Assembly (NCBI RefSeq): GCF_000332175.1
Contig: NZ_KB235910.1
Coordinates: forward strand, 497,278 to 561,277
DNA length: 64,000 bases
Direction: 5' to 3'
Source of the DNA: Pseudanabaena sp. PCC 6802
GTDB lineage: Bacteria; Cyanobacteriota; Cyanobacteriia; Pseudanabaenales; Pseudanabaenaceae
In this document: positions 1 through 64,000 of the stretch, piece by piece
Layout: the number at the start of each line of letters is the position of its first letter
Numbering within the stretch: position 1 is the stretch's first letter
Made by a program: the position numbers and the translations under genes
The notes under the pieces: model-generated
What the model saw: only the letters and a program-made list of their open reading frames with translations
What the model was told of the DNA's origin: nothing
The model's database searches: none

Positions 1-9
1 GGGAGCATC

Positions 10-879
10 TCAGTTTTGCAAGGCAAGGTTAAGAGAGCCATTAAGGTAAGCAGAACGGTGTTTGAGGACTTGTGGCACATTATCACGGTTCCATTGAGCG
101 CCAGAGATTTTGATGCGTCTAGCGATTTGCTTAACAGCAGATTCCACTGCGCCAGAACCAATAGAGCAAATCTGCTCGGTTTGGAAATACCAATAATCAG
201 GAATACGATGGCGATGCTTGTGCAGATAAGCAATAAAATTGATGCTCTGAGGACTAGCTAAGTGATTGAGCTCAGCAATAGCTGCAGTCACATTACCCCG
301 CCACAAAAAAGCTTCGACCCCAGTCAAAAGTTGAGCTGTAGCCTCAATTTTATGCAGGTTTTCCACCAAATGGAACCAGTCCAAGATTTCATAGCGACTA
401 TCAGGTATAGAGATCTGGGCAATAATATTCCAAATCCCATCATGTCCATCCCCAATACAGGTAACCATATCTGCTAAAGGCTGTCGATTTACCCAGTCTG
501 TTAAGGCAATGTTATCTTGAAATGTGGCAAATATGGCTTGTCCATGCAAGTTCACAGCTTTATAGTCCTTCCACTCACTTGGCTGTCCAAGTGGCGTGCG
601 CAGTCTGATTCTGCCTCCATCGACACTTAATTCCTCGACCGACTCTTCTACCTCTAGGGGGCTAAATTCATGGCGATGCACCAGGCGCTGTTGTGTACTG
701 CGCGATATTTGCACTCCCATCAACATGGCTAAGTCTTTGGCGGCTTGTTCGTAGGATACATTCGCACTCAAGATCAGGCTACATCTTTCCACATACGGGC
801 TCACCTGGCTATAGGGGGCTACTTTGAGCTTCTGCGCTTGCTTTTGCGTGAGGTGGAGCTGTCCGATGCTGCTTTGCAC
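10..879 (-). CDS. ISKra4-like transposase, main catalytic frame (orfB)
   Basis: The 289-residue frame holds the bulk of a DDE-type transposase of the ISKra4 kind. It contains a SVDGGRIR-type motif near residue 86, an IGDGHDGIWN motif near residue 142 and a GAVESAVKQIARR motif near residue 242, which fit DDE acidic positions. The first possible start is GTG, inside the overlap with the upstream frame at 819-1085, and there is no convincing ribosome site, so it is probably expressed by a -1 frameshift from that frame. The stop lies 9 bp inside the left inverted repeat. The protein is identical to the copy at 29156-30025, which points to recent movement and probable activity. Confidence 0.85.
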   Translation of the reverse strand: MQSSIGQLHLTQKQAQKLKVAPYSQVSPYVERCSLILSANVSYEQAAKDLAMLMGVQISRSTQQRLVHRHEFSPLEVEESVEELSVDGGRIRLRTPLGQPSEWKDYKAVNLHGQAIFATFQDNIALTDWVNRQPLADMVTCIGDGHDGIWNIIAQISIPDSRYEILDWFHLVENLHKIEATAQLLTGVEAFLWRGNVTAAIAELNHLASPQSINFIAYLHKHRHRIPDYWYFQTEQICSIGSGAVESAVKQIARRIKISGAQWNRDNVPQVLKHRSAYLNGSLNLALQN

Positions 880-1085
880 TCGCCTGCGGCGTCCTGCTTC
901 TGTGCCCGTAACTGTGCGGATAAAAAACTCCCTATTTCTGGGCTGACATGTTCGAGGATTTGCTGCCGCACAGCGATTTCGATCCCTTCCAAGCTGGTTA
1001 GTTGTTCCGATGGTGTATTCTGATAAAGGATGGCGGCAATAGCTTGAACGTGCGCTTGCATTTCTTTTTCCTGCTCTGGAGTCAT
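819..1085 (-). CDS. ISKra4-like transposase, N-terminal frame (orfA)
   Basis: This 88-residue frame starts at ATG with a good ribosome site just upstream (AAGGAGAGCAACC). It encodes a helical, Glu/Gln-rich N-terminal region that continues in the -1 frame as orfB; the two frames overlap by 61 bp. Its last residues are Ser/Arg/Lys-rich and look like out-of-frame tail, which supports frameshift expression over two separate proteins. A/G-rich stretches in the overlap could allow slippage, but no classic heptamer is obvious. The same arrangement occurs unchanged in copy 2. Confidence 0.75.
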   Translation of the reverse strand: MTPEQEKEMQAHVQAIAAILYQNTPSEQLTSLEGIEIAVRQQILEHVSPEIGSFLSAQLRAQKQDAAGECKAASDSSTSRKSKRRSSK

Positions 1086-1266
1086 GGTTGCTCTCCTTGG
1101 GGTTGGTTTCTCGTATTCCTATCTTCTGATTTCTTCCCCCTTTTGGCTACCCATCTATATTAAGCATTATTACTCAGTGCAAAGTTGAGATGCTCCCGAT
1201 TAAGTAGTGCTGATATACTTACACAAGTGCTGCATCAAAACCGAGTTGTTAATTCCCCAAACTTTT

Positions 1267-2019
1267 ATGCCCAAAGCTAGTTCAGATATTCGTGGGTATT
1301 CTGAAGCATCCTCTCAGTGGGAAATAGATAGACTATTTCGCGATCTTGGCAGCATTAAAAAGCAGTACTTTGCTCCCAATAGTGATGGCTTATCCTTGAC
1401 TGAGAAAGAGTATTTATGCTTGTTCCTGAATGGCAAGAGCCTTGAAGAGATAGCAGATCTAAAGGCGATGAGCGTGAAAACTCTTAGTTCTGTTCTTTCT
1501 CCAAAACTTTATCGATACCTTAAGACTTTATTAGAAAATACCCCAAGTAAAAGTATAGAATTTGGTGACTGGAGAGATATATACAGATTCTGCCAGGATG
1601 CTGGATATAAAGTTGCCCCATCTGCTGTTGAAGAGCCGCCGCAAAGCTCCAATTTGTCTCCTCCCCCACTGGGTTGGATCTGGCTTGGTTTCGCCCAAGC
1701 TACTTCTCATGAGTTGCCACCAACCGGGACGAAACTGATTGCAGCGGGGCAATTTGTCACTATTTCACCAGCAGAAGTTCCCCATCCCAAAGCAAAGGTA
1801 ACAACCGTTGTACCTGTGAACATCAGATTACAGAGGCTTCAGGAAGCAGATAACTACACGGTTATGCCTAAAAAAGTGGGGGTAATCCAGCCAGATACCG
1901 AGCTAATAGTTCTCGATTTACATGCTTTTTTGCCTACCCCAGCCCCTGAATCAGCCCCCAGTTCAGTTATCCCATACACAAGAATTTGGGCGCAAGTTGG
2001 GTTGCATTTTGATGTTTGA
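1267..2019 (+). CDS. Hypothetical protein with LuxR-like helix-turn-helix
   Basis: The 250-residue product from ATG 1267 has a helix-turn-helix-like stretch near residues 38-88 (LSLTEKEYLCLFLNGKSLEE, then SVKTLSSVLSPKLYRYLK), similar to the response-regulator or vWA-associated HTH domains of cyanobacteria. A Pro-rich linker (about 115-135) leads to a beta-rich C-terminal part of unknown role. A GTG start at 1207 would add 20 residues that look unlike a protein N-terminus. The IS right end lies only about 70 bp upstream, so the native promoter may have been displaced. A DNA-binding regulator is likely; its target is unknown. Confidence 0.6.
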   Translation: MPKASSDIRGYSEASSQWEIDRLFRDLGSIKKQYFAPNSDGLSLTEKEYLCLFLNGKSLEEIADLKAMSVKTLSSVLSPKLYRYLKTLLENTPSKSIEFGDWRDIYRFCQDAGYKVAPSAVEEPPQSSNLSPPPLGWIWLGFAQATSHELPPTGTKLIAAGQFVTISPAEVPHPKAKVTTVVPVNIRLQRLQEADNYTVMPKKVGVIQPDTELIVLDLHAFLPTPAPESAPSSVIPYTRIWAQVGLHFDV

Positions 2020-2039
2020 TTTGGTGAGTATTTATACTT

Positions 2040-2152
2040 TATAGCGGTTTTCACTTGAGAACGGGTTTTATTGACGGGGTGAAGGGGTTCCACCCCTTCT
2101 TGGGGGCAACGCCCCCAAACCCCTTGCTCTTTCCGATCTGAAAACCGCTATA
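2040..2152. repeat. Palindromic MITE-like repeat, three-way-junction core
   Basis: The ends are inverted: TATAGCGGTTTTCA at the left and TGAAAACCGCTATA at the right. Between them lies a GC-rich core with two hairpins, GAAGGGGTTCCACCCCTTC and TTGGGGGCAACGCCCCCAA, enclosed by GGGG/CCCC. The same core recurs at 11.4, 16.4, 28.3, 38.4, 52.6 and 57.4 kb. The TA at both ends fits an IS630/Tc1-type target, which is an inference. Confidence 0.8.
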
Positions 2153-2224
2153 TCAAACAGCCTCTTACAGCTTCATATCAAATTGATTCTTAATATTAAT
2201 TCAAAGGGCTAATGGTGTAGAGAC

Positions 2225-2623
2225 ATGGATAGATCGCAAACCTACGAAGGTGGTTGTCACTGCGGCGCAATTCGCTTTCGCGTCCGCGTCAAGAAATACG
2301 AGGCCGTTGAATGCAACTGCTCGATGTGTCAAAAGAAAGGTATTCTCCACCTCATCGTGCCACCCGAAGACTTTCAACTACTGCAAGGCAGTGAATCCCT
2401 CACCACTTACACTTTCAACACAGGCACTGCCAAGCATACTTTTTGTCGCGTTTGCGGTATTCATCCATTTTATCGACCGCGATCGCACCCCGATAGCTTT
2501 GATGTAAATGTACGTTGTTTAGATGGCGATGCTATTTCTCTGTTTCGGATCGTGCCATTTGATGGCAAAAACTGGGAACAGAACATCCACCAGTTAACCC
2601 AATCTCAAAATTCCAATTCTTGA
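2225..2623 (+). CDS. GFA family (Mss4-like) zinc protein
   Basis: The 132-residue protein matches the GFA (glutathione-dependent formaldehyde-activating-like) family. It has GGCHCGAIRF with Cys11 and Cys13, CNCSMC with Cys30, Cys32 and Cys35, and the C-terminal zinc pair CRVCG (Cys74, Cys77). Family members bind zinc in a beta-sandwich; only a few have a proven S-(hydroxymethyl)glutathione-related activity, so the substrate is open. The length is normal for the family. It converges on the Uma2 gene, and the two overlap by 19 bp at their 3' ends. Confidence 0.88.
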   Translation: MDRSQTYEGGCHCGAIRFRVRVKKYEAVECNCSMCQKKGILHLIVPPEDFQLLQGSESLTTYTFNTGTAKHTFCRVCGIHPFYRPRSHPDSFDVNVRCLDGDAISLFRIVPFDGKNWEQNIHQLTQSQNSNS

Positions 2624-3192
2624 AACAGTTGGCTTAAAGGCAAAGTAAACCCCGGTACAATTTCTTCCCCATCCAGATTATCTTCCAGCTTTAAAAGCCT
2701 TGTCGGTTTGGGACTGCGATACACCAGAGCTGATTCCTCATCAGGATTAATTACCCATGCCAAGCGCGTGCCATTCTCAAAGTATTCCACTAATTTACTA
2801 TGAATTTCTTCAAAGGTATTACTCGGCGAGATAATCTCGATCGCCAGATCGGGAGAACCTTCAAAAAAGCCTTTTGGTAATCGTTTCAACCCCTGCAAGC
2901 GTTCTTTCGAGATAAAAGAAAGATCGGGAGATCTTTTATTGCCTGCTTTCATTTTAAAGGCGGTACTGGAATCACAAGTAACACCAAGTTTGTGACTCAG
3001 AACAAAGCCTGTAAGAAAGTAGCCAAGCAATTGAGCAAGATGTCCGTGCTCCATTCCAGAGTTTGCCATTACGATTAATTCTCCATCCACAATTTCATAG
3101 CGGTTTCCGTCATCCGGCAGCGCCATAAATTCCTCATCCGTCCAGACCTTCTTTTCTACTTTTTCTTCTGTCTTATCTACTGCAACTGTCAT
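2605..3192 (-). CDS. Uma2 family (DUF820) putative endonuclease
   Basis: The 195-residue protein has the Uma2 pattern of a PD-(D/E)XK nuclease fold: GNRYEIVDGELIVM, KRSPDLSFISKERL, PDLAIEIISPSN and KLVEYFENGTRLAWVINP. These families are greatly expanded in cyanobacteria and their biological role is not established. The N-terminus starts with a charged, Lys/Glu-rich stretch. A run of A/T and other repeat DNA separates it from the ATPase gene. This is one of five Uma2 genes in the window. Confidence 0.9.
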   Translation of the reverse strand: MTVAVDKTEEKVEKKVWTDEEFMALPDDGNRYEIVDGELIVMANSGMEHGHLAQLLGYFLTGFVLSHKLGVTCDSSTAFKMKAGNKRSPDLSFISKERLQGLKRLPKGFFEGSPDLAIEIISPSNTFEEIHSKLVEYFENGTRLAWVINPDEESALVYRSPKPTRLLKLEDNLDGEEIVPGFTLPLSQLFQELEF

Positions 3193-3701
3193 AGTTTTGC
3201 TCCATAGGTTGCTTTATTGACTTTAATCTACTTAGTGACTTGCGCGAAAATAGGATGCCCGCGATGCGTTACGGCTATTGCCTAACACATCCTACGGTGG
3301 TGACATTACTTAACCACGTCTCCCTTACTACCTGATATTAAATGGAACGCTAATCTCTCCTGACCTGTATGTAACTCTATACTAAAGGGTTGCAGGGGCG
3401 CAGCCCCCACTCTGGTTTTCCTTCTCCCTCAGGGAGAGAAGTTAGGGGTGAGGATTCTAGGAATTTCTACGTAAGATCGGTTTCAACTATAAAAATTTAA
3501 ATTTGGTATAACTTGGCATTTTGGCGCTATATTGTGGCGATCGCTCGGCAACTTAATTTTTGGCAAACTGTCCTTCAACTGGGGTTGCAGCCAACTTAAC
3601 GCACCCAATTAGCTGACGCAGACTAGCAAAGTTTGTCGCGATAGTTGCTAGGCTTAGAAAGAGATCTTAACTTTACTTTTGTACCCAAAGGAACATGAGG
3701 A
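3193..3701. other. Intergenic region with repeat remnants
   Basis: No gene was recognised. It holds several repeat pieces: GGATGC...GCATCC-like DNA around 3252-3296 typical of cyanobacterial spacers, one arm of the GC-rich hairpin repeat (AGGGGCGCAGCCCCCA, 3394-3409), an imperfect hairpin CTTCTCCCTCAGGGAGAGAA at 3421-3440, and at about 3494-3513 an end-like sequence AATTTAAATTTGGTATAAC, close to the right end of the repeat at 28312. The last 150 bp probably carry the ATPase promoter. Confidence 0.5.
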
Positions 3702-6506
3702 ATGACATCCTTCCCTGCAAATAAAGCTTGGCATACACTGAAACCACGGGAAGCTGTAGACAGCTTAGACACTGACCAGTCTACGGGTCTGAGTACCCAG
3801 CAGGTAGAAGAACGACAGGCTAGTTACGGTCGTAATGAGCTAGAGACCAAGTCTGGGCGTAGCAAGCTCAGTATCTTTATCGACCAGTTCACTAACATCA
3901 TGCTGTTGATGTTAATTGGCGTAGCGCTCGTTTCAGCCAGTATAGCCATCTCTAAACAGTCATTTCCTAAAGATGCGATCGCGATCGCGGCGATCGTTTT
4001 GCTCAATGGCATCCTGGGGTACGTGCAGGAAAGCCGGGCAGAAGAAGCCCTCGCCGCCCTCAAAAAGTTGTCGTCGCCAAATGTGCGCGTGATCCGTGAT
4101 GGCACAATTGACGAGATACCCTCCGTGGAGCTAGTGCCGGGGGATATTGCTTTTATAGAAGCAGGCGTACAGATCTCAGCGGACGGACGCTTGCTAGAGG
4201 CGGTCAACCTCAAAATTCGGGAGGCGGCGCTCACGGGGGAAGCCCATGTCGTCAATAAGATTGCTGATGTTGTGGTGGCAGAGGATGAGGCGATCGGCGA
4301 TCGCAACAATATGGTATTTCAGGGAACGGAGGTCATTCAGGGACGCGGGACGGTATTAATTACTGCGATCGGCATGTCTACGGAACTGGGGCGGGTGGCA
4401 TCTATGTTGCAGGGCGTAGAAAACGAACCCACACCCCTACAGCAACGCATGACCCAGCTTGGTAACGCACTGGTAACTGGCGCGTTGATCCTGGTGGGTG
4501 TCGTGGTAGTAATCGGACTCTTCCGTGGCGGGAAGTTTTTAGATTTACTTGAAACTTCTCTGAGCATGGCAGTGGCAGTAGTGCCAGAGGGGTTACCTGC
4601 CGTAATTACAGTCACGCTCGCCCTGGGGACGCAGCGCATGGTCAGGCGACACGCACTGATTCGTAAATTACCCGCTGTAGAAACGCTTGGTTCCGTAACC
4701 ACAATTTGTTCCGATAAAACTGGGACGCTGACCCAAAACAAAATGGTGGTAGAGGCACTATATACTGCCGAATTAGTTGCTAGCGTTAGCGGTGTCGGTT
4801 ACGAACCAGTTGGGGAATTCACGATCGTGCGCAACACCGACGATAGCTCTCACATTTCGGACATAGACCTGACTCGCGCTCCAGAAATAATTACTCTACT
4901 CAATGCCTGTGTGGTTTGCAACGACGCACATCTACAACAGGACGACGGCGAATGGGTAGTCATTGGCGATCCGACCGAAGGTGCCTTGCTTACACTGGCA
5001 GGCAAGGCTGGTATCGAGCAGCATGAACTGAATGCAACGATGCCAAGAATGGCAGAAGTACCATTTTCTTCCGAACGCAAGCGCATGAGCGTAATCTGTG
5101 CCACAGCCGATCGCCCAGAACCCTACACCTTATTTACCAAGGGTTCGCCGGAATTAGTCCTGGCCTGCTGCGATCGCATCCACATTGATGGTAGCTCTCT
5201 GCCTCTCACAGATGCATTTCACGCTGCCATCCTGGAGCAGAACGATCGCATGGCAAGACACGGCATTCGCGTCCTGGGATTTGCCCATAGATCGGTACGT
5301 GAGTTGCCAAAATCCGAGGCAGAGGCAGAGGCGCTAGAACAGAACCTGATCTGGCTGGGATTGGTGGGCATGCGCGATGCCCCCCGTGGCGAAGTCTCGG
5401 ATGCAGTGGCAATTTGCCGCCAAGCTGGCATTCGACCTGTCATGATTACAGGCGATCATCAACTCACAGCAAAAGCGATCGCTGCCGATCTAGGCATTAC
5501 CGACGACAACGCAAGGGTTGTTACGGGGCAAGAACTAGAGAAAATGTCCGATCTCGACCTGGATGGCATTGTATCTCACACCAGCGTTTATGCCAGAGTA
5601 GCGCCAGAACACAAATTGCGCATCGTGCAAGCATTACAGCGCCAGGGTGAATTTGTGGCGATGACTGGTGACGGGGTTAACGATGCTCCGGCGTTGAAAC
5701 AATCCGATATCGGCATTGCCATGGGCATCACTGGCACGGATGTATCTAAGGAAGCCAGCGATATGGTGTTGCTAGATGACAACTTTGCCACGATCGTGGC
5801 AGCTACAGAAGAAGGACGAGTAGTTTATACCAATATCAGGCGCTTTATTAAGTACATCTTGGGTAGCAATATCGGCGAAGTCCTCACAATTGCGGCAGCT
5901 CCAATTATGGGGTTACCCGATGTGCCAATGACACCGCTACAAATTCTGTGGATGAACCTGGTCACTGACGGCTTGCCTGCCCTCGCCCTTGCCGTAGAAC
6001 CAGCCGAACCGGGCATTATGCAGCAGCCACCTTTTAGCCCTAAAGATAGTATCTTTGCGCGCGGATTAGGGTCTTACATGATCCGCATCGGTGTGATATT
6101 CGCATTCTTAACGATCGTATTAATGGAGATTGCTTTTAATACACCTGAAAGTGCTGGTACCTGGAACGCCCACTGGAAATCAATCGTGTTTACCACGCTT
6201 TGTTTAGCTCAAATGGGGCATGCCTTAGCCGTACGCTCGGACTACAAACTTTTGGCTCAGCTCAATCCGTTCTCCAATCCATTTTTGTTAGGAGCTGTGG
6301 TTGTCACGACACTTCTGCAACTAGCGTTACTATACGTGCCTGTTTTGAGTAATTTCTTTGGTACCGAAGCACTATCTCTACCCGAGCTAGGCGTTTGCTT
6401 TGGCTTTAGCGCCCTCATGCTAGTTTGGATCGAAGCCGAAAAGATCTTTATTCGGTGGTATGAGTCCCATAAGAATAATTCCTCAGCACTGCCAAAAACA
6501 CGATAA
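3702..6506 (+). CDS. P2-type cation-transporting ATPase (Ca2+-ATPase, PacL-like)
   Basis: The 934-residue membrane pump has the full P-type ATPase set: an actuator TGEA motif near residue 178, PEGLPA in TM4 near 297 (a calcium-pump signature), the phosphorylation site [11 protein letters not shown] near 339, and the hinge TGDGVNDAP near 655. Length and the N-terminal cation-ATPase domain fit the P2A/PacL group, which exports Ca2+ from the cytoplasm; P2-type Na+ or Mn2+ transport cannot be excluded. The ATG follows a GAGGA ribosome site. It appears monocistronic and ends before a heptamer repeat and a hairpin. Confidence 0.93.
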
Positions 6507-6512
6507 GAAGGT

Positions 6513-6540
6513 AGCGGTCAGCGGTCAGCAGTCAGCAGTC
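6513..6540. repeat. Tandem heptamer repeat (STRR-like)
   Basis: Four tandem 7-bp units, AGCGGTC twice then AGCAGTC twice, lie just after the ATPase stop. Short tandemly repeated heptamers of this kind are known from cyanobacterial genomes; function unknown. Confidence 0.8.
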
Positions 6541-6626
6541 AAAAGGTCGATGCCGCAACTATTTCAATGTATGTCATCAGTGCGCCCACTTGCTTCAGAT
6601 TGCTTGCCAAAGGATAGACACACAGA

Positions 6627-6647
6627 GAGCCTACCTCAGGTAGGCTC
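6627..6647 (+). terminator. Hairpin downstream of the ATPase gene
   Basis: GAGCCTACC and GGTAGGCTC form a perfect 9-bp stem with a 3-nt loop, followed after six bases by CTTTT. It may be a terminator or part of a dispersed hairpin repeat; a hairpin in a similar setting lies at 52719-52736. Confidence 0.5.
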
Positions 6648-6727
6648 AGATAGCTTTTATTCATTGGTAAACTGGTTAATACACTAAAGTTCAACTAGCT
6701 GTGGCAATACATTGCTAGAATGTAAAA

Positions 6728-6940
6728 CTAGCCTATTGCTGATTTACTGCGTAGTGCTGCATGACGTGGAATCACAGTTACCGATCTGGTGTTTTGATCT
6801 CTATTCTGAGCAGCATTAATACTAACAACAGTGTAAGTCTTAGCATTACTTGCTTCCAGTACATCACCAATTGCTAATTGGGCATTGCGGTTTAATGTCC
6901 CAATAAAACGTTGGTGGATATCCATCATTAAATACTGCAT
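6728..6940 (-). CDS. Small hypothetical protein, 70 aa
   Basis: I do not recognise this protein. The ATG has a strong ribosome site (GAGGAG, 7 nt upstream), so the gene is probably real. The sequence begins MQYLMMDIHQRFIGTL and continues with short beta-prone stretches (LAIGDVLEASN, YTVVSINAAQN, RSVTVIPRHAAL), which suggests a small beta-barrel-like fold. No signal peptide or membrane segment is visible. It stands alone between the ATPase gene and queA, divergent from queA. Confidence 0.55.
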   Translation of the reverse strand: MQYLMMDIHQRFIGTLNRNAQLAIGDVLEASNAKTYTVVSINAAQNRDQNTRSVTVIPRHAALRSKSAIG

Positions 6941-7169
6941 AGGAAACTCCTCGATAATTTTAGGTGCAATTCAGATGTGTTTACTTGATTGAGTCTGCCT
7001 ATAGTTTGAGTGTTCCAGGCAAACCCCCTTACGCTACCCTCTTATATACCACCGTTTTTTAAAAAGGTATGTAAAGTTCTGTTGTTTTTGTTTTAATTTC
7101 TTCCTGTAAACTGCCGAGGCAATAATTTAATCTTGCGAATTGCCGATCTAGCCGATCTATAAACTGCCG

Positions 7170-8234
7170 ATGTTGAATCCCGATCTTTCTCTGAGCGCCT
7201 ATGAATACGAACTACCAAGCGATCGCATCGCTCAGAGTCCTGCAATACCGAGGGATAGCTCGCGCCTTTTAGTCGTCAGCAGCGATCGCAGCCACAGCCA
7301 TCACCAGTTCGCCGAGCTACCAAAACTATTGCGTTCCGGCGATCTACTCATCTTCAACGATACTCGCGTGATTCCAGCCCGCATGTACGGGCATAAGTTT
7401 TCAGGCGTACCAGTGGAAATTTTGCTGATGGAGCCACTGGGGACAAATCGCTGGCTAGCCCTGGTTAAGCCCGGTAAGAGACTGCCAGTCGGCAGCACGA
7501 TCGTGTTTACAGAGGATATTAAAGCCCAGGTCGTAGGTACAGATCCGGAAACCAGAGGCAGAGAACTGCTATTTCATATTCCCGAGCACCGTACCCTGGA
7601 TGATGTAATTGCAGAACACGGTCATATCCCCTTCCCGCCTTACATTGCAGCACCAGAAGCTGCCGCAGATCAATATCAAACCGTTTATGCCAAAAATCCA
7701 GGCGCGATCGCCGCACCCACTGCCGGTTTGCATTTTACCGAACGCCTGCTTGACGAGCTAAAAGACATGGGGGTATCGCAAGCCTACATTACGCTGCACG
7801 TGGGGCTGGGCACGTTTCGTCCTGTAGAGGCAGAGGATATTACCACGCATAAAATGCACCATGAATCCTTTGAGGTAACTGAAGACACAATTGAACTAAT
7901 TAAAGCAACCAAAGCTAATGGCGGTAGGGTAATCGCAGTAGGTACAACCGTAGTTCGCGCCATTGAGTCTAGCAACCTCCAGCCCTTTAAAGGCAAAACT
8001 AATTTAATGATCTATCCCGGCTACGAATGGAAGGTACTGGATGGCTTAATTACGAATTTCCACCTGCCCAAATCAACTTTGATGATGATGGTGGCATCGT
8101 TCCTAGGTGAATCTGGACGAGAACATTTGTTGCAGCTCTATCAAGAAGCGATCGCTCAAGAATACCGTTTTTATTCCTTCGGAGATGCCATGCTAATCTG
8201 GAGAGGAAATAATCCCACACCCCCTATCCCGTAA
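7170..8234 (+). CDS. queA: tRNA preQ1 ribosyltransferase-isomerase QueA
   Basis: QueA transfers the ribosyl part of S-adenosylmethionine to preQ1 in tRNA, making epoxyqueuosine. The 354-residue protein has the usual length and signatures: YELPSDRIAQSP at the N-terminus, DLLIFNDTRVIPAR, EHGHIPFPPYI, APTAGLHFTERLL, HVGLGTFRPV and the C-terminal FHLPKSTLMMMVASF. It is followed by two tandem CCCACACCCCCTATCCCGTA units and then bolA, 62 bp downstream. Confidence 0.97.
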   Translation: MLNPDLSLSAYEYELPSDRIAQSPAIPRDSSRLLVVSSDRSHSHHQFAELPKLLRSGDLLIFNDTRVIPARMYGHKFSGVPVEILLMEPLGTNRWLALVKPGKRLPVGSTIVFTEDIKAQVVGTDPETRGRELLFHIPEHRTLDDVIAEHGHIPFPPYIAAPEAAADQYQTVYAKNPGAIAAPTAGLHFTERLLDELKDMGVSQAYITLHVGLGTFRPVEAEDITTHKMHHESFEVTEDTIELIKATKANGGRVIAVGTTVVRAIESSNLQPFKGKTNLMIYPGYEWKVLDGLITNFHLPKSTLMMMVASFLGESGREHLLQLYQEAIAQEYRFYSFGDAMLIWRGNNPTPPIP

Positions 8235-8266
8235 GGATTAAGCATTAACCCCACACCCCCTATCCC
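8213..8266. repeat. Direct repeat of about 20 bp
   Basis: CCCACACCCCCTATCCCGTA occurs twice, at the end of queA (8215) and again about 32 bp later, so the 3' end of queA lies within the repeat. A further decayed stretch (CCCATAAACCCTAACCCCTA) follows. Confidence 0.75.
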
Positions 8267-8296
8267 GTATCCCATAAACCCTAACCCCTAAAAATC

Positions 8297-8560
8297 ATGA
8301 TCTCTACCACTGATATAGAATCTCTGATCGCTGCTGCCCTCCCTGGAGCTAAAGTACAAGTGCAAGACCCCAATCGCGACGGCCAGCATTTTAATGCGAT
8401 CGTAATTGCCGAGCAGTTTAGCGGCTTAACCACAATTAAACAACACAGGTTAGTCAATGATGCCTTAAAAGCATACCTCGATAGCGGGGCAATCCATGCC
8501 CTCCAACTCAAAACCTACAGCCCCGAACAGTGGCAAAACTTCTCCGTACAAATTAGCTAA
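8297..8560 (+). CDS. BolA family protein
   Basis: The 87-residue protein fits the short BolA/IbaG class: an N-terminal helix (STTDIESLIAAALPGAKVQV), the loop region DGQHFNAIVIAEQF, and the conserved HRLVNDALKAYLDSGAIHALQLKTYSPEQW with the His that binds Fe-S clusters in partners. BolA proteins work with monothiol glutaredoxins in iron-sulfur handling. No glutaredoxin gene is adjacent here. Confidence 0.92.
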   Translation: MISTTDIESLIAAALPGAKVQVQDPNRDGQHFNAIVIAEQFSGLTTIKQHRLVNDALKAYLDSGAIHALQLKTYSPEQWQNFSVQIS

Positions 8561-8658
8561 GAGTTGGCTAATTGATGTCACGCAGAACTATAATCTCTTT
8601 TGACTTGCGAGTATCTTCAATGTATTCCTCGCTCTAGTTCTGTCGAGGCACAATCTAC

Positions 8659-10119
8659 ATGAGCAATCCCGATCGCTTGACTGGATCTAGCATCTCCTCA
8701 AAGCTCGATTTCCCAACCAAGCTTGCCTACGGTGCAGGCGATCTGGGCGCAGCAATGACCGCCAACCTGCTGTCGTTCTTTCTACTATTCTTTTTCACCA
8801 ATGTAGCAGGCTTAGATCCGGGCTTAGCAGGGCTTATCTTGCTGATTGGCAAAGTGTGGGATGCCGTTAACGATCCGATTGTGGGCGTGCTCAGCGATCG
8901 CACCAAATCGCGTCAGGGCAGGCGGTTACCCTGGATGCTATATAGCGCTATTCCCTTTGGCATTTTCTTTTGGTTGCAGTGGTTGGTACCAACTACTGAT
9001 AAGTGGGGGTTGTTCTGGTACTACGTAATTATTGCGATTCTGTTCAACACGTTCTATACCGCTGTTAACCTACCCTATACGGCTCTAACCGCAGAACTAA
9101 CTCAGGATTACCACGAGCGCACCAGCCTTACCAGTTTCCGATTTACCTTCTCGATTGGTGGCAGCATTCTCTCTCTAGTACTGGCTAATATTATCTTTGC
9201 TGCCTTTAAATCCAATGCCGCGCAGTCATCCGGCAGTTGCAGCGCTGACAGCTTGCAATATCTAGTTCTGGGAGGAGTTTGCGCAGTAATCGCCGTGTTA
9301 TCGATCTATTGGTGCGTGTGGGGCATCCGCGATCGCGCTCTCATGGCAGAGCGCCAGCGCCTGCACGCGCAAGCTTCAGAGCCTGTAGAGGAGATGAGCT
9401 TTGCTCGGCAGTTGAGCGTTGTATTTAGCAATCGTCCTTTTTTATACGTAATTGGGATTTATTTCTGTTCCTGGCTGGCCGTACAAATCACAGCATCGAT
9501 TATTCCCTACTATGTTGTGAATTATATGGGACTGACGGAAACGGATTTCATCCAAGTGACTATTGCCGTTCAAGGCACAGCTCTGGCGATGTTATACGTA
9601 TGGAGCGCGCTGAGTAAGAAATTTGGGAAGAAGGCTATCTACTTTGCCGGTATGGGCTTTTGGATTATCGCGCAAGCCGGTTTATTCTTTCTCAAGCCCG
9701 GTCAGATCGGCTTAATGTACGTTCTTGCCGTCCTGGCTGGATTTGGGGTTTCAACTGCCTACCTAATTCCCTGGTCAATGGTACCGGATGTGACGGAATT
9801 GGACGAATTGCAAACGGGTCAGCGACGGGAAGGCATATTTTATGCTTTTATGGTGCTATTGCAAAAAATGGGACTGGCGGTTGGATTATTTCTACTAGGT
9901 GTTGGGCTTTCCTGGTCGGGATTTCAAGAAAGATTGCCCTGTCAGCCCGCACCTACCCAACCCCCTTCTGCTTTACAAGCAATTCTAATTGCGATCGGGC
10001 CTTTGCCAACTGCCACTTTGATTTGCAGTTTAGTCCTGGCTTACTTTTATCCAATTACTCGTGAGTACCATGCCGAGATTCTCTATCGATTGAACGAACG
10101 GAGGAATGCTCGGAACTAG
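8659..10119 (+). CDS. MFS transporter, GPH (sugar:cation symporter) family
   Basis: The 486-residue membrane protein begins with KLAYGAGDLGAAM, the typical GPH/MelB opening, followed by VWDAVNDPIVGVLSDRTKSR, which matches the family's loop 2-3 signature. Hydrophobicity suggests about 12 membrane segments. Family members import glycosides, pentosides or hexuronides with Na+ or H+; the substrate is unknown. It converges on the TrmH-like gene, with a 4-bp overlap. Confidence 0.9.
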   Translation: MSNPDRLTGSSISSKLDFPTKLAYGAGDLGAAMTANLLSFFLLFFFTNVAGLDPGLAGLILLIGKVWDAVNDPIVGVLSDRTKSRQGRRLPWMLYSAIPFGIFFWLQWLVPTTDKWGLFWYYVIIAILFNTFYTAVNLPYTALTAELTQDYHERTSLTSFRFTFSIGGSILSLVLANIIFAAFKSNAAQSSGSCSADSLQYLVLGGVCAVIAVLSIYWCVWGIRDRALMAERQRLHAQASEPVEEMSFARQLSVVFSNRPFLYVIGIYFCSWLAVQITASIIPYYVVNYMGLTETDFIQVTIAVQGTALAMLYVWSALSKKFGKKAIYFAGMGFWIIAQAGLFFLKPGQIGLMYVLAVLAGFGVSTAYLIPWSMVPDVTELDELQTGQRREGIFYAFMVLLQKMGLAVGLFLLGVGLSWSGFQERLPCQPAPTQPPSALQAILIAIGPLPTATLICSLVLAYFYPITREYHAEILYRLNERRNARN

Positions 10120-10910
10120 TGGCGGTGATATTCCCTTTGGCGCTTGGCTTCGTATAGCAAGAGCGATGCCGCGATCGCCACGTTCAAAGACTCCACATCT
10201 GGACTCAGCGGGATCTTTACCGCTACATCCGCAATGGCAACCATTTCCTTGGATAAGCCATTACCTTCATTTCCCAACAGAATTAAACTCGGTTGGGTAA
10301 AATCGAAATCCCAATAAGAGATCCTGGCATCGGATAGGGTGGCGATCGCTACACCACCAGTATTTTGCCAAGCGCGAACGGCATCCGGCAAATTATCTAC
10401 TGTTTGTCTGGGACATCGGAACCACTGCCCCGCTGTGGCTCGGATAATTTTAGGGTTAGTGGCATCAACGCTATCTTGACTGACTAGAATTCCATCGACA
10501 CCCACCGCCACCGCCGATCGGATAATTGCGCCCATATTCCCTGGATCTTGAAGCGATTCCAGCGCTAAACCCAAACTCGCAATCTCAATCGACTTATTCT
10601 CAGGTAGCGGTGCTGCTGCCACCACACCATCAGGATTAACCGTCGTCGCGATCGCTTCTATTACGTTCTGGCCTACAAGCTCCACTCGACTCGCGATCGC
10701 CCGCTCTCGCAAAAAAATTTGGGAATGAGATTCCGCCCACGCTTCCGTACAGCAAATGGTATCCAGGGGATATTGGGTAGCGATCGCCTCCATGAGAGCA
10801 TGAGTACCTTCAAGCAGAAAGAGATTTTGCTTGCGTCTTTCCTTGGCACTTTTGCCAAGTTGGCGCAATTGTTTAATTAAGGGATTATTGGTACTGGTCA
10901 GCAATGACAA
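10116..10910 (-). CDS. TrmH family RNA 2'-O-methyltransferase
   Basis: The 264-residue protein has the SPOUT knot signatures of the TrmH/SpoU family: LALESLQDPGNMGAIIRSA, LILLGNEGNGLSKE and KIPLSPDVESLNVAIAAS. The N-terminal substrate-binding domain (KQLRQLGKSAKERRKQNLFL, then EGTHALMEA) is typical of 23S rRNA methylases such as TsnR/RlmB-like proteins. It probably methylates a ribose in rRNA with SAM; the site is unknown. Confidence 0.93.
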   Translation of the reverse strand: MSLLTSTNNPLIKQLRQLGKSAKERRKQNLFLLEGTHALMEAIATQYPLDTICCTEAWAESHSQIFLRERAIASRVELVGQNVIEAIATTVNPDGVVAAAPLPENKSIEIASLGLALESLQDPGNMGAIIRSAVAVGVDGILVSQDSVDATNPKIIRATAGQWFRCPRQTVDNLPDAVRAWQNTGGVAIATLSDARISYWDFDFTQPSLILLGNEGNGLSKEMVAIADVAVKIPLSPDVESLNVAIAASLLLYEAKRQREYHRH

Positions 10911-11007
10911 ATTTATGATGTTTTAACGATTATAACCACTTTATTCATTAAGTTTTTTAACTCTGCTGGTATTGGCGATCGCCTGAACTGATATACTTTA
11001 AGCCATT

Positions 11008-11130
11008 CGTCGGTTTTGATGGGGAACAGCCATCAGAAGTAATGGGGAAAGTACGGTGCAAGGCCGACACTGTCCCGCAACTGTAATGAGAGTTATATTA
11101 CTCTCTAAGTCAGAATGCCCGCCGATGTAT
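11008..11130 (+). promoter_or_regulatory. Cobalamin (B12) riboswitch upstream of cbtB
   Basis: The leader carries the conserved cobalamin aptamer pieces in order: GATGGGGAACAGCCATC, AATGGGGAAAGTACGGTGCAA, the B12 box region GACACTGTCCCGCAACTGTA and AAGTCAGAATGCC. The aptamer precedes cbtB by about 50 nt. Known switches of this class shut expression when adenosyl- or other cobalamins bind, which fits a cobalt-uptake gene. Confidence 0.93.
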
Positions 11131-11182
11131 CAGGTTAGATCGAGTTAGAGCAAATTAGATTAGTTCATCTGCGAGGTACAGC

Positions 11183-11374
11183 ATGAAAAGCTCAATCCAA
11201 GTTTCACCATGGCGACGCACTGAGAGGTTAGTTTTATCAGTGCCAACCCAGTCAATTCTCTACATTCTGCTCTGGTCGCTGATTATTTGGATGGTCTATT
11301 TCAGTACTTATCCGGCAGTACACGATAAAGTTCATTCCCTCAGACATCACACGCTTGGCGTTAGTTGTCATTGA
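11183..11374 (+). CDS. cbtB: Cobalt transporter subunit CbtB
   Basis: The 63-residue protein has one membrane segment (about residues 24-42, SILYILLWSLIIWMVYFSTY) followed by the His-rich tail VHDKVHSLRHHTLGVSCH, the hallmark of CbtB. CbtB is a B12-regulated predicted cobalt transporter subunit that usually pairs with CbtA. Here no CbtA follows; instead there is a repeat and then a 393-residue membrane protein. A GAGG ribosome site lies 8 nt before the ATG. Control by the riboswitch just upstream is strongly supported. Confidence 0.9.
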   Translation: MKSSIQVSPWRRTERLVLSVPTQSILYILLWSLIIWMVYFSTYPAVHDKVHSLRHHTLGVSCH

Positions 11375-11401
11375 AATCTTTGGTTACTGTAAAAATCCAT
11401 T

Positions 11402-11568
11402 TAGGGGCAGGTTTTAGACCAAAACCACCAATATAGCTATAGCCAATAGGCTCAGGATGGTGTGCAGGGGTGGAACCCCTGCGTGGGGGCTTAGCCTCCA
11501 CACTCGCGATAATAAACGATCCGTCTACGGCTATAAGAGTAAAAACTTCTCGCTAAACCTGCCCTTAC
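11402..11568. repeat. GGGCAGGTTT inverted-repeat unit with nested insert
   Basis: The outer arms TAGGGGCAGGTTTTAG and CTAAACCTGCCCTTA are inverted. The unit resembles the repeat at 22627-22696 and the core of the 128-bp MITE at 50.2 and 51.1 kb. A different repeat (11432-11535) sits inside it, so this looks like a nested insertion. Confidence 0.65.
11432..11535. repeat. TATAGCTATAGCC-type palindromic repeat
   Basis: This copy has the ends TATAGCTATAGCCAATAGG and CTACGGCTATA, and the two-hairpin core GCAGGGGTGGAACCCCTGC plus GTGGGGGCTTAGCCTCCAC. It matches the repeats at 52577-52680 and 57381-57491. Confidence 0.8.
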
Positions 11569-11593
11569 CCAGCCTTTATAGGAGTTTCCAATC

Positions 11594-12775
11594 GTGTTCC
11601 CCAAATTTAAATGGTCTGCACTCGTAGGCTTAGCTTGTGCTGTCGGTATTCTATCCCACGCGATCGCTGGATTGTCTCTGTCGCCCTCAGCTTCGGTACA
11701 GTTGGTCGCGGAGCCACCGATCGCTCGAGCCTATCCTCTAGAAGCAGAAGCGACAGAATATTTAGGATCGGGGCAGTATCAACCACCCATCCGGCTAAAG
11801 TTGCGCGCGCAGGATGCATCGGGCAAGTCATTACAGGACGCTCGGTTCCATCTGCAAATATTGACCCCCGCTCCTACCCCCTGGTTTACTACAGATTTTC
11901 CTGTGGTGGAAGGCACCAAGCTGTTGGACATTGAAGGAGATGCTCCTACGGGTGAGTTGCAGATGCAGCAAGTGTTTCCCATCCGTGGCAACTATCAGTT
12001 GCGAGTCAGCGTCACGCCAAAACTTACCAATGCTTTCGCGCCAATTACGCAGAACTTGGAACTGGCAGTTCCTGAAAATCCTTTGAAGTGGCAATACTTC
12101 CCATTTGTTTTAGGAGCGCTACTAGCGATTGGTTGCTTTGGTGGTTGGATTATCGGAGGCCGCCAGGTAATTCAGGCAGGAGAAATTGCACCGCGTCGAG
12201 TAAGGCTGCTTTTGAGTGGCGCGACTGTCTTAGCGATCGCGGCTTTGCTGTTCTTTAATGTAAGTGCTGAGTTGGCTGGAGTCCGCACGCACATCGCAGA
12301 AGAAGCACGTAGCAACTCAAATACCTCTAGCATAAGCCAGTCACAGGGGGTAAAACTGGAGCTGGTTGGGGATAGTGGTGCCGAGGTTGGACGTGCTGCA
12401 TCATTTCAAGCAAAACTGACCGATAGCAAAACCAATCGCCCCCTCAACGATGCCATCTTGTCAATTAAAACAACGCAGCTAGAAAATAACTGGGTAGCAT
12501 TTGCTTATCAGGGGATACCGAATGCTCAAGGATTGCTGGCATGGCAAGAGCAATTTTTTGATGGCGCTCCCCATAAAATCGAGGTCAAGGCATCGCCCCA
12601 ACCTCATAGCAAGCAGCAATTCCCACCCCTCGAAGTCGCTCGGGAAATTGATGTGGAGGCGATCGCGCCACCAATGTCAGTGCGATTAATTGGATTGCTC
12701 TCCTTTACAGGGGTTTTAACAGTTGGCCTGGTAGTTGGATTGTGGCTGCGACGCAGCCGCTGGCAAGAAACCTAA
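11594..12775 (+). CDS. Membrane protein with two Ig-like (YtkA/FixH-like) domains
   Basis: The 393-residue product is not a named family that I can assign firmly. It has a signal anchor (about 8-27), a beta-rich domain (about 50-160) with a G-x-Y-x-L-x-V ending like YtkA/FixH domains, two membrane segments (about 168-187 and 205-222), a second beta-rich domain (about 250-345) and a C-terminal membrane segment (about 368-386). The start is GTG after AGGAG. It follows cbtB in the same direction, so a role in metal handling is possible, but the repeat between them makes co-transcription uncertain. Confidence 0.6.
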   Translation: MFPKFKWSALVGLACAVGILSHAIAGLSLSPSASVQLVAEPPIARAYPLEAEATEYLGSGQYQPPIRLKLRAQDASGKSLQDARFHLQILTPAPTPWFTTDFPVVEGTKLLDIEGDAPTGELQMQQVFPIRGNYQLRVSVTPKLTNAFAPITQNLELAVPENPLKWQYFPFVLGALLAIGCFGGWIIGGRQVIQAGEIAPRRVRLLLSGATVLAIAALLFFNVSAELAGVRTHIAEEARSNSNTSSISQSQGVKLELVGDSGAEVGRAASFQAKLTDSKTNRPLNDAILSIKTTQLENNWVAFAYQGIPNAQGLLAWQEQFFDGAPHKIEVKASPQPHSKQQFPPLEVAREIDVEAIAPPMSVRLIGLLSFTGVLTVGLVVGLWLRRSRWQET

Positions 12776-12784
12776 CCCTAAAGC

Positions 12785-13282
12785 TCAAGGTTCCAGGATC
12801 ATATTCCATTCGCGGCGATCGCCATTCCAAACGAGAGAATTCGTTTGACCAACTACATGCGGCCCCCAGTAAAGTCGGGAACCATCAGTAGCAAAAGCGA
12901 ACATAATATCACCTTGAGCTACCTCGATCTGCCCATTCGGTAAGGATAGGAGTAACCCTTCTGCGCCTCCTTCACTGGGAGCAAAATCCCAATTGACTGG
13001 CTCCACCCCATCCCAACTCGCGCGATCGCGTTTGCCAGACAGCAGAACAATTCTCACGGAATGCTCGGTACGGTTGCCAACCCGTAAAGCCCCCTGCTGC
13101 TTCCCTGGAATCCTGGCGGGGCGGGGTGATGTAGTTGGTAATGGTGGCACGGTTACGGGGAGGGGACTAGTTATTTCTCTCACAGTCGGCGGATTCAGTT
13201 TTTGCCAGAGACCTACGCCCACCAAAGAAATAACCATCCCTAAGATCAGTGGATAAGCCTGCTTAGCGTCGATGAACTGCAT
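12785..13282 (-). CDS. Hypothetical membrane-anchored protein, 165 aa
   Basis: I do not recognise this protein. It has one N-terminal membrane anchor (about residues 9-27), a Pro/Thr-rich linker (about 31-60) and a beta-rich outer domain (VGNRTEHSVRIVLLSGKRD, then WDFAPSEGGAEGLLLSLPNG). The layout suggests an exported, membrane-tethered domain. It is convergent with the preceding membrane protein gene. No motif points to a catalytic activity. Confidence 0.6.
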   Translation of the reverse strand: MQFIDAKQAYPLILGMVISLVGVGLWQKLNPPTVREITSPLPVTVPPLPTTSPRPARIPGKQQGALRVGNRTEHSVRIVLLSGKRDRASWDGVEPVNWDFAPSEGGAEGLLLSLPNGQIEVAQGDIMFAFATDGSRLYWGPHVVGQTNSLVWNGDRREWNMILEP

Positions 13283-13375
13283 TGAATGACATATTCAAAA
13301 GTTATACTCCTATTCTATTTTGGGAATGAAGATTCGGGGCACAGAATTTTCTATATCTGAGTCTCTGCATCTGCT

Positions 13376-14743
13376 TTACTTAACTTTCTTGCGCCCATCC
13401 TCATCATAATAGTCTGGCTTGATTGTTTCCCTAGCTCTAGCAATAGCCAGGGCATTATCCTCCACATTAGTGGTAACTACTGAGCCAGATGCAATGTTAA
13501 CGTTTTTACCAATCTGAATTGGCGCTACCAAAACGGAGTTGGCACCAGTTTTGCTGCGATCGCCTATCACTGTAGGATGCTTATTAAAACCGTCATAGTT
13601 TGCGGTAACCGTTCCCGCACCGATGTTGACCCGATTCCCCAGCGTGGCATCGCCCAGATAACTGAGATGAGCGGCGTTAGTATTCTCTCCCATTCGCGTC
13701 TTTTTCAGCTCGACAAAATTGCCAACCCGACAGCGATCCCCCACGATTGACTCTTTACTGATGTGAGTGTAGGGGCCAACGCGACAACCTGCGCCAATCT
13801 GGCTATCTTCTACAGTGGCATAGAGAACGCGACAGTTCTCTGCAATAGTACTATTTTCGATTAAACTGCCAGGGCCAATTACCGATCCCGACTTGATTTT
13901 GGTATAGCCGCGCAGATGAGTTTGCGGCTCGATAATCACGTTTGGCTCTAGTTCTACCGTGTCGTCGATTGTAATCGTGTCAGGCAAATTCATCGTCACG
14001 CCCAACCGCATCCATTTATCGCGAATACGGCTCTGAAGTACCTCATAGGCGTGGGCAAGTTGCACGCGGCTGTTGATCCCGAAGCTCTCTTCATAATCTT
14101 CCACATCTTGAGCAAAGACAGGAGAGAGATAATTGAAAACTTCGGTGAGATAGTACTCTTTTTGATCGTTGTTATTAGAAAGTTTGGGTAAAATCTCAGC
14201 CAGTTCTGGCCATTTAAAGCAATACACGCCCGCACTCACGCGCTGATTCTGTCGTTGCGCGTCGGTACAGTCGCGGTGTTCGATAATGCATTCGATCTGA
14301 TTGTTCCGATCGCAAAAAACCCGTCCATAGCCGGTGGGATCGGGTAATAAAGCAGTGAGGACGGTAGCAGCAGCATGGCGATCGCGATGGGTTGCTACTA
14401 AATCCGCAATAGTTTGGGTTGTCAGTAGTGGTGTATCGCCAGTTAAAACTACCAGATCTCCCGTGAAACCTTGTAATGGCTCCAGTAATTGCTGAATCGC
14501 GTGCCCTGTCCCCAGTTGCTCCGCCTGTTCTACAAACTCTAAACCTGGTTCTGCTGCCAGTGCCTCTCGCACCAAAGCTTGGCCGTAACCTACAATTATC
14601 AACCGCCGTTTGGGTGATAGGGCGGTAGCCGCATCTAAGACCCGCTTTACCAGCGATCGCCCGCCCAACTCGTGTACCACCTTGGGCAGATCGGACTTCA
14701 TACGAGTACCTTTGCCCGCTGCCAAAATTGCCACTGCTAACAT
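13376..14743 (-). CDS. glmU: Bifunctional N-acetylglucosamine-1-P uridyltransferase / acetyltransferase GlmU
   Basis: GlmU makes UDP-GlcNAc from glucosamine-1-phosphate, acetyl-CoA and UTP, for peptidoglycan and lipid A. The 455-residue protein starts [20 protein letters not shown] with the nucleotidyltransferase signature, has VLTGDTPLL and a long left-handed beta-helix, and ends with the acetyltransferase motif [17 protein letters not shown]. An ATG further upstream (14905) would add 54 residues with no homology; ATG 14743 is preferred because it gives the family start and has AAGGG upstream. Confidence 0.95.
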
Positions 14744-14988
14744 GGAGTTACCCTTATTTTCATTCACCAAATTTCCTGGTATTGGGGAAATTACCCCACG
14801 TAATAAAACAAACTTTTTTATTATTGCATCGAATGAAGCTTCAGATATTTTGCCGCACCGTAGCAAAACTGTTGCGGCGATTGCGGCGATCGCCTGTAAC
14901 TTCATCGATAGTTTCTGATGTAATATAGCAATTCTCTATTTTCCTGCTGACTGCTGAAAGCTAAAAGCTGACCGCCACCATATTACCT

Positions 14989-15516
14989 ATGCCAGCAAAG
15001 CTACTTCTTACTTCCTTTGACACCTGGAAAGCCCACCATATCTCGAATGCGTCCGACGATCTGCTAGGGCTAGCGCTACAACAAGATTTACCGCACGATC
15101 GCCTGCACCTGCTCCGCAAAATTCCTGTCGATTTTCAAATAGCTCCCGCTCGGGTAATTGCTGCGATCGCTGAAATACAACCGCAAGCCGTAATTTGTTG
15201 CGGAATGGCAGAAAAGCGATCGCATCTGATGGTGGAGTCAACCGGGGCTAAGCTCGATTCTGTAACGGGTAACCCACTAGAAAAATTCTCCACTCAGGTT
15301 GATTTAGACCAACTAGTCGATAACTTAAGCGTGACAGCAATTAGCCACAATGCAGGCAAGTTTGTCTGCAACGCCCTGTACCACTCTGTCCTCAAGTATC
15401 TACACGAACATAGCCCCACCACCAACTGCATTTTTGTCCACGTACCCGTCCTCACCCGTACCAATTGTCAACCGATCTTGACAGACTTCATGGCGATTTT
15501 GCGGGCATTTTTGTGA
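14989..15516 (+). CDS. Pyroglutamyl-peptidase I-like (peptidase C15) protein
   Basis: The 175-residue protein resembles pyrrolidone-carboxylate peptidase. It begins KLLLTSFDTW and has CCGMAEKRS with the Glu region, the nucleophile motif GKFVCNALYHSVL (Cys near 127) and FVHVP with the catalytic His near 151. Enzymes of the family remove N-terminal pyroglutamate. It is shorter than the usual 205-220 residues and the first glycine motif (GFEPF) is altered to SFDTW, so the substrate range may differ. Confidence 0.8.
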   Translation: MPAKLLLTSFDTWKAHHISNASDDLLGLALQQDLPHDRLHLLRKIPVDFQIAPARVIAAIAEIQPQAVICCGMAEKRSHLMVESTGAKLDSVTGNPLEKFSTQVDLDQLVDNLSVTAISHNAGKFVCNALYHSVLKYLHEHSPTTNCIFVHVPVLTRTNCQPILTDFMAILRAFL

Positions 15517-15570
15517 AGATAGGTTAAAATGTGAAAAGAAAATGAGAACACTAGACTTTAAAATATCCCC

Positions 15571-15903
15571 GTGACGTATTTACTAAAGCCAGACGGCTTT
15601 TCTCCTCCTGATCGCTTAGTTAAAACCGAGCACTTTCAGATCTTAACCACCACATTTCTGACAGTATTTCTAGCTGAGATCGGCGATAAGACTCAACTAA
15701 CAACTTTGACAATCGCCGCTTCATCGCGATCGCCTGCGATCGTATTTCTGGGTGCGGCGTTGGCACTAGTCACCACTAGTTTTCTGGGCGTAGTCGCGGG
15801 CAAGTGGTTATCTAAGAAAGTATCGCCCAATTTACTCAACACCATGACTGGCCTGAGTTTTTTATTGCTTGCCATAAGTTTAGTCTGGGATGCGATTCTG
15901 TAG
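15571..15903 (+). CDS. UPF0016/GDT1 half-size cation exporter, subunit 1
   Basis: The 110-residue protein has one copy of the UPF0016 signature AEIGDKTQLTTL (near residue 33), with three membrane segments expected. Full-length GDT1/Mnx proteins have two such repeats and export Mn2+ or Ca2+; in cyanobacteria Mnx moves Mn2+ out of the cytoplasm. Here each repeat is a separate gene, so the two products likely form a heterodimer. The start is GTG. Confidence 0.88.
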   Translation: MTYLLKPDGFSPPDRLVKTEHFQILTTTFLTVFLAEIGDKTQLTTLTIAASSRSPAIVFLGAALALVTTSFLGVVAGKWLSKKVSPNLLNTMTGLSFLLLAISLVWDAIL

Positions 15904-16021
15904 CTTGTAGCCTTTAGCAGTTAGCCTTTTAAAGTTTCATTCCGCAAGCATTTTGATAATCTCAACCTGTCCCCACACGCGACGATCGATGAAAAATTTA
16001 TTGGAGGAATCGATTTGAATT

Positions 16022-16303
16022 ATGGATTGGCAATTACTAGCTTTGAGTTTCGGTACTATTTTTGTCTCGGAGTTAGGTGATAAAAGCCAGCTTGCTACGC
16101 TCAGTTTGAGCGGTAACTCGAAGGCTCCCCGCCGCTATATCTTTCTAGGTTCAGCTTTAGCACTATTAGCAGCGAGTTTAATTGGAGTGCTGCTAGGCGG
16201 TCAGGTATCGCAGTTTTTACCAACTAGACTGCTCAAAGCGATCGCTGCGTTCGTATTCGCGATCGTGGCGATTCGCCTTCTATCTTCCCACCCAGAAACA
16301 TAG
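16022..16303 (+). CDS. UPF0016/GDT1 half-size cation exporter, subunit 2
   Basis: The 93-residue protein carries the second signature SELGDKSQLATLSL (near residue 17) and is the partner of the gene 119 bp upstream. The two signatures face opposite ways in known full-length proteins, which fits an inverted-repeat transporter made of two halves. Manganese or calcium export is inferred from the family. Confidence 0.88.
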   Translation: MDWQLLALSFGTIFVSELGDKSQLATLSLSGNSKAPRRYIFLGSALALLAASLIGVLLGGQVSQFLPTRLLKAIAAFVFAIVAIRLLSSHPET

Positions 16304-16378
16304 GCGAAAGCTCTGCTATTGGTATGGATTGCTATCTCCAACTTCCATCAACAAAGCGATTGGCTTTGCCATCCCAGC

Positions 16379-16535
16379 TATAGCAGTTTTCAGATCGGAG
16401 GTGAGTAGGGAGTTTGGGGGCGTTGCCCCCAAGAAGGGGAGGCAGGGCGGTCTTGGGGGTTCCCCGCTAGAGCCACTGCCGTGTTCTACCCCTTCACCCC
16501 GTTCGATCTGTCGTGTTTACTGTTCAAATTGGGAT
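16379..16535. repeat. Chimeric palindromic repeat
   Basis: The left end (TATAGCAGTTTTCAGATCGG) matches the ends of the 2040-2152 repeat, while the right end (GATCTGTCGTGTTTACTG then TTCAAATTGG) matches the inverted left arm of the 28312-28424 repeat. The core hairpin TTGGGGGCGTTGCCCCCAA is kept, and the other hairpin is interrupted by about 50 bp. Confidence 0.7.
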
Positions 16536-16540
16536 AACAA

Positions 16541-17614
16541 TTACTTTTTGCGTTCGTAATAAACTGGAGAACCTTCATTGGGCACAAAATAACAAGTCTT
16601 GGCAGATTTGAATAAAGTTTTCCAAATCGGTTCGGTGGATTTACGATAATACTCACCTAAAATGGGCTTAATAGCTTCAGTAGCAGTTAAAAGGTGATAG
16701 TGGGGCATATTCAAAAAGATATGATGAGCTACATGGGTACCGATGTTGTGATGAATGGGGTTAATAAACCCATAATCGCGATCGACAGTTGACAATGCAC
16801 CTTTAAGAAAATACCAGTCATTCCCACGATACCAAGGAATCTCTTCTACTGTGTGATGGAGATATGTTACCAAATCTAGCCAGACAACAAATACTAGATA
16901 GGGCATTACATAATATTTAAAAAGGAAAAGAAACCCAAATTTAAAGGTTAAAACACCTAAAAAAGTAACCATTAAACCCCAACATACTGTACTGGCGATC
17001 GCATCCCATTTTTCTGAAGGGCGGAATAAAGGACTGCTGGGAAGGAAATGAGAACCAGTTTTTCCGGGAGACCTTTTAAACAAATATACTGGATAAGCGA
17101 GTAAAAATAGCTTGTAACGTAAGAATTTCTCAATTCCTGTCATTGCATTGTATTGAGATTCCGAAACAGGATACCAACTTTCATCCGTGTCAATATTACC
17201 CGTGTTAGCGTGGTGGGTGCGGTGACTGATACGCCAACCATGATAGGGGACAAGAATGGGGGTATGGCATAAATGACCAATCAGATTATTCAGCCATTTT
17301 ATCTTAGAAAAAGAACTGTGACCGCAATCATGACCAACTACAAATAACGCCCAGAACATAGTTCCTTGCATGAGCCAGAAAAGGGGGAAAAACCACCAGG
17401 AATCAAGAGAATAGGCGATCGCATATAAACCCGCAATAATACTAATATCTAAAAAAAAGTAAAATAGCGATCTGCCGATCGAAGGTTCAAAACAATAAGC
17501 GGGAATAACATTCTTCAAATCTTGGAGGGTAAAAGAGAGTTCTTTTTCACCAAAAACTTGCTCTTCCAGTTGATGGGGATTAATATTTAATTGCACGAAA
17601 TAACCTAAATTCAC
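16541..17614 (-). CDS. desB: Omega-3 (delta-15) acyl-lipid fatty acid desaturase
   Basis: The 357-residue membrane enzyme has the three His boxes of acyl-lipid desaturases: GHDCGHSSF (near 94), HRTHH (near 131) and HVAHHIFLNMPHYHL (near 292). The run RISHRTHHANTGNIDTDESW is typical of omega-3 desaturases, which add the third double bond in glycerolipid-bound linoleic acid using ferredoxin. In cyanobacteria desB expression rises in the cold. Identification as DesB rather than DesA is by motif. Confidence 0.88.
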   Translation of the reverse strand: MNLGYFVQLNINPHQLEEQVFGEKELSFTLQDLKNVIPAYCFEPSIGRSLFYFFLDISIIAGLYAIAYSLDSWWFFPLFWLMQGTMFWALFVVGHDCGHSSFSKIKWLNNLIGHLCHTPILVPYHGWRISHRTHHANTGNIDTDESWYPVSESQYNAMTGIEKFLRYKLFLLAYPVYLFKRSPGKTGSHFLPSSPLFRPSEKWDAIASTVCWGLMVTFLGVLTFKFGFLFLFKYYVMPYLVFVVWLDLVTYLHHTVEEIPWYRGNDWYFLKGALSTVDRDYGFINPIHHNIGTHVAHHIFLNMPHYHLLTATEAIKPILGEYYRKSTEPIWKTLFKSAKTCYFVPNEGSPVYYERKK

Positions 17615-17747
17615 AAAAATTTACAAGCCCTCGTCATTTTAACCTTATTTGCGTCATTCGAGGTGAGGTTAAGCAAATAATTTTCAGAATCAATATTCAA
17701 CCTCATTTTCGTCTGATTTCATTAAATATTGAGTATATTAGGCTATA

Positions 17748-17891
17748 ATGGTCGTTTATTTGAGCGGGCGAAAACCTCAATGCGGGATGGAAAAAATAGT
17801 GAAATTATCGCCTTGATGGAAAATTGCCGCCGCCCATACTACCTACAGCGAAACAGAACACACCGCAGGCAAAATCGTAATTACTCTATAA
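17748..17891 (+). pseudogene. C-terminal remnant of a quinone oxidoreductase-like (MDR) gene
   Basis: One frame reads ATG to a stop at 17889-17891 with a single internal TGA at 17814. After it comes KIAAAHTTYSETEHTAGKIV and then ITL, a good match to the end of NADPH:quinone oxidoreductases (AAAHRYLE...GKIVITL). Most of the gene is absent, so this is a fossil. It is the only recognisable coding signal in this 326-bp gap. Confidence 0.5.
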
Positions 17892-17940
17892 TTAAATAAC
17901 GTTACCTTTATCAACACATCAAGCTTGGAACTTAAAATAA

Positions 17941-18423
17941 CTAACTTTCTGCGTATTCTCTCAATTTTTGAAGAGTTTTATCTGAATATTTGTTAACCTT
18001 GCTCTTTACCCCTATACTTATTTCCCTGTGATAAATTGGGTTCCCTTTTAATCCCAGATGCTTAACCATTTTTACAACATCGTTCAATCGAACGTTTAGC
18101 TTTTCTGCTAGTTGGCTACAGGTATAAATGTAGTACTCTTCCATAGGAACTTGAATCCCACCCAAAGCAAGATCGGCAGCGTCAAGATCTGTTGTTATCC
18201 TAAGGGATGCATCTTCGGCAGCACCGTTGAGAATAGCATCAAATTGCTTAGATATCAAAACAATACTTTTCTCCAAGCGAGAAATTTTTGATGTCACTCT
18301 ATCATCAATGACTTCCGAAAGAATTTCTCTCAATCTATGTTCAGCTATTTCCATCCCATTACTGGCTTGACGGTTGAGCTTTGCCTGGCTCAATGGTGTC
18401 ACTTTACCAAAATCCGATTGCAT
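17941..18423 (-). CDS. Hypothetical protein with a possible HTH, 160 aa
   Basis: I do not recognise this protein. From ATG 18423 it has an N-terminal helical region (about 20-75) and a C-terminal segment (YTCSQLAEKLNVRLNDVVKM, then VKHLGLKGNPIYHREI) that looks like a helix-turn-helix. An upstream ATG at 18492 would overlap the preceding gene. It starts 17 bp after the stop of the 92-residue gene, so the two are likely one operon. Its place among IS remnants suggests accessory DNA. DNA binding is an inference from the helical pattern only. Confidence 0.6.
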   Translation of the reverse strand: MQSDFGKVTPLSQAKLNRQASNGMEIAEHRLREILSEVIDDRVTSKISRLEKSIVLISKQFDAILNGAAEDASLRITTDLDAADLALGGIQVPMEEYYIYTCSQLAEKLNVRLNDVVKMVKHLGLKGNPIYHREISIGVKSKVNKYSDKTLQKLREYAES

Positions 18424-18440
18424 ATTAGTATCTCTTATGT

Positions 18441-18719
18441 TCACGCAGTTTCTAAAAATTGAAATTTCTCTTTCAGACGATCCCTTGCACAACCTTGAGT
18501 AGTATTTGCAATTATTTCAAGCTCGTCACGAGATAAATAAGCTCCAAGTGCTTCCTCTAAAATCTCCATTAACTTTTCTTGACTGATAAAAACTCGATTA
18601 TTAGCTAGGTAATCGCTCAAATGTTGTCCAAAGTCTAATCCGGCTTCGACATCACACCCTGCCTCATCTTCAATCTGAACAGCCCAATTTAAGAATTCAG
18701 TATTAAAATTTATACTCAT
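18441..18719 (-). CDS. Hypothetical acidic protein, 92 aa
   Basis: I do not recognise this small acidic helical protein (MSINFNTEFLNWAVQIEDEA onward). It is first in a likely two-gene operon with the 160-residue protein. The leader carries AAGGA upstream of the ATG. The leader and first six codons (18703-18765) are repeated at 22779-22841, where the reading frame then diverges. Role unknown. Confidence 0.6.
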   Translation of the reverse strand: MSINFNTEFLNWAVQIEDEAGCDVEAGLDFGQHLSDYLANNRVFISQEKLMEILEEALGAYLSRDELEIIANTTQGCARDRLKEKFQFLETA

Positions 18720-18918
18720 AACGTTTTGTCGTCCTTCCTCAATATAGACAAAATTAATTTTGCTGCCATTTACTTAGTATTTTGCTTGCCTCATCTCTTG
18801 AAAGCTCAAAATAGATGAGATTTTGCTTGTTGCGATCGCCGCCAAAGCTAACCATGTTCTGTTTTATATAGAAATTCTCTGCTCTTGGTAAAGCGTGTAA
18901 ACCAACTCTACCTTTCGC

Positions 18919-19862
18919 TCATCTAGGTAAATAGGTGGAAGGAGGCATGAGAAGACGACGGAGGAAGTCAGAATCAATCCAACGTAGATTGTATGACCAC
19001 TCGAATATGCCTACATATAAGTGCAAATACTTTTTGTGAATACCTCGAAACGGACGCAGGAAATTGCGCAACCCAACCCAAATTCCCTCCATAGTATTGC
19101 AATGCACTTCGCAAAAGCCATCCCCATCCGCATCTCGGGCATATTCCCCTAGCGAGTGACATACAGTTTGATGCCCACGACCTGAAGCAGGTACGCGGTT
19201 ATAGGCATCGGATTCATCGGTATAGACAGTCGCGGTAGGTAAAGTGGTTGCCTCCACCTGCGGTTGGATGGTTACTTGTTGGGTATTGTCACAAACCTTC
19301 AGACGGATCTGACCACTGCTGCGTCCAACGGTGCCGACAACGGGTGGACGGTCATTTGCCATCGTGCCCTTGCCTTTGCGTTGATTGCCTCGTCGTCGCG
19401 GTGGGTCGGTAATCGGGTCGTGTTTGGCTCCTTTTCCCCCGCATTCTGAAACATCTCGTCCATCTCTGACTCTTGATCGGGAATGGCTGTGTTAATCAAA
19501 TGTGCAAATCCTCGGCCTTGGATGCGATGCCGCCAGGCCAATACCGTCCCATAGTCAAGTCCTAACTCCTCTGCTATGTGTTGTGTTGTTTGCCCTTGTA
19601 AGAATCCCCGCAACAGCAGCACAATCGTGCCACAGTTGTAATGGCTACCGCACAGGTCTGTGCCTGTAAATATATGGAACACTTTGCCGCATTCCCGACA
19701 CTTGTATTTCACAATGGGGGTGCGTTTGCGGTCGTGTGGTGCTTGTCTGTCCGGTAGAGCGTGCCCGTTTGGACAATGCAAACCCCCAGGATGTAGGATC
19801 TTTAGTAACCAGTCGTAGCAGGCTTGCTCGTCTAACAACTCTGTCAGGGGAAACTTTATCAT
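18919..19862 (-). pseudogene. IS1595-type (ISXO2-like) transposase, frameshifted
   Basis: Two frames together give a full-size transposase of about 315 residues. The first (19862 down to about 19440) has a zinc-ribbon N-terminus (CPNGHALPDRQAP, CRECGKVF), a helix-turn-helix and DEMFQNAG. The second, in the -1 frame, continues with GNQRKGKGTMANDRPPVVG and ends with HCNTMEGIWVGLRNFLRPFR, then GIHKKYLHLYVGIFEW, the ISXO2 signature. The break lies at a GGGGG/AAAA run near 19430-19441; one extra G would restore the frame. Real decay or a sequencing error are both possible. Terminal repeats could not be defined. Confidence 0.75.
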
Positions 19863-19877
19863 GGCTAGTTTGACAAT

Positions 19878-20363
19878 TCATGCAATCGGCCCACTCTTAT
19901 TTTGCCATTTCACCTGCTTCCCCAGATGAGCGCTACCTTTATATTCCAAGTCCATGCTACGGGAAATTGCGAAACTAAACAGAGTAGTTCCAATGCCTTT
20001 ATAGCTTGGCGGATCTTGGATGGAGGGTCGATTCCAAGGAGCCGTGGACAGGTAATCAAGATAGACCAAGCTTTTTCCAGATTCTAGACGGGAACGATGG
20101 CAGTCAAGTTCTAGGATCATTAATCCCTGGGTGATTTGCTCGCATTCAAGTGCATACTTCTCATAATTAGGTGTTGCTGTTAGCAAGTCCTTTTTAAGCC
20201 AATCCCAATGACTATCTTCTTCTTGAGATGATTTTAGTCTGGGCTTCCAAAAGGTTTCAAAGTCAGCAATGTGCTTCTGTGACAGATCTAATAGCACTGC
20301 ATCAACAATCTGATTATCGCTTACACGAAAAAGTTTTACATTTTCTTGCAACTGTGCCTCCAT
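19878..20363 (-). pseudogene. GNAT-family acetyltransferase, 3' end probably lost to the IS
   Basis: The 161-residue product matches cyanobacterial GNAT-like proteins (NVKLFRVSDNQIVDAVLLDL, then LVYLDYLSTAPWNRPSIQDP and PSYKGIGTTLFSFAISRS with the acetyl-CoA loop). Relatives usually run to about 190 residues, ending GLHSLPQAEEFY and more; here the protein diverges after LEYKGSA and stops next to the IS1595-type element, so the end was probably lost. It lies 16 bp after an RHH gene, an arrangement like RHH-GNAT toxin-antitoxin pairs. Activity of the truncated form is doubtful. Confidence 0.65.
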
Positions 20364-20379
20364 CTATAAATGTAAAAAA

Positions 20380-20589
20380 CTATAAGAGTAGAACCTCTGA
20401 CTTCTCCTTGTCTAAAGACTCAAAGTATAACTTTTCACCTTTGTTAAGGCGCTGTTCCATCATTCCCATCAACCTTATAGCTTGGCGAATTACAGCAGAC
20501 CTACTCATTTCTTTCTTTTCACTCAACTCTGTTAGCAGATCTAACTCTGCTTGAGATAGGTTTAGTGAAATTAAAGTTTTCCCGCTCAA
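20380..20589 (-). CDS. Ribbon-helix-helix (CopG-like) protein
   Basis: The 69-residue protein has an N-terminal RHH domain (KTLISLNLSQAELDLLTELS, then EMSRSAVIRQAIRLMG), which binds DNA as a dimer. The C-terminal tail is charged and disordered-looking, as in antitoxins. The start is TTG with AAAGGTAA about 10 nt upstream. It precedes the GNAT gene and may act as its repressor/antitoxin. The AT-rich promoter region (TATATATTTTATATATTTTA) lies directly upstream. Confidence 0.7.
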   Translation of the reverse strand: MSGKTLISLNLSQAELDLLTELSEKKEMSRSAVIRQAIRLMGMMEQRLNKGEKLYFESLDKEKSEVLLL

Positions 20590-21100
20590 TTAAAAATTAC
20601 CTTTAAAAGCCAACAGACTAACATTATATATTTTATATATATTTTATATATTGTCAATAGCTAAAAGAGTGTTTCAACAAAAAAATAATCCAGAAATCGA
20701 AATATGCAAAAGTTGTTACTTAACTTGTGCGGCTTTTGTGCTTGTCGATCGAATCGTTCTTTGCATACAATACTCAAAAACTAAAAAATATCTAGCACTG
20801 CAATTTGCTTGCATGGGTTTGTAAAAATATCAGAATTTACCCAGAAGTCATGTCATCAACTGTGGCATAAGTCTGGTAACTTGTCCGAACAGTTCGCAAG
20901 TCAAGGTTAAGAGAAATTGCTCTGGAAAAAGTGAGCAGAAAATGAGCAAAAAGCGAGCATGTTTTGGGCTGGAAAGCGAGCAGTATTCAGGCCGAAGATA
21001 GGTCTGAGGATTTTTGCTGAGGCTTTAGCTTCAGTTACATCTATTCCCATTGGGATGAGAATCCCTGTAGACCAATCTCAACTAAGGCAGAGTAACTGAC
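20590..21100. other. Intergenic region between divergent genes
   Basis: No gene was found. An AT-rich block (20624-20653) near the RHH gene probably holds its promoter. From about 20930 short GAGCA-containing repeats occur (GAGCAGAAAATGAGCAAAAA, then GCGAGCA and GCGAGCAG). The 3' part likely holds the promoter of the RTX protein gene. Confidence 0.4.
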
Positions 21101-22594
21101 ATGGCAATAATTTTTGGTACGGCAAACAACGATAACCTCAATGGTATCGGACAATTCGACGTTATATTGGGGTTTGCTGGTAACGACATGGTATCTGGGA
21201 TGGGAGGTAACGACCTTCTTGGAGGTAATAGCGGTAATGATACCCTTCTGGGAGGGAATGACGACGATGTACTCAACGGCGGACGCGACAGCGATTTGCT
21301 CGTTGGGGGACGCGGTCAGGACACTGTCAATGGCAATAGTGATAATGATATCCTTCTTGGGGATGGGGGTGCGATGCTCTTTGCTCTCACCAACAATAAT
21401 ATGCTCGTTGCTTTCGATGCCGATCGCCCAGATCGGGCGACCCCAATTCAGGTGACTGGTATTAATGGCACCTTAGTCGGCGTGGACTTTCGTCCGGCGA
21501 ACGGACAACTTTTTGGAGTTACCAGTACCAATCAGATTTATACCATCAACCCGACGACTGGGGCTGCAACGCTCGTGTCTAATAATCCCACTCCCTTTAC
21601 CCTGAATGGGAACTCCTTTGGTGTGGACTTCAACCCCAACCCAGACCGCATTCGCCTGGTCAGCGATGTCGAACAAAACATACGCCTGAACCCGGCCACT
21701 GGGGGGCTAGCCTCAAACCCTAATGGAACCCCAGCGATCGATACCCCCCTTTCTTACGCTCCAGGTGATGTCAATGCTGGGAAGAACCCTAACATCGTGG
21801 CAGCAGGCTATACGAATTCCGTTGCCCCATCTCCAGATGCTCCCAATCGCAGAACTACGTTGTACGAGATTGACTCCAATCGTGATGCCCTTGTGACGCA
21901 AGGCAGCCGTAACTTTTTGATGGGCGATCCCAATACTCCCGACTCTCCTAACGGAGGGAAACTGTTTACGGTAGGCTCGCTGGGGGTTGATTTTGTTGGA
22001 GATGCAGGATTGGATATCCTTTCTATCAACTCCGGTAATCCTAACAATAGTGTCAATATTGCCTACGCTGTGGATGGCTCGACCTTGTACGGGATCGATT
22101 TAACCAGCGGAGCAGCAACAAAATTGGGTACGGTGGGCAATGGCTCGTTCGATCTCATCGGTCTTGCTGCCACTAATGCTATGGAGACCGGGAGTGCGGC
22201 CAGCGATCGCCTCACTGGTGGCAGCGGCAATGACACTCTGGTTGGAGGAGTGGGTAGCGATACCCTGAGTGGCGGTAGTGGGAGCGATAGCTTTAGCTTT
22301 AGCTCTCCTTCCAACGGTATTGATACCATCACGGACTTCTCCGTTGCGGACGATACGATTTCCGTCTCTGCTTCTGGTTTTGGCGGTGGGCTAGTGGCAG
22401 GTGCGCCGATTACTGCCGACCAGTTCGCGATCGGTTCTGCCGCAGTGGATGCATCGGATCGGTTCATCTACAACAGCACCAATGGTGCGCTATTCTTTGA
22501 TGTGGATGGTACGGGAAGCACTGCCCAAGTGCAGATAGCATCCCTCACACGCGGGCTGGTCTTAACGAATAACGACATATTTGTTAATCCTTAG
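21101..22594 (+). CDS. Secreted RTX protein with DUF4394 domain
   Basis: The 497-residue protein starts with calcium-binding RTX nonapeptide repeats (about 5-88, GGNDLLGG-type units), then a DUF4394 beta-propeller-like domain (about 93-350, starting MLFALTNNNMLVAFDAD), then more RTX repeats (about 365-395, GGSGNDTLVGGVGSDTLSGG) and a C-terminal region rich in Asp, Ser and Phe (FSFSSPSNGIDTITDFSVAD) like type I secretion signals. No N-terminal signal peptide is present, so type I export is likely. No exporter gene is nearby. The function of DUF4394 is unknown. Confidence 0.85.
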   Translation: MAIIFGTANNDNLNGIGQFDVILGFAGNDMVSGMGGNDLLGGNSGNDTLLGGNDDDVLNGGRDSDLLVGGRGQDTVNGNSDNDILLGDGGAMLFALTNNNMLVAFDADRPDRATPIQVTGINGTLVGVDFRPANGQLFGVTSTNQIYTINPTTGAATLVSNNPTPFTLNGNSFGVDFNPNPDRIRLVSDVEQNIRLNPATGGLASNPNGTPAIDTPLSYAPGDVNAGKNPNIVAAGYTNSVAPSPDAPNRRTTLYEIDSNRDALVTQGSRNFLMGDPNTPDSPNGGKLFTVGSLGVDFVGDAGLDILSINSGNPNNSVNIAYAVDGSTLYGIDLTSGAATKLGTVGNGSFDLIGLAATNAMETGSAASDRLTGGSGNDTLVGGVGSDTLSGGSGSDSFSFSSPSNGIDTITDFSVADDTISVSASGFGGGLVAGAPITADQFAIGSAAVDASDRFIYNSTNGALFFDVDGTGSTAQVQIASLTRGLVLTNNDIFVNP

Positions 22595-22626
22595 AATCGT
22601 TCTTTAAATAAGATGTAATTTTCCGA

Positions 22627-22696
22627 GTTAGGGGCAGGTTTAGATGAGGTTTAATCGGTTCTTGCCAATAGACTTTGGCAAAACCTGCCCCCTACA
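22627..22696. repeat. GGGGCAGGTTT inverted repeat
   Basis: TTAGGGGCAGGTTTAG and CAAAACCTGCCCCCTA form an inverted pair around a spacer of about 38 bp. The same motif pair occurs at 11402-11568 and in the 128-bp MITE at 50.2 and 51.1 kb. Confidence 0.65.
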
Positions 22697-22778
22697 GAGA
22701 TTTTGGCATTATTAAATCCATATTCCTTAGGATTTGTATATCAGATCCATGAAACAGTTTCGGCTTATACATTCAGGG

Positions 22779-22841
22779 TTAAAATTTATACTCATAGCGT
22801 TTTGTCACTCTCCTTCAATATAGACGAAATTAATTTTGCTG
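22779..22841 (-). other. Duplicated leader and start of the 92-aa gene
   Basis: This stretch closely repeats 18703-18765: start codon, first six codons (MSINFN) and the leader with CAATATAGAC and AAATTAATTTTGCTG. The reading frame then diverges and stops after 22 codons. It is a fragment left by recombination or a shared regulatory leader. Confidence 0.7.
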
Positions 22842-23260
22842 AGTCGTAATACTTATGCACGATCGCTCCGAGCCATATTACTATAACAGCAGCTTACTTT
22901 ATACCAATCTAGTTGGCAGGGAGGTCTGTACGGATGAGGCTGTTTTATTAGGGTGGGTCAGCGGTACTTGTTTGGATGAGAATACCAATATTCGCTCGAT
23001 AATCATTGTGCCTTTAAACTCGCAACTAATTCCTGCACGGTTTCTTAGTACCTATAAGTTGCATAGTCCCAATAGTGGCTCTGACAGTGCGATGGAGACA
23101 CCTTTACCCTAACTTCGCCTTCAAGTGCTTTACAAACAGAAACATTTTATGTTAAAAATTATATAACGATTGTTCGATATAAATTAATCCTCAATCCAGC
23201 TTGCGTTCGGGCTTGCAGGATTAACAAGATCGAATACTCGATCCTAAGAGGGTATTACCA
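22842..23260. other. Gap before the TetR gene
   Basis: No convincing gene is seen. An 85-codon frame at 22855-23112 lacks a ribosome site and resembles nothing I recognise. The 3' part (about 23155-23200) is AT-rich, with ATAACGATTGTTCGATATAA, and may hold the tetR promoter and operator. Confidence 0.3.
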
Positions 23261-23842
23261 ATGCCTAAAATTGTCGATCGCGATCGGTATCGCAAAGAAC
23301 TGCTGGATCGAAGTTTTGACCTGTTTGCTGAAAAGGGCTATGGCTCCATCACCATGCGCCAGATCGCGCAAGGTTTGGGAGTTTCTACTGGCACTCTCTA
23401 CCACTACTTCCCCAGTAAAGAAGCTTTGTTCGTGCAGTTGGTTGAAGAGCTAACCGCGCGGGACATTTCAACTTTTCTGGCTGAAGCAGATTGGGTGCAG
23501 GGATTGTCAGAGCGAATCGCAGCACTGGTTAATTTCGTTGCTAAATACGAGGATTATTTCTCCAAGCAAACGATTCTCTTCCTCGACTTCTACCAGCAAC
23601 AGGACAGGACTAAGATAGAGAATAACGAAATCTTGGCCCGTTCCTGGGGACAGACTAAGCAGGCTATTGCTGGCTACTTACAGATCCCCAACATGACGAT
23701 CGTTGACTTCATCCTGACGTTTCTCAATGGCTTGATAGTAGGACGCTTGTGCGAAGGCGATCGCTTGTCATTTGAAGAACAGGGCGCGATTCTCAAAGAA
23801 ATGTTAGCAAACTATTTAGACAAATCTCTGGTTGCTGTTTAG
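23261..23842 (+). CDS. TetR/AcrR family transcriptional regulator
   Basis: The 193-residue protein has a typical TetR N-terminal HTH (LLDRSFDLFAEKGYGSITMR, then QIAQGLGVSTGTLYHYFPSK) and a helical ligand-binding domain. It precedes the remains of a devBCA operon by 10 bp, and in related gene orders such a regulator controls the exporter. With the exporter destroyed it may be orphaned or control other genes. The ATG follows a purine-rich run AAGAGGG. Confidence 0.93.
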   Translation: MPKIVDRDRYRKELLDRSFDLFAEKGYGSITMRQIAQGLGVSTGTLYHYFPSKEALFVQLVEELTARDISTFLAEADWVQGLSERIAALVNFVAKYEDYFSKQTILFLDFYQQQDRTKIENNEILARSWGQTKQAIAGYLQIPNMTIVDFILTFLNGLIVGRLCEGDRLSFEEQGAILKEMLANYLDKSLVAV

Positions 23843-23852
23843 GGAGAAATTT

Positions 23853-24278
23853 ATGAGTTCTAGATTATTCTTTAAGTCTACTAACCGACTGTCGATCGGT
23901 CTAGCGATCGCCGCTACTGCGATGACAAGTGGAATTATCTTTTTTGCTGCTTCTCAAGCTGGACTGCTGGGTAAAAGCCCGACATCTGCGGATGCGATCG
24001 TAACTCCTACCACTAAAAAAGTAACAGCACTGGGACGATTAGAGCCGCAAACAGAGGTGATTCGCCTCTCTGCTCCGGCTGCATTAGATGGCGATCGCGT
24101 AACGGAAATTCTAGTCAAGCAAAGCGATCGGGTTAAAAAAGGACAGGTAGTGGCAATTTTAGATAGTCGCGATCGCCTGCAAGCAGCCTTGGCAGAAGCC
24201 AAAGAACGAGTCCGGGTAGCACAGTCGCGTTTGGCACAGGTGAAAGCAGGTGCGAAGTCCGGTGAGATTCAAGCATAG
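23853..24278 (+). pseudogene. DevB-like membrane fusion protein, truncated
   Basis: The reading frame holds the first about 142 codons of a DevB/HlyD-type adaptor: N-terminal membrane anchor, VTALGRLEPQTEVIRLSAPA, the lipoyl half EILVKQSDRVKKGQVVAILD, and the start of the coiled coil (LAEAKERVRVAQSRLAQVKA, GAKSGEIQA). A normal DevB is about 390-480 residues. The frame stops right where devC-like sequence begins. GGGAGAAATTT precedes the ATG at 23853. DevBCA exporters move glycolipids or similar compounds across the envelope. Confidence 0.8.
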
Positions 24279-24285
24279 GAATCAA

Positions 24286-24513
24286 CTATTCGATCGGGCA
24301 GGTCGCCCTGAATACGGCGCGATCGCCGATTGGTTCGAGCGCGATGGCACGGTTGAGACGGAGCTGAACGATAAGTTGGTGAGCGTTAAAGGTCTCTTTA
24401 CCAATGGAGCTTCTTTTGCGGCTGATGGCAATGTAATTACCAGCGATTCCACTTTTCTACAACTATTTAGAGATCGCAAGCCCGATCGGATTGAAGTAGG
24501 TTTGATTAATCTA
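24286..24513 (+). pseudogene. DevC-like ABC permease, internal fragment
   Basis: About 75 codons match the middle of DevC permeases: RAGRPEYGAIADWFERDGTV, VSVKGLFTNGASFAADGNVI and TSDSTFLQLFRDRKPDRIEV. Both ends of the gene are missing; the ends touch devB and devA pieces, so deletions removed the rest. The fragment lies in the frame that starts in devB sequence at 24250. Confidence 0.75.
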
Positions 24514-24515
24514 AT

Positions 24516-24686
24516 GAACCCACAGCAGCGCTTGATAAGAAATCGGGTCGAGATGTAGTGGAATTAATGCAGAAGTTAGCCAAGGAACAGGGCTGTACGA
24601 TTTTGCTGGTCACCCATGACAATCGCATTCTCGATATCGCCGATCGCATTATTTATATGGAAGACGGTTGCCTGGTTAATAGCTGA
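24516..24686 (+). pseudogene. DevA-like ABC ATPase, C-terminal fragment
   Basis: From NEPTAALDKKSGRDVVELMQ (the end of the Walker B region, with the usual Asp as Asn) through GCTILLVTHDNRILDIADRI to LVNS and a TGA, this is the end of a DevA-type ATPase. It lacks Walker A and the signature motif. The frame is closed upstream by a stop, so it cannot be expressed alone. Confidence 0.75.
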
Positions 24687-24785
24687 GGATCGAAAGCTCA
24701 ACTGTCTACAATCGCTAAGCAAGAACCTGGACAATTATTTAGCTATAATCCTAGCGGTTAAAAACACAAGGTTCTAATAAAGCAA

Positions 24786-25307
24786 ATGGCAATTCTAGAT
24801 CGTCAAGGGCGGTTATTCGGCAAGATCAGTTTGTTGGATCTAGGCGCGATCGCAGTTATTTTGCTCGCTTTGATCGGCGTATTCCTGGTGCCCGGTAACA
24901 GCGGTTACTCGGTCGCCCAGCTTGCTACAACTGAGAGCAAACCCGTAGAAGTTGACATTATGTTGCGCGGCCTCACAGTCCTCAAACCAGATCAACTGCT
25001 CAAAGAGGGTGAAAAGACCCAGATCAGCATCCGCAATCAGCAGCGCGGTGAAATTACGATTAAAAAAGTAAACGTGCTAACTCCCAAAATTCCAGTGCCT
25101 ACACTCGATGGCAAGGTTACAGTAGTGCCCGATCCTCGCCTTTCAGAGTCCTACGTTCGAGATATTATCGTAACCATGACAGCTAATGCTCAGGTGACAA
25201 ACGACGGAGTAATTTTTGGCGGCGAAAAGATAAAAATCGGGACGACCATTGATATTGAGGGGCCGAAGTATATGGTACGCGGCAGTACCATTGATGTCCG
25301 CTACTAA
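24786..25307 (+). CDS. DUF4330 family membrane protein
   Basis: The 173-residue protein matches DUF4330: FGKISLLDLGAIAVILLALI with one N-terminal membrane segment (about 15-35), then an exported domain (VEVDIMLRGLTVLKPDQLLK, VVPDPRLSESYVRDIIVTMT, GGEKIKIGTTIDIEGPKYMV). The family is common in cyanobacteria and its function is unknown. It overlaps the convergent SRAP gene by 4 bp. Confidence 0.88.
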   Translation: MAILDRQGRLFGKISLLDLGAIAVILLALIGVFLVPGNSGYSVAQLATTESKPVEVDIMLRGLTVLKPDQLLKEGEKTQISIRNQQRGEITIKKVNVLTPKIPVPTLDGKVTVVPDPRLSESYVRDIIVTMTANAQVTNDGVIFGGEKIKIGTTIDIEGPKYMVRGSTIDVRY

Positions 25308-25984
25308 CTCAGCGGCTGGTTGCATTCAGGGCTGTCAATTTTAGGGCTGTTGACTTTGCTGCTAACCGGGTAGGCGATCGTTGCTTCGGCAGGATACGGC
25401 TTTAGCAGTGCCTGCAAGCGATCGGTATAGACGATCGCAGGGTCGAGCCAGAGATCGTAGTCGTCAGGGTTGAGTATAACTGGCATCCGTTCGTGAATCG
25501 GGCTGACCGTATCGTTGGCATGCGTAGTCAGGATGGTGCAGGTTTCCACGATATTGCCTTCTGGGCTTTCCCAACTCTCCCATAGGCCAGCATAGGCAAA
25601 AAGAGCGCTATCCTTCAGGCTAAAGTAATACGGTTGTTTCTTGCTCTTGCTTCCTTCTGCACGCTGCCATTCGTAGAAACCATCGGATGGGATCAGACAG
25701 CGCCTGTGCTTAAAGGCATGTCGAAATGAAGGCTTTTCTGCCGCAGTCTCAGCTCTGGCATTAATCAACTTGTAGGCGATCGCGGGATCTTTTGCCCAAG
25801 AAGGAATCAGTCCCCAGCGCAACCAGCGCAATTGGCGCTGCGGGGCATCGGGCGTTCGCACGATCGCCGCTACCGTCTGCGAGGGTGCTATGTTAAACCG
25901 AGGTGGTAGGTCGTCGTCTGTATCTACCTGAAATGCCTCGGCGATCTCTCTAGCTGAGTGATATTGGGAAAATCGTCCGCACAT
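25304..25984 (-). CDS. SRAP family (YedK/HMCES-like) DNA-abasic-site shielding protein
   Basis: The 226-residue protein starts MCGRFSQY, so after Met removal Cys2 is N-terminal, as needed for the thiazolidine link to abasic sites in single-stranded DNA. Other family residues are in INARAETAAEKPSFR, GFYEW and PIHERMPVIL. An upstream ATG (26026) would add 14 residues and hide Cys2, so 25984 is the likely start. Known members protect abasic sites at stalled forks. Confidence 0.93.
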   Translation of the reverse strand: MCGRFSQYHSAREIAEAFQVDTDDDLPPRFNIAPSQTVAAIVRTPDAPQRQLRWLRWGLIPSWAKDPAIAYKLINARAETAAEKPSFRHAFKHRRCLIPSDGFYEWQRAEGSKSKKQPYYFSLKDSALFAYAGLWESWESPEGNIVETCTILTTHANDTVSPIHERMPVILNPDDYDLWLDPAIVYTDRLQALLKPYPAEATIAYPVSSKVNSPKIDSPECNQPLS

Positions 25985-26096
25985 AGTTTTCAGCAGTCCC
26001 TCTAGCGAAACATTTTCTAGATCCATGCGTCAGCCAGCTAGGCTCACATAGTAGCTATCATAGCTAGCCATTAGCTGTTATCAGTACTAGGATAGT

Positions 26097-28055
26097 ATGG
26101 ACGTAAATCAAACACTGGGTATAACTAGCCATAATCGCTCGTCTATGCAATCCCCTATTCCTCAAGGCTCTGTCCTGCGCGATCGCTACATCATCAGAAA
26201 GGTAATCGGCCAAGGGGGGATGGGGCGCACCTACGTAGCCGAAGACACGGAGCGTTTCAACGAAATCTGCGTACTGAAGGAATTTATTCCCCTGTCGCAG
26301 TCGCCTGATATTGCGTCCAAGGCAAAGGAACTATTTCTCCGCGAGGCAAGCACCCTTTACCAGATCCGACACCCGCAGGTACCTGAGTTTCGCGCCACCT
26401 TTGAAGCAAATGGCCGCCTGTTCCTCGTCCAGGACTATGTCGAGGGCAGATCGTATCGCGAGTTGCTATCCGAACGCCGTCGAGGTGGGCAACTATTTAC
26501 AGAAGCGGAGGTAGTGACGCTGCTGAAACAGGTGCTACCCATCCTGATCTACCTCCACGATCGCGAAATTATTCACCGCGATATCTCGCCGGAAAACTTG
26601 ATGCTGCGATCGACCGATCGCAAACCCGTACTAATTGACTTTGGGGTCGTGAAAGAGGCGGCAACCCAATTGCAATCCCACCTGGGCTTGCCCCAATCCA
26701 CTGTGGCAGGTAAACCGGGCTATGCCCCACCGGAGCAGCTACAAACAGGTCACGCCTATGCCAGCAGCGATCTCTACGCTCTGGCGGTCACCGTTGTCGT
26801 CTTACTAACTGGGAAAGAGCCGCAGGACCTATTCGATCGCGACAACCTGAGCTGGCAGTGGCAGCGATTTGCATCAGTCAGTCCCGACCTTGCTAAAATC
26901 TTGAACCGCATGTTGAACTACAAACCAGCTCAACGTTTCTCCAGCGCGGAAGAAGTACTGGATGCCCTAGAAGGCGCTCCTCTATCTGAAATCAAAACCG
27001 TTGCTGTAGGTCGTCAACCCACGTCGGAAGTGCTGGCTGGTTTGTCTGAAAAGACCGTATATGCTCCTTCTGCTCCGCGCAGCCCGCGACCGAAGAAATC
27101 TAAGTCACCTGCTTCCAACCAATCGGGGCAAGGTGGAGGGATCGACATATTTTTGGGTGCTTTACTAGTACTGATTTCCGGGATTGCATCCTGGGCGATC
27201 GCTTCTGCGATCTTCGAGCGCAGCAAACCATCCACGCCAACACCTAGAGCGATCGATAATAATTCCAGCCCAACTACACCTGCGATCGCACCTACACCAA
27301 CCACACCTAGCGAACCGTCTCTCACTAACGTCAACAAAAGCCTGAACTTCAACGACCCCAATCGTGCTGCGGTAACCGACAAAGTCAGCGCTGGTCAGAG
27401 CATTACCTATCGCTTTAATGCCAAGAAAGGTCAAAAAATGACTGCGTCACTGACTGGTAGCGGTCTCCAAATGACTCTCAATTTTGAAGATCAAAAACCA
27501 ATTGACAGCAGATCCAGCAATATCCGCGTCGGCTACTGGCAAGGGAAATTACCTGCCAGTGGAGCCTACTTTGTCGTCATCAAGACCACGCAAGGCGTAC
27601 CTGAAAGCAACTTCAATTTAGAGATTCAATTGGAAGATGCACCTAATCCCACTCCCACTCCTACGCCAACGGCAACCGCCAGTCCGTCGCCGACACCGAC
27701 CGAAACTCCAACCACTCCACCTTCTCCAAACAGCTCTAGTCCTGACTCGAAACCGCAGGTAATTTCCAGAAACGTCGAGTTTCCACCTGGGACATTTGTT
27801 ACTTCTGTGAACGATAGCGTTGGCCCCGGTCGGGTAATTCGCTACCGAGTTGGCGTACTGGATGGCCAAACTTTTGGCGTTCGAGTTGCCGAGGGCAATG
27901 TCAGAGTAGAAATCTTCGATCCGAGCGGCAACCAGATCGGGGATATCTCCGGTGGCGGCCAGCAGCAAATCCCCGATGCGCGAGCGGGCAACTATAAGAT
28001 TCGAGTGACGAGCGACTCCGAGTCCAGCTTCAGGTTGGATGTGCTGGCCAAGTGA
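26097..28055 (+). CDS. Serine/threonine protein kinase with C-terminal PPC-like domains
   Basis: The 652-residue protein has a Pkn2-type kinase domain (about 27-295) with the glycine loop VIGQGGMGRTYVAE, VLKEF for the ATP-binding Lys, HRDISPENLML (near 160) and DFGVVKEA. A membrane segment (about 350-372) follows a Ser/Pro-rich linker. The outer part has two domains (about 420-515 and 560-652) like pre-peptidase C-terminal (PPC) domains, split by a Pro/Thr-rich linker. This fits a receptor-like kinase with a sensor outside the cytoplasm. An internal Met at about residue 17 is an alternative start. Confidence 0.9.
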   Translation: MDVNQTLGITSHNRSSMQSPIPQGSVLRDRYIIRKVIGQGGMGRTYVAEDTERFNEICVLKEFIPLSQSPDIASKAKELFLREASTLYQIRHPQVPEFRATFEANGRLFLVQDYVEGRSYRELLSERRRGGQLFTEAEVVTLLKQVLPILIYLHDREIIHRDISPENLMLRSTDRKPVLIDFGVVKEAATQLQSHLGLPQSTVAGKPGYAPPEQLQTGHAYASSDLYALAVTVVVLLTGKEPQDLFDRDNLSWQWQRFASVSPDLAKILNRMLNYKPAQRFSSAEEVLDALEGAPLSEIKTVAVGRQPTSEVLAGLSEKTVYAPSAPRSPRPKKSKSPASNQSGQGGGIDIFLGALLVLISGIASWAIASAIFERSKPSTPTPRAIDNNSSPTTPAIAPTPTTPSEPSLTNVNKSLNFNDPNRAAVTDKVSAGQSITYRFNAKKGQKMTASLTGSGLQMTLNFEDQKPIDSRSSNIRVGYWQGKLPASGAYFVVIKTTQGVPESNFNLEIQLEDAPNPTPTPTPTATASPSPTPTETPTTPPSPNSSSPDSKPQVISRNVEFPPGTFVTSVNDSVGPGRVIRYRVGVLDGQTFGVRVAEGNVRVEIFDPSGNQIGDISGGGQQQIPDARAGNYKIRVTSDSESSFRLDVLAK

Positions 28056-28519
28056 TTAAATCCACAATTCCAAACATCTAGGCTTGGGATCGATGGGTAT
28101 ATCTAAATCCTCAGCGAGATAGTTTTCCCAAAACCCACCCGCGCCAGGTAGCTTAATAATTAGACTTAAGTAGTATCGTTGCTACACAAGGCTTTCAGGA
28201 ACGACTTAAAATCAGGTAAAAGGCTTACACAGTAAGCTTTTGATGCCATTTTAGCCGCTTTATTGCCGATAAAGTCTATTCTGTAACGACTGCGAAGAGT
28301 GGTACCAACTAATACCAATTTGAATAGTAAACATGACAGATCTAAGGGGGTGAAGGGGTTCCACCCCTTCGTGGAGGCAACGCCCCCACACCCCATCTGT
28401 AACCCGAACAATTTAAATTGGTATAACGTTCCCAATCACCCGCCACAAAAAAACTGAACGCTCATAGAAAGCATCTCCTCGGTTGGGTGCATTAGGGTTG
28501 TTATGCCGCGTTGCATAAT
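28056..28519. other. Gap with a palindromic repeat
   Basis: No gene is supported. The repeat at 28312-28424 takes up the middle. An 89-codon minus frame at 28166-28435 runs through the repeat and is rejected. A short minus frame at about 28058-28165 (ending DLDIPIDPKPRCLELWI) could be the end of a lost gene; it is not recognised. Confidence 0.4.
28312..28424. repeat. Palindromic repeat, ATACCAATTT ends
   Basis: The ends ATACCAATTT and AAATTGGTAT are inverted. Inside are GAAGGGGTTCCACCCCTTC and GTGGAGGCAACGCCCCCAC, the same core as at 2040-2152 with different ends. Confidence 0.8.
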
Positions 28520-29138
28520 TCACTGAAGGATATGAAGCCCATGAACTACACCACCCTCTGAATCAAATCTAGGCTCAATAATAGGAAAAAATCTATTATC
28601 CCCTTTCTCAAAATGTCTAAAAATGGCGTAGGCAACTAAATCGGCAAGTTGAATCAATCTTGATGCCTTTGAATCTAGAAATAGAGGTACTTCCGAGAAG
28701 TTTCTTATCACTCCCCAAGTGTATCCAATTGTTCTAAAGTCAGTAGCCAAAGATTGAATTGTTGTTTCATAAGTAGATTTATCGAAGATGATAATTCCTC
28801 TATGCGTGTCACCGTTTCTATGCAATCTCATTAAGTACTTATCAAATCTACTGGCTAATTGCTCAAAGGCAACTTCAACAGGATCTCGCGGAGATACAAC
28901 AGATTTCTTAATCACGCTTGCAAAAAGTCGATTGCTATTGTGAGATTGCAAGAAAACTCTTAAAGCATCTTCGATTGCTTGATGCCTATCATCTTTAGGG
29001 TGACTTCTCCACTGTCCTCTTCCACTGAACATTGGACTACCATGCAACTCAACTGTTGCTGGATCGGCAGGATCAAACCTAGCTGCAATTTTGTCAAGCT
29101 CGGTAGAAATCCAATATCCCTGTCGCTCAAATACACAA

Positions 29139-29146
29139 AATCCAGC
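29139..29146. repeat. Target-site duplication of IS copy 2, left
   Basis: AATCCAGC lies directly at the left end of the element. Confidence 0.95.
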
Positions 29147-29155
29147 GGGAGCATC

Positions 29156-30025
29156 TCAGTTTTGCAAGGCAAGGTTAAGAGAGCCATTAAGGTAAGCAGA
29201 ACGGTGTTTGAGGACTTGTGGCACATTATCACGGTTCCATTGAGCGCCAGAGATTTTGATGCGTCTAGCGATTTGCTTAACAGCAGATTCCACTGCGCCA
29301 GAACCAATAGAGCAAATCTGCTCGGTTTGGAAATACCAATAATCAGGAATACGATGGCGATGCTTGTGCAGATAAGCAATAAAATTGATGCTCTGAGGAC
29401 TAGCTAAGTGATTGAGCTCAGCAATAGCTGCAGTCACATTACCCCGCCACAAAAAAGCTTCGACCCCAGTCAAAAGTTGAGCTGTAGCCTCAATTTTATG
29501 CAGGTTTTCCACCAAATGGAACCAGTCCAAGATTTCATAGCGACTATCAGGTATAGAGATCTGGGCAATAATATTCCAAATCCCATCATGTCCATCCCCA
29601 ATACAGGTAACCATATCTGCTAAAGGCTGTCGATTTACCCAGTCTGTTAAGGCAATGTTATCTTGAAATGTGGCAAATATGGCTTGTCCATGCAAGTTCA
29701 CAGCTTTATAGTCCTTCCACTCACTTGGCTGTCCAAGTGGCGTGCGCAGTCTGATTCTGCCTCCATCGACACTTAATTCCTCGACCGACTCTTCTACCTC
29801 TAGGGGGCTAAATTCATGGCGATGCACCAGGCGCTGTTGTGTACTGCGCGATATTTGCACTCCCATCAACATGGCTAAGTCTTTGGCGGCTTGTTCGTAG
29901 GATACATTCGCACTCAAGATCAGGCTACATCTTTCCACATACGGGCTCACCTGGCTATAGGGGGCTACTTTGAGCTTCTGCGCTTGCTTTTGCGTGAGGT
30001 GGAGCTGTCCGATGCTGCTTTGCAC
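29156..30025 (-). CDS. ISKra4-like transposase, main catalytic frame (orfB), copy 2
   Basis: The 289-residue product is identical to that of copy 1 (10-879). See that entry for motifs. Its first start is a GTG inside the overlap with the upstream frame, so it is probably made by frameshift. Confidence 0.85.
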   Translation of the reverse strand: MQSSIGQLHLTQKQAQKLKVAPYSQVSPYVERCSLILSANVSYEQAAKDLAMLMGVQISRSTQQRLVHRHEFSPLEVEESVEELSVDGGRIRLRTPLGQPSEWKDYKAVNLHGQAIFATFQDNIALTDWVNRQPLADMVTCIGDGHDGIWNIIAQISIPDSRYEILDWFHLVENLHKIEATAQLLTGVEAFLWRGNVTAAIAELNHLASPQSINFIAYLHKHRHRIPDYWYFQTEQICSIGSGAVESAVKQIARRIKISGAQWNRDNVPQVLKHRSAYLNGSLNLALQN

Positions 30026-30231
30026 TCGCCTGCGGCGTCCTGCTTCTGTGCCCGTAACTGTGCGGATAAAAAACTCCCTATTTCTGGGCTGACATGTTCG
30101 AGGATTTGCTGCCGCACAGCGATTTCGATCCCTTCCAAGCTGGTTAGTTGTTCCGATGGTGTATTCTGATAAAGGATGGCGGCAATAGCTTGAACGTGCG
30201 CTTGCATTTCTTTTTCCTGCTCTGGAGTCAT
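29965..30231 (-). CDS. ISKra4-like transposase, N-terminal frame (orfA), copy 2
   Basis: The 88-residue product is identical to that of copy 1 (819-1085), with the same ribosome site and the same 61-bp overlap with orfB. Confidence 0.75.
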   Translation of the reverse strand: MTPEQEKEMQAHVQAIAAILYQNTPSEQLTSLEGIEIAVRQQILEHVSPEIGSFLSAQLRAQKQDAAGECKAASDSSTSRKSKRRSSK

Positions 30232-30343
30232 GGTTGCTCTCCTTGGGGTTGGTTTCTCGTATTCCTATCTTCTGATTTCTTCCCCCTTTTGGCTACCCAT
30301 CTATATTAAGCATTATTACTCAGTGCAAAGTTGAGATGCTCCC

Positions 30344-30351
30344 AATCCAGC
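30344..30351. repeat. Target-site duplication of IS copy 2, right
   Basis: AATCCAGC lies directly at the right end of the element. Confidence 0.95.
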
Positions 30352-30417
30352 TAGCACGAAATATTGTTGGTTGGGGTCGTGGGTGGTACCAGACTCATCT
30401 ACGTACAATAAGTACAT

Positions 30418-30868
30418 GTAGCTTTTTACGTCCTTTAAAATTAAAATCAGTCGAGGGAAGACCAAGCTTCCACGATCCGAAAAGGTCAGATCTCTCGACT
30501 GTTGCTTTTATAATAGCACTTGCTTAAAGTATTGGCGAGTTTCAGTTGAAATTCTTCGTAGTCAGTAGATCCCTTCTAGGAAAACGGTCTTACCGATTGG
30601 CTAGCGGCATAACATGGGGTTCGCTTCTACAGAAGCCAATTTATTCTTAATTTTGACATTGCCAACGCCTGTTCGGCAATAACCCTGTGCTATATAACTT
30701 TCAGCGATCGCTGACTGTCGATCGCTTTTTTAAATTTAGAAACTAGTGCTGATGAAGATGGCTGTGCGATCGCCAAAACTTTCTGAAAAGATTAAACTAG
30801 CGATCGCAACCAATTTACATAATATCCTCCGCGCTTATTGACTGTGGATGGTAAAAAGCTAATTACGT
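30418..30868. other. Intergenic region before rnz
   Basis: No gene was found. It should hold the promoter of the split DUF3800 gene at its left and of rnz at its right. A hairpin GCTTCTACAGAAGC lies near 30625, and HIP1-type GCGATCGC sites occur near 30705 and 30800. Confidence 0.4.
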
Positions 30869-31807
30869 ATGCAAATCACTTTTCTCGGTACCAGTTCGGG
30901 CGTTCCTACACGCAGTCGCAATGTTTCCAGTATTGCCATGCGCTTGCCGCAACGGGCAGAAGTTTGGCTGTTTGACTGCGGCGAAGGCACGCAGCACCAA
31001 ATCATGCGCAGCGACGTTAGGGCTAGCCAGATTACTAAAATTTTTATTACTCACATGCACGGCGACCATATCTTTGGTCTAATGGGCCTGCTGGCTAGTT
31101 GCGGTCTGGCTGGCGATGTCAAGCATATCGATATTTACGGCCCGCCTGGATTGAATGACTACCTCAATGCCTGTCAGCGCTACAGCGAGACCCGTCTTGC
31201 CTATTCCGTCAAAGTGCATGCGGTAAAACAGGGTCTGGTGTTTGCCAATGATGAATTTGAGGTGACCTGCGCGCCACTCAAGCACAGGGTTACGGCTCAC
31301 GGTTTTCGCGTTACTGAAAAAGATCGCCCCGGACGGTTTGACATCGACAAAGCTAAAGCCTTAGACATCCCTCCAGGCCCAATCTACGCCCAACTGAAGC
31401 GCGGTGAGACCGTTACCCTCGATGATGGCCGCCGCATTGATGGTAAGGAATTTTGCGGCTCGCCCATAATCGGTCGTAAGTTTGTCTATTGTACGGATAC
31501 GATCTATTGCGACAAAGCTGTTGCCCTAGCCAAAGATGCCGATGTTCTGATTCATGAAGCCACGTTTGCCCACCAGGATGCAGAGTTAGCAATCCAAAGA
31601 CTGCATTCCACCAGCACGATGGCGGCACAGGTAGCACTGAATGCAGGCGTGAAAGATTTGATTATGACTCACTTCAGTCCTCGCTATGCACCCACTAATG
31701 CTATTACGTTGGAAGATTTACTGACAGAAGCGCGGATGATTTTTGCCAATACTCATCTGGCCTACGATTTCATGACATTTGAAGTGGGTAGCAGCCTTAA
31801 AAAATAG
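30869..31807 (+). CDS. rnz: Ribonuclease Z (tRNA 3' processing endonuclease)
   Basis: The 312-residue protein has the metallo-beta-lactamase motif [10 protein letters not shown] (near residue 62) and the short-form RNase Z features: [20 protein letters not shown] at the N-terminus, [30 protein letters not shown] and the C-terminal MTHFSPRY. It cuts tRNA precursors after the discriminator base. Length fits the usual short form of about 310 residues. Confidence 0.96.
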
Positions 31808-31852
31808 TCGAAGTATTTGCTGGTGCTGCGATCGCAAAAAATAAATCACAAA

Positions 31853-32482
31853 TCAAGCAACAAGGCGATCGCCCACCCTCTCTAACTGCGCCTCACATTG
31901 GATAAAAACGAAATTAAGTGCTCCAGCTAATTTATCAAGCTCTTGAATGGTGTAAAACGTGGAATTTTTGGTGAATATCTTTTGCTCTAATTTGCCAATC
32001 TGCCAGCGATCGCCATTCGAGGTAATCCCAAATATAACTACGTCAAGTTCTGCATTCAAACGTTGGGCAGCTATCATCTCTGCAATGCACTGTCCCCATG
32101 CTGCCTCAAAGTTGTCTTGCTTAGCTTCAACAAGCATGAGATAAGGACGATCGAATACAACTTTACCAAGAGGCGATCGCCGCGCCAGAATATATTCTGG
32201 AAAGCCAGATAGGTTTTCATCGTAGTTTAGCGATTGGTGGCTCCACAGCAGGAATTTACTGCGATAGTGCTTCCATATTTCCTTGAGTACTGGATAAATG
32301 AGATTTTCGCAAATTGCGAATTCAGAATTATCAACTACACCTTCCCGCATCATTAATGTTAAATCTTCACGAAAGTAGTCGGAGAGTGTGAAATCTAATT
32401 CCTGCACGAAATTTGCTTCAGTGTAGGCGATCTGAAATTCTTTGATCGCTGCGCCAATTGTTTTATAGCTACCAAATGACAT
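31853..32482 (-). CDS. Hypothetical protein, possible PD-(D/E)XK nuclease fold
   Basis: The 209-residue protein is of a kind common in cyanobacteria but without a name that I know. The segment FDRPYLMLVEAKQDNFEAAW gives a possible E-x-K core with strands around it, and GQCIAEMIAAQRLN follows, as in restriction-endonuclease-like folds. This is inference. No mate gene for a restriction system is adjacent. The next gene on the same strand encodes DUF429. Confidence 0.6.
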   Translation of the reverse strand: MSFGSYKTIGAAIKEFQIAYTEANFVQELDFTLSDYFREDLTLMMREGVVDNSEFAICENLIYPVLKEIWKHYRSKFLLWSHQSLNYDENLSGFPEYILARRSPLGKVVFDRPYLMLVEAKQDNFEAAWGQCIAEMIAAQRLNAELDVVIFGITSNGDRWQIGKLEQKIFTKNSTFYTIQELDKLAGALNFVFIQCEAQLERVGDRLVA

Positions 32483-32570
32483 ATTAAATTCCAGTTATCT
32501 AATGATTTTACAGGTTTATCCCAAACGTATTATAATGTAGCATTCCTATGCTAGTCTCCTACAAGCACAG

Positions 32571-33299
32571 TTAGCCAGGTCGCCACGGAACGACAATATA
32601 ACCTTGCTGGCGATCGCCCAACACCAAATTCCTTTGCCTGCCCCAATACCACCAATGACTTGCTACATAAGCACAGATCAGGCTATCAAGCCGATCTTCC
32701 AATGCCTTCAGTGCCGCTCCGCTGTAGGGAATATCCAAAACAAGATCGTCGCTAATCTCTAAGGAAGGCTCTAATTTAGGTAGGGTGGAGATAATGTGTT
32801 GGTATAATCTATCCAATTCGACGCGACGTTGAGCTAATCTCCCCTTTTTATATTTGAGAATGCGTTCTAAACCAAATAGATAGATAGTAGCTGGATGTGG
32901 AAATACCTCAATCTGATATCTTCCCAAGTTTTGCGGTTCTAGATCGGGAGCGTGTTGAAATCCTTTTGTTTCCAAAGTAAGTCCAAATTCTACAGTGTTG
33001 CTTGCAAATGGTAGGCTTAAATTCGCGGGATAGCATCCCGCATGATATTTACCAAAGTGTCTGTGCGCGAGCTTATCTGGCAGTCTCATTCCCGTGCAGT
33101 TGGGAATAATTGTAGGGGCATCAACTGCAACCATTGCTGCTTCTTCTGGCTGTATCCAGCGATCGCACCAGAGCCAGATCTCGTCTATTGTTCCCAATCG
33201 TTCTAAAGACAGCAGTTTAAGCTTGCGATCGCGCCATTCCAAACAACACAAGCCACTGGGTTGCGATCGCCACCCCAAGTCGATACCAATAAACTTCAT
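32571..33299 (-). CDS. DUF429 protein, predicted RNase H-like nuclease
   Basis: The 242-residue protein matches DUF429: FIGIDLGWRSQPSGLCCLEW at the N-terminus with the first Asp, VAVDAPTIIPNCTGMRLPDK with the second, and EVFPHPATIYLFGL further on. The fold is predicted to be RNase H-like. The substrate is unknown. It is divergent from the Uma2 gene downstream, with 58 bp between. Confidence 0.88.
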   Translation of the reverse strand: MKFIGIDLGWRSQPSGLCCLEWRDRKLKLLSLERLGTIDEIWLWCDRWIQPEEAAMVAVDAPTIIPNCTGMRLPDKLAHRHFGKYHAGCYPANLSLPFASNTVEFGLTLETKGFQHAPDLEPQNLGRYQIEVFPHPATIYLFGLERILKYKKGRLAQRRVELDRLYQHIISTLPKLEPSLEISDDLVLDIPYSGAALKALEDRLDSLICAYVASHWWYWGRQRNLVLGDRQQGYIVVPWRPG

Positions 33300-33357
33300 A
33301 ACAATAGTTTATTACTTTGCTAGACTAAAATGCAGGCAATGTTTAGCGATTCAGATT

Positions 33358-33918
33358 ATGACTATTGCAACTCAACCGCTCTCGCTTGAAGAATTTCTGA
33401 AACTGCCGGAGACCAAACCAGCCAGCGAATATATCGATGGGGAGATTTACCAAAAGCCTATGCCTAAAGCCCGTCACTCTCGACTTCAAGGAAGTTTTAT
33501 TCGTACTATTAACGAGATTGCAGAAGGTATAAAAATTGCCTATGCCTTTCCAGAATTGCGCTGTACTTTTGGGGGGCGATCGCTCGTTCCTGACGTAACA
33601 GTTCTGTTGTGGGAGCGTATTGAATTTGATGACAACGGAGAGCCATTGGATGATGTGAGAGTGGCACCGGATTGGACGATTGAAATTCTCTCGCCAGAAC
33701 AAAGTCCGAATCGCGTAACTGGGAATATCCTCCACTGCATTCGACATGGTTGCCAGTTAGGTTGGCTTGTCGATCCAGGCGATCGCTCTATCCTTGCCTT
33801 TTTACCAGATCGGCAACCAGTATTGTGTGAGGGCAGCAATCTCATCCCCGTACCCAAGGCTATCCCCCTCGATCTCAGCAGCGATTTAGTTTTTAGCTGG
33901 CTGAAGATGAAAGAATAG
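33358..33918 (+). CDS. Uma2 family (DUF820) putative endonuclease
   Basis: From ATG 33358 the protein has 186 residues: SLEEFLKLPETKPASEYIDG, RCTFGGRSLVPDVTVLLWER, APDWTIEILSPEQSPNRVTG and GCQLGWLVDPGDRSILAF. The upstream in-frame ATG at 33094 would read through the DUF429 gene's opposite strand, so it is rejected. It is a close relative of the gene at 50576-51115 (both have PDWTIEILSPEQS). lipB follows 12 bp downstream. Confidence 0.9.
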   Translation: MTIATQPLSLEEFLKLPETKPASEYIDGEIYQKPMPKARHSRLQGSFIRTINEIAEGIKIAYAFPELRCTFGGRSLVPDVTVLLWERIEFDDNGEPLDDVRVAPDWTIEILSPEQSPNRVTGNILHCIRHGCQLGWLVDPGDRSILAFLPDRQPVLCEGSNLIPVPKAIPLDLSSDLVFSWLKMKE

Positions 33919-33930
33919 ATTTTACTAATT

Positions 33931-34593
33931 ATGCGTCAGTGCTTGTTATATCAAAGCGATCGCCCCATTCCTTACCAGAGCGCTTGGCAGTGGCAAAAGG
34001 ATTTAGTGGCAGCACGCAAACAGGATGAGAGTTTACCCGATGTCTTGTTGCTGATGGAGCACCCACCCGTTTACACGCTGGGGCAAGGTTCTAGCTTGGA
34101 GTTCTTGAAGTTCGAGCTGGACGCACCCGGAATTGAATGCCATCGCATTGAGCGAGGTGGCGAAGTAACTTATCACGCGCCCGGACAAATTGTTGGATAT
34201 CCTATTCTCAACCTCAATTTCTATCAGCGGGATTTGCATTGGTACTTGCGACAGTTAGAGGAAATTGTTATTCTGACACTGGTAAAGTACGGCGTGCTTG
34301 CCGATCGCATACCAGGACTAACGGGGGTATGGGTGAGCGGTGAGAAGATCGCTCAAGTTGGCATAAAAGTTAGTCGTTGGGTAACCATGCATGGATTTGC
34401 ACTGAATGTAGATATGGACTTAGCTGGCTTCGATCGCATCGTTCCCTGCGGTATTCGCGATCGCGCTTGCTGTCAGCTTGCCCAATTCGTTCCTGACATT
34501 GATATTGAACTGGTTAAGGTAGCGATCGCGCAGTCGTTCGCTCTAGTTTTCGATGTCGAGTTTCACCTGCTTGCTGATACGAGCGAACGTTAA
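33931..34593 (+). CDS. lipB: Octanoyl-[ACP]:protein N-octanoyltransferase LipB
   Basis: LipB moves octanoate from acyl carrier protein to lipoyl domains of pyruvate dehydrogenase and other complexes. The 220-residue protein has [56 protein letters not shown] and [12 protein letters not shown], then VPCGIRDR with the catalytic Cys. Length is usual. Confidence 0.95.
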
Positions 34594-34622
34594 CCTGGAG
34601 CGCTCCCGTAGTTTGGATACCA

Positions 34623-34730
34623 TGCTTACGCCAGAATTTGTCAGTTTAGATCGCCAGGTGTTCGATTTGCTTCGGGAGGAAACCATGAAGAATATGGAGT
34701 TAGTTTTAATTGCCCAGCACCTGATTTAAG
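34623..34730 (+). CDS. Possible small ORF, 35 aa
   Basis: A short frame reads MLTPEFVSLDRQVFDLLREE and then TMKNMELVLIAQHLI. It starts 30 bp after the lipB stop and shows no clear ribosome site. The helical, charged sequence looks like protein, but it may be the start of a lost gene. I do not recognise it. Confidence 0.3.
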
Positions 34731-34799
34731 AGCGATCGCTTGCCGTTTTGTGGCAAAATTGGCTTGTAAGCCAGTATCTCGATCGAGGGCGCATTTACA

Positions 34800-35651
34800 A
34801 TGTGGAGCATGTTTGAGCTTTTTCCGGAAGAGTTGCAGATCGATATTCTTGACATCGGAGCTGCACTCAACGAACGACCACCCTACCAATCATTGGTGGA
34901 TGCTGGGCGGGCGCGGATAATTGGCTTCGAGCCAAATCCCCAGGAGTGCGAGCGCCTGAATCGGGAATACGGCGAGCCGCATCGCTTTTTCCCATGCTTT
35001 GTCGGTGACGGGAAGACGGCGATTTTCCACGAGACGAATTGGTCGCTGACCGGATCGCTTTACGAACCCAACTCTCCACTCCTGGAAAAATTTCAGAATC
35101 TGGCGGAAGTTGTGCAACCAGTTGCAATGCATTTAGTAAGCACTACACGGGTTGACGATCTGAGCGAAATAGACAATGTGGATTTTATTAAAATCGACGT
35201 ACAAGGGAGCGAATTGACCGTCTTTCAGAACGCATCGCGCCTCCTTGCTGGTACGCTTCTCATTCAAGCTGAAGTTTTGTTTGTAGAACTCTATCGAAAT
35301 CAGCCAATGTTTGCTGACGTAGATATTCTTTTAAGAAGTATGGGTTTTCAGTTCCACGCATTCGACAGCGTTGGGCGGCGTGCGTTCAAGCCGCTTATGG
35401 CCAACCGCGATATCAATTCGGGAGTCCGTCAGATCCTTTGGGCGGATGCGCTTTACGTGCGCGACTGGATGAACCTCGAAGAACTCGATGCCCAAAAGCT
35501 GCGCAAATATGCCGTACTCGCTCACGATATACTGCGGTCGTACGACCTCGCCCATCTAGTACTTGCGGCTCTAGACAATAAAATCGGAACTAGTTTCGCC
35601 GTTACTTACTTGAATCGGTTGGTCAACAAGGTTAGTTCGTCAAAATCCTAA
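34800..35651 (+). CDS. FkbM family methyltransferase
   Basis: The 283-residue protein has a SAM-binding pattern (IDILDIGAALNERP as motif I, ARIIGFEPNPQECERLN as motif II) and the FkbM signature VDFIKIDVQGSELTVFQNAS. FkbM-type enzymes methylate sugars or other small hydroxyl groups. No glycan cluster is adjacent, so the substrate is unknown. Its 3' end overlaps the DUF1016 fragment by 20 bp. Confidence 0.85.
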   Translation: MWSMFELFPEELQIDILDIGAALNERPPYQSLVDAGRARIIGFEPNPQECERLNREYGEPHRFFPCFVGDGKTAIFHETNWSLTGSLYEPNSPLLEKFQNLAEVVQPVAMHLVSTTRVDDLSEIDNVDFIKIDVQGSELTVFQNASRLLAGTLLIQAEVLFVELYRNQPMFADVDILLRSMGFQFHAFDSVGRRAFKPLMANRDINSGVRQILWADALYVRDWMNLEELDAQKLRKYAVLAHDILRSYDLAHLVLAALDNKIGTSFAVTYLNRLVNKVSSSKS

Positions 35652-35763
35652 GCAGCAACTCACGGTTCACCGCCAGAGCCGCCCGCACCTGAGCCGATTG
35701 AATTCGTTGCTTCAGCTCTACCAGCAACGCTCCATAACCTTCTGGCACCATGTCAGAACTCAT
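35632..35763 (-). pseudogene. DUF1016 (YhcG-like) N-terminal fragment
   Basis: Forty-three codons read MSSDMVPEGYGALLVELKQR, then IQSAQVRAALAVNRELLLRI and LTN before a stop. The match to DUF1016/PDDEXK nuclease N-termini (VPEGYGALLAELKERIR, AALAVNRELVLLYW) is clear up to ELLL. The rest of the about 340-residue protein is gone, replaced by the FkbM methyltransferase gene's end. Confidence 0.7.
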
Positions 35764-35798
35764 AGCCTACCCCCACACATTCTCCCAACCGATCGACA

Positions 35799-36416
35799 CT
35801 AAACCGCATCAGGCGGTGGCTCAAACACAATTTCTTCATAGAATTCCTCGATCGGCAAACTTAACCCAATGCTTTTTAGCTCCACGCGATCGCGTAGCAT
35901 CCCCTCTGGGGAATCGCCCGATCGATAACTCAAAATCAACCAATCCCCCGCATCATTTTTGTGATAAATATCGATCGCCATCTCATCCGAACTCACCAAC
36001 ACATAATCAATCAAATTCGGATTGCGGCGATATCTTTCAAACTTCTTGCCGCGATCGTAAGCCTCAGTGCTACTCGATAAAACCTCCACAATCAAGCAAG
36101 GATACGTGATATAGAGAGGATGCTCCCGATCGCGATCGTCACAAGTCACGCTCAAATCGGGATAAGTATAGTTGGGGGTATGGAGGATGTTAACCTTTAC
36201 ATCTGAATTAAAAACTCGACATTGACTGCCTCGCAAGTGAGATCGAATCAATAACAAAAAATTAATTGCGATCGCGCTATGATTTTGAGTCCCGCCACTC
36301 ATCGCATACACACGACCATCAATTAGCTCGTGCTTTTCTAGCTGCTGTTCTTCCCAAGCAAAATACTCTTCAGGGGTAAAGTACCGCTCCTGTTCTCTGG
36401 CTGAAATCATGACCAT
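35799..36416 (-). CDS. Uma2 family (DUF820) putative endonuclease
   Basis: The 205-residue protein has the Uma2 pattern: YFTPEEYFAWEEQQLEKHEL, IDGRVYAMSGGTQNHSAIAI, NYTYPDLSVTCDD, PCLIVEVLSSSTEAYDRGKK and RYRRNPNLIDYVLVSSD. It is full length. Role unknown; see the other Uma2 genes at 2605, 33358, 49744 and 50576. Confidence 0.92.
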   Translation of the reverse strand: MVMISAREQERYFTPEEYFAWEEQQLEKHELIDGRVYAMSGGTQNHSAIAINFLLLIRSHLRGSQCRVFNSDVKVNILHTPNYTYPDLSVTCDDRDREHPLYITYPCLIVEVLSSSTEAYDRGKKFERYRRNPNLIDYVLVSSDEMAIDIYHKNDAGDWLILSYRSGDSPEGMLRDRVELKSIGLSLPIEEFYEEIVFEPPPDAV

Positions 36417-36678
36417 CTCCTAATCTAAAAGAACCAACACCCACTTAAAACTCATAATTGGTCTGGGATGGGGCTGATTTAGGCATAGGGGGCATAGAGC
36501 GATCGTTTACCAAGGAACCATTATATGGGAGGCCAATCAATCGCCCTAACTAATTTGCGATCGTAGCAAGATAACAATATTTTAGGCGCTCCAGAACAAA
36601 AGTAATTTGTTGTGGCATCATAACCCTAAAGCACGCGAACGACTAAATGAGTAATTACTATTTTTTTGAGAGGAATAT

Positions 36679-37299
36679 ATGATCAAGCTATTTTATGCTC
36701 CGGGCACTTGCGCGCTTGCACCTCATATTGTTCTGGAGTGGATTGGCGAACCTTACGAGTTGCAAAGGGTCAAGCCGAAAGATCCGGAATATCTCCAGAT
36801 CAATCCCTTGGGGCAAGTTCCCGCCATGATCGATGGCGATAGTGGTGTTATGAGCCAGGCCGATGCGTTGCTGAAATATCTAGCTCACAAATATCCCAGC
36901 GCTAAACTCGGCGATGACGGTACTTTACAGGGGGCTTACGAACTCGATTACTGGTTAGCCTTTCTCACGGGCGACGTGCACCCGGCATTTTTTCCGTTTT
37001 TTGCGCCTCAACGCTACTGGACTGAAGACAGCGAATCGGCAAGAAACACGGTGAAAGAAGCATCCTACAAGTTGATCGATCGCGTTTTTAGCCATTTGGA
37101 TCGGCATCTAGCGGATAAGGAGCACATTGTTGGCGATCGCCGGACGGTCGCCGACCCTTATGCTTTTGCAATGATTCGCTGGGGTAATAACGGTTTACCA
37201 GATAAACTATCTGCCTATCCCAATATAGAGCGCTTTTATCAAAACTGTCTCAAAGATGAAGGCGTACAGCGAGCAATGCAACAGCAAGGGATTAGTTGA
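36679..37299 (+). CDS. Glutathione S-transferase family protein (beta-class-like)
   Basis: The 206-residue protein begins MIKLFYAPGTCALAPHIVLE, the beta-class GST N-terminus with Cys10, and has QINPLGQVPAMIDGD and SQADALLKYLAHKYP (the glutathione-binding region, with Gln-Ala in place of the usual Glu-Ser). The C-terminal helical domain follows, with HIVGDRRTVADPYAFAMIRW. The substrate is unknown. GAGAGGAATAT precedes the ATG. Confidence 0.9.
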   Translation: MIKLFYAPGTCALAPHIVLEWIGEPYELQRVKPKDPEYLQINPLGQVPAMIDGDSGVMSQADALLKYLAHKYPSAKLGDDGTLQGAYELDYWLAFLTGDVHPAFFPFFAPQRYWTEDSESARNTVKEASYKLIDRVFSHLDRHLADKEHIVGDRRTVADPYAFAMIRWGNNGLPDKLSAYPNIERFYQNCLKDEGVQRAMQQQGIS

Positions 37300-37356
37300 A
37301 TGGCGAGCATAGTAAATGCATTGGTTCTGTAGCTCCCTTGCAGTAAACTGATCGGT

Positions 37357-38385
37357 ATGCAATTTATAGATCGAGTTGAAATTCAGGTAAAAGCGGGCAA
37401 TGGTGGCGACGGCATCGTTGCCTTTCGGCGCGAGAAATATGTACCAGCGGGTGGGCCATCCGGTGGCAATGGTGGCAATGGCGGTTCGATCGTCCTGGAA
37501 GCTACAACCGACCTGCAAACGCTGCTGGACTTTCGGTTCGAGCATATTTTTAAAGCTGAAGACGGCAAGCGCGGCGGGCCTAATAATATGACTGGGGCGC
37601 AAGGTAAGGATCGCATTATTAAAGTTCCCTGCGGTACGGTAGCGATTAACGCTGAGACTGAAGAAATTGTTGGCGATCTGCTCGAGCCGCAGCAACAACT
37701 CCTTGTTGCCAAGGGCGGCAAAGGTGGCTTAGGTAATAAGTATTTTCTGAGCAATCGCAACCGCGCGCCAGAATATGCTTTGCCCGGACTGCCAGGTGAG
37801 GAATTCCACCTGCGCCTGGAGTTAAAGCTGATCGCGGAAGTGGGGATTATTGGTTTGCCCAATGCGGGGAAATCCACGTTGATCTCCGTACTGTCATCAG
37901 CACGTCCTAAGGTGGCAGACTACCCATTTACAACGCTGGTGCCCAATCTGGGTGTCGTGTCCAAACCGAGCGGCGATGGTGTGGTGTTTGCGGATATTCC
38001 CGGCCTGATTGAGGGAGCACATACGGGGATTGGTCTGGGTCACGAGTTTCTCCGCCATGTCGAACGCACTCGCATTCTGATTCATATGGTGGACATGACT
38101 GCTGAGGAACCCTTAGCTAGTTACGAAACTATCCAAAGCGAACTCACAGCCTACGGGCACGGTTTACCCGATAAACCCCAAATTCTGGTACTGAATAAGG
38201 CGGATGCCATAACGGAGGCAGAAGCGGAAGCGATCGCCGCCCAATTTATCACCCACATCCAGATCCAACCTCTAATTATTTCGGCAGCGGCGAAAAAGGG
38301 ATTAGATCGGCTTTTGCAAGCAGTGTGGCAAAGCCTCGACTCGCAACCAGAAGATATTAGATCGCAGGAAAAAGTTGCATACTAG
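37357..38385 (+). CDS. obgE: GTPase Obg/CgtA
   Basis: The 342-residue protein has the Gly-rich Obg fold (about 1-155, [14 protein letters not shown]) and a GTPase domain with GLPNAGKST (G1, near 167), [18 protein letters not shown] (G3) and NKAD (G4). Obg supports late 50S ribosome assembly and links to stress control. Length fits the class lacking the long C-terminal tail. Confidence 0.96.
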
Positions 38386-38412
38386 TGTTGCAGATCGTAA
38401 ATTCTCTAACGT

Positions 38413-38466
38413 TGGGGGCGTGGGGGCTGCGCCCCCAGAAGGGGGTTGCACCCCCTCCACTCCCTC
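38413..38466. repeat. GC-rich double hairpin repeat
   Basis: GGGGGCTGCGCCCCC and GAGGGGGTGCAACCCCCTTC (on the other strand) form two hairpins between obgE and murG. The core belongs to the same family as at 2040-2152. Confidence 0.7.
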
Positions 38467-38490
38467 AAAACTTTTGTTCTGGTCTACTAG

Positions 38491-39549
38491 ATGAAAAAGA
38501 TCGTACTTACTGGTGGAGGGACAGCCGGACACGTCACTCCCAATATAGCGTTGATTCCCAGCTTGCAAAAGTCGGGCTGGCAAGTTGAATATATTGGCTC
38601 CCATGATGGGATCGAGCGTCAGTTAATTACCGATCTGGGCATCCCCTATTACGGTATTTCCTCGGGGAAACTGAGAAGATATATCAACTGGCAAAACTTT
38701 ACCGACCCTTTTAAGGTGTTGAAAGGTATCGTCGATGCCTTTTGCCTCATCCGTAAAATAAGGCCCAATGCCGTATTTTCTAAGGGGGGCTTCGTCACCG
38801 TACCTGTAATTATTGCCAGTTGGCTCAATCGCGTGCCCGTCATTATCCACGAGTCCGATCTGACCCCTGGCCTAGCGAACAAAATTTCTATACCGTTTGC
38901 CACCAAAATCTGCGTTACATTTCCCGAGACTTTGCAATACGTCCCCCAAGCTATTCTTACGGGGTTGCCAATTCGGCAGGAGATCTTGAGCGGTGATGCG
39001 GATGCGGGCAGGCATCTATGCGGCTTTACGCGATCGCTACCCGTTTTACTGGTAATTGGTGGCAGCACCGGATCGCAAAAAATTAACCAGGCGGTAAGAG
39101 CCAGTTTGACGCAACTCGCATCTCAGTTTCAGATCGTTCACGCTTGCGGCAAAGGGCAAAGCGATCGCCAATTGGAGTCTCATCCCAACTACAAACAATT
39201 TGAATACTTAGGGGCAGAGCTAGCCGATATCCTTGCCATGGCGGATATTGTAGTTTCACGAGCAGGAGCTAATGCCATTTTTGAATTTCTGGCACTACAG
39301 AAACCCAATTTACTCATCCCCCTATCTAAAGCGGCCAGTCGCGGCGATCAGATCCTGAATGCCAATTCGTTTGCCAATCGAGGTTACAGTGCTGTCCTGC
39401 TCGAAGAAGATTTGAAACCCGAGAGTTTGGTACGAGCAGTTGCAGATTTATTTGCCTCTAAGCAAAACTACATCGCCAAAATGGGCAATATAGATGGTGG
39501 GGATGGTATCGCCCAAATTATGCACTTAATCGATCGAATCTCAACTTAA
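38491..39549 (+). CDS. murG: UDP-GlcNAc:lipid I transferase MurG
   Basis: MurG adds GlcNAc to lipid I, completing the peptidoglycan precursor lipid II at the inner face of the membrane. The 352-residue protein has [15 protein letters not shown] (G loop 1), [28 protein letters not shown] and the C-terminal [20 protein letters not shown]. The motifs HESD (rather than HEQN) and LRRY look closer to the Firmicutes-like version. A single enzyme domain is complete. It follows obgE by 105 bp with a hairpin repeat between. Confidence 0.92.
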
Positions 39550-39629
39550 GTTGTATACTCTAGTTGCTATTTAGACGCTAAGGGGCGTATCCGCTTTGTA
39601 GTCTGTATTTAGGCATTAAGTATGAGGTT

Positions 39630-41039
39630 ATGGCACAACAGCTCAGTATGCTAGAACTTGCCCAGCAAGGTAATGCTGAGGCGATCGCAGCTTTGATCGA
39701 CCGTTCGCTTTTGCCTAAAGGCATTACCACAAGCGCTGCATTGCAAGGTGACTGCTTGGAAATAAGCTTGCAATCGTTACAAGTACCCAATCAAAAGGCG
39801 GTGGTTGCTCTAATTAGAAAGGGCATGGAAACTCTGCAAGTCGAGGCGATTAAACAAGTACGTATCCTGTCTTTTAGGGGGAGTAGCGGCATTGTTGCTT
39901 GGAATACTGAGTTCGATCTTGCCATCGATGCTAGTGCCACAACGCAACCAAATAGAAATACGGACTTAAGCGAACCGAGAGAACCATTACAAATCCAATC
40001 CACACAACAACCATCAGCGCCCCCAAGCGATCGCCAGAGTCCTCAAAGCAGTCAAAGTATTATTCTGTCCAATGCTAGTCCCTTAGTGCAACACAAGCAG
40101 AGGTTTCAGGAATATCAAGACATCATCATTCGCTTTATCGATGAATCTAGCGGAGCGGTGAGATGTGTAGCTACTCTGACGGAACTGTTGCAGATGATCT
40201 CCAGATCTAACTTCTCATTCAGCGATCTTGCCTCTAGCCCTACGCTCAGAACGCTTTTAGATGCGATCGCGGAGTTCAGTCACACAGATCGTAACGGCGA
40301 TCTGATCGTATCGAGCATTTCTATCTTGCAGCCCGGTCAATCGTGGCAAAAAGCGAGGATCCGCCTGGCCACTAAAGTTTTGTTTGAAGCGGAAGACTAC
40401 GATCCGCCGCCCATTTCTTATCCTGGTGCGATTACGCTTGAGGTACTGGATACAACCGAGAAATCGAGCGCTAGCAAGCCGTCCAGTAATGATGTAGAGA
40501 CATCTTCTCGACCGCAAGCATCCATTCCTGTAACCGAACCAGATCTAGAGCCTGTACCAGACAAACGCGATCCGGATTCCACTTTAAAACCTCCAGCGCA
40601 AAGCAAGGACGATACTTTAGATGACTGGTTTGACGATCTCGATGCCACGAGTAGCCCCCAGTCGGATGCGCCAAGGCAAGCAATCATAACCAGTCGCACC
40701 GTATTGCCACTGCTTGACGATAGCGGCATATCCTCATCCCCATCCCACACATCCAAATCCACTTCTCAATCCACCGCACCTGATGAAGAGAATATCTCGA
40801 CTAGCTCTACATCCGCTAGTTCTACGCCTGATGTATCCGCGAGTGCAGTAAGTACCGCACCTAAGTCTCGAACTTCTTCTCGTAGCGATCGCAGGGCTGC
40901 CATGACCCTGGACGATCTCACCAATATTGATGAGCTTGGTGATGCTATCTCAAGTGTACCTAAGACAGAGTCAAAATCTGCTAAAACATCTACTGGTGAG
41001 AACCCCGAAACTCTAGACGACTTTAGTGCAATGTGGTAG
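39630..41039 (+). CDS. Cyanobacterial hypothetical protein with Ser-rich C-terminus
   Basis: The 469-residue protein starts with a small domain seen in many cyanobacterial proteins (LELAQQGNAEAIAALIDRSL, then LPKGITTSAALQGDCLEISL, about 1-100). The middle part (about 155-270) is likely folded (FRFIDES-like stretch, LRTLLDAIAEFSHTDRNGDL). The rest (about 275-450) is Ser/Thr/Asp-rich and likely disordered. A role is not known. The next gene begins 6 bp downstream. Confidence 0.65.
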   Translation: MAQQLSMLELAQQGNAEAIAALIDRSLLPKGITTSAALQGDCLEISLQSLQVPNQKAVVALIRKGMETLQVEAIKQVRILSFRGSSGIVAWNTEFDLAIDASATTQPNRNTDLSEPREPLQIQSTQQPSAPPSDRQSPQSSQSIILSNASPLVQHKQRFQEYQDIIIRFIDESSGAVRCVATLTELLQMISRSNFSFSDLASSPTLRTLLDAIAEFSHTDRNGDLIVSSISILQPGQSWQKARIRLATKVLFEAEDYDPPPISYPGAITLEVLDTTEKSSASKPSSNDVETSSRPQASIPVTEPDLEPVPDKRDPDSTLKPPAQSKDDTLDDWFDDLDATSSPQSDAPRQAIITSRTVLPLLDDSGISSSPSHTSKSTSQSTAPDEENISTSSTSASSTPDVSASAVSTAPKSRTSSRSDRRAAMTLDDLTNIDELGDAISSVPKTESKSAKTSTGENPETLDDFSAMW

Positions 41040-41045
41040 AAACTC

Positions 41046-41594
41046 ATGCCCGATTTTGCTTTCCCTCAACTGGATTTGTCCCAAGCTGTTTTTGTTGCCC
41101 CTGATGCGGTGGCGATCGGCGATGTCAAGGTAGCGGATCGCGTCAGTATTTGGTACAAAGCCGTGATTCGCGCTGACTTAAATGCGATACGGATTGGTGC
41201 CTGTAGTAACGTTCAGGATGGTGCGATCTTGCATGGCGATCCAGGCCTGCCATTGCTGATTTCCGAATACGTGACGATCGGGCATCGCGCTGTAATTCAC
41301 GGCTTGGAGGTCGGTCGCGGTAGTCTCGTCGGAATTGGAGCAATCATCCTCGAAGGCGTGAGAGTTGGGGCTGGAAGCATTGTGGGAGCGGGTGCTGTAG
41401 TTACTAAGGACGTACCGCCTGGAACTGTGGTGGCGGGCGTACCTGCTAAAGTAATGCGATCGCTGTCTGAAGCAGAAATCGCCGATCTGATCGCACACGC
41501 TGAGAAGTACTACCGACTAGCACTCTGCCATGCGGGCAAAAGCACGGATACGGGATTTGGATCGGTCATGCGATCGGATCGAGCAAATGGGTGA
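41046..41594 (+). CDS. Gamma carbonic anhydrase-like hexapeptide protein
   Basis: The 182-residue protein has a left-handed beta-helix with the gamma-CA pattern: [54 protein letters not shown] and [20 protein letters not shown]. The His residues that bind zinc (ILHGDPG and GHRAVIHG) are present. Whether it has carbonic anhydrase activity is not proven; many such proteins (YrdA/CaiE-like) lack it. It starts 6 bp after the preceding gene. Confidence 0.9.
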
Positions 41595-41660
41595 GGGCAA
41601 AGTCTGGCAACACGAGTATGCTAGTAGTGTCAACATTTGTACCATAATGCCTAAAACCGT

Positions 41661-42143
41661 ATGCAAGTAGCTACCCCCAGTGAAATTGCTCGAGCGAACA
41701 TGAAAAAGCCGATCTTGCAGCAAGGCGATAAGGGTGAGGATGTGGCAGAATTACAAAGACTCTTAAGACTTTGGGGGCTTTGGGAAGACACGGCAAGTGC
41801 TATGGATGGTAAATTTGACAGTGCCCTCCGCCAGGCTGTATGCGTTTGGCAACATCGCGTGTTCCTACCAGAAACAGGTGTGGTTGATGCCTTAACCTGG
41901 CACACGCTCTATACAGGTGGGCCAGTTGATATGCCAGTGGTGCGACTGGGTACGCGCAACCAGGCGGTAGTGACTCTGCAAACGATATTGCAGCAAACCG
42001 GCTTTTATTGGCATCAAGTTACAGGTGAGTTTGACGTGCTTACAGATGTAGCATTGAGAAATTTTCAACAGCGCTGCGGCCTGGTTACCGATGGCGTAGC
42101 TGGTTACTATACCTGGCGCGCCCTCAGCAAATTACCGCACTAG
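41661..42143 (+). CDS. Peptidoglycan-binding domain protein
   Basis: The 160-residue protein has two PGBD-1 repeats: QQGDKGEDVAELQRLLRLWG (about 21-80, with FDSALRQAVCVWQ) and RLGTRNQAVVTLQTILQQTG (about 93-155, with FDVLTDVALRNFQQRCGL). There is no catalytic domain and no signal peptide, so it may act as a cell-wall-binding module or be processed. It overlaps the convergent protease gene by 4 bp. Confidence 0.88.
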   Translation: MQVATPSEIARANMKKPILQQGDKGEDVAELQRLLRLWGLWEDTASAMDGKFDSALRQAVCVWQHRVFLPETGVVDALTWHTLYTGGPVDMPVVRLGTRNQAVVTLQTILQQTGFYWHQVTGEFDVLTDVALRNFQQRCGLVTDGVAGYYTWRALSKLPH

Positions 42144-43591
42144 CGCACCCGCTTTACGATCAGGCTGTAATTTCCCCGCCCTCGGCGATCGTAGGCATTG
42201 GCGATCACTTGATAGGTGCCTGTTTGAGGCAGTTGCACTGTCAAAGCTGCATTTTTACGATCTGGAAGGCCGTTGTTTTCATTCAATAGTTTGCGGTCTG
42301 GCGAAAACACCGCTACGTAGGGATGAAAATCGCCGCTACTCAAGGTGATTTTAACCACCTGTCCGGCAACTCCACTAAAGCTGAAAGTTTCAAACAAGCT
42401 GCCATCCTTTGCCAACACCCTACTACCCGTACCCAGCCTGCCGTTGCGTTGCAAAAGAATCCCCGAACGGTTGTTAAACGCAGTTAGAGTTGGCCGATCT
42501 GACTGGTTTGACTCATTAGTTTTGGCTGTGAGGTTAAATTTACCCGATTCTCCCACTTCATAGGAGTTGGCATAGAGCGTATAGGTGCCGTTGGCTGGCA
42601 AGGTGGCATCAATGCGAGCATCTTTTTTACCAGCACTATCGTCATCTTCGGCAATTTTGTCGCCTGTCGGATCGAAGAGCACCAGGTAAGGGTCGATATC
42701 GGTGCTGCGCATTTCGATTGTTACTCTCTGACCGGCACGTCCCTGAAACTGGTAGATCTTGAATAGACTGCCATCGGAAAGCACCTCGTCTCCCGAACCA
42801 AGGGACTCGTTCAAAGCAATCCCGTTGAGTCGCAGCGTTTTGGCTGCTGGAGTTGCGGTCGAGCTAGTAATGCGCCCTTGCTGTGCTGCCTGGATGAATT
42901 CTTTGACCGTATCAGCGGTAATCGCAAATCCCAGGCCGATGTTACCGTCGCGATTGGCAGCGGTGTATATGGAGGTATTTACCCCGATCAACTCGCCCTT
43001 ACTGTTGAGCAAGGGGCCGCCGGAATTACCTGGGTTAAGCGCGGCATCGGTTTGGATTAATTTGCGATCGCTATCAATGCGGCTCACAATGCCTGTGGTG
43101 AGCGTCCCAGCAAACCGACCAAAGGGATTCCCGATCGCAAAGGCACGCTGGCCCACCTGAATTTGACTGGAGGAGCCGATACTGAGGCTAGGTAAGTTAC
43201 CAGGGTTTTGCAAGCGAATCAGAGCTAAGTCAGGGTTGCGGGTACTGGCAATCACCTGACCGGGGATCTTGCGCTTGTCCGATAATATGACCGTGACTTT
43301 CTTGCTATTTCTGACTACGTGGGCGCTGGTCAAGACTAACCCACCAGGATCGATAATACTACCGCTTCCCGATCCCCGTTCGGCCTGAACCGATACTACT
43401 GCGGGGGCAGCGACTTGATAAACGCGGATATTGGTTTGCTCGTCCGAGTTCTGCGCGATATTCCCATTCGATTCCTGAGCATGAGCAGCGATCGCGCCAA
43501 TAGTAAGCCCTGTTGCATTGGCACCACCCACCAACAACCAGCTACAGGCAAGAAGATTAGCTAACCTTTTTCTCAACTGACAGTCTCCCAA
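42140..43591 (-). CDS. Secreted S1C serine protease with two PPC domains (HhoA-like)
   Basis: The 483-residue protein has an N-terminal signal peptide (cut near 39), a trypsin-like domain with His91 (LTSAHVV), Asp121 (NPDLALIRL) and Ser190 (LNPGNSGGPLL), as in HtrA/Deg proteases. No PDZ domain is seen; instead there are two pre-peptidase C-terminal (PPC) domains (about 265-355 and 375-480, LFKIYQFQGRAGQRVTIEM and LFETFSFSGVAGQVVKITLS). Replacing PDZ by PPC is unusual for Deg-type proteases. The start is a TTG. Confidence 0.85.
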   Translation of the reverse strand: MGDCQLRKRLANLLACSWLLVGGANATGLTIGAIAAHAQESNGNIAQNSDEQTNIRVYQVAAPAVVSVQAERGSGSGSIIDPGGLVLTSAHVVRNSKKVTVILSDKRKIPGQVIASTRNPDLALIRLQNPGNLPSLSIGSSSQIQVGQRAFAIGNPFGRFAGTLTTGIVSRIDSDRKLIQTDAALNPGNSGGPLLNSKGELIGVNTSIYTAANRDGNIGLGFAITADTVKEFIQAAQQGRITSSTATPAAKTLRLNGIALNESLGSGDEVLSDGSLFKIYQFQGRAGQRVTIEMRSTDIDPYLVLFDPTGDKIAEDDDSAGKKDARIDATLPANGTYTLYANSYEVGESGKFNLTAKTNESNQSDRPTLTAFNNRSGILLQRNGRLGTGSRVLAKDGSLFETFSFSGVAGQVVKITLSSGDFHPYVAVFSPDRKLLNENNGLPDRKNAALTVQLPQTGTYQVIANAYDRRGRGNYSLIVKRVR

Positions 43592-43657
43592 CCTAATGCA
43601 AACCGACTATGTACATTATGTCAGAATAAAGCTAAAGTAACGAGCTAGGCAGGTATT

Positions 43658-44056
43658 ATGCATCAACATGGTACGCAAACCACAGCTAGCAGGCTAAGGG
43701 TAACGCTTCAGTTAGAAGTGCAGGCTTCGGGCACGATTGTTGCTTCAGTTGTTGAATTTCCCGATTGTCGAGTAGAGGCAGCAACGCGAGAAGCAGCGAT
43801 CGCAGGAGCTCAAGCTACTTTTCTGGAACGGATCGCTTACATCGAAACCATTCTGTGGGATGTGGCTTTGCCGTCGGAGCAATTGACAGGAAATTTGAAG
43901 GGTTTTAAGCCGCGATCGGAAAATCCTTGGACTAAGTTTGCTGGGATATTTCAAGACGATCCAGACTTTGCGGAAATTGCTGCTGCCATTCGAGCAGAGA
44001 GGAATGTTGAGGATGATACAGAAGTCGATCCCTCAGTCTATTCGCTAGAAGGTTGA
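43658..44056 (+). CDS. HicB-like antitoxin-type protein
   Basis: The 132-residue protein has a HicB-like domain (about 13-62, VTLQLEVQASGTIVASVVEF, then PDCRVEAATREAAIAGAQAT). The C-terminal tail is acidic. It precedes a PIN-domain gene by 9 bp, so it may be the antitoxin of a type II system. HicB normally pairs with HicA, so the PIN partner is atypical. HicB-like proteins are found as solitary genes as well. Confidence 0.7.
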   Translation: MHQHGTQTTASRLRVTLQLEVQASGTIVASVVEFPDCRVEAATREAAIAGAQATFLERIAYIETILWDVALPSEQLTGNLKGFKPRSENPWTKFAGIFQDDPDFAEIAAAIRAERNVEDDTEVDPSVYSLEG

Positions 44057-44065
44057 GGTTATAGC

Positions 44066-44488
44066 TTGTATATTCTAGATACGGATCGTGGGCCTCTCTG
44101 GCTAGAAAATCATCCGATTGTGAGAAGTAAAGTTGCTGAGTTTGAGGCAGATCTGGTAATTACAATCGTGACTGTCCAGGAGCTATTTAATGGTTGGGTT
44201 GGTCGTCTCAATGACCCTGCCCAGGTAAACCATCAGGTCAGGCTTTATGCAAAACTGTCGAAAGTTGTGGCATTTATTCAAGAAGTTGAGGTATTAGCTC
44301 TGGATGATATCGCCGATCGCTGTTTTCGACAGATGCTAACCGATTATCCTAGTCTGCGGAAGAAGCGCATGCAAAAGGATATGCGGATTGCCGCGATCGC
44401 ACTTTCTAGCAATGCCACAGTCGTGACACGCAACCGTCGAGATTTCGAGCAGGTGCCGGGACTGAAAATAGAGGATTGGACGCTTTAG
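44066..44488 (+). CDS. PIN domain protein (VapC-like toxin)
   Basis: The 140-residue protein has the PIN acidic set: YILDTD with the first Asp (residue 5), TVQELFNG with Glu, DMRIAAIALSSNATVVTRN with Asp and Asn, and RRDFEQVPGLKIEDW. VapC toxins cut RNA, often tRNA. The start is TTG, with GAGGT about 8 nt upstream, which suggests weak translation, common for toxins. It follows the HicB-like gene by 9 bp. Confidence 0.85.
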   Translation: MYILDTDRGPLWLENHPIVRSKVAEFEADLVITIVTVQELFNGWVGRLNDPAQVNHQVRLYAKLSKVVAFIQEVEVLALDDIADRCFRQMLTDYPSLRKKRMQKDMRIAAIALSSNATVVTRNRRDFEQVPGLKIEDWTL

Positions 44489-44541
44489 GTAGCGATCGCG
44501 CTAACACCGAGAAACCCACATTGCAACTTGAAGATGCTGAT

Positions 44542-45267
44542 TTAGTCTTGCTGTTGTAAACTTAATTCATGAGTTATCTTTTCGTGCAACTCCTTAAATG
44601 CTTCCTTCATATCTGAGGGAATGAGAATCTTTGGTTGCTCCCCAGTTGCAAAATCAAGTAGTCGATATGCAATAACTTTCTTATCAGGTGGTTTAATGCT
44701 GTTTGCTTTACACCACTTGCTTAAAGCCTTTGGGCGGTTTATATCTGGCAAATCTTTCAAGGACATAATTGGTGGATTTTGATTCCAATTCAGAAACTCA
44801 TTATTGATAGCCTCTAAATATAATTCCTTATTGATGCAATCTTCTAAAACTGTACCTTCTACACCAGGCAGGTGTAGTATTCGTGATTCTTCAATCCCAG
44901 CCTCCTTCAGTTGCTTAGCTAGTTCCTTACCAGCAGCATCATTATCAGTCAAAAAAACTACGCTAGGTGCTTCATTTTCAAGTAAACTTAAAATCGACTT
45001 TGGAGCTACTGAAAGTCCTGGAGCAATTTGAAATCCTAGGGATGTTCTTTGGCTTACTTGCCGAAATATTGTCGGCAGGAGAAGCATATCTGTTGCTCCT
45101 TCTACAATAATTGCTTTACGAAGTGGAATAAAGGCTAAACTACTTGCTCCCATTTTAAATAGGAGAGAAGAGAATCCAGGACGATTATCTTGCCAAAAAC
45201 AGTTCTCGATCTCACTTCTCTCTATATTGCTATTCGGTAAAACGCACCTTACTCCAGTGCCAAGATC
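44542..45267 (-). pseudogene. TOPRIM (OLD-like) nuclease C-terminal fragment cut by IS3
   Basis: About 240 codons encode a TOPRIM-containing region: IIVEGATDMLLLPTIFR with the catalytic Glu and VVFLTDNDAAGKELAKQLKE with the Asp pair. It resembles the C-terminal half of OLD/ATP-dependent endonucleases, which need an N-terminal ATPase. Reading backward, the coding frame runs straight into the left end of the IS3 element (SDLGTGVRC near 45260), so the N-terminal ATPase is missing. No remaining N-terminal part is found beyond the IS. The original may have been a phage-defence gene (OLD, Gabija A); this is inference. Confidence 0.7.
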
Positions 45268-45337
45268 TGAGGTGGACCCCAAAAACTGGACAGGGGGTTA
45301 AGCTCTGAACCACACAAAATAATGATAGGAGTAGTTC

Positions 45338-45655
45338 ATGAGTAACAAACGCAAGCAGTACAATCCGCAATTCAAAGCGAAAGTTGCCCTGGAAGCGATT
45401 CGGGGCGAGAAGACCATCTCGGAATTGGTAAGTCAGTATGAAGTTCATGCAACGCTGATTAACAACTGGAAACGACAGTTGCTGGATGAAGCCATTAGCC
45501 TGTTTGAGAAAAGTAGTGGGGCGCATAAAGCTGATGAGAGCCAACAAGCCGAGATTGACGAGTTATATCGTCAGATCGGACAGTTGAAGGTAGAACGGGA
45601 TTTTTTAGCCAACAGGTCAGCACAGTTGGGGTTGAAGAACGCAAAGCCCTGGTAG
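45338..45655 (+). CDS. IS3 family orfA (HTH)
   Basis: The 105-residue protein starts MSNKRKQYNPQFKAKVALEA and has the IS3 orfA helix-turn-helix and leucine-zipper-like helix (QQAEIDELYRQIGQLKVERD). Its TAG stop overlaps the GTG start of orfB (TAGTG) by one base, so a -1 frameshift or coupled start is possible. Confidence 0.92.
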   Translation: MSNKRKQYNPQFKAKVALEAIRGEKTISELVSQYEVHATLINNWKRQLLDEAISLFEKSSGAHKADESQQAEIDELYRQIGQLKVERDFLANRSAQLGLKNAKPW

Positions 45656-46503
45656 TGTCTGACCATTGTGAACTGAGTATGGTGCGGCAATGCCAATTGC
45701 TAGGGATTGCTCGTTCCAGCTTCTACTATCAACCGCAAGCACCCACAGAGGAAGAGTTGAGATTGTTAAAGCTGATTGACCAGCAATACTTAGAAACACC
45801 ATTTTATGGTAGTCGTCGCATGACCGTAGTGCTGCGCCAACAAGGTCATGAGGTGAATCGCAAACGGGTACAACGGTTGATGCGTCAGTTGGGGATAGCA
45901 GCGATTTATCCCAAGCCCCGTTTAAGCCAGGCACATCCAGAGCATCAGGTATATCCCTATCTGCTGCGTGGATTAGCTATTACCGACGCCAATCAGGTCT
46001 GGTGTACTGATATCACCTATTTGCCAGTACTGAAAGGGCATTTCTATCTCGTGGCAATGATGGACTGGTACAGTCGGAAAGTCTTGTCTTGGCGGATTTC
46101 AAACACCTTAGAAGTAAGGTTTTGCATTGAAGCCTTGCAGGAGGCAATTGCTCAGTATGGCAGTCCTGAGATTTTTAACTCGGATCGAGGCAGTCAGTTT
46201 ACCGCAAATGCCTTTACAGGATGTCTGAAAGCCTCTGGAGTGCAAATCAGCATGGATGGGCGTGGACGGTTTTACGACAACATTTTCATCGAACGGTTGT
46301 GGCGATCGCTGAAATACGAGTTGATTTACTTAATCGCTTTCGAAGATGGTATTCATTTGAATAAGGAAGTACGAAAATGGTTTAATTGGTATAATCAAGA
46401 GCGTCCGCATCAAGCATTGAATTATCGCACCCCAGAACTTGTTTACTGGGAAAGGCTTTCAGGTAGTGTCTCCACTGGAGAATCATTTCCTAAAACCACT
46501 TGA
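45655..46503 (+). CDS. IS3 family orfB transposase (DDE)
   Basis: The 282-residue protein has an rve integrase core with CTDITYLPV (first D), FNSDRGSQFTANAF (second D) and NIFIERLWRSLKYE (E). It also has the HTH_21 region (YGSRRMTVVLRQQGHEVNRK) and WYNQERPHQALNY near the end. It looks intact. The start GTG overlaps the stop of orfA. Confidence 0.95.
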   Translation: MSDHCELSMVRQCQLLGIARSSFYYQPQAPTEEELRLLKLIDQQYLETPFYGSRRMTVVLRQQGHEVNRKRVQRLMRQLGIAAIYPKPRLSQAHPEHQVYPYLLRGLAITDANQVWCTDITYLPVLKGHFYLVAMMDWYSRKVLSWRISNTLEVRFCIEALQEAIAQYGSPEIFNSDRGSQFTANAFTGCLKASGVQISMDGRGRFYDNIFIERLWRSLKYELIYLIAFEDGIHLNKEVRKWFNWYNQERPHQALNYRTPELVYWERLSGSVSTGESFPKTT

Positions 46504-46652
46504 TGAGGAAATTAGAGATCTCAATTTCTCAGAGCTTAGAGATCCCTCAAAGTTGTTCAGGCGATTGGGGCCACTTCATCTACACCCGCGCTTTTTTTCG
46601 TTCGCCTTCTTTCCATAAGTGTTAATAAGTGTTACGCTAAAGTATCGGAACG

Positions 46653-47678
46653 ATGGTAAAGCATACCCATCCGATATGCATGTCTAGTACAAAGTTTCAA
46701 GTACTTAAAATCTTAGACGATCGTAAAGTCGGTGGCGTTATCAAATGTATAGAAGCATTTCTCGAATCTGGTATTGGAGATGACTGTACGTTTTCTATAC
46801 GCTCAGTTGCAGAGACCAAATCTGCGCTTGTAGGATCTAAGCCAGATTTAATCATCATTCATGCTCCCTGTAATTGGACTCTGCTGTCGCAACTTTATTA
46901 CATGCGACAGCGATGTCCTGTGATTATTGTCGATCACCATTACTCTGAGGCTTTCGAACAATATAATGTTAAATCCAAAACCCGCTTTCGCATTATGCTA
47001 CGGGCTTGTCACAGCTTAGCTAATCGCGTTGTCTCTGTGTCGCAAGCTCAGGCAAATTGGATGCTACAACATCGTCTTGTAACGCCAGAAAAACTGAAGG
47101 TAATTACTCAGACCCCATCTATTCAAGAATTACTGGCTATACCACTAAAGGAGTGGCAGCATCCGCGTGTATTAGCAGCCTATGGCCGATTTAACCAGCA
47201 GAAAGGCTTTGATATTCTCTTGCGAGCGATGCAAAAACTTTCCGATCGGATGTTGCAATTACGGATTGGGGGATATGGTGAGAATGAAGTGCAACTAAAA
47301 CAGATAGCCAAAGACCAGAAAAATGTTGAATTCCTTGGTCTAGTTGAAGATTTACCAACTTTTTTAGATGGTTGTGATGCTGTCGTAATTCCATCGCGAT
47401 GGGAGCCTTGGGGAAATGTTTGTCTAGAGGCAAAAGCTGCTGCAAAACCAGTCATTGTGGCGAATGTGGATGGATTGAGCGAACAAGTAAAAGATTGTGG
47501 GTTGCTTGTCAAACCAGACGATCCACAAGCTTTAACGGAAGCGATCGCGAACTTCTGTAACATGAGTGACAACACATTAAGCACTTGGGCTGAAAATGGC
47601 AGAAGAAATGTCAAAAACGCACAGCAGTTTTACAATCAAGAGTGGAAAAATTTAATTTGGTCGTTTTGTAGGGGGTAA
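46653..47678 (+). CDS. Glycosyltransferase family 4 protein
   Basis: The 341-residue protein is a GT-B glycosyltransferase with VLAAYGRFNQQKGFDILLRA and the donor-binding motif PSRWEPWGNVCLEAKAAAKP (near 249), ending GLLVKPDDPQALTEAI. The N-terminal ATG at 46653 or that at 46680 (MSSTKFQVLKILDD) may be used. It sits 4 bp before the asparagine-synthase-like gene, so the two are likely one operon. A role in a cell-surface glycan is plausible but unproven. Confidence 0.88.
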   Translation: MVKHTHPICMSSTKFQVLKILDDRKVGGVIKCIEAFLESGIGDDCTFSIRSVAETKSALVGSKPDLIIIHAPCNWTLLSQLYYMRQRCPVIIVDHHYSEAFEQYNVKSKTRFRIMLRACHSLANRVVSVSQAQANWMLQHRLVTPEKLKVITQTPSIQELLAIPLKEWQHPRVLAAYGRFNQQKGFDILLRAMQKLSDRMLQLRIGGYGENEVQLKQIAKDQKNVEFLGLVEDLPTFLDGCDAVVIPSRWEPWGNVCLEAKAAAKPVIVANVDGLSEQVKDCGLLVKPDDPQALTEAIANFCNMSDNTLSTWAENGRRNVKNAQQFYNQEWKNLIWSFCRG

Positions 47679-47681
47679 GTA

Positions 47682-49532
47682 ATGGCTGGCTTGTATATCA
47701 CCATTGGGAATGCCCAATCTGACCGCATGGCAGGGGCAGCAGCAAGACTCACATTTTTTGAGCGTGAGTATATGGAGACATTTATAGACCAAGCGCAAGC
47801 GGTCAATTTGGGGATTGCTTGGGTCAGTAACGATCCACCTCTCCTATTTGCCCCCGCTTATCACCCGCAAACAGGCGTGCACATCTTCACATCTGGCCGT
47901 GTAGCATGGGATGAAAAAAAATGGCAATATGCGGAAACTCTCCATACCTATGAAGGCGGTCTGAGCAATCGGCTCCTGTTAGAGCAGTATCTTAATGGGG
48001 GCATTAAAGCGCTGGAGCATCCTAATGGTGCCGCAGTAGTGGTAGTGTGGGAGCCGCGATCGCAATGCCTGCACATAGTTACTGATAATCTTGGTTATTA
48101 TCCCTTATTTCTATACTCGCCTCACTCCATCCCTGGTTGCGTAATTTCCACTTTCCCCGATGCGATCGCTGACGATTCAACTGTCCATACTTCGCCTGAC
48201 TATATATCAATGGCGGAGTTTCTGCGAGATTGGCAGGCTGCACCCCCACATACCTACTACCAGGAAATCAAATATGCTGGTGCGGCTCAGCATCTATGCT
48301 GGAATCTGAGCGAGCAGACTTTCCAAGCACGGGAATACTGGCAACCTTTTACAGAAGGATTCCTTCGCAATCTATCAGATGCTACTCAGCAATTTGCCGA
48401 TGCTATCCGCCATGCCATTCGGATCCGCACATTGCCCAGACTTAGTCCTGCTGCCATTTATATCAGTGGTGGTTTGGACTCGAGGCTGTTAGCCTTTGCT
48501 GCCACCAATCCAGAATCTGTGCTAGGTATTAACCTCTATGACGTACCGAATCGTGAAGCCAGATTGGCAAAGGAACTGTGCGAAGCCGCTCACGTGAAAT
48601 ATGTTGGCTTTGCTAGAGAGGCTGACTACTACCCAAAATGGATGAAGTTAGGAGTTAGCGTGTCAGGAGCTATGTGGTCGTTAGAAGATAACCATTTTCT
48701 CGGCACGCTGGATCTACTCGCTGAACGTGGAGTTCAGACCGTTTTCTCGGCCTGTGTTGCCGACTTGTTGTACAAAGGCGATGCTCTAGAGCGACAGCAC
48801 TACAAGTTATTGGGCAAAGATTTACCGTTCTGGCACTATAAGTCGCAACGAGATGATTACCAACTTCCTTATTCCAATTTTCAGCCGCGCGATGCCCCTC
48901 CACAGTTTAGAGCGCAAATTGCGGAACGCTTTGAGCGCTGGTTTGCCAATACCCCAACTCAGCTACGCTCGGATCTCGATCGCTTGAGAGTAGAAGATCG
49001 TCGGGTGCGACCGCTTTGCTATCCTTCTGCTATGTCAGGACAAGCTATGTTCCGAGCCTTTCCTTACGACTCTTTTATGTCAGATCGATCGCTAGTCGAT
49101 CTCTATAGCCGCATTCCCGCTGCTTGGAAACTGAATGGTCGGCTTTGGGGCAAGGTGGTTGCAGAAATTTGTGGGAATGAAATTGTTGATGCCAACTATG
49201 GATGGCGACCTGGAGCCTCTAATCCCGAAAAGTTCTTTGTTTTTGTCAGAAGTTGGGTGTTACGCCGACTAAACAAGACTGCCAAGGGGGGCGAGCAGCA
49301 GCTAGCAACAGAAGGCTCCTGGCCTAATCTTGGGTGGTATGTGTTGCACAGTCCCATCCTCAAGCAAATGTGGCATGATGCTCCGCATAGCGATCGCTCG
49401 CTGCTCGGCGAACTATGGGGTAGCGATCCCTGGCAAATTTCCCTAGAAGACTGGGCAAAGCAACCCTATGACTTTTTTCGGCTGGCTACACTGCTTACCC
49501 ATTGGTCTGTTAGGCGTGAGAGCCGATATTGA
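47682..49532 (+). CDS. Asparagine synthase-like amidotransferase, no catalytic Cys
   Basis: The 616-residue protein has an Ntn-hydrolase-like N-terminal half (about 1-200) and an asparagine-synthase C-terminal half with the ATP-pyrophosphatase motif YISGGLDSR (near 262). The usual N-terminal Cys2 (MCGI) is replaced by MAGLYI, so glutamine hydrolysis is probably lost. It lies 4 bp after a GT4 gene. Similar proteins sit in exopolysaccharide or O-antigen loci, where amidation of a sugar acid is one idea. The true substrate is unknown. Confidence 0.8.
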   Translation: MAGLYITIGNAQSDRMAGAAARLTFFEREYMETFIDQAQAVNLGIAWVSNDPPLLFAPAYHPQTGVHIFTSGRVAWDEKKWQYAETLHTYEGGLSNRLLLEQYLNGGIKALEHPNGAAVVVVWEPRSQCLHIVTDNLGYYPLFLYSPHSIPGCVISTFPDAIADDSTVHTSPDYISMAEFLRDWQAAPPHTYYQEIKYAGAAQHLCWNLSEQTFQAREYWQPFTEGFLRNLSDATQQFADAIRHAIRIRTLPRLSPAAIYISGGLDSRLLAFAATNPESVLGINLYDVPNREARLAKELCEAAHVKYVGFAREADYYPKWMKLGVSVSGAMWSLEDNHFLGTLDLLAERGVQTVFSACVADLLYKGDALERQHYKLLGKDLPFWHYKSQRDDYQLPYSNFQPRDAPPQFRAQIAERFERWFANTPTQLRSDLDRLRVEDRRVRPLCYPSAMSGQAMFRAFPYDSFMSDRSLVDLYSRIPAAWKLNGRLWGKVVAEICGNEIVDANYGWRPGASNPEKFFVFVRSWVLRRLNKTAKGGEQQLATEGSWPNLGWYVLHSPILKQMWHDAPHSDRSLLGELWGSDPWQISLEDWAKQPYDFFRLATLLTHWSVRRESRY

Positions 49533-49581
49533 TATCTGTGCGATTCTCCATAATAGTTAGTCGTCCCTGAAAAAAGAAAAA

Positions 49582-49743
49582 TCAAACGGAAGCAGGAGAG
49601 AAGTGGATAGGATTGTCGGCGAAGAATCGAAGGAGCTTGCGCAGGTTAAAACCGTACCAGCCAGTAAGGCATTAGCTACCCTAAAAACCTGTCCGGATCG
49701 CCCGTATTGAATTTTGGTCAGACGACGGTAAGCTTGAAAAGCG
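49582..49743 (-). pseudogene. IS5-type transposase C-terminal remnant
   Basis: On the minus strand two frames give pieces of one sequence: GRSGQVFRVANALLAGTV, then, after a shift, LTGWYGFNLRKLLRFFADNP and IHFSPASV to a stop at 49582. The motif GFNLRKLLRFF matches the end of IS5-like transposases. The rest is gone. The remnant lies between the asparagine-synthase-like gene and a Uma2 gene. Confidence 0.6.
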
Positions 49744-50187
49744 CTATAAGAGATCGATCGCAGCTTCAAACTCCTCTAAAGCCTGTACGCTCCCTACTTG
49801 CCAAGATCTTTCTACTGCAACAGGAATAAGCTGTGTAAGGGGAATGCCCGGAAAAGTGGGGCTAGTATCGGATTGAATATATTGCCCATCTTGAAGTAGA
49901 TAGATTGCGAGCTTACCATTGCCATATATCCATACTTCCGGTACAGCGATCACCGCGTAGGTATCGATAGTCGTTTTGGAAGTGACATCGATTTCGATCG
50001 CGAGATCTGGAGGTGGATCGCCGTGTTCGAGGTGACGACGACCGATTATGCACTGATAATTGAGGATGTAGAAGCACGCATCTGGTTCTATCCCTGCCGT
50101 ACGATCGCGCTTAAAAGTAGTGGAGCCAAACGGTTCGTACTTTTTTCCTGCCTTTCTTAGCAGGAGTTTGACTAGATCTGAGACTAA

Positions 50188-50196
50188 ATCTTTTGG
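50188..50196. repeat. Target-site duplication of MITE copy 1, left
   Basis: ATCTTTTGG, repeated at 50325-50333. Confidence 0.9.
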
Positions 50197-50324
50197 CTGG
50201 TTGACTGACAAATCTCTGTAAGGGCGGGTTTAGTAAGCAATCAAACGCTTTCAATACAAAGCTTTTCGGCAAAACCCGCCCCTACGATAATCTGGGCTTT
50301 TCAGGACTTTTGTCAGTCAACGAG
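50197..50324. mobile_element. 128-bp MITE, copy 1
   Basis: The inverted ends are CTGGTTGACTGACAAA and, on the other strand, CTCGTTGACTGACAAA (15 of 16). The target duplication is ATCTTTTGG. The interior has TAAGGGCGGGTTTAG and CAAAACCCGCCCCTA, and no coding capacity. It splits a Uma2 gene. A second copy of the same length lies at 51145-51272. Confidence 0.93.
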
Positions 50325-50333
50325 ATCTTTTGG
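50325..50333. repeat. Target-site duplication of MITE copy 1, right
   Basis: ATCTTTTGG, as at 50188-50196. Confidence 0.9.
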
Positions 50334-50575
50334 TCTTTCATGTTCGGGGAGGGGAACCATAATTTCTAAATTACTCTGGTAGTAGGCAATGCGAGCGGCA
50401 CGCTTTTCTCCTAACTCCTGTAGAATCGCTTCAAATTCTTCCCAACTGACATGGGGAATTGTAACGACACTCCCTGGTGCGAGGTGCATTTGACTAATTG
50501 GTTTAAAAACAGGAGTTGTCGGAGTCATTTTATTAATCGATTAGGGAAATAATACATAGTCAAGTTTATTGCGGA

Positions 50576-51115
50576 TTATTGCGGTGCCCTGAGCAAATCA
50601 AATACTTGCTCGGCCATCAAGTCTAAAGAGATATCTGGTAGGGTAGGTAGGCGATCGCTCCCTTGACACAAGGTAACACGCAGATCGGGGAATAGCACCA
50701 TAATTACCTGCTCGGACGAATCGATTAACCATCCAAGTTGCGTTCCCTCCCGCATACATGTTTGGATTTTAGCGATTAACTTGGTTGTGCTCTGCTCTGG
50801 AGACAGGATTTCGATTGTCCAGTCGGGTGCGCCCGCGATCGCTGTATTTTCTAAAGGAATGCGATCGCGGTGAACGATCGTAATGTCAGGGACGACTGAA
50901 CTGTTGCTGAGAGTGCAGCGAAGTTCTGGAAATGCTTCATAGGGCGAATTTAGCCGATCTATCAGTGCAGTTAGGCGCTTTTGCAACATACTATGATGAA
51001 GTGTAGGCATAGTTTTTTGCTCGGCTTTTCCCTCTACAAATTCCCAGGCTGGCGATTCCTCAATCCTAGGAAGCCTCAGAAAATCTTGCAGTGTAAGTTG
51101 CTCTGTAGTAAGCAT
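50576..51115 (-). CDS. Uma2 family (DUF820) putative endonuclease
   Basis: From ATG 51115 the protein has 179 residues: LTTEQLTLQDFLRLPRIEES, RCTLSNSSVVPDITIVHRDR, APDWTIEILSPEQSTTKLIA and GTQLGWLIDSSEQVIMVLFP. An ATG at 51220 lies in the MITE and its added 35 residues are not of the family. The start and the MITE insertion leave 29 bp between them, so the promoter may have been altered. It is a close relative of 33358-33918. Confidence 0.9.
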   Translation of the reverse strand: MLTTEQLTLQDFLRLPRIEESPAWEFVEGKAEQKTMPTLHHSMLQKRLTALIDRLNSPYEAFPELRCTLSNSSVVPDITIVHRDRIPLENTAIAGAPDWTIEILSPEQSTTKLIAKIQTCMREGTQLGWLIDSSEQVIMVLFPDLRVTLCQGSDRLPTLPDISLDLMAEQVFDLLRAPQ

Positions 51116-51135
51116 AGTGTAAGGGCATAGGCAAT

Positions 51136-51144
51136 GAGGTGAAT
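51136..51144. repeat. Target-site duplication of MITE copy 2, left
   Basis: GAGGTGAAT, repeated at 51273-51281. Confidence 0.9.
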
Positions 51145-51272
51145 CTGGTTGACTGACCAATCTCTGTAAGGGCGGGTTTAGTAAGCAATCAAACGCTTTC
51201 AATACAAAGCTTTTCGGCAAAAACCGCCCCTACAATAATCTGGGCTTTTCAGGACTTTTGGCAGTCAATGAG
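51145..51272. mobile_element. 128-bp MITE, copy 2
   Basis: This copy has the ends CTGGTTGACTGACCAA and CTCATTGACTGCCAAA (other strand), and the perfect duplication GAGGTGAAT. It differs from copy 1 at a few positions, mostly in the ends. It lies between dapL and a Uma2 gene. Confidence 0.93.
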
Positions 51273-51281
51273 GAGGTGAAT
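51273..51281. repeat. Target-site duplication of MITE copy 2, right
   Basis: GAGGTGAAT, as at 51136-51144. Confidence 0.9.
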
Positions 51282-51303
51282 GTATCCACCTCATTACTTA
51301 ATG

Positions 51304-52539
51304 TTACACCGTAAATTTGTCGGCAATGCGCTGCATGGCTTCTTCCACGTTTTCGCGACTATTGAATGCTGAGATGCGGAAATAGCCTTCGCCCGCTGCT
51401 CCAAACCCAGAACCAGGCGTTCCCACCACATTACAACTGCTCAATAGCTTATCAAAGAAATCCCAACTAGATAGTCCATTGGGAGTTTTAACCCAGACGT
51501 AGGGGGCGTTAACACCGCCATAAACTGCTATGCCTGCGGCGGTTAACTTCTCGCGGATAATTCTGGCATTCTCCATGTAGAAGCCAATTAGTTCCTTCAC
51601 CTGTACCTGACCTGCTTCAGAATATACGGCTTCGGCTCCGCGTTGAACGATATACGAAACACCGTTGAACTTGGTAGATTGACGGCGATTCCACAGATTC
51701 CACAATTCCACATCCGAACCGTCAGCAGCTTTTGCCGTTAGTTTTTTGGGTACGACCGTGAAGGCGCAGCGCGTGCCGGTAAAGCCAGCATTTTTGGAGA
51801 AGGAACGGAACTCGATCGCGCAATCCCTCGCTCCCTCTATTTCATAAATCGAATGGGGAAGATTGGGATCGGTTATGAATGCTTCGTAAGCGGTATCGAA
51901 GAAAATGATGGAGCCATGCGCTCTGGCATAGTCTACCCAGGCTTTGAGATGTTCCTTAGTGGCAGTAGCACCTGTAGGATTATTGGGAAAGCAGAGATAA
52001 ATTAGATCCACTTTCTGACTGGGAATCTCGGCGGTGAAGTTATTGTCGGCAGTAATCGGCAAATATACCAAACCGCCGTATTCGCCGCGCTCGTTAGTAT
52101 CGCCCGTATGTCCCGCCATCACATTGGTATCGACATAAACTGGGTAAACGGGATCGGTAACCGCGATCGCGTTATCATCCCCAAAAATATCAAGGATATT
52201 GCCGCAGTCGCACTTAGAGCCATCGGAGATAAAGATTTCTGAAGCATCCACATCGCAGCCCCGCGCTTGGAAGTCATGGGCAGCAATTTTTTCGCGCAAC
52301 CAGGCATAGCCCTGTTCGGGGCCGTAACCCTTAAATGTATCGCGATTGCCCATATCGGCAATGGCTTGAATCATGGCATCGCGGCAAGCACTGGGTAACG
52401 GCTCCGTCACATCGCCAATCCCCAGTCGAATAATTTTGGCATCGGGGTGGGCAGCGGCAAAGGCATTAACCCGTCGGGCAATTTCAGGAAATAGGTAGCC
52501 AGCTTTGAGTTTGAGGTAGTTGTTGTTAATGGTTGCCAT
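51304..52539 (-). CDS. dapL: LL-diaminopimelate aminotransferase DapL
   Basis: DapL makes LL-diaminopimelate from tetrahydrodipicolinate in one step, for lysine and peptidoglycan; cyanobacteria use this pathway. The 411-residue PLP enzyme has [67 protein letters not shown] and the PLP-binding [15 protein letters not shown]. Length is usual. Confidence 0.97.
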
Positions 52540-52576
52540 AATTGCAGAACGTTAAATATTAGGGAATTTTATCCGA

Positions 52577-52680
52577 TATAGCCATAGACAGATCTGTTAG
52601 GACAGGGGGTGTGGGGGCGCAGCCCCCACGCAGGGGTGGAACCCCTGCACCCCGTCCTAAGCCTGTTGGCTATAGCTATA
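52577..52680. repeat. TATAGCTATAGCC-type palindromic repeat
   Basis: The ends TATAGCCATAGACAGATCTG and (other strand) TATAGCTATAGCCAACAGGC flank the two hairpins GTGGGGGCGCAGCCCCCAC and GCAGGGGTGGAACCCCTGC. It matches 57381-57491 in inverted orientation and 11432-11535. Confidence 0.85.
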
Positions 52681-52718
52681 CATTGCCTGGCGACTGAAGG
52701 CGCGGCTACACAAACAAA

Positions 52719-52736
52719 GTCCGCCTAAGCGGACTC
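52719..52736. terminator. Hairpin downstream of the CbiX gene
   Basis: AGTCCGC and GCGGACT form a 7-bp stem with loop CTAA. It lies between convergent repeat DNA and the 3' end of the CbiX gene, and resembles hairpins scattered in cyanobacterial spacers. Terminator function is uncertain. Confidence 0.4.
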
Positions 52737-52766
52737 AGGAAGCTTTTGGCAAAACGATGAGATACT

Positions 52767-53930
52767 TCATGGTACTTGCCAAGCCCTAGCATGATACGTA
52801 TCGGGATCGGTATAGATATCTTGCCACATAATGCCTACATCGCCGTTGCTTTCGCGATCGTGCGAATGACCGGACTCGTGGCCTTCTCGATCTCGATGAG
52901 TATGGATATGCTCGTGGGAATGATGGGAATGCTCGCGATCGCCTTCTCGATCGTGGCTGTGTTCGTGGCTGTGTTCGTGACTGTGGTGATGAGCATGGGA
53001 ATGGGATTCCCCATGATGGTGATGGTGATGACCCGAATCGCCATGACTGGATAGTGCTGCCAGTCGGAACTTGCACATCTCGCAGTTCATCTTGACTTCG
53101 CCCTGCTGCGCTTCGATTTCGCGATCGCGCAGAATTTCAAACAAAATCGGATCTATTCCAATCTCATCTAGATTTACAATCTCTAATAAATCTGAATGGG
53201 AAATATATTCCGATCGCATCCGCTCGCTGACTGCAAAAATCTTCTTCACCAGCGCGCCAGTAAACAGGAAGTATGGCAGCACGATAATGCGTTTGGGTTG
53301 GTAGAACATGGCGCGACGGAAGCCTTCTTCTAAGCGCGGATGGGTAATGCCTATAAAACAAACTTCTACTGTCTTATAGCCACTGCCTTCCCACAGAATC
53401 CGCGCCAATTTACATACATCGCTGTTGGCATCGGGATCGCTGGAGCCGCGCCCCACAAAGAGAATTACCGTATCCTCTCGACTGATGCGATCGGGATTGC
53501 GATCGCTGCGATCGAAGGTGGCGAGGCGATCGCGCCACAACTCGACGAGTAAAGGTGTAATTCCCAGATGCCTGCCGTAGCGATATTTAATTTCGGGGTG
53601 CTGTTGGCGGATGCGATCTAACTCGTTGGTAACGTCAAATTTGCTGTGACGGGCGGCAAACAACAGTAACGGTAGTGCTGTCATTTCCGTATAACCTGCT
53701 GCCAGGCATTGCTCCACGCCCTCGGCAATGCTCGGTTCGGTTAGCTCCAGGAAACAAGGAATAACTGGGCGACTGCGATCGAAGTCTTGGTAGGCCGAGG
53801 CAAAATCTAAAAACATCTGTCTACCGTCAGCATCCCTTGTGCCATGACCGATTAGCAGTAATGGCTGCGGTTGAATGACAGGGGTGTTAATAGAATTTAG
53901 CGGTAAAGTATTGACGGAACTTTCTAACAT
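52767..53930 (-). CDS. Sirohydrochlorin chelatase, CbiX-type, His-rich
   Basis: The 387-residue protein has two CbiX-like domains: [20 protein letters not shown] with the N-terminal catalytic His, and [20 protein letters not shown], with [15 protein letters not shown] later. The C-terminus is strongly His-rich (about 307-365), which would bind Co2+ or Ni2+. CbiX inserts cobalt into sirohydrochlorin for B12, and a cobalamin riboswitch lies just upstream, so cobalt is more likely than iron. ATG 53930 is chosen because AAGGAG lies 11 nt before it; an ATG at 53981 falls in the riboswitch region. Confidence 0.9.
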
Positions 53931-53940
53931 AAACTCAAAA

Positions 53941-53965
53941 CTCCTTTCTCGTGCAACGCGAGAAA
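53941..53965 (-). promoter_or_regulatory. Hairpin overlapping the CbiX ribosome site
   Basis: TTTCTCG and CGAGAAA (53945-53951 and 53959-53965) pair around a 7-nt loop, and the stem overlaps the first bases of AAGGAG. It could be the expression platform that hides the ribosome site when cobalamin binds. This is inferred from position. Confidence 0.55.
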
Positions 53966-53971
53966 TAGAGC

Positions 53972-54085
53972 GATCCAACAAGATCCTGCGAGCATTCCGA
54001 CTATTACGGCTGCGGCACAGTGTTGGGGTTGCACCAAACTTTCCCCACAGGCTTGCAAATCACAGTGTGCTTATTGAGCATACAC
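53972..54085 (-). promoter_or_regulatory. Cobalamin (B12) riboswitch upstream of CbiX
   Basis: Reading on the minus strand: GCCTGTGGGGAAAGTTTGGT, then GCAACCCCAACACTGTGCCG, then CAGCCGTAATAGTCGGAATG. These fit the cobalamin aptamer: the GGTGCAA piece, the CACTG-GC-GC-AGC-GTAA B12 box and the AGTCGGAATGC piece. It ends shortly before the ATG of the CbiX gene. Confidence 0.9.
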
Positions 54086-54122
54086 CGCTAAGTATGCAAA
54101 AACCTGAAATTAATCGTTAAGG

Positions 54123-56489
54123 TCATGCCAAGAAACGACTATCGACAGCTTGGTTAGAAGCCAGCAGGTGGTCGATCGCCTCACTTGGCAGTGGCTTGCT
54201 AAAATAATAGCCTTGACCGCGATCGCAGTTTAATTCCCGCAGGATGGCTAATTGATTGGCAGTTTCAATTCCCTCAGCTGTAATGCCCAGATTTAGGGCT
54301 TTAGCAAAAGCAATAATGGCATGAACGATGGCGGTGTCTTCGGGATTACTACCAAGTCCGTTTACAAAACCGCGATCGATCTTGAGGGTGTCTACGGGAA
54401 ATTGCTTTAAGTAATTTAAGGCAGAAAAACCAGTACCAAAATCATCAATGGCCAATTGCACTCCCAGGTCGTTTAGTTTGCGGAGTAAGTCAAGATTGGC
54501 ATCTGTATTTCTCAGGATCGCGCTTTCTGTGATTTCCAACTTCAAACTACCTGGCTCCAAATTCTGCTCTTGCAGGATCGCAGCAATTTTATCTTCTAAT
54601 TGAGATTGCTGAAACTGTTTGGCTGAGAGATTCACGCCTACAACTAGAGGTGGGTCGCTGGGATATTGCAAATGCCAAACTCGCAACTGTTTGCAGGCTT
54701 GCTCTAAGATCCACTGTCCCAATGGCATAATTAGTCCCGTTTCCTCTGCCAAAGGGATAAAATCTAGAGGTGGCACTAAGCCGCGTAGCGGATGCTGCCA
54801 GCGCACCAGTGCTTCTACCTCAACAATCTTGCCAGTATCTAAATGTATTACTGGCTGGTAGTAAACCCTAAATTCCTGGCGTTCGAGCGCTCGACGCAGA
54901 TCGGCTTCCAAGAGCAACTGCTGTCGTGCCTGGGATGCCATATTGAGATTGAAGACCTGATGGGTAGCTTTACCATTTTTCTTGGCTGCATACATTGCCG
55001 CATCGGCATCGCGGAGAAAGTCATCTGGACGACTGCGATCGCCCGTACTGATGGCTATGCCAATACTAGCCGAAATAAATATTTCATGGTCTTCTAAACT
55101 GAAAGGTAACTCCAGTTGTTTCGCAATCCTCCGGGCAACTGAGGTGGCATCCTCCATATCCTGGATGTTCTCAAGCAAAATCGTGAATTCATCACCTCCC
55201 AACCGTGCCAAGGTGTCCTCATCTCGCAAGCAGCTATCTAAGCGTTCGCTCACTAGCACGAGCAGGCGATCGCCTGCTTTATGGCCGAAACTATCGTTGA
55301 TTAGTTTAAATCCATCCAGATCTAGAAATAGCACGGCGATCGTATTCGGACTGCGCTGAGCGCGTACTAATGCCCGACGCAAGCGATCCTCAAACAAAGG
55401 GCGATTGGGTAGGTTGGTGAGAGGATCGTGAAATGCTTGATACGTAAGCTTGGAAATCTGCACTTGCAACTGCTTTGCTAGATAGTTAATCGCTTTTCCC
55501 AGTTCCTGCAGTTCTTGAATATTGCTAGATGGTACCAGTCTGTTGTAGTTGCCGTGAATGATGTCCTGAGTAGTATCAACCATTGATTCTAGCGGCTGGG
55601 CAATGTCGCGAGCCAGCAGCAACTCAACCAGTAAAAGTACCATTAATAATCCCATCAATCCAAGTAGCTCGAGCGTTTTGCGCTGGTTGGCCGCCGAGAC
55701 TAAATCTTGGGTAGAAATTAAAGCTAGCAGCAACCCACCATTATCTAGTTCTTGAGCAACAGCGTGGAAGTTATATTTAGATAAAATTTTATTAATGTCT
55801 TCTAGCTGGTTCAGAGTAAATTTGGACTGTTTTAGCAAGTTCATCACCTCTGGCTGAACAGAGGTAATATTGGCTAAACTGCCATCCTGAAATAATGCTA
55901 AATCGACAGGATCTTTCCCCTTATAAGATTCGAGGTCTTCGCCGTTTAATAGAGAGCCAATTATAACTACACCCGCGATCCCGTGCACTCCTTTGACTGG
56001 GGCTGAGGCAACTACTGCCAGTCCTTCCTTGCTGACAAAAGTACTGATTTTCGTTAGACCTGTTAAAGAATCATCAATTAAAGACGAAGGACTATTGTTG
56101 CCGCTATTGCTCAGGAGTAATAAATTACGCTGTTGGTCATCATATACTTTGACAAAGTCTATGCCTAGCTTAATTTTTAAGGGTAATAGAAGTTGAGTTA
56201 GTTGCCTCGTGTCTTTGTTTTCGATCGAGGTAGCAAGGTTGGGTTCTTCTGCTAGTAGCTCTACAAATAGTGCTTTAGCTTTCTTGCGATCTTGCAGGCG
56301 CTGCAATATGCCCTGCAGTACGAGCGAGCCTTTTTGTTCGGTCAGGAGTTTTATTTGCCAGTGAGTAGCAATGTCTTCGACCAGGCTGATGCCAACCGAG
56401 CCTGCTGCTACCAATACAATCACAGGCGCAAGCAACCTCGCGCGCAGCCGCCTAGGGCGTAGCTTTGCTATTAACGCCTGCATATCCAT
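54123..56489 (-). CDS. Bifunctional GGDEF-EAL protein with extracellular sensor
   Basis: The 788-residue protein has a first membrane segment (about 20-42), a periplasmic sensing region like a Cache/CHASE domain (about 45-265), a second membrane segment (about 272-294), HAMP-like sequence, a GGDEF domain with LGGDEFTIL (near 431) and an EAL domain with EVEALVRW (near 558), later DDFGTGFSALNYLKQFPVDT. Both active sites look intact, so it could make and break c-di-GMP. It overlaps the PstS-like gene by 38 bp, which suggests coupled translation. Confidence 0.92.
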   Translation of the reverse strand: MDMQALIAKLRPRRLRARLLAPVIVLVAAGSVGISLVEDIATHWQIKLLTEQKGSLVLQGILQRLQDRKKAKALFVELLAEEPNLATSIENKDTRQLTQLLLPLKIKLGIDFVKVYDDQQRNLLLLSNSGNNSPSSLIDDSLTGLTKISTFVSKEGLAVVASAPVKGVHGIAGVVIIGSLLNGEDLESYKGKDPVDLALFQDGSLANITSVQPEVMNLLKQSKFTLNQLEDINKILSKYNFHAVAQELDNGGLLLALISTQDLVSAANQRKTLELLGLMGLLMVLLLVELLLARDIAQPLESMVDTTQDIIHGNYNRLVPSSNIQELQELGKAINYLAKQLQVQISKLTYQAFHDPLTNLPNRPLFEDRLRRALVRAQRSPNTIAVLFLDLDGFKLINDSFGHKAGDRLLVLVSERLDSCLRDEDTLARLGGDEFTILLENIQDMEDATSVARRIAKQLELPFSLEDHEIFISASIGIAISTGDRSRPDDFLRDADAAMYAAKKNGKATHQVFNLNMASQARQQLLLEADLRRALERQEFRVYYQPVIHLDTGKIVEVEALVRWQHPLRGLVPPLDFIPLAEETGLIMPLGQWILEQACKQLRVWHLQYPSDPPLVVGVNLSAKQFQQSQLEDKIAAILQEQNLEPGSLKLEITESAILRNTDANLDLLRKLNDLGVQLAIDDFGTGFSALNYLKQFPVDTLKIDRGFVNGLGSNPEDTAIVHAIIAFAKALNLGITAEGIETANQLAILRELNCDRGQGYYFSKPLPSEAIDHLLASNQAVDSRFLA

Positions 56490-57342
56490 ATTTCTCTACG
56501 ATTTGTCTTCCTTCGGGACCGACAGCGAAATTAACAAAGCTTTGCAACTCTGGGGCTGGATTGCGTCGATGAACTAGTCCCAAGGTTAGATACCACGGGT
56601 ACTTACCCCCAGCTACCGTATCGACGCTGGGTAACGTGCCATCTAGACTGAGAACCTCGACATGCTGCGGATCCAGGATTTGCATTAACCCTAAGGAAGA
56701 ATACCCAAAAGCATAGGGGGTACTGTCGAGGGACTCCACCATATCCTTAGCTTTAGATAGAACAATGGTTTGTACCTGCACTGGACGGTTTTGCATAAAT
56801 GGTAAAAGCCCTAATTTTCGTGCTGATTCGCCTGGGTCTCGATCCAGGACGATAATCGGGGCATTCTGACCGCCCAACTGCTGCCAGTTTGTCAACTTAC
56901 CTGCATAAATATCCTGAATTTGGGTTGTGGAAAAATTTTTGGTTGGTACTGGTTTGTGCGCGACAAATGCGATCGCATCGCGAGCAAAGGGCTGGTAGAC
57001 GATCGCTTCTTTGGACTCAGCTTTAGATAGCGGTCGATTGACAACTGCTAGATCCAGCTTTTCTTGAATCACCCCTTTAATGGCACCACCTGAGTTAGTC
57101 CCTGACTCAAACTGGAGTTGAGAATTGGGGTGTTTCTGGGTATAGACTTCGGCTAATTTCTTTACTATTGGTATAGCCGTACCCGAACCCGATACTCGAA
57201 ATACGGTTATTTGTGAAGTTTTCGAGGGAGAATCAAATAATTGTTGGGATGTTTGCAAGCTTGGACTGGGCGTACAACTAACCAAACCCCACGTTAGAAA
57301 TACTGCAAATATTGAAAGAGGTTTCAGCGATCGCGATTTCAT
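56452..57342 (-). CDS. PstS-like phosphate/ion-binding lipoprotein
   Basis: The 296-residue protein has a lipoprotein signal (about 1-23, WGLVSCTPSP with the lipobox Cys23) and the PstS/PBP_like_2 fold: VSGSGTAIPIVKKLAEVYTQ, FESGTNSGGAIKGVIQEKLD, IYAGKLTNWQQLGGQNAPII and DRDPGESAR. The ligand may be phosphate or another anion. It is directly coupled to the GGDEF-EAL gene and has no ABC permease beside it, so it more likely serves as a sensor than as a transporter. Confidence 0.85.
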   Translation of the reverse strand: MKSRSLKPLSIFAVFLTWGLVSCTPSPSLQTSQQLFDSPSKTSQITVFRVSGSGTAIPIVKKLAEVYTQKHPNSQLQFESGTNSGGAIKGVIQEKLDLAVVNRPLSKAESKEAIVYQPFARDAIAFVAHKPVPTKNFSTTQIQDIYAGKLTNWQQLGGQNAPIIVLDRDPGESARKLGLLPFMQNRPVQVQTIVLSKAKDMVESLDSTPYAFGYSSLGLMQILDPQHVEVLSLDGTLPSVDTVAGGKYPWYLTLGLVHRRNPAPELQSFVNFAVGPEGRQIVEKYGYAGVNSKATP

Positions 57343-57717
57343 TAGTAAATGTTGGCAAGTTGAATACAGCAGTAATCATTTATAGCTATAGCCAACAGGC
57401 TGAGGACGGGGTGCAGGGATTTCACCCCTGCGTGAGGGCGCAGCCCCCACACCCCCCTGTCCTAACAGATCTAGATCTGTCTATGGCTATAAGACGCTTA
57501 ACGTGAGGTCTGGCGAACTGACGTAAGCTCGGGGTTCGTTTAGTAACGACACGCCCAGAAACGGGGTGTTTTTCCCGATTCCTAATTAAGATTACCCAGA
57601 AGTTACCGTTTGTTTAACCGCCAGTTGCCTCCCTATCCCTTCCCAAATAAGAAATCGCCCTAGCAAACCCAGAATGCGGTCGGCAGGGCAATTCGGAGAG
57701 ATCGGATCTATCTGAAT
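57343..57717. other. Intergenic region with a palindromic repeat
   Basis: The repeat at 57381-57491 takes up the left part. The rest (57492-57717) shows no gene; it may hold the promoter of the PstS-like gene at the left and the end of the AAA gene at the right. Confidence 0.4.
57381..57491. repeat. TATAGCTATAGCC-type palindromic repeat
   Basis: The ends TATAGCTATAGCCAACAGGC and (other strand) TATAGCCATAGACAGATCTA enclose GCAGGGATTTCACCCCTGC and GTGAGGGCGCAGCCCCCAC. It is an inverted match to 52577-52680. Confidence 0.85.
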
Positions 57718-59577
57718 TTATTCGCGTTGTTGCTCGATCTCGGCAAAAGCTTGCTCGAAGTCCGTATGCGTAATGCGCAGATCCTTGATGTCGCCGTTGG
57801 GGGCGAGTTGATGGCGACGAATGGCAGAAATCGCGGCGCGATTGCTCAAAAATGCTAGATCTGCGCCGTTCCAATCTTCCGTACGCTCGGCCCATCGATC
57901 TAAATCTAGATCCTCTGCCAAAGGGCGATCGCGATTGTGTACCGACAGAATGCTGCGACGACCCTCGGCATTGGGCAGATCGACTTTCATGTGCAGTTCG
58001 ATCCGTCCCGATCGCAAGAGTGCCGGATCGAGGGATTCCTTCCGGTTGGTTGCCGCTACTAAGAGGATGCCCTCAGAAGACTTCACGCCATCCAGTTCCG
58101 TCAGCAGTTGTCCGATCGTGCGATCGCTGACCCCACTGTCACCCTGATAGCTACCTCTAGCGGGGGCGAGGGTATCGATTTCGTCAATAAAAATAACGCA
58201 AGGGGAAGCTTGTCTGGCCTGGGCAAATAACTGTCTGATCGCCTGTTCCGATGCGCCTACCCATTTGGTGAGTAACTCTGGTCCGGCGATCGCGATAAAG
58301 TTGGCCTTGGCTTCGGTGGCGACTGCCTTTGCCAGTAGGGTTTTGCCAGTACCGGGTGGGCCGTAGAGCAGGATGCCTCTGGGCGCGCGGGCGCGCGTGT
58401 GGGCGTACAGTTCCGGCGACAATAATGCCCCTGCTACCGCCTCCTGCAGGGTTTGCTTCACCTGCTCTAAGCCACCGATTTCCGACCACTCCACTTGAGG
58501 TGACTGGATTTGTAGCGATCGCAGCACCGCTGGCTTCACTTGCGTGAGGGCATGGTCGAAGTCTTCCTTCGTTACCTGTAGATCGTCGGGAACTTGTGAT
58601 AGATCGGGTACCTGTCGCTGGAGCGCTTTATAGGCCGCCACCTGACACAAGCCTTTAATATCCGCACCGACAAACCCCAACGCTCGATCTGATAGCTCGT
58701 CAATACTCACATCTGGGGCTAGCGGCATATTACGGGTATGAATTGCCAGAATCTCCTTTCTAGCTTGCCGATCTGGAACGGGGAAAAGGATCTCGCGATC
58801 GAAACGACCGGGACGGCGTAGGGCTGGATCGATGGCATCGGGACGGTTAGTTGCGGCCAGCACGATCGTGCCCTTGCTAGCGGAAAATCCATCCATTAAC
58901 CCCAGCATCTGCGCCACCAGGCGTTTTTCTACCTCGCCTTCCACATTGGCGCGGTTGGGTACTAGTGCGTCGATTTCATCGATAAAAATCAAACAAGGCG
59001 CGGATTTTGCCGCTTTTTCAAATACCTGGCGCAGTTTGCCTTCGGCTTCGCCGTAGTACTTGCCAATAATTTCTGGCCCTACAATCGATATGTAGTTAAC
59101 GCCCAGAACATTAGCTAGCGATCGCGCCGTCAGGGTTTTGCCCGTTCCCGGTGGCCCCATGAGGAGGATGCCCTTAGGCGGCTCAAGGCCGAGTTTTGCG
59201 AGGATATCGGGGCGTTTGAGCGGAATTTCGACTAGATCGCGCAGTTGAGCTAGCATGTTGCCCAATCCGCCTACGGTTTGTTCGAGGCTGACGGGAGGCG
59301 CTTTAGGATCGGGTGGAGTTACAGTGGGAGTGCTGCTGGTGGCTTCGCTGTCGTTGTTCGTATAGGCAGGGCGAGGCATATTGCCGCGACGGGGAATACT
59401 GCTGAGCGGACGGCTAGAAATATGGACGTTGGTTCTCACTTCACCTGACTCCGTTTTGGCATCGATCTTCTGCGCGAGGTCGATTAGCTGATCGAGATTC
59501 AATAGCTGTTTGACTTCGTCTACGATGGACTCTAGCCCTTTAACTTCAAATGAAATGTCCTTTTTGTCGTCGCTCAT
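57718..59577 (-). CDS. CDC48/p97-like double AAA ATPase
   Basis: The 619-residue protein has two AAA modules, each with Walker A (GPPGTGKTLTARSLANVLG near 142, GPPGTGKTLLAKAVATEAKA near 412), Walker B (LIFIDEIDALVP and VIFIDEIDTLAPAR) and Arg-finger motifs (RPGRFDRE and RSGRIELH). A short N-terminal region (about 1-100) replaces the substrate-binding N-domain of p97. It should form a hexamer that unfolds or remodels proteins. The partner is unknown. The ATG overlaps no gene. Confidence 0.92.
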   Translation of the reverse strand: MSDDKKDISFEVKGLESIVDEVKQLLNLDQLIDLAQKIDAKTESGEVRTNVHISSRPLSSIPRRGNMPRPAYTNNDSEATSSTPTVTPPDPKAPPVSLEQTVGGLGNMLAQLRDLVEIPLKRPDILAKLGLEPPKGILLMGPPGTGKTLTARSLANVLGVNYISIVGPEIIGKYYGEAEGKLRQVFEKAAKSAPCLIFIDEIDALVPNRANVEGEVEKRLVAQMLGLMDGFSASKGTIVLAATNRPDAIDPALRRPGRFDREILFPVPDRQARKEILAIHTRNMPLAPDVSIDELSDRALGFVGADIKGLCQVAAYKALQRQVPDLSQVPDDLQVTKEDFDHALTQVKPAVLRSLQIQSPQVEWSEIGGLEQVKQTLQEAVAGALLSPELYAHTRARAPRGILLYGPPGTGKTLLAKAVATEAKANFIAIAGPELLTKWVGASEQAIRQLFAQARQASPCVIFIDEIDTLAPARGSYQGDSGVSDRTIGQLLTELDGVKSSEGILLVAATNRKESLDPALLRSGRIELHMKVDLPNAEGRRSILSVHNRDRPLAEDLDLDRWAERTEDWNGADLAFLSNRAAISAIRRHQLAPNGDIKDLRITHTDFEQAFAEIEQQRE

Positions 59578-59909
59578 GATGCATTTCCCGCCAGAAAGTT
59601 AGTTTGCCTTAGTACTCATACTATCCTCTCAATCGGAATTTGGCACTAAGCAAGCGATCGCTTGGGTAAAACCGAGATCGAGAACGAAAAAGCAACTAAG
59701 CTAAGGTTTCATTGTTCGTTACAGCTAGAGACTGCAAGCACTGCATACCTTTTTGGTATGCGGTAGTAATTGCTAGCCTAAGACTAAAGCATTTAACTAA
59801 TTTGTCAATCAATGATTTGACTTAGCATTTTTGTACGACTAACCTTAAAGAGAATTATCCAGAATTTCTCAAGCATCTTCGCAAAAGTTCAGATCGCCGC
59901 AATTGAGAA
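59578..59909. other. Intergenic region, divergent promoters
   Basis: No gene was found. A hairpin GCATACC-TTTTT-GGTATGC lies at 59743-59761, of unknown role. A GCGATCGC HIP1 site lies near 59655. It should contain promoters for the AAA gene (left) and the secreted protein gene (right). Confidence 0.4.
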
Positions 59910-59960
59910 GTGCAACGAAATGATTTAGCTTGCCTGTCTTCTACGTGCAGTCCTCAAAAG

Positions 59961-60452
59961 ATGATGAATTCTAAACCGTTAGGTTTATCCCTGTTATTCC
60001 AGCTTTTAATTGGTGCAATCGGGGCGATCGCGCCGACACATGCCGCTGAACAATGCCAAGCTTTCGAAGTAGTTGGGGGCAATGGCACTACTCAGATAAA
60101 AACTGTCACGCCGCCTAGCGTTCCGTTTATCCCGTTCGTACCCTTTGTCAGCTACGGTAACAACTGGAATACTGATTTTGCCGTTCCTGGCGGCAGATCC
60201 TTCAAACGCTATCTGGTAACCATAACACCCGAAAGCAATGTCACCTATGGCATTGAACTCAATCTAAAATACAGCAACAACACCTTCGACCAGTTTTACA
60301 AGCAAACGACTGATATCAAAGCTGGCGAAACGCTAAAACTTTCTGCTACTCCTCGTTCTAGCTCCCAACCGTACCAGGTAAATGCCTTAATTGGCGGCAT
60401 AGACAATGCGATCGGTACTACCTACCAACTAACTGTTTATGGCTGTAATTAA
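59961..60452 (+). CDS. Secreted hypothetical protein
   Basis: From ATG 59961 the protein has 163 residues with a signal peptide (about 1-29, LLFQLLIGAIGAIAPTHAAE) and a beta-rich mature part with two Cys that may pair (QCQAFEVV near the N-terminus and VYGCN at the end). A PFIPFVPFV stretch is unusual. It resembles no family that I know. An ATG at 59910 would add 17 residues before the signal peptide. Confidence 0.6.
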   Translation: MMNSKPLGLSLLFQLLIGAIGAIAPTHAAEQCQAFEVVGGNGTTQIKTVTPPSVPFIPFVPFVSYGNNWNTDFAVPGGRSFKRYLVTITPESNVTYGIELNLKYSNNTFDQFYKQTTDIKAGETLKLSATPRSSSQPYQVNALIGGIDNAIGTTYQLTVYGCN

Positions 60453-60682
60453 GCTGGCGATCGCCGCGATCGAGAAGTGCGACGAGTAGCTCCGTATGGG
60501 GTAATCCCAAAAAGTTAAGCCTGCTACCTGCATGGAGTGGGCATCACCTATAATTATTAAATAAATGTATACAAACAACTATCCAGCAAATTCTATGCAC
60601 TAAGCAGCGCGAGTTCTTAGTGTCAGTTTGCAGGCTCAATCCACAACATACCTGACAGCAAATTATTTAAGTGTCCTCACAC

Positions 60683-63600
60683 ATGCAACAACCTAACCAG
60701 AACTCCATAAATATCCCAGGGCCATCATGGCTTGTAGAAGAGCGCGATGCCTGTGGGGTTGGTTTTATTGCGGATAGAGGGGGTCGTGCCAGCCACGATC
60801 TCGTTGTCAAAGCCATCAAGGCGCTGACCTGTATGGAGCACCGTGGGGGGTGTAGCGCCGATCGCGATACTGGTGATGGTGCCGGTATTATGACGGGTAT
60901 TCCCTGGGAGCTTTTACAGGCATCGATTCCAGGTATAGACCCAGCCATATGCGCGGTGGGCAATATATTTCTGCCGCAACAAGAGGATCGTGCTGCCATT
61001 TGTCGCGAAATTACCGAGCGCTGCGCTGCCGAAGAAGGTTTAACCGTCGTGGGTTGGCGGCAGGTGCCAGTGCAACCGCAGGTTTTAGGTTCCCAAGCAC
61101 GGGAAACCTGTCCCCATATGGAGCAGGTGGTGTTTCAAGCCACAACTCTGCGCGGTGAAGCTTTAGAACGAGCGCTCTACATTACCCGTCGCCGCATTAA
61201 AATTGAGATCAGGCGACTGCATCCCACCTGGCACGCGACATTTTATATTTCGTCTCTCTCTAACCACACGATTATTTACAAGGGTTTAGTGCGATCGGCT
61301 GTGCTGGGAGAGTTTTACCAGGACTTGCTCGATCCCGCCTACGTCACAAATTTTACCCTTTACCACCGCCGCTTTAGCACCAACACGATGCCGAAGTGGC
61401 CGCTAGCTCAACCCATGCGCTTCCTGGGGCATAACGGCGAAATTAATACATTGCTCGGTAATATTAATTGGTTTATGGCGAGGGAAGGCGATCTAGCTCA
61501 TCCTAACTGGGGCGATCGCATCCCAGATATCGTTCCCGTGCTCAAATCCAACGAAAGCGATTCCGCCGCTCTCGATCATATCTTCGAACTACTGATCGAA
61601 ACCGGACGCAGTCCATTGGAAAGCTTGATGATTCTGGTGCCAGAAGCCTACGATCGGCAGCCGGATCTCGAAGGGCACCAGGAAATTGTTGATTTCTACG
61701 ACTATTACAGCGGCTTGCAGGAAGCTTGGGATGGCCCCGCTCTTCTCGCATTCAGCGATGGCAAAGTTGTAGGCGCGGGTCTCGATCGCAATGGATTGCG
61801 TCCGGCTCGCTACACGATTACGTGCGATGGCATGGTGATTGTTGGCTCTGAAGCAGGTACGGTGGATATCCCTGAGTCGGAGATCGTCGAGAAGGGTAAA
61901 CTCGGCCCCGGTCAAGCATTGGCGGTCGATCTGGTAAATCATGAGATTTTACGCAACTGGGATATCAAGCAACGAGTGGCGGCAGCTCGTCCCTATGGGG
62001 CATGGTTAAAAGAATATCGCCAGGAACTGGAACCTCAGCCTTTCTACGGCGAAACTGCGCTTGACGAGCAAAAACTGCTGACCTATCAGACTGCCTTTGG
62101 CTACACATCGGAAGATGTGGATATGGTCGTAGAAGCGATGGCACAGGATGGAAAAGAGCCGGTTTTCTGCATGGGCGATGATGCGCCTTTAGCCGTACTT
62201 TCTAACAGTCCCCATTTACTGTACGACTACTTCAAGCAGCGGTTCGCCCAGGTAACGAATCCTCCCATCGATCCTCTACGCGAGGGCATGGTGATGTCGC
62301 TGGCAATGAACTTGGGGTCGCGCGGCAATTTGCTGGAAGCAAGACCCGAGTACGCTCGACAGCTCAAAATTAATAGCCCTGTTTTGAATGAGAGCGAACT
62401 GGCAAAAATCCAGCAAATGGGATTTAAGGCACAAACTCTCGATATTGTTTTTCCCATTGCAGCGGGGCCAAGCGGTCTCAAAATTGCGATCGCTACTCTC
62501 TGCGATGCCGCGATCGCAGCGGTCAAGGATGGAGTCGAAATCTTAATCCTCAGCGATCGCGCCCTCGATGCCAATCGCGCCTTCGTGCCGCCCATTCTGG
62601 CCGTGGGAGCAGTCCACCACCACCTGATCGCGGCTGGTTTGCGCATGAAAGCTTCGATTGTGGTGGAAACGGCGCAATGCTGGAGCACGCATCATTTTGC
62701 TTGTCTGATTGGTTACGGAGCCAGTGCGATTTGTCCCTATCTAGCGCTCGAAACCACCAGGCAGTGGTGGGGCAAGCCTAAAACTCAAATGCAAATGCAG
62801 CAGGGCAAAATCAAACATCTCACAGTGGCGCAGGTGCAGGAAAAATATCGTCAGGCAGTGGAAGGGGGCTTGCTCAAGATTCTCTCGAAAATGGGAATTT
62901 CTTTGCTATCGAGTTACAATGGCGCGCAGATTTTTGAAGCGATCGGTATTGGCAGTGAAGTAGTCGATCTTTGCCTGCGCGGTACGACTTCGCGCGTCGG
63001 TGGAATGGAATTAGATGATATTGCTTCCGAAGTGATTAGCTTCCACAGTCGTGCTTTCCCAGAGTTACAGTCTAAGAAATTAGAAAACTTTGGCTTCGTG
63101 CAGTACCGCCCCGGTGGTGAATATCACATGAATAGCCCTGAAATGGCGAAGGCGCTGCATAAAGCCGTGGCGGGAGAAGACTACGATCACTACGAAATCT
63201 ACAAGCAACAATTGCAAAATCGTCCTCCCACGGCGCTAAGGGATTTGTTGGAATTCAAGAGCGATCGCGCTCCTATCCCTATCGAACAAGTCGAACCCCT
63301 CACCGAAATTGTCAAGCGTTTCTGTACGGGAGCGATGTCCCTAGGGGCGCTCAGTCGGGAGGCACATGAAGTGCTGGCGATCGCCATGAATCGCGTGGGT
63401 GGCAAGTCTAACTGTGGCGAAGGTGGCGAGGATGCCATTCGCTATCTCAAACTCAACGATGTCGATCCGGAGACGGGGTTATCTCCCACATTCCCGCACC
63501 TGAAGGGATTGCAGAATGACGATACCGCTAACTCCGCGATCAAGCAGGTAGCATCGGGGCGATTTGGCGTTACGCCCGCCTACCTGGTGAGTTCCGATCA

Positions 63601-64000
63601 ATTGGAAATCAAAGTCGCTCAGGGGGCAAAACCAGGCGAAGGCGGGCAACTGCCAGGGCCAAAGGTAAGTCCCTACATTGCGATGTTGCGCCATTCCAAG
63701 CCGGGCGTACCGCTGATTTCGCCACCGCCTCACCACGACATCTACTCGATTGAAGACCTAGCTCAACTAATCTTTGACCTGCATCAAATCAATCCCACTG
63801 CAAAAGTCTCAGTCAAACTAGTTGCTGAAATTGGGATCGGCACGATTGCGGCTGGAGTCGCCAAAGCCAATGCCGATATCATCCAAATTTCCGGTCACGA
63901 CGGTGGCACGGGCGCTTCGCCACTGAGTTCGATCAAGCACGCTGGCGCGCCCTGGGAGTTGGGTCTCACCGAAGTTCATACGGTTTTGATGCAGAATCAA
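60683..64000 (+). CDS. Ferredoxin-dependent glutamate synthase GltS, partial
   Basis: The frame is open from ATG 60683 to the window end (1106 codons) and continues outside. It begins RDACGVGF, so Cys24 would be freed by propeptide cleavage to act as the glutaminase nucleophile. Later parts include [44 protein letters not shown] in the FMN domain and [20 protein letters not shown]. The MQNQ near the end fits ferredoxin-type enzymes. Glutamate synthase makes two glutamates from glutamine and 2-oxoglutarate. Full length would be about 1530-1560 residues. Confidence 0.93.

Follow-up and report, generated by a model that had tools for sequence, protein, structure and literature searches.

Tandem Uma2 genes and two MITE copies

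The window, a 64,000-nucleotide stretch of Pseudanabaena sp. PCC 6802, contains a pair of tandem Uma2 genes (49744-51115, minus strand) downstream of an aminotransferase gene (51304-52539). One Uma2 gene is interrupted by copy 1 of a 128-bp MITE, and copy 2 is situated in the spacer between the aminotransferase gene and the nearer Uma2 gene, upstream of this second Uma2 gene (approximately 20 bp from its likely ATG) and downstream of the aminotransferase gene (at approximately 30 bp; Table 1). The copies differ from each other at 5 of 128 positions and have no coding capacity, with only chance ORFs overlapping the unit. Both have inverted ends, those of copy 2 (12 bp, 83% complementary) being weaker than those of copy 1, and both are flanked by perfect 9-bp duplications, which are different at the two sites (ATCTTTTGG versus GAGGTGAAT); the probability of a 9-bp match by chance is approximately 4e-6 per site. 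Within the window, TTGACTGAC is found 4 times, the expectation being 0.29. Copy 1 folds strongly (z of -5 and -6) because the inverted repeats themselves fold. The original prediction, made from the letters of the window, had described the two 128-bp copies with these ends and duplications, and all of them are present. The unit is an ordinary, non-autonomous MITE.

Table 1. Coordinates of the two MITE copies and the interrupted gene in the window
Feature	Position	Strand	Remark
Uma2 gene (PF05685) interrupted by copy 1	49744..50528	-	rejoined frame 215 aa
Left 9-bp target duplication of copy 1 (ATCTTTTGG)	50188..50196	.	
MITE copy 1, 128 bp, inside Uma2 gene	50197..50324	.	empty site in homologues
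Terminal inverted repeat CTGGTTGACTGACAAA, copy 1	50197..50212	+	16 bp, 94% complementary; IS4-family elements share ends
Palindromic core GTAAGGGCGGGTTT...AAACCCGCCCCTAC, copy 1, 68 bp	50218..50285	.	core start 39 bp from one end
39-bp frame, copy 1, minus-strand side of core	50286..50324	-	
Terminal inverted repeat, copy 1, other end	50309..50324	-	
Right 9-bp target duplication of copy 1	50325..50333	.	
Left 9-bp target duplication of copy 2 (GAGGTGAAT)	51136..51144	.	
MITE copy 2, 128 bp, intergenic	51145..51272	.	
Palindromic core of copy 2	51166..51233	.	
Right 9-bp target duplication of copy 2	51273..51281	.	

In silico removal of copy 1 together with one duplication left an uninterrupted reading frame (215 codons and a stop), and the rejoined 215-aa protein matched the Uma2 domain over its full length. 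A homologue search with this protein detected 31 related loci in the genome collection. Approximately 27 of them align without a gap over essentially the whole protein (64-73% identity) and have a single, uninterrupted target region where copy 1 is inserted. This gapless alignment shows the empty site of copy 1. The intact genes belong to other genera, and genomes can contain several Uma2 genes; they are homologues but not necessarily strict orthologues, and they inform on the site of copy 1 only. Within this scope, the predicted splitting of a Uma2 gene that rejoins in frame to 215 codons was confirmed, and the proposed comparison with empty sites in relatives revealed one target copy in the approximately 27 intact homologues. 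No relative carrying the unit without the duplications was found, these homologues having the empty site.

Related copies and IS4-family elements with the same ends

The host assembly comprises 5.62 Mb in 6 contigs and is 99.7% complete. A search for further copies, suggested with the original prediction, revealed eight matches to the MITE in the whole genome. A third copy, C5:3402530-3402657, likewise has a perfect 9-bp duplication (GTCAGAACC), and the three closest copies deviate from their consensus at 1, 4, and 4 of the 128 positions. The other matches, which are partial or have 77-86% identity, show degraded duplications or none. The end sequence, allowing up to 3 mismatches, occurs 98 times in the genome versus 34 times for the reversed control, and the same ends also enclose other interiors in this genome, in one element of 219 bp and in elements of the CCCTCATCCCC type with 156 and 153 bp.

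An IS with the same terminal repeats and 9-bp duplications, which had also been proposed as a search target, was found in many other cyanobacteria. This likely partner, an IS4-family IS approximately 1.29-1.36 kb long, has the ends CTGRTTGACTGACAAAA, is flanked by 9-bp duplications, encodes a transposase of 380-408 amino acids, and is spread across many cyanobacterial families. A search of the genome collection with the left half of the MITE gave no match; full-length IS elements were reached via pairs of ends approximately 1.3 kb apart. One of them (L101, 992-2314; 1323 bp) carries CTGGTTGACTGACAAAA at both ends, the duplication GGCGTTGAG, and a gene for a 408-aa transposase. With the 408-aa transposase as query, matches were obtained in 165 of 291 genomes, and most of the best loci have matching ends. 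The genomes G021, G025, and G026, of the same family as the host, each contain at least five near-identical full-length transposase copies, and these ends were present in the one example examined per genome. The consensus of 36 IS ends agrees with that of 82 MITE ends (CTGATTGACTGACAAAA). Elements with these ends are also found on the plasmids pSYSM of Synechocystis PCC 6803, ABRG53a of Pseudanabaena ABRG5-3, and pREC4 of Acaryochloris marina. Perfect 9-bp duplications flank 8 of the 18 tabulated IS elements, and one further element has a duplication with one mismatch. At L129, L130, and L135, a duplication fits by inspection when a single additional C adjacent to the left end is included; at these three loci and at L264, all full-length IS elements, the duplication is perfect only if this C joins the element.

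The best curated model for the transposase is NCBIfam IS4_2 (E values of 3e-42 to 5e-37), with scores of 128-145 bits that are below the curated cut-off of 152, a database convention and not a biological definition; a Pfam search of the transposase gave no match. In an alignment of 10 transposases, D103, D166, and E271 are invariant, and Y264, R267, and E271 correspond to the Y-2-R-3-E of the IS4 signature. The final K of the Y-2-R-3-E-6-K signature is replaced by Q in some of these sequences. A search for solved structures by transposase sequence returned nothing meaningful, and a literature search with the end sequence returned no relevant paper. The similarity between the MITE and the IS ends examined stops after the first 17-20 bp, so that this comparison gives no support to derivation from a known IS through internal deletion.

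In the host assembly, two single queries for an IS4-type transposase gave no match and a 10-sequence profile reached only E = 0.056. The first single query detects the transposase in genomes of the same family, which indicates that the search works at that distance. Since no such transposase was detected, the copies look orphaned in this genome, and they probably either outlasted an IS that has been lost or were moved by one that the genome contained only for a time. The original prediction had placed the transposase outside the window, which holds and extends to the assembly searches. Its non-autonomous MITE stands as well, with the transposase elsewhere, in ISs of other cyanobacteria that have matching ends and 9-bp duplications. 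Of the "active or recent" movement that it proposed, recent movement is supported by the retained perfect duplications, whereas current activity is not supported because no transposase of the IS4-type group was detected in the 99.7%-complete assembly.

We consider it very probable that the MITE copies are non-autonomous and owe their mobilisation to a transposase supplied in trans by an IS4-family IS with ends CTGRTTGACTGACAAAA. Judged from the shared ends and duplications, an IS4-type transposase would also be the mover of these particular copies. IS4 elements transpose by cut-and-paste. The DDE transposase would bind the ends and excise the MITE, which would then be pasted at staggered cuts 9 bp apart, generating the 9-bp duplications. 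A likely mobiliser can thus be named for very widespread short repeats of cyanobacteria, given that, of 291 cyanobacterial genomes, 130 contain the exact 17-mer end CTGRTTGACTGACAAAA, whereas the reversed control gave almost no matches.

Palindromic cores inside and outside the MITE

The IS4-type ends enclose several unrelated palindromes, and further interior types were found in other genomes. We collected 41 paired elements, 18 of which have duplications with at most one mismatch. A different set of 18 elements has the tetranucleotide GTAR exactly 39 bp from one end; these stem from approximately ten genomes and contain unrelated cores, including GTAGGGGCRGGTTT and GTAGGTTGGGT. In 1000 shuffles of the interiors, this offset occurred in 0.63 elements on average and in 5 at most, a comparison that overstates the significance because several elements are copies within one genome or genus.

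The GGGC(G/A)GGTTT palindrome is the interior of this MITE, and a minority of its copies in the genome have IS4-type ends. GTARGGGCGGGTTT, with one mismatch allowed, has 62 matches versus 7 in the control, and the 37 aligned solo core copies fall into two length classes and nearly all contain GGGCAGGTTT, not GGGCGGGTTT. The original prediction had noted the core repeat at 11402 and 22627 of the window as well; a repeat is located at both positions, but its sequence is GGGCAGGTTT, one base off GGGCGGGTTT. At 11402-11568, the core arms are 154 bp apart and split by another palindromic stretch (GGGGTGGAACCCC).

Some solo cores are flanked by other inverted repeats, such as TTAGGAGATTTCTA, which surrounds the core in G097 and G114 as well. 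This frame around the GGGCAGGTTT core is present at L174, L160, and L181 in the host genome, at L196 and L224 in G097, and at L200 and L214 in G114; the framed core, occurring in three cyanobacterial families, may represent another family of MITEs. At L208 (G014) and L205 (G016), the core is enclosed by a third inverted frame, (CTGAT)GTTACGTGGAA. The 67-bp core class at L148, L154, and L142 of the host genome has degenerate flanks, which resemble CTGTAAAWTTTTCRTTGA inverted repeats. The suggestion that the common repeat is the interior of mobile elements is therefore supported in part: it holds for this MITE, and some other copies are set in different inverted-repeat frames, but the majority in this genome display no IS4-type ends.

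It is tempting to speculate, from these sequence patterns, that cyanobacterial MITEs are modular, each frame of this type consisting of IS4-type ends plus approximately 22 bp of inner sequence around a swappable palindromic core at a fixed offset, with cores shared with frames that have unrelated ends. The palindromes might then act as cassettes, entering MITEs of different transposase systems or being exchanged between them. If so, core swapping would explain how such palindromic repeats spread without a transposase of their own. We regard this proposal as tentative. Another history of the core, which is compatible with mobilisation of the MITE by an IS4-family transposase, is that the core was born inside the MITE and that all solo copies are decayed MITEs. 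The copy at 22627 retains CTACAGAGATTT, which matches the inner flank of the MITE, and the MITEs of G017 have GGGCAGGTTT cores. However, the 37 aligned solo cores form two length classes, some enclosed by different outer inverted repeats (for example TTAGGAGATTTCTA, a frame also present in two further cyanobacterial families), and no flank of the examined core copies matches the 16-bp IS4-type end with 5 or fewer mismatches, which makes this history unlikely.

To our knowledge, movement of the RAYT or IS200 type does not produce 9-bp duplications. This bears on the possibility that a tyrosine transposase (RAYT, IS200-like) spread the unit as a REP- or BIME-type palindrome, with the inverted ends and duplications being secondary. 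The genome has six Y1 transposase matches, and the core has GTA(A/G) at its start and (C/T)TAC at its end, resembling the GTAG-tagged REP dimers described for cyanobacteria (PMC3733652). The GTAG in the core is part of a long stem. In this genome, the core was absent from the fetched flanks of all six Y1 loci (0/6), and three copies have perfect 9-bp duplications, unlike RAYT/IS200-type movement, so that a REP/RAYT origin of the 128-bp unit is disfavoured and, in our estimate, highly improbable. Equally improbable are domesticated regulatory hairpins (a terminator or RNA-stability element) in place of parasites, a reading that draws on the strong folding of copy 1 and the position of copy 2 directly after one gene and before another, but copy 1 destroys the Uma2 gene, its folding is explained by the inverted repeats, an Rfam search gave no match, the copies contain no terminator-like sites, and the single promoter-like match in the region is at chance level.

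Comparison with known elements

The partner element resembles IS4-family ISs (IS10/IS50-like groups) in its DDE transposase with Y-2-R-3-E spacing, its CTG(A/G) ends, and its 9-bp duplications; it differs in scoring below the NCBIfam cut-off, and the 128-bp copies differ in having no transposase. According to the passages on Nezha (Zhou et al. 2008) in PMC10969869 and PMC3049150, that element is likewise a short cyanobacterial MITE whose proposed mover is an IS with the same ends, and, as described there, its proposed partner is ISNpu3-like. In Anabaena sp. 90, MITEs form hairpins of 77-541 bp and break genes, and the genome contains the IS4/IS10-group IS ISAsp10 of 1270 bp (PMC3542288). By description, they are similar to the elements studied here in being gene-breaking hairpin MITEs. 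However, the authors saw no similarity of the MITE ends to ISs of that genome (PMC3542288). GTAG-15 REP dimers of Anabaena variabilis were found within longer palindromes (PMC3733652, in the part considered), and thus share with our MITE a GTAG-bounded palindromic core nested in an outer palindrome. Their outer palindrome has the consensus TATAGGA... and, in that part of the source, no stated link to an IS4-type end or target duplications. Taken with the IS4-family partner identified in other genomes, the 128-bp unit is a MITE of a known kind; the pattern of interchangeable cores is its interesting part, and scattered palindromic repeats are now linked, in a testable manner, to IS4-type transposition.

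In G023 (L056, 1008-2397), an IS110-family transposase gene lies between ends of this type. We rejected it as the partner, considering its IS110 Pfam matches and the MITE sequence on both sides. It is inserted within a MITE of this type, so that this palindromic MITE was itself a target of IS110 insertion.

Follow-up and report, generated by a model that had tools for sequence, protein, structure and literature searches.

In Pseudanabaena sp. PCC 6802, the lipoprotein P0001 and the membrane protein P0002 probably form a two-part receptor, in which P0001 binds a ligand, docks on its partner's dCache domain and sets GGDEF against EAL activity; we put the probability of this reading at roughly 0.7. 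P0001 would be tethered in the periplasm and hold a small ligand in its cleft. Its docking on the dCache domain would alter the HAMP segment and shift the balance between synthesis of c-di-GMP by GGDEF and breakdown by EAL, as in the NspS-MbaA system. P0001 appears to have descended from a transporter-type PstS and to lack the standard phosphate site, and the module is kin to a lipoprotein/sensor-kinase pair that is widespread in cyanobacteria. The gene pair, its domains, the conserved pairing, the kinship of both partners, the difference in output and the loss of the Ser-Gly-Thr loop can be read from the sequences; docking, gating by a ligand and the direction of the change in c-di-GMP are what we infer.

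The gene pair and its surroundings

The pair lies in a 64,000-nucleotide stretch of contig NZ_KB235910.1 (hereafter the window), and all coordinates below refer to this stretch unless a locus is named.

56452..57342, minus strand: P0001, lipoprotein of 296 aa with a PstS fold (PBP_like_2), the putative input partner in the periplasm (ORF list, domain search, model)
57274..57285, minus strand: lipobox LVSC (LVS-C), P0001 residues 20-23 (motif; present in 110 of 121 family entries)
56818..56841, minus strand: RDPGESAR, P0001 residues 168-175, aligned with the phosphate loop of PstS (4gd5 and 4q8r: R-E-D-G-S-G-T-R) (alignment)
56452..56489, minus strand: overlap of the P0001 and P0002 genes, 38 bp (ORF coordinates)
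54123..56489, minus strand: P0002, dCache-HAMP-GGDEF-EAL membrane protein, 788 aa (ORF list, domain search)
56364..56447, minus strand: first membrane helix, P0002 residues about 15-42 (hydropathy)
55683..56363, minus strand: periplasmic dCache sensor, P0002 residues about 43-269 (domain search, profile, model)
55590..55682, minus strand: second membrane helix, P0002 residues about 270-300 (hydropathy)
55464..55619, minus strand: HAMP, P0002 residues 291-342 (domain search)
54969..55436, minus strand: GGDEF domain, P0002 residues 352-507, with RxxD (422) and GGDEF (431) (domain search, motif)
54192..54905, minus strand: EAL domain, P0002 residues 529-766, with the EAL motif at 559 (domain search, motif)

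The overlap shrinks to 32 bp when the second ATG of P0002 is taken as its start, and any later start would truncate the first membrane helix. The genes adjoining the pair encode a CbiX-type chelatase, an aminotransferase and an AAA+ ATPase, and a domain search of the neighboring window ORFs found no ABC transporter or pstC, pstA or pstB gene beside it. The first-pass annotation had described overlapping genes, a binding protein without an adjacent ABC transporter, and a partner with a periplasmic sensor region and both c-di-GMP active sites; the shared positions, the adjoining genes, and the predicted dCache domain together with the RxxD, GGDEF and EAL motifs bear out these three statements. 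A promoter and terminator scan returned fewer sites than were found in shuffled sequences and carries no weight.

Several other features of the region were recorded. The chelatase (52767-53981) ends in a long His-rich tail, and two identical, transposase-like ORFs of 289 aa occupy 10-879 and 29156-30025. Five window ORFs (2605-3192, 33094-33918, 35799-36416, 49744-50211 and 50576-51220) resemble Uma2-type proteins, which have a nuclease fold. Elsewhere in this genome (L042:4950-7432), the gene of an Sll0540-like binding protein overlaps by 4 bp that of a second binding protein from another family, Peripla_BP_6, and no transporter genes were seen in that stretch.

A conserved lipoprotein/sensor module in cyanobacteria

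Relatives of P0001 are found next to relatives of the P0002 sensor in many cyanobacterial genomes, and searches with either partner lead independently to the same loci. A search of 38 genomes from the order showed that the closest P0001 relatives outside the window (G007, locus L036; G018, locus L037) each have a dCache-HAMP kinase directly downstream. The G018 kinase is of the hybrid type, has dCache_3 and lies 9 bp from the lipoprotein gene; the G007 kinase matches dCache_1 weakly and is separated from it by 212 bp. When 388 genomes of the class were searched with the sensor alone, a lipoprotein relative stood directly upstream in 16 of the 20 neighborhoods around matches covering most of the sensor and was absent in four (L102, L103, L106 and L108); a kinase was the output wherever it could be read. 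A profile of 19 lipoproteins identified 31 places in the 388 genomes at 302 bits or more, followed by a gap down to 167 bits, and 12 further neighborhoods were read after this search. Further, mutually overlapping searches gave matches in 62 of 217 genomes for family f32, 5 of 36 for f24, 3 of 42 for f16, 11 of 63 for f13 and 35 of 243 for the order of G338. A phylum-wide search gave matches in 14 of 386 genomes, with all places in genomes already listed.

The combined tally, which leaves out the phylum search and the search of the G220 order (63 genomes, the same list as an earlier search), comprises 121 lipoprotein entries. A sensor is linked to 108 of them: 101 with a kinase output, six with the output unseen and one, the window, with GGDEF-EAL. 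Among the six, a kinase ORF lies beside the sensor ORF in L149 and L140/L153, a kinase start is visible in L207, and three are at or near a contig end. The 13 entries without a sensor beside them are 11 orphan-looking copies and two broken genes. A gene interrupted by transposase ORFs (L258) was counted twice, once as kinase-linked and once as lacking a sensor, while a stop-broken lipoprotein with a downstream kinase (L151, G254) fell below the 190-bit cut and was dropped. The median gap in the 101 kinase cases is 12 bp, with overlap in 13, and the partners include several kinase types, hybrid kinases among them. Most of the neighborhoods examined hold no transporter genes around the pair. With 108 of 121 entries sensor-linked and the lipoprotein upstream in 16 of 20 sensor neighborhoods, lipoprotein and periplasmic sensor thus constitute a conserved module. 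Chance adjacency of P0001 and P0002 was also considered and is rejected on the same two counts.

The orphan-looking lipoproteins (L247, L249-L256, L259 and L213) belong mostly to family f32, and no lipobox was found in two of them (L252 and L254); these copies may be decaying or may act on a distant receptor. Upstream of the G018 pair lies a lone permease gene (BPD_transp_1; L037:6977-7930). Upstream of the G007 pair are another kinase gene and a 378-aa ORF (L036:1037-3359), the latter of which we take to be a FIST-type sensor protein.

The lipoprotein and its replaced loop

P0001 contains a PBP_like_2 domain (E 2e-33), and its predicted model (pLDDT 86.9) has the PstS fold, with solved PstS-type proteins as its structural matches. 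Its best solved relatives carry phosphate-binding protein titles, and one of them, 4gd5, holds bound phosphate. Several of the 11 family entries without a lipobox begin at an internal codon. Against a family profile from which its own row had been removed, P0001 scored 207 bits, compared with at most 162 bits for transporter-type PstS proteins, and the highest-scoring outsiders to the profile sit in pst operons. It lacks the family residue in 17 of the 44 lipoprotein columns that are otherwise near-invariant. P0001 shares fold and family with the PstS of pstSCAB transporters but differs in its lack of transporter genes, in its loop and in its score, which lies below the PstS cut-off.

The Ser-Gly-Thr residues of the PstS loop hold the phosphate. 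Where phosphate-bound 4gd5 and the related 4q8r read R-E-D-G-S-G-T-R, P0001 reads R-D-P-G-E-S-A-R, retaining one loop Arg and an N-R-P-L segment. Not one of the 120 family rows that could be read has Ser-Gly-Thr, and all of them carry letters similar to the Glu-Ser-Ala of P0001; Glu-Ser-Ala itself takes this place in 85 of 121 rows. P0001 has probably lost the usual phosphate-binding mode.

Loss of the pocket loop throughout the family, together with the absence of transporter genes from most neighborhoods, is what would be seen if the lipoprotein were a ligand-free adaptor, its vestigial cleft merely a relic, that reports envelope state or holds the receptor in one state. The replaced loop is nevertheless strongly conserved (Asp167 in 118, Arg168 in 102 and Glu172 in 113 of 120 rows) and resembles a working site, and we regard such an adaptor as unlikely. 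The conserved acidic loop suggests another ligand, or else a structural function.

The proposed receptor: sensor and output

The dCache_3 match in P0002 has an E value of 1e-5 and lies exactly at Pfam's cut-off (25.7 bits), and the predicted sensor model (pLDDT 81.7) has a dCache fold. LuxQ, a receptor for a binding protein, gave a Z score of 12.8 (3c38; 194 residues aligned, rmsd 4.3), but the full-domain matches are tied, with KinD at 12.7 and DctB at 12.6, so that the fold alone does not decide for a binding-protein receptor. The CitA sensor reached Z 14.3 as a single-domain match over about half of the sensor length. When PDB sequences were searched with a profile, only LuxQ (3c30) matched over most of the sensor, and weakly (E 0.017). 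The parallel to LuxP-LuxQ and other receptors driven by binding proteins is a dCache receptor with a proposed partner of that kind. The sensor model matches LuxQ, but it matches KinD and DctB equally well, and LuxP belongs to a binding-protein family other than that of P0001.

The P0002 sensor is genuinely related to the sensors linked to lipoproteins. When the sensor profile was built without the P0002 row and applied to the periplasmic part alone, P0002 scored 54 bits (E 7e-16) and the best outsider 7 bits. P0002 departs at 11 of 25 near-invariant sensor columns. On these leave-one-out scores, P0001 and the P0002 sensor are both relatives of the lipoprotein/dCache-kinase pair family, though distant ones.

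Small ligands are commonly bound directly by dCache domains, and many of the fold matches of the sensor are ligand-bound receptors. P0002 might accordingly sense a ligand in its own dCache pocket, in which case P0001 would be either a transport protein without its transporter or a scavenger expressed along with the sensor, and the 11 orphan-looking family lipoproteins would fit such a division. Against this, the pairing is kept in 108 of 121 entries and no transporter adjoins the window pair, which makes self-sensing less likely still than the adaptor role.

Every motif looked for in the output half is present: RDED for RxxD (422), GGDEF (431), EAL (559) and the remaining catalytic EAL motifs. 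Both c-di-GMP active sites look intact. The output half scored best against phosphodiesterase families, DibA first, with none above cut-off. At least nine other GGDEF-EAL tandems in the genome share 42-49% identity with this half and are a possible source of it.

Phosphate as an unlikely signal

Phosphate is unlikely to be the ligand because Ser-Gly-Thr has been lost, the PstS score falls below cut-off and no Pho box lies upstream. Of the NCBI curated PstS models, TIGR02136 gave P0001 126.5 bits (cut-off 206.6) and TIGR00975 gave 32.6 bits (cut-off 205). With a cyanobacterial Pho box consensus and up to three mismatches, no match occurred in 57343-57717 upstream of the pair, and the window as a whole held 66 matches against 53 expected by chance. 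The genome has two pst operons, each with its own PstS, and these two transporter-linked proteins keep Ser-Gly-Thr.

A phosphate-loaded PstS docking on the sensor as a phosphate-responsive c-di-GMP switch, which the PstS fold and PBP_like_2 family, the phosphate-binding titles of the nearest solved relatives (with phosphate in 4gd5) and the retained Arg and N-R-P-L segment would favor, is distinctly improbable in view of the replaced loop across all readable rows, the intact loops of the two transporter-linked PstS proteins, the deficit of 126.5 against 206.6 bits and the missing Pho box. It was rejected as the main reading on the lost loop, the sub-cut-off score and the absence of a Pho box. 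Since P0001 appears to derive from a transporter-type PstS and to have lost the standard phosphate site, the signal is probably not phosphate. The first-pass annotation had proposed that a ligand-loaded lipoprotein changes c-di-GMP through the sensor, with phosphate or another anion as the ligand. Its first part is retained, in that conserved pairing, sensor homology and the dCache fold suggest a dedicated input partner; phosphate as its ligand is not supported, given the family-wide loss of the loop, the PstS score, the Pho box result and the pst operons that own their PstS, and an anion as ligand is not confirmed.

Co-divergence and the rarity of the c-di-GMP form

Lipoprotein and sensor distances correlated across 62 pairs with r 0.83, compared with 0.36 for lipoprotein and kinase. 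The first mirror tree gave a lipoprotein-sensor partial r of 0.80, which rested partly on mixed kinase types. Within one kinase type (53 pairs), the three pairwise correlations were alike (0.84, 0.85 and 0.88), and the partial r was 0.36 for lipoprotein and sensor versus 0.43 for lipoprotein and kinase; the value of 0.36 was reached by 0 of 2000 permutations. As the partial r falls to 0.36 with one kinase type, the mirror tree is evidence only for the pair traveling together. Fairly read, the comparisons indicate that lipoprotein and sensor remain partners and that their output may vary.

The window shares with the cyanobacterial kinase pairs a homologous lipoprotein, a homologous periplasmic sensor and the gene order, but its output differs: 101 entries have a kinase, whereas P0002 lacks a histidine kinase output and carries GGDEF-EAL instead, the only such case among the 121 lipoprotein entries. 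In the same order, no GGDEF-EAL gene was found within about 1.5 kb of a lipoprotein in L001-L035 except in L004 and L006, which are the window's own place. A scan of genome contigs with P0001 yielded 14 loci with distant binding proteins and no pair of the window type. The plasmid search gave its best match in Nostoc edaphicum, in a region that also has pstA and a gene for an ATP-binding protein, and viral contigs held two weak relatives. A search for the pair in other genomes, as the first-pass annotation had suggested, has two outcomes: lipoprotein and sensor are widely conserved, whereas lipoprotein and GGDEF-EAL occur together in no other genome searched.

The window pair is also the most divergent. 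P0001 and P0002 rank as such among 96 pairs, with mean identities of 0.29 and 0.20, and their tree branches measure 2.23 and 3.7 changes per column, with unsure placement. Owing to these long, unplaced branches, fast evolution and an ancient separate lineage are indistinguishable, and the pair may either have exchanged its output recently or belong to a side lineage of long standing. Divergence at near-invariant columns could reflect relaxed constraint.

Relation to known systems and significance

Binding proteins acting on cyclases and phosphodiesterases have been described as a general mode in the available text of PMC9602780. In Vibrio cholerae, the membrane GGDEF-EAL protein MbaA can both make and break down c-di-GMP, and which activity prevails depends on whether NspS, a separate periplasmic protein that binds polyamines, is occupied (PMC8967002, in the portion available); the available part of PMC9993111 reports the system in Sinorhizobium meliloti as well. 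As far as these excerpts describe it, the likeness to the window lies in gene arrangement and domains: a binding-protein gene adjoins a gene for a membrane GGDEF-EAL protein with a periplasmic domain and both catalytic motifs. The difference is that NspS binds polyamines, whereas P0001 is a PBP_like_2/PstS-fold lipoprotein. In the Pho-RapA-LapD pathway of Pseudomonas fluorescens, low phosphate leads to expression of the phosphodiesterase RapA (PMC3032545, in part). This pathway likewise links a nutrient to c-di-GMP but, on the same partial text, acts through RapA expression rather than through a binding protein on a receptor. According to the accessible text of PMC8846402, a review of c-di-GMP sensing, SBP_bac_3 was the sole member of the binding-protein clan to have been investigated as a domain of proteins in c-di-GMP networks.

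The first-pass annotation had called the arrangement undescribed. Within the portions of these sources available, this is too strong for the principle, given NspS-MbaA and RapA; we found no description of such a pair in cyanobacteria in the open-access literature, and within the searches named here, the cyanobacterial lipoprotein/dCache family with its lost phosphate loop and its c-di-GMP form appear to be new. We consider it about as likely as not that a transporter-type PstS was recruited as a dedicated sensor subunit, its site rebuilt for another ligand (the conserved Asp-Arg...Glu-Ser-Ala loop), and that the resulting module was combined with various outputs, kinases of differing architecture as well as the c-di-GMP turnover of the window, which would constitute an undescribed class of lipoprotein-gated receptors.

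The PstS-type domains of family members make it likely that annotation will class them as phosphate-uptake proteins. Should the two-part receptor be real, a good part of the cyanobacterial members would instead be sensor subunits, with about 100 candidate pairs. The window would hold one of the few separate, rather than fused, binding proteins that control c-di-GMP, and would represent a natural exchange of output, in which one input module feeds two messages and can be compared with its kinase form. It would also provide a route by which an extracellular signal is fed into c-di-GMP in a photosynthetic bacterium.
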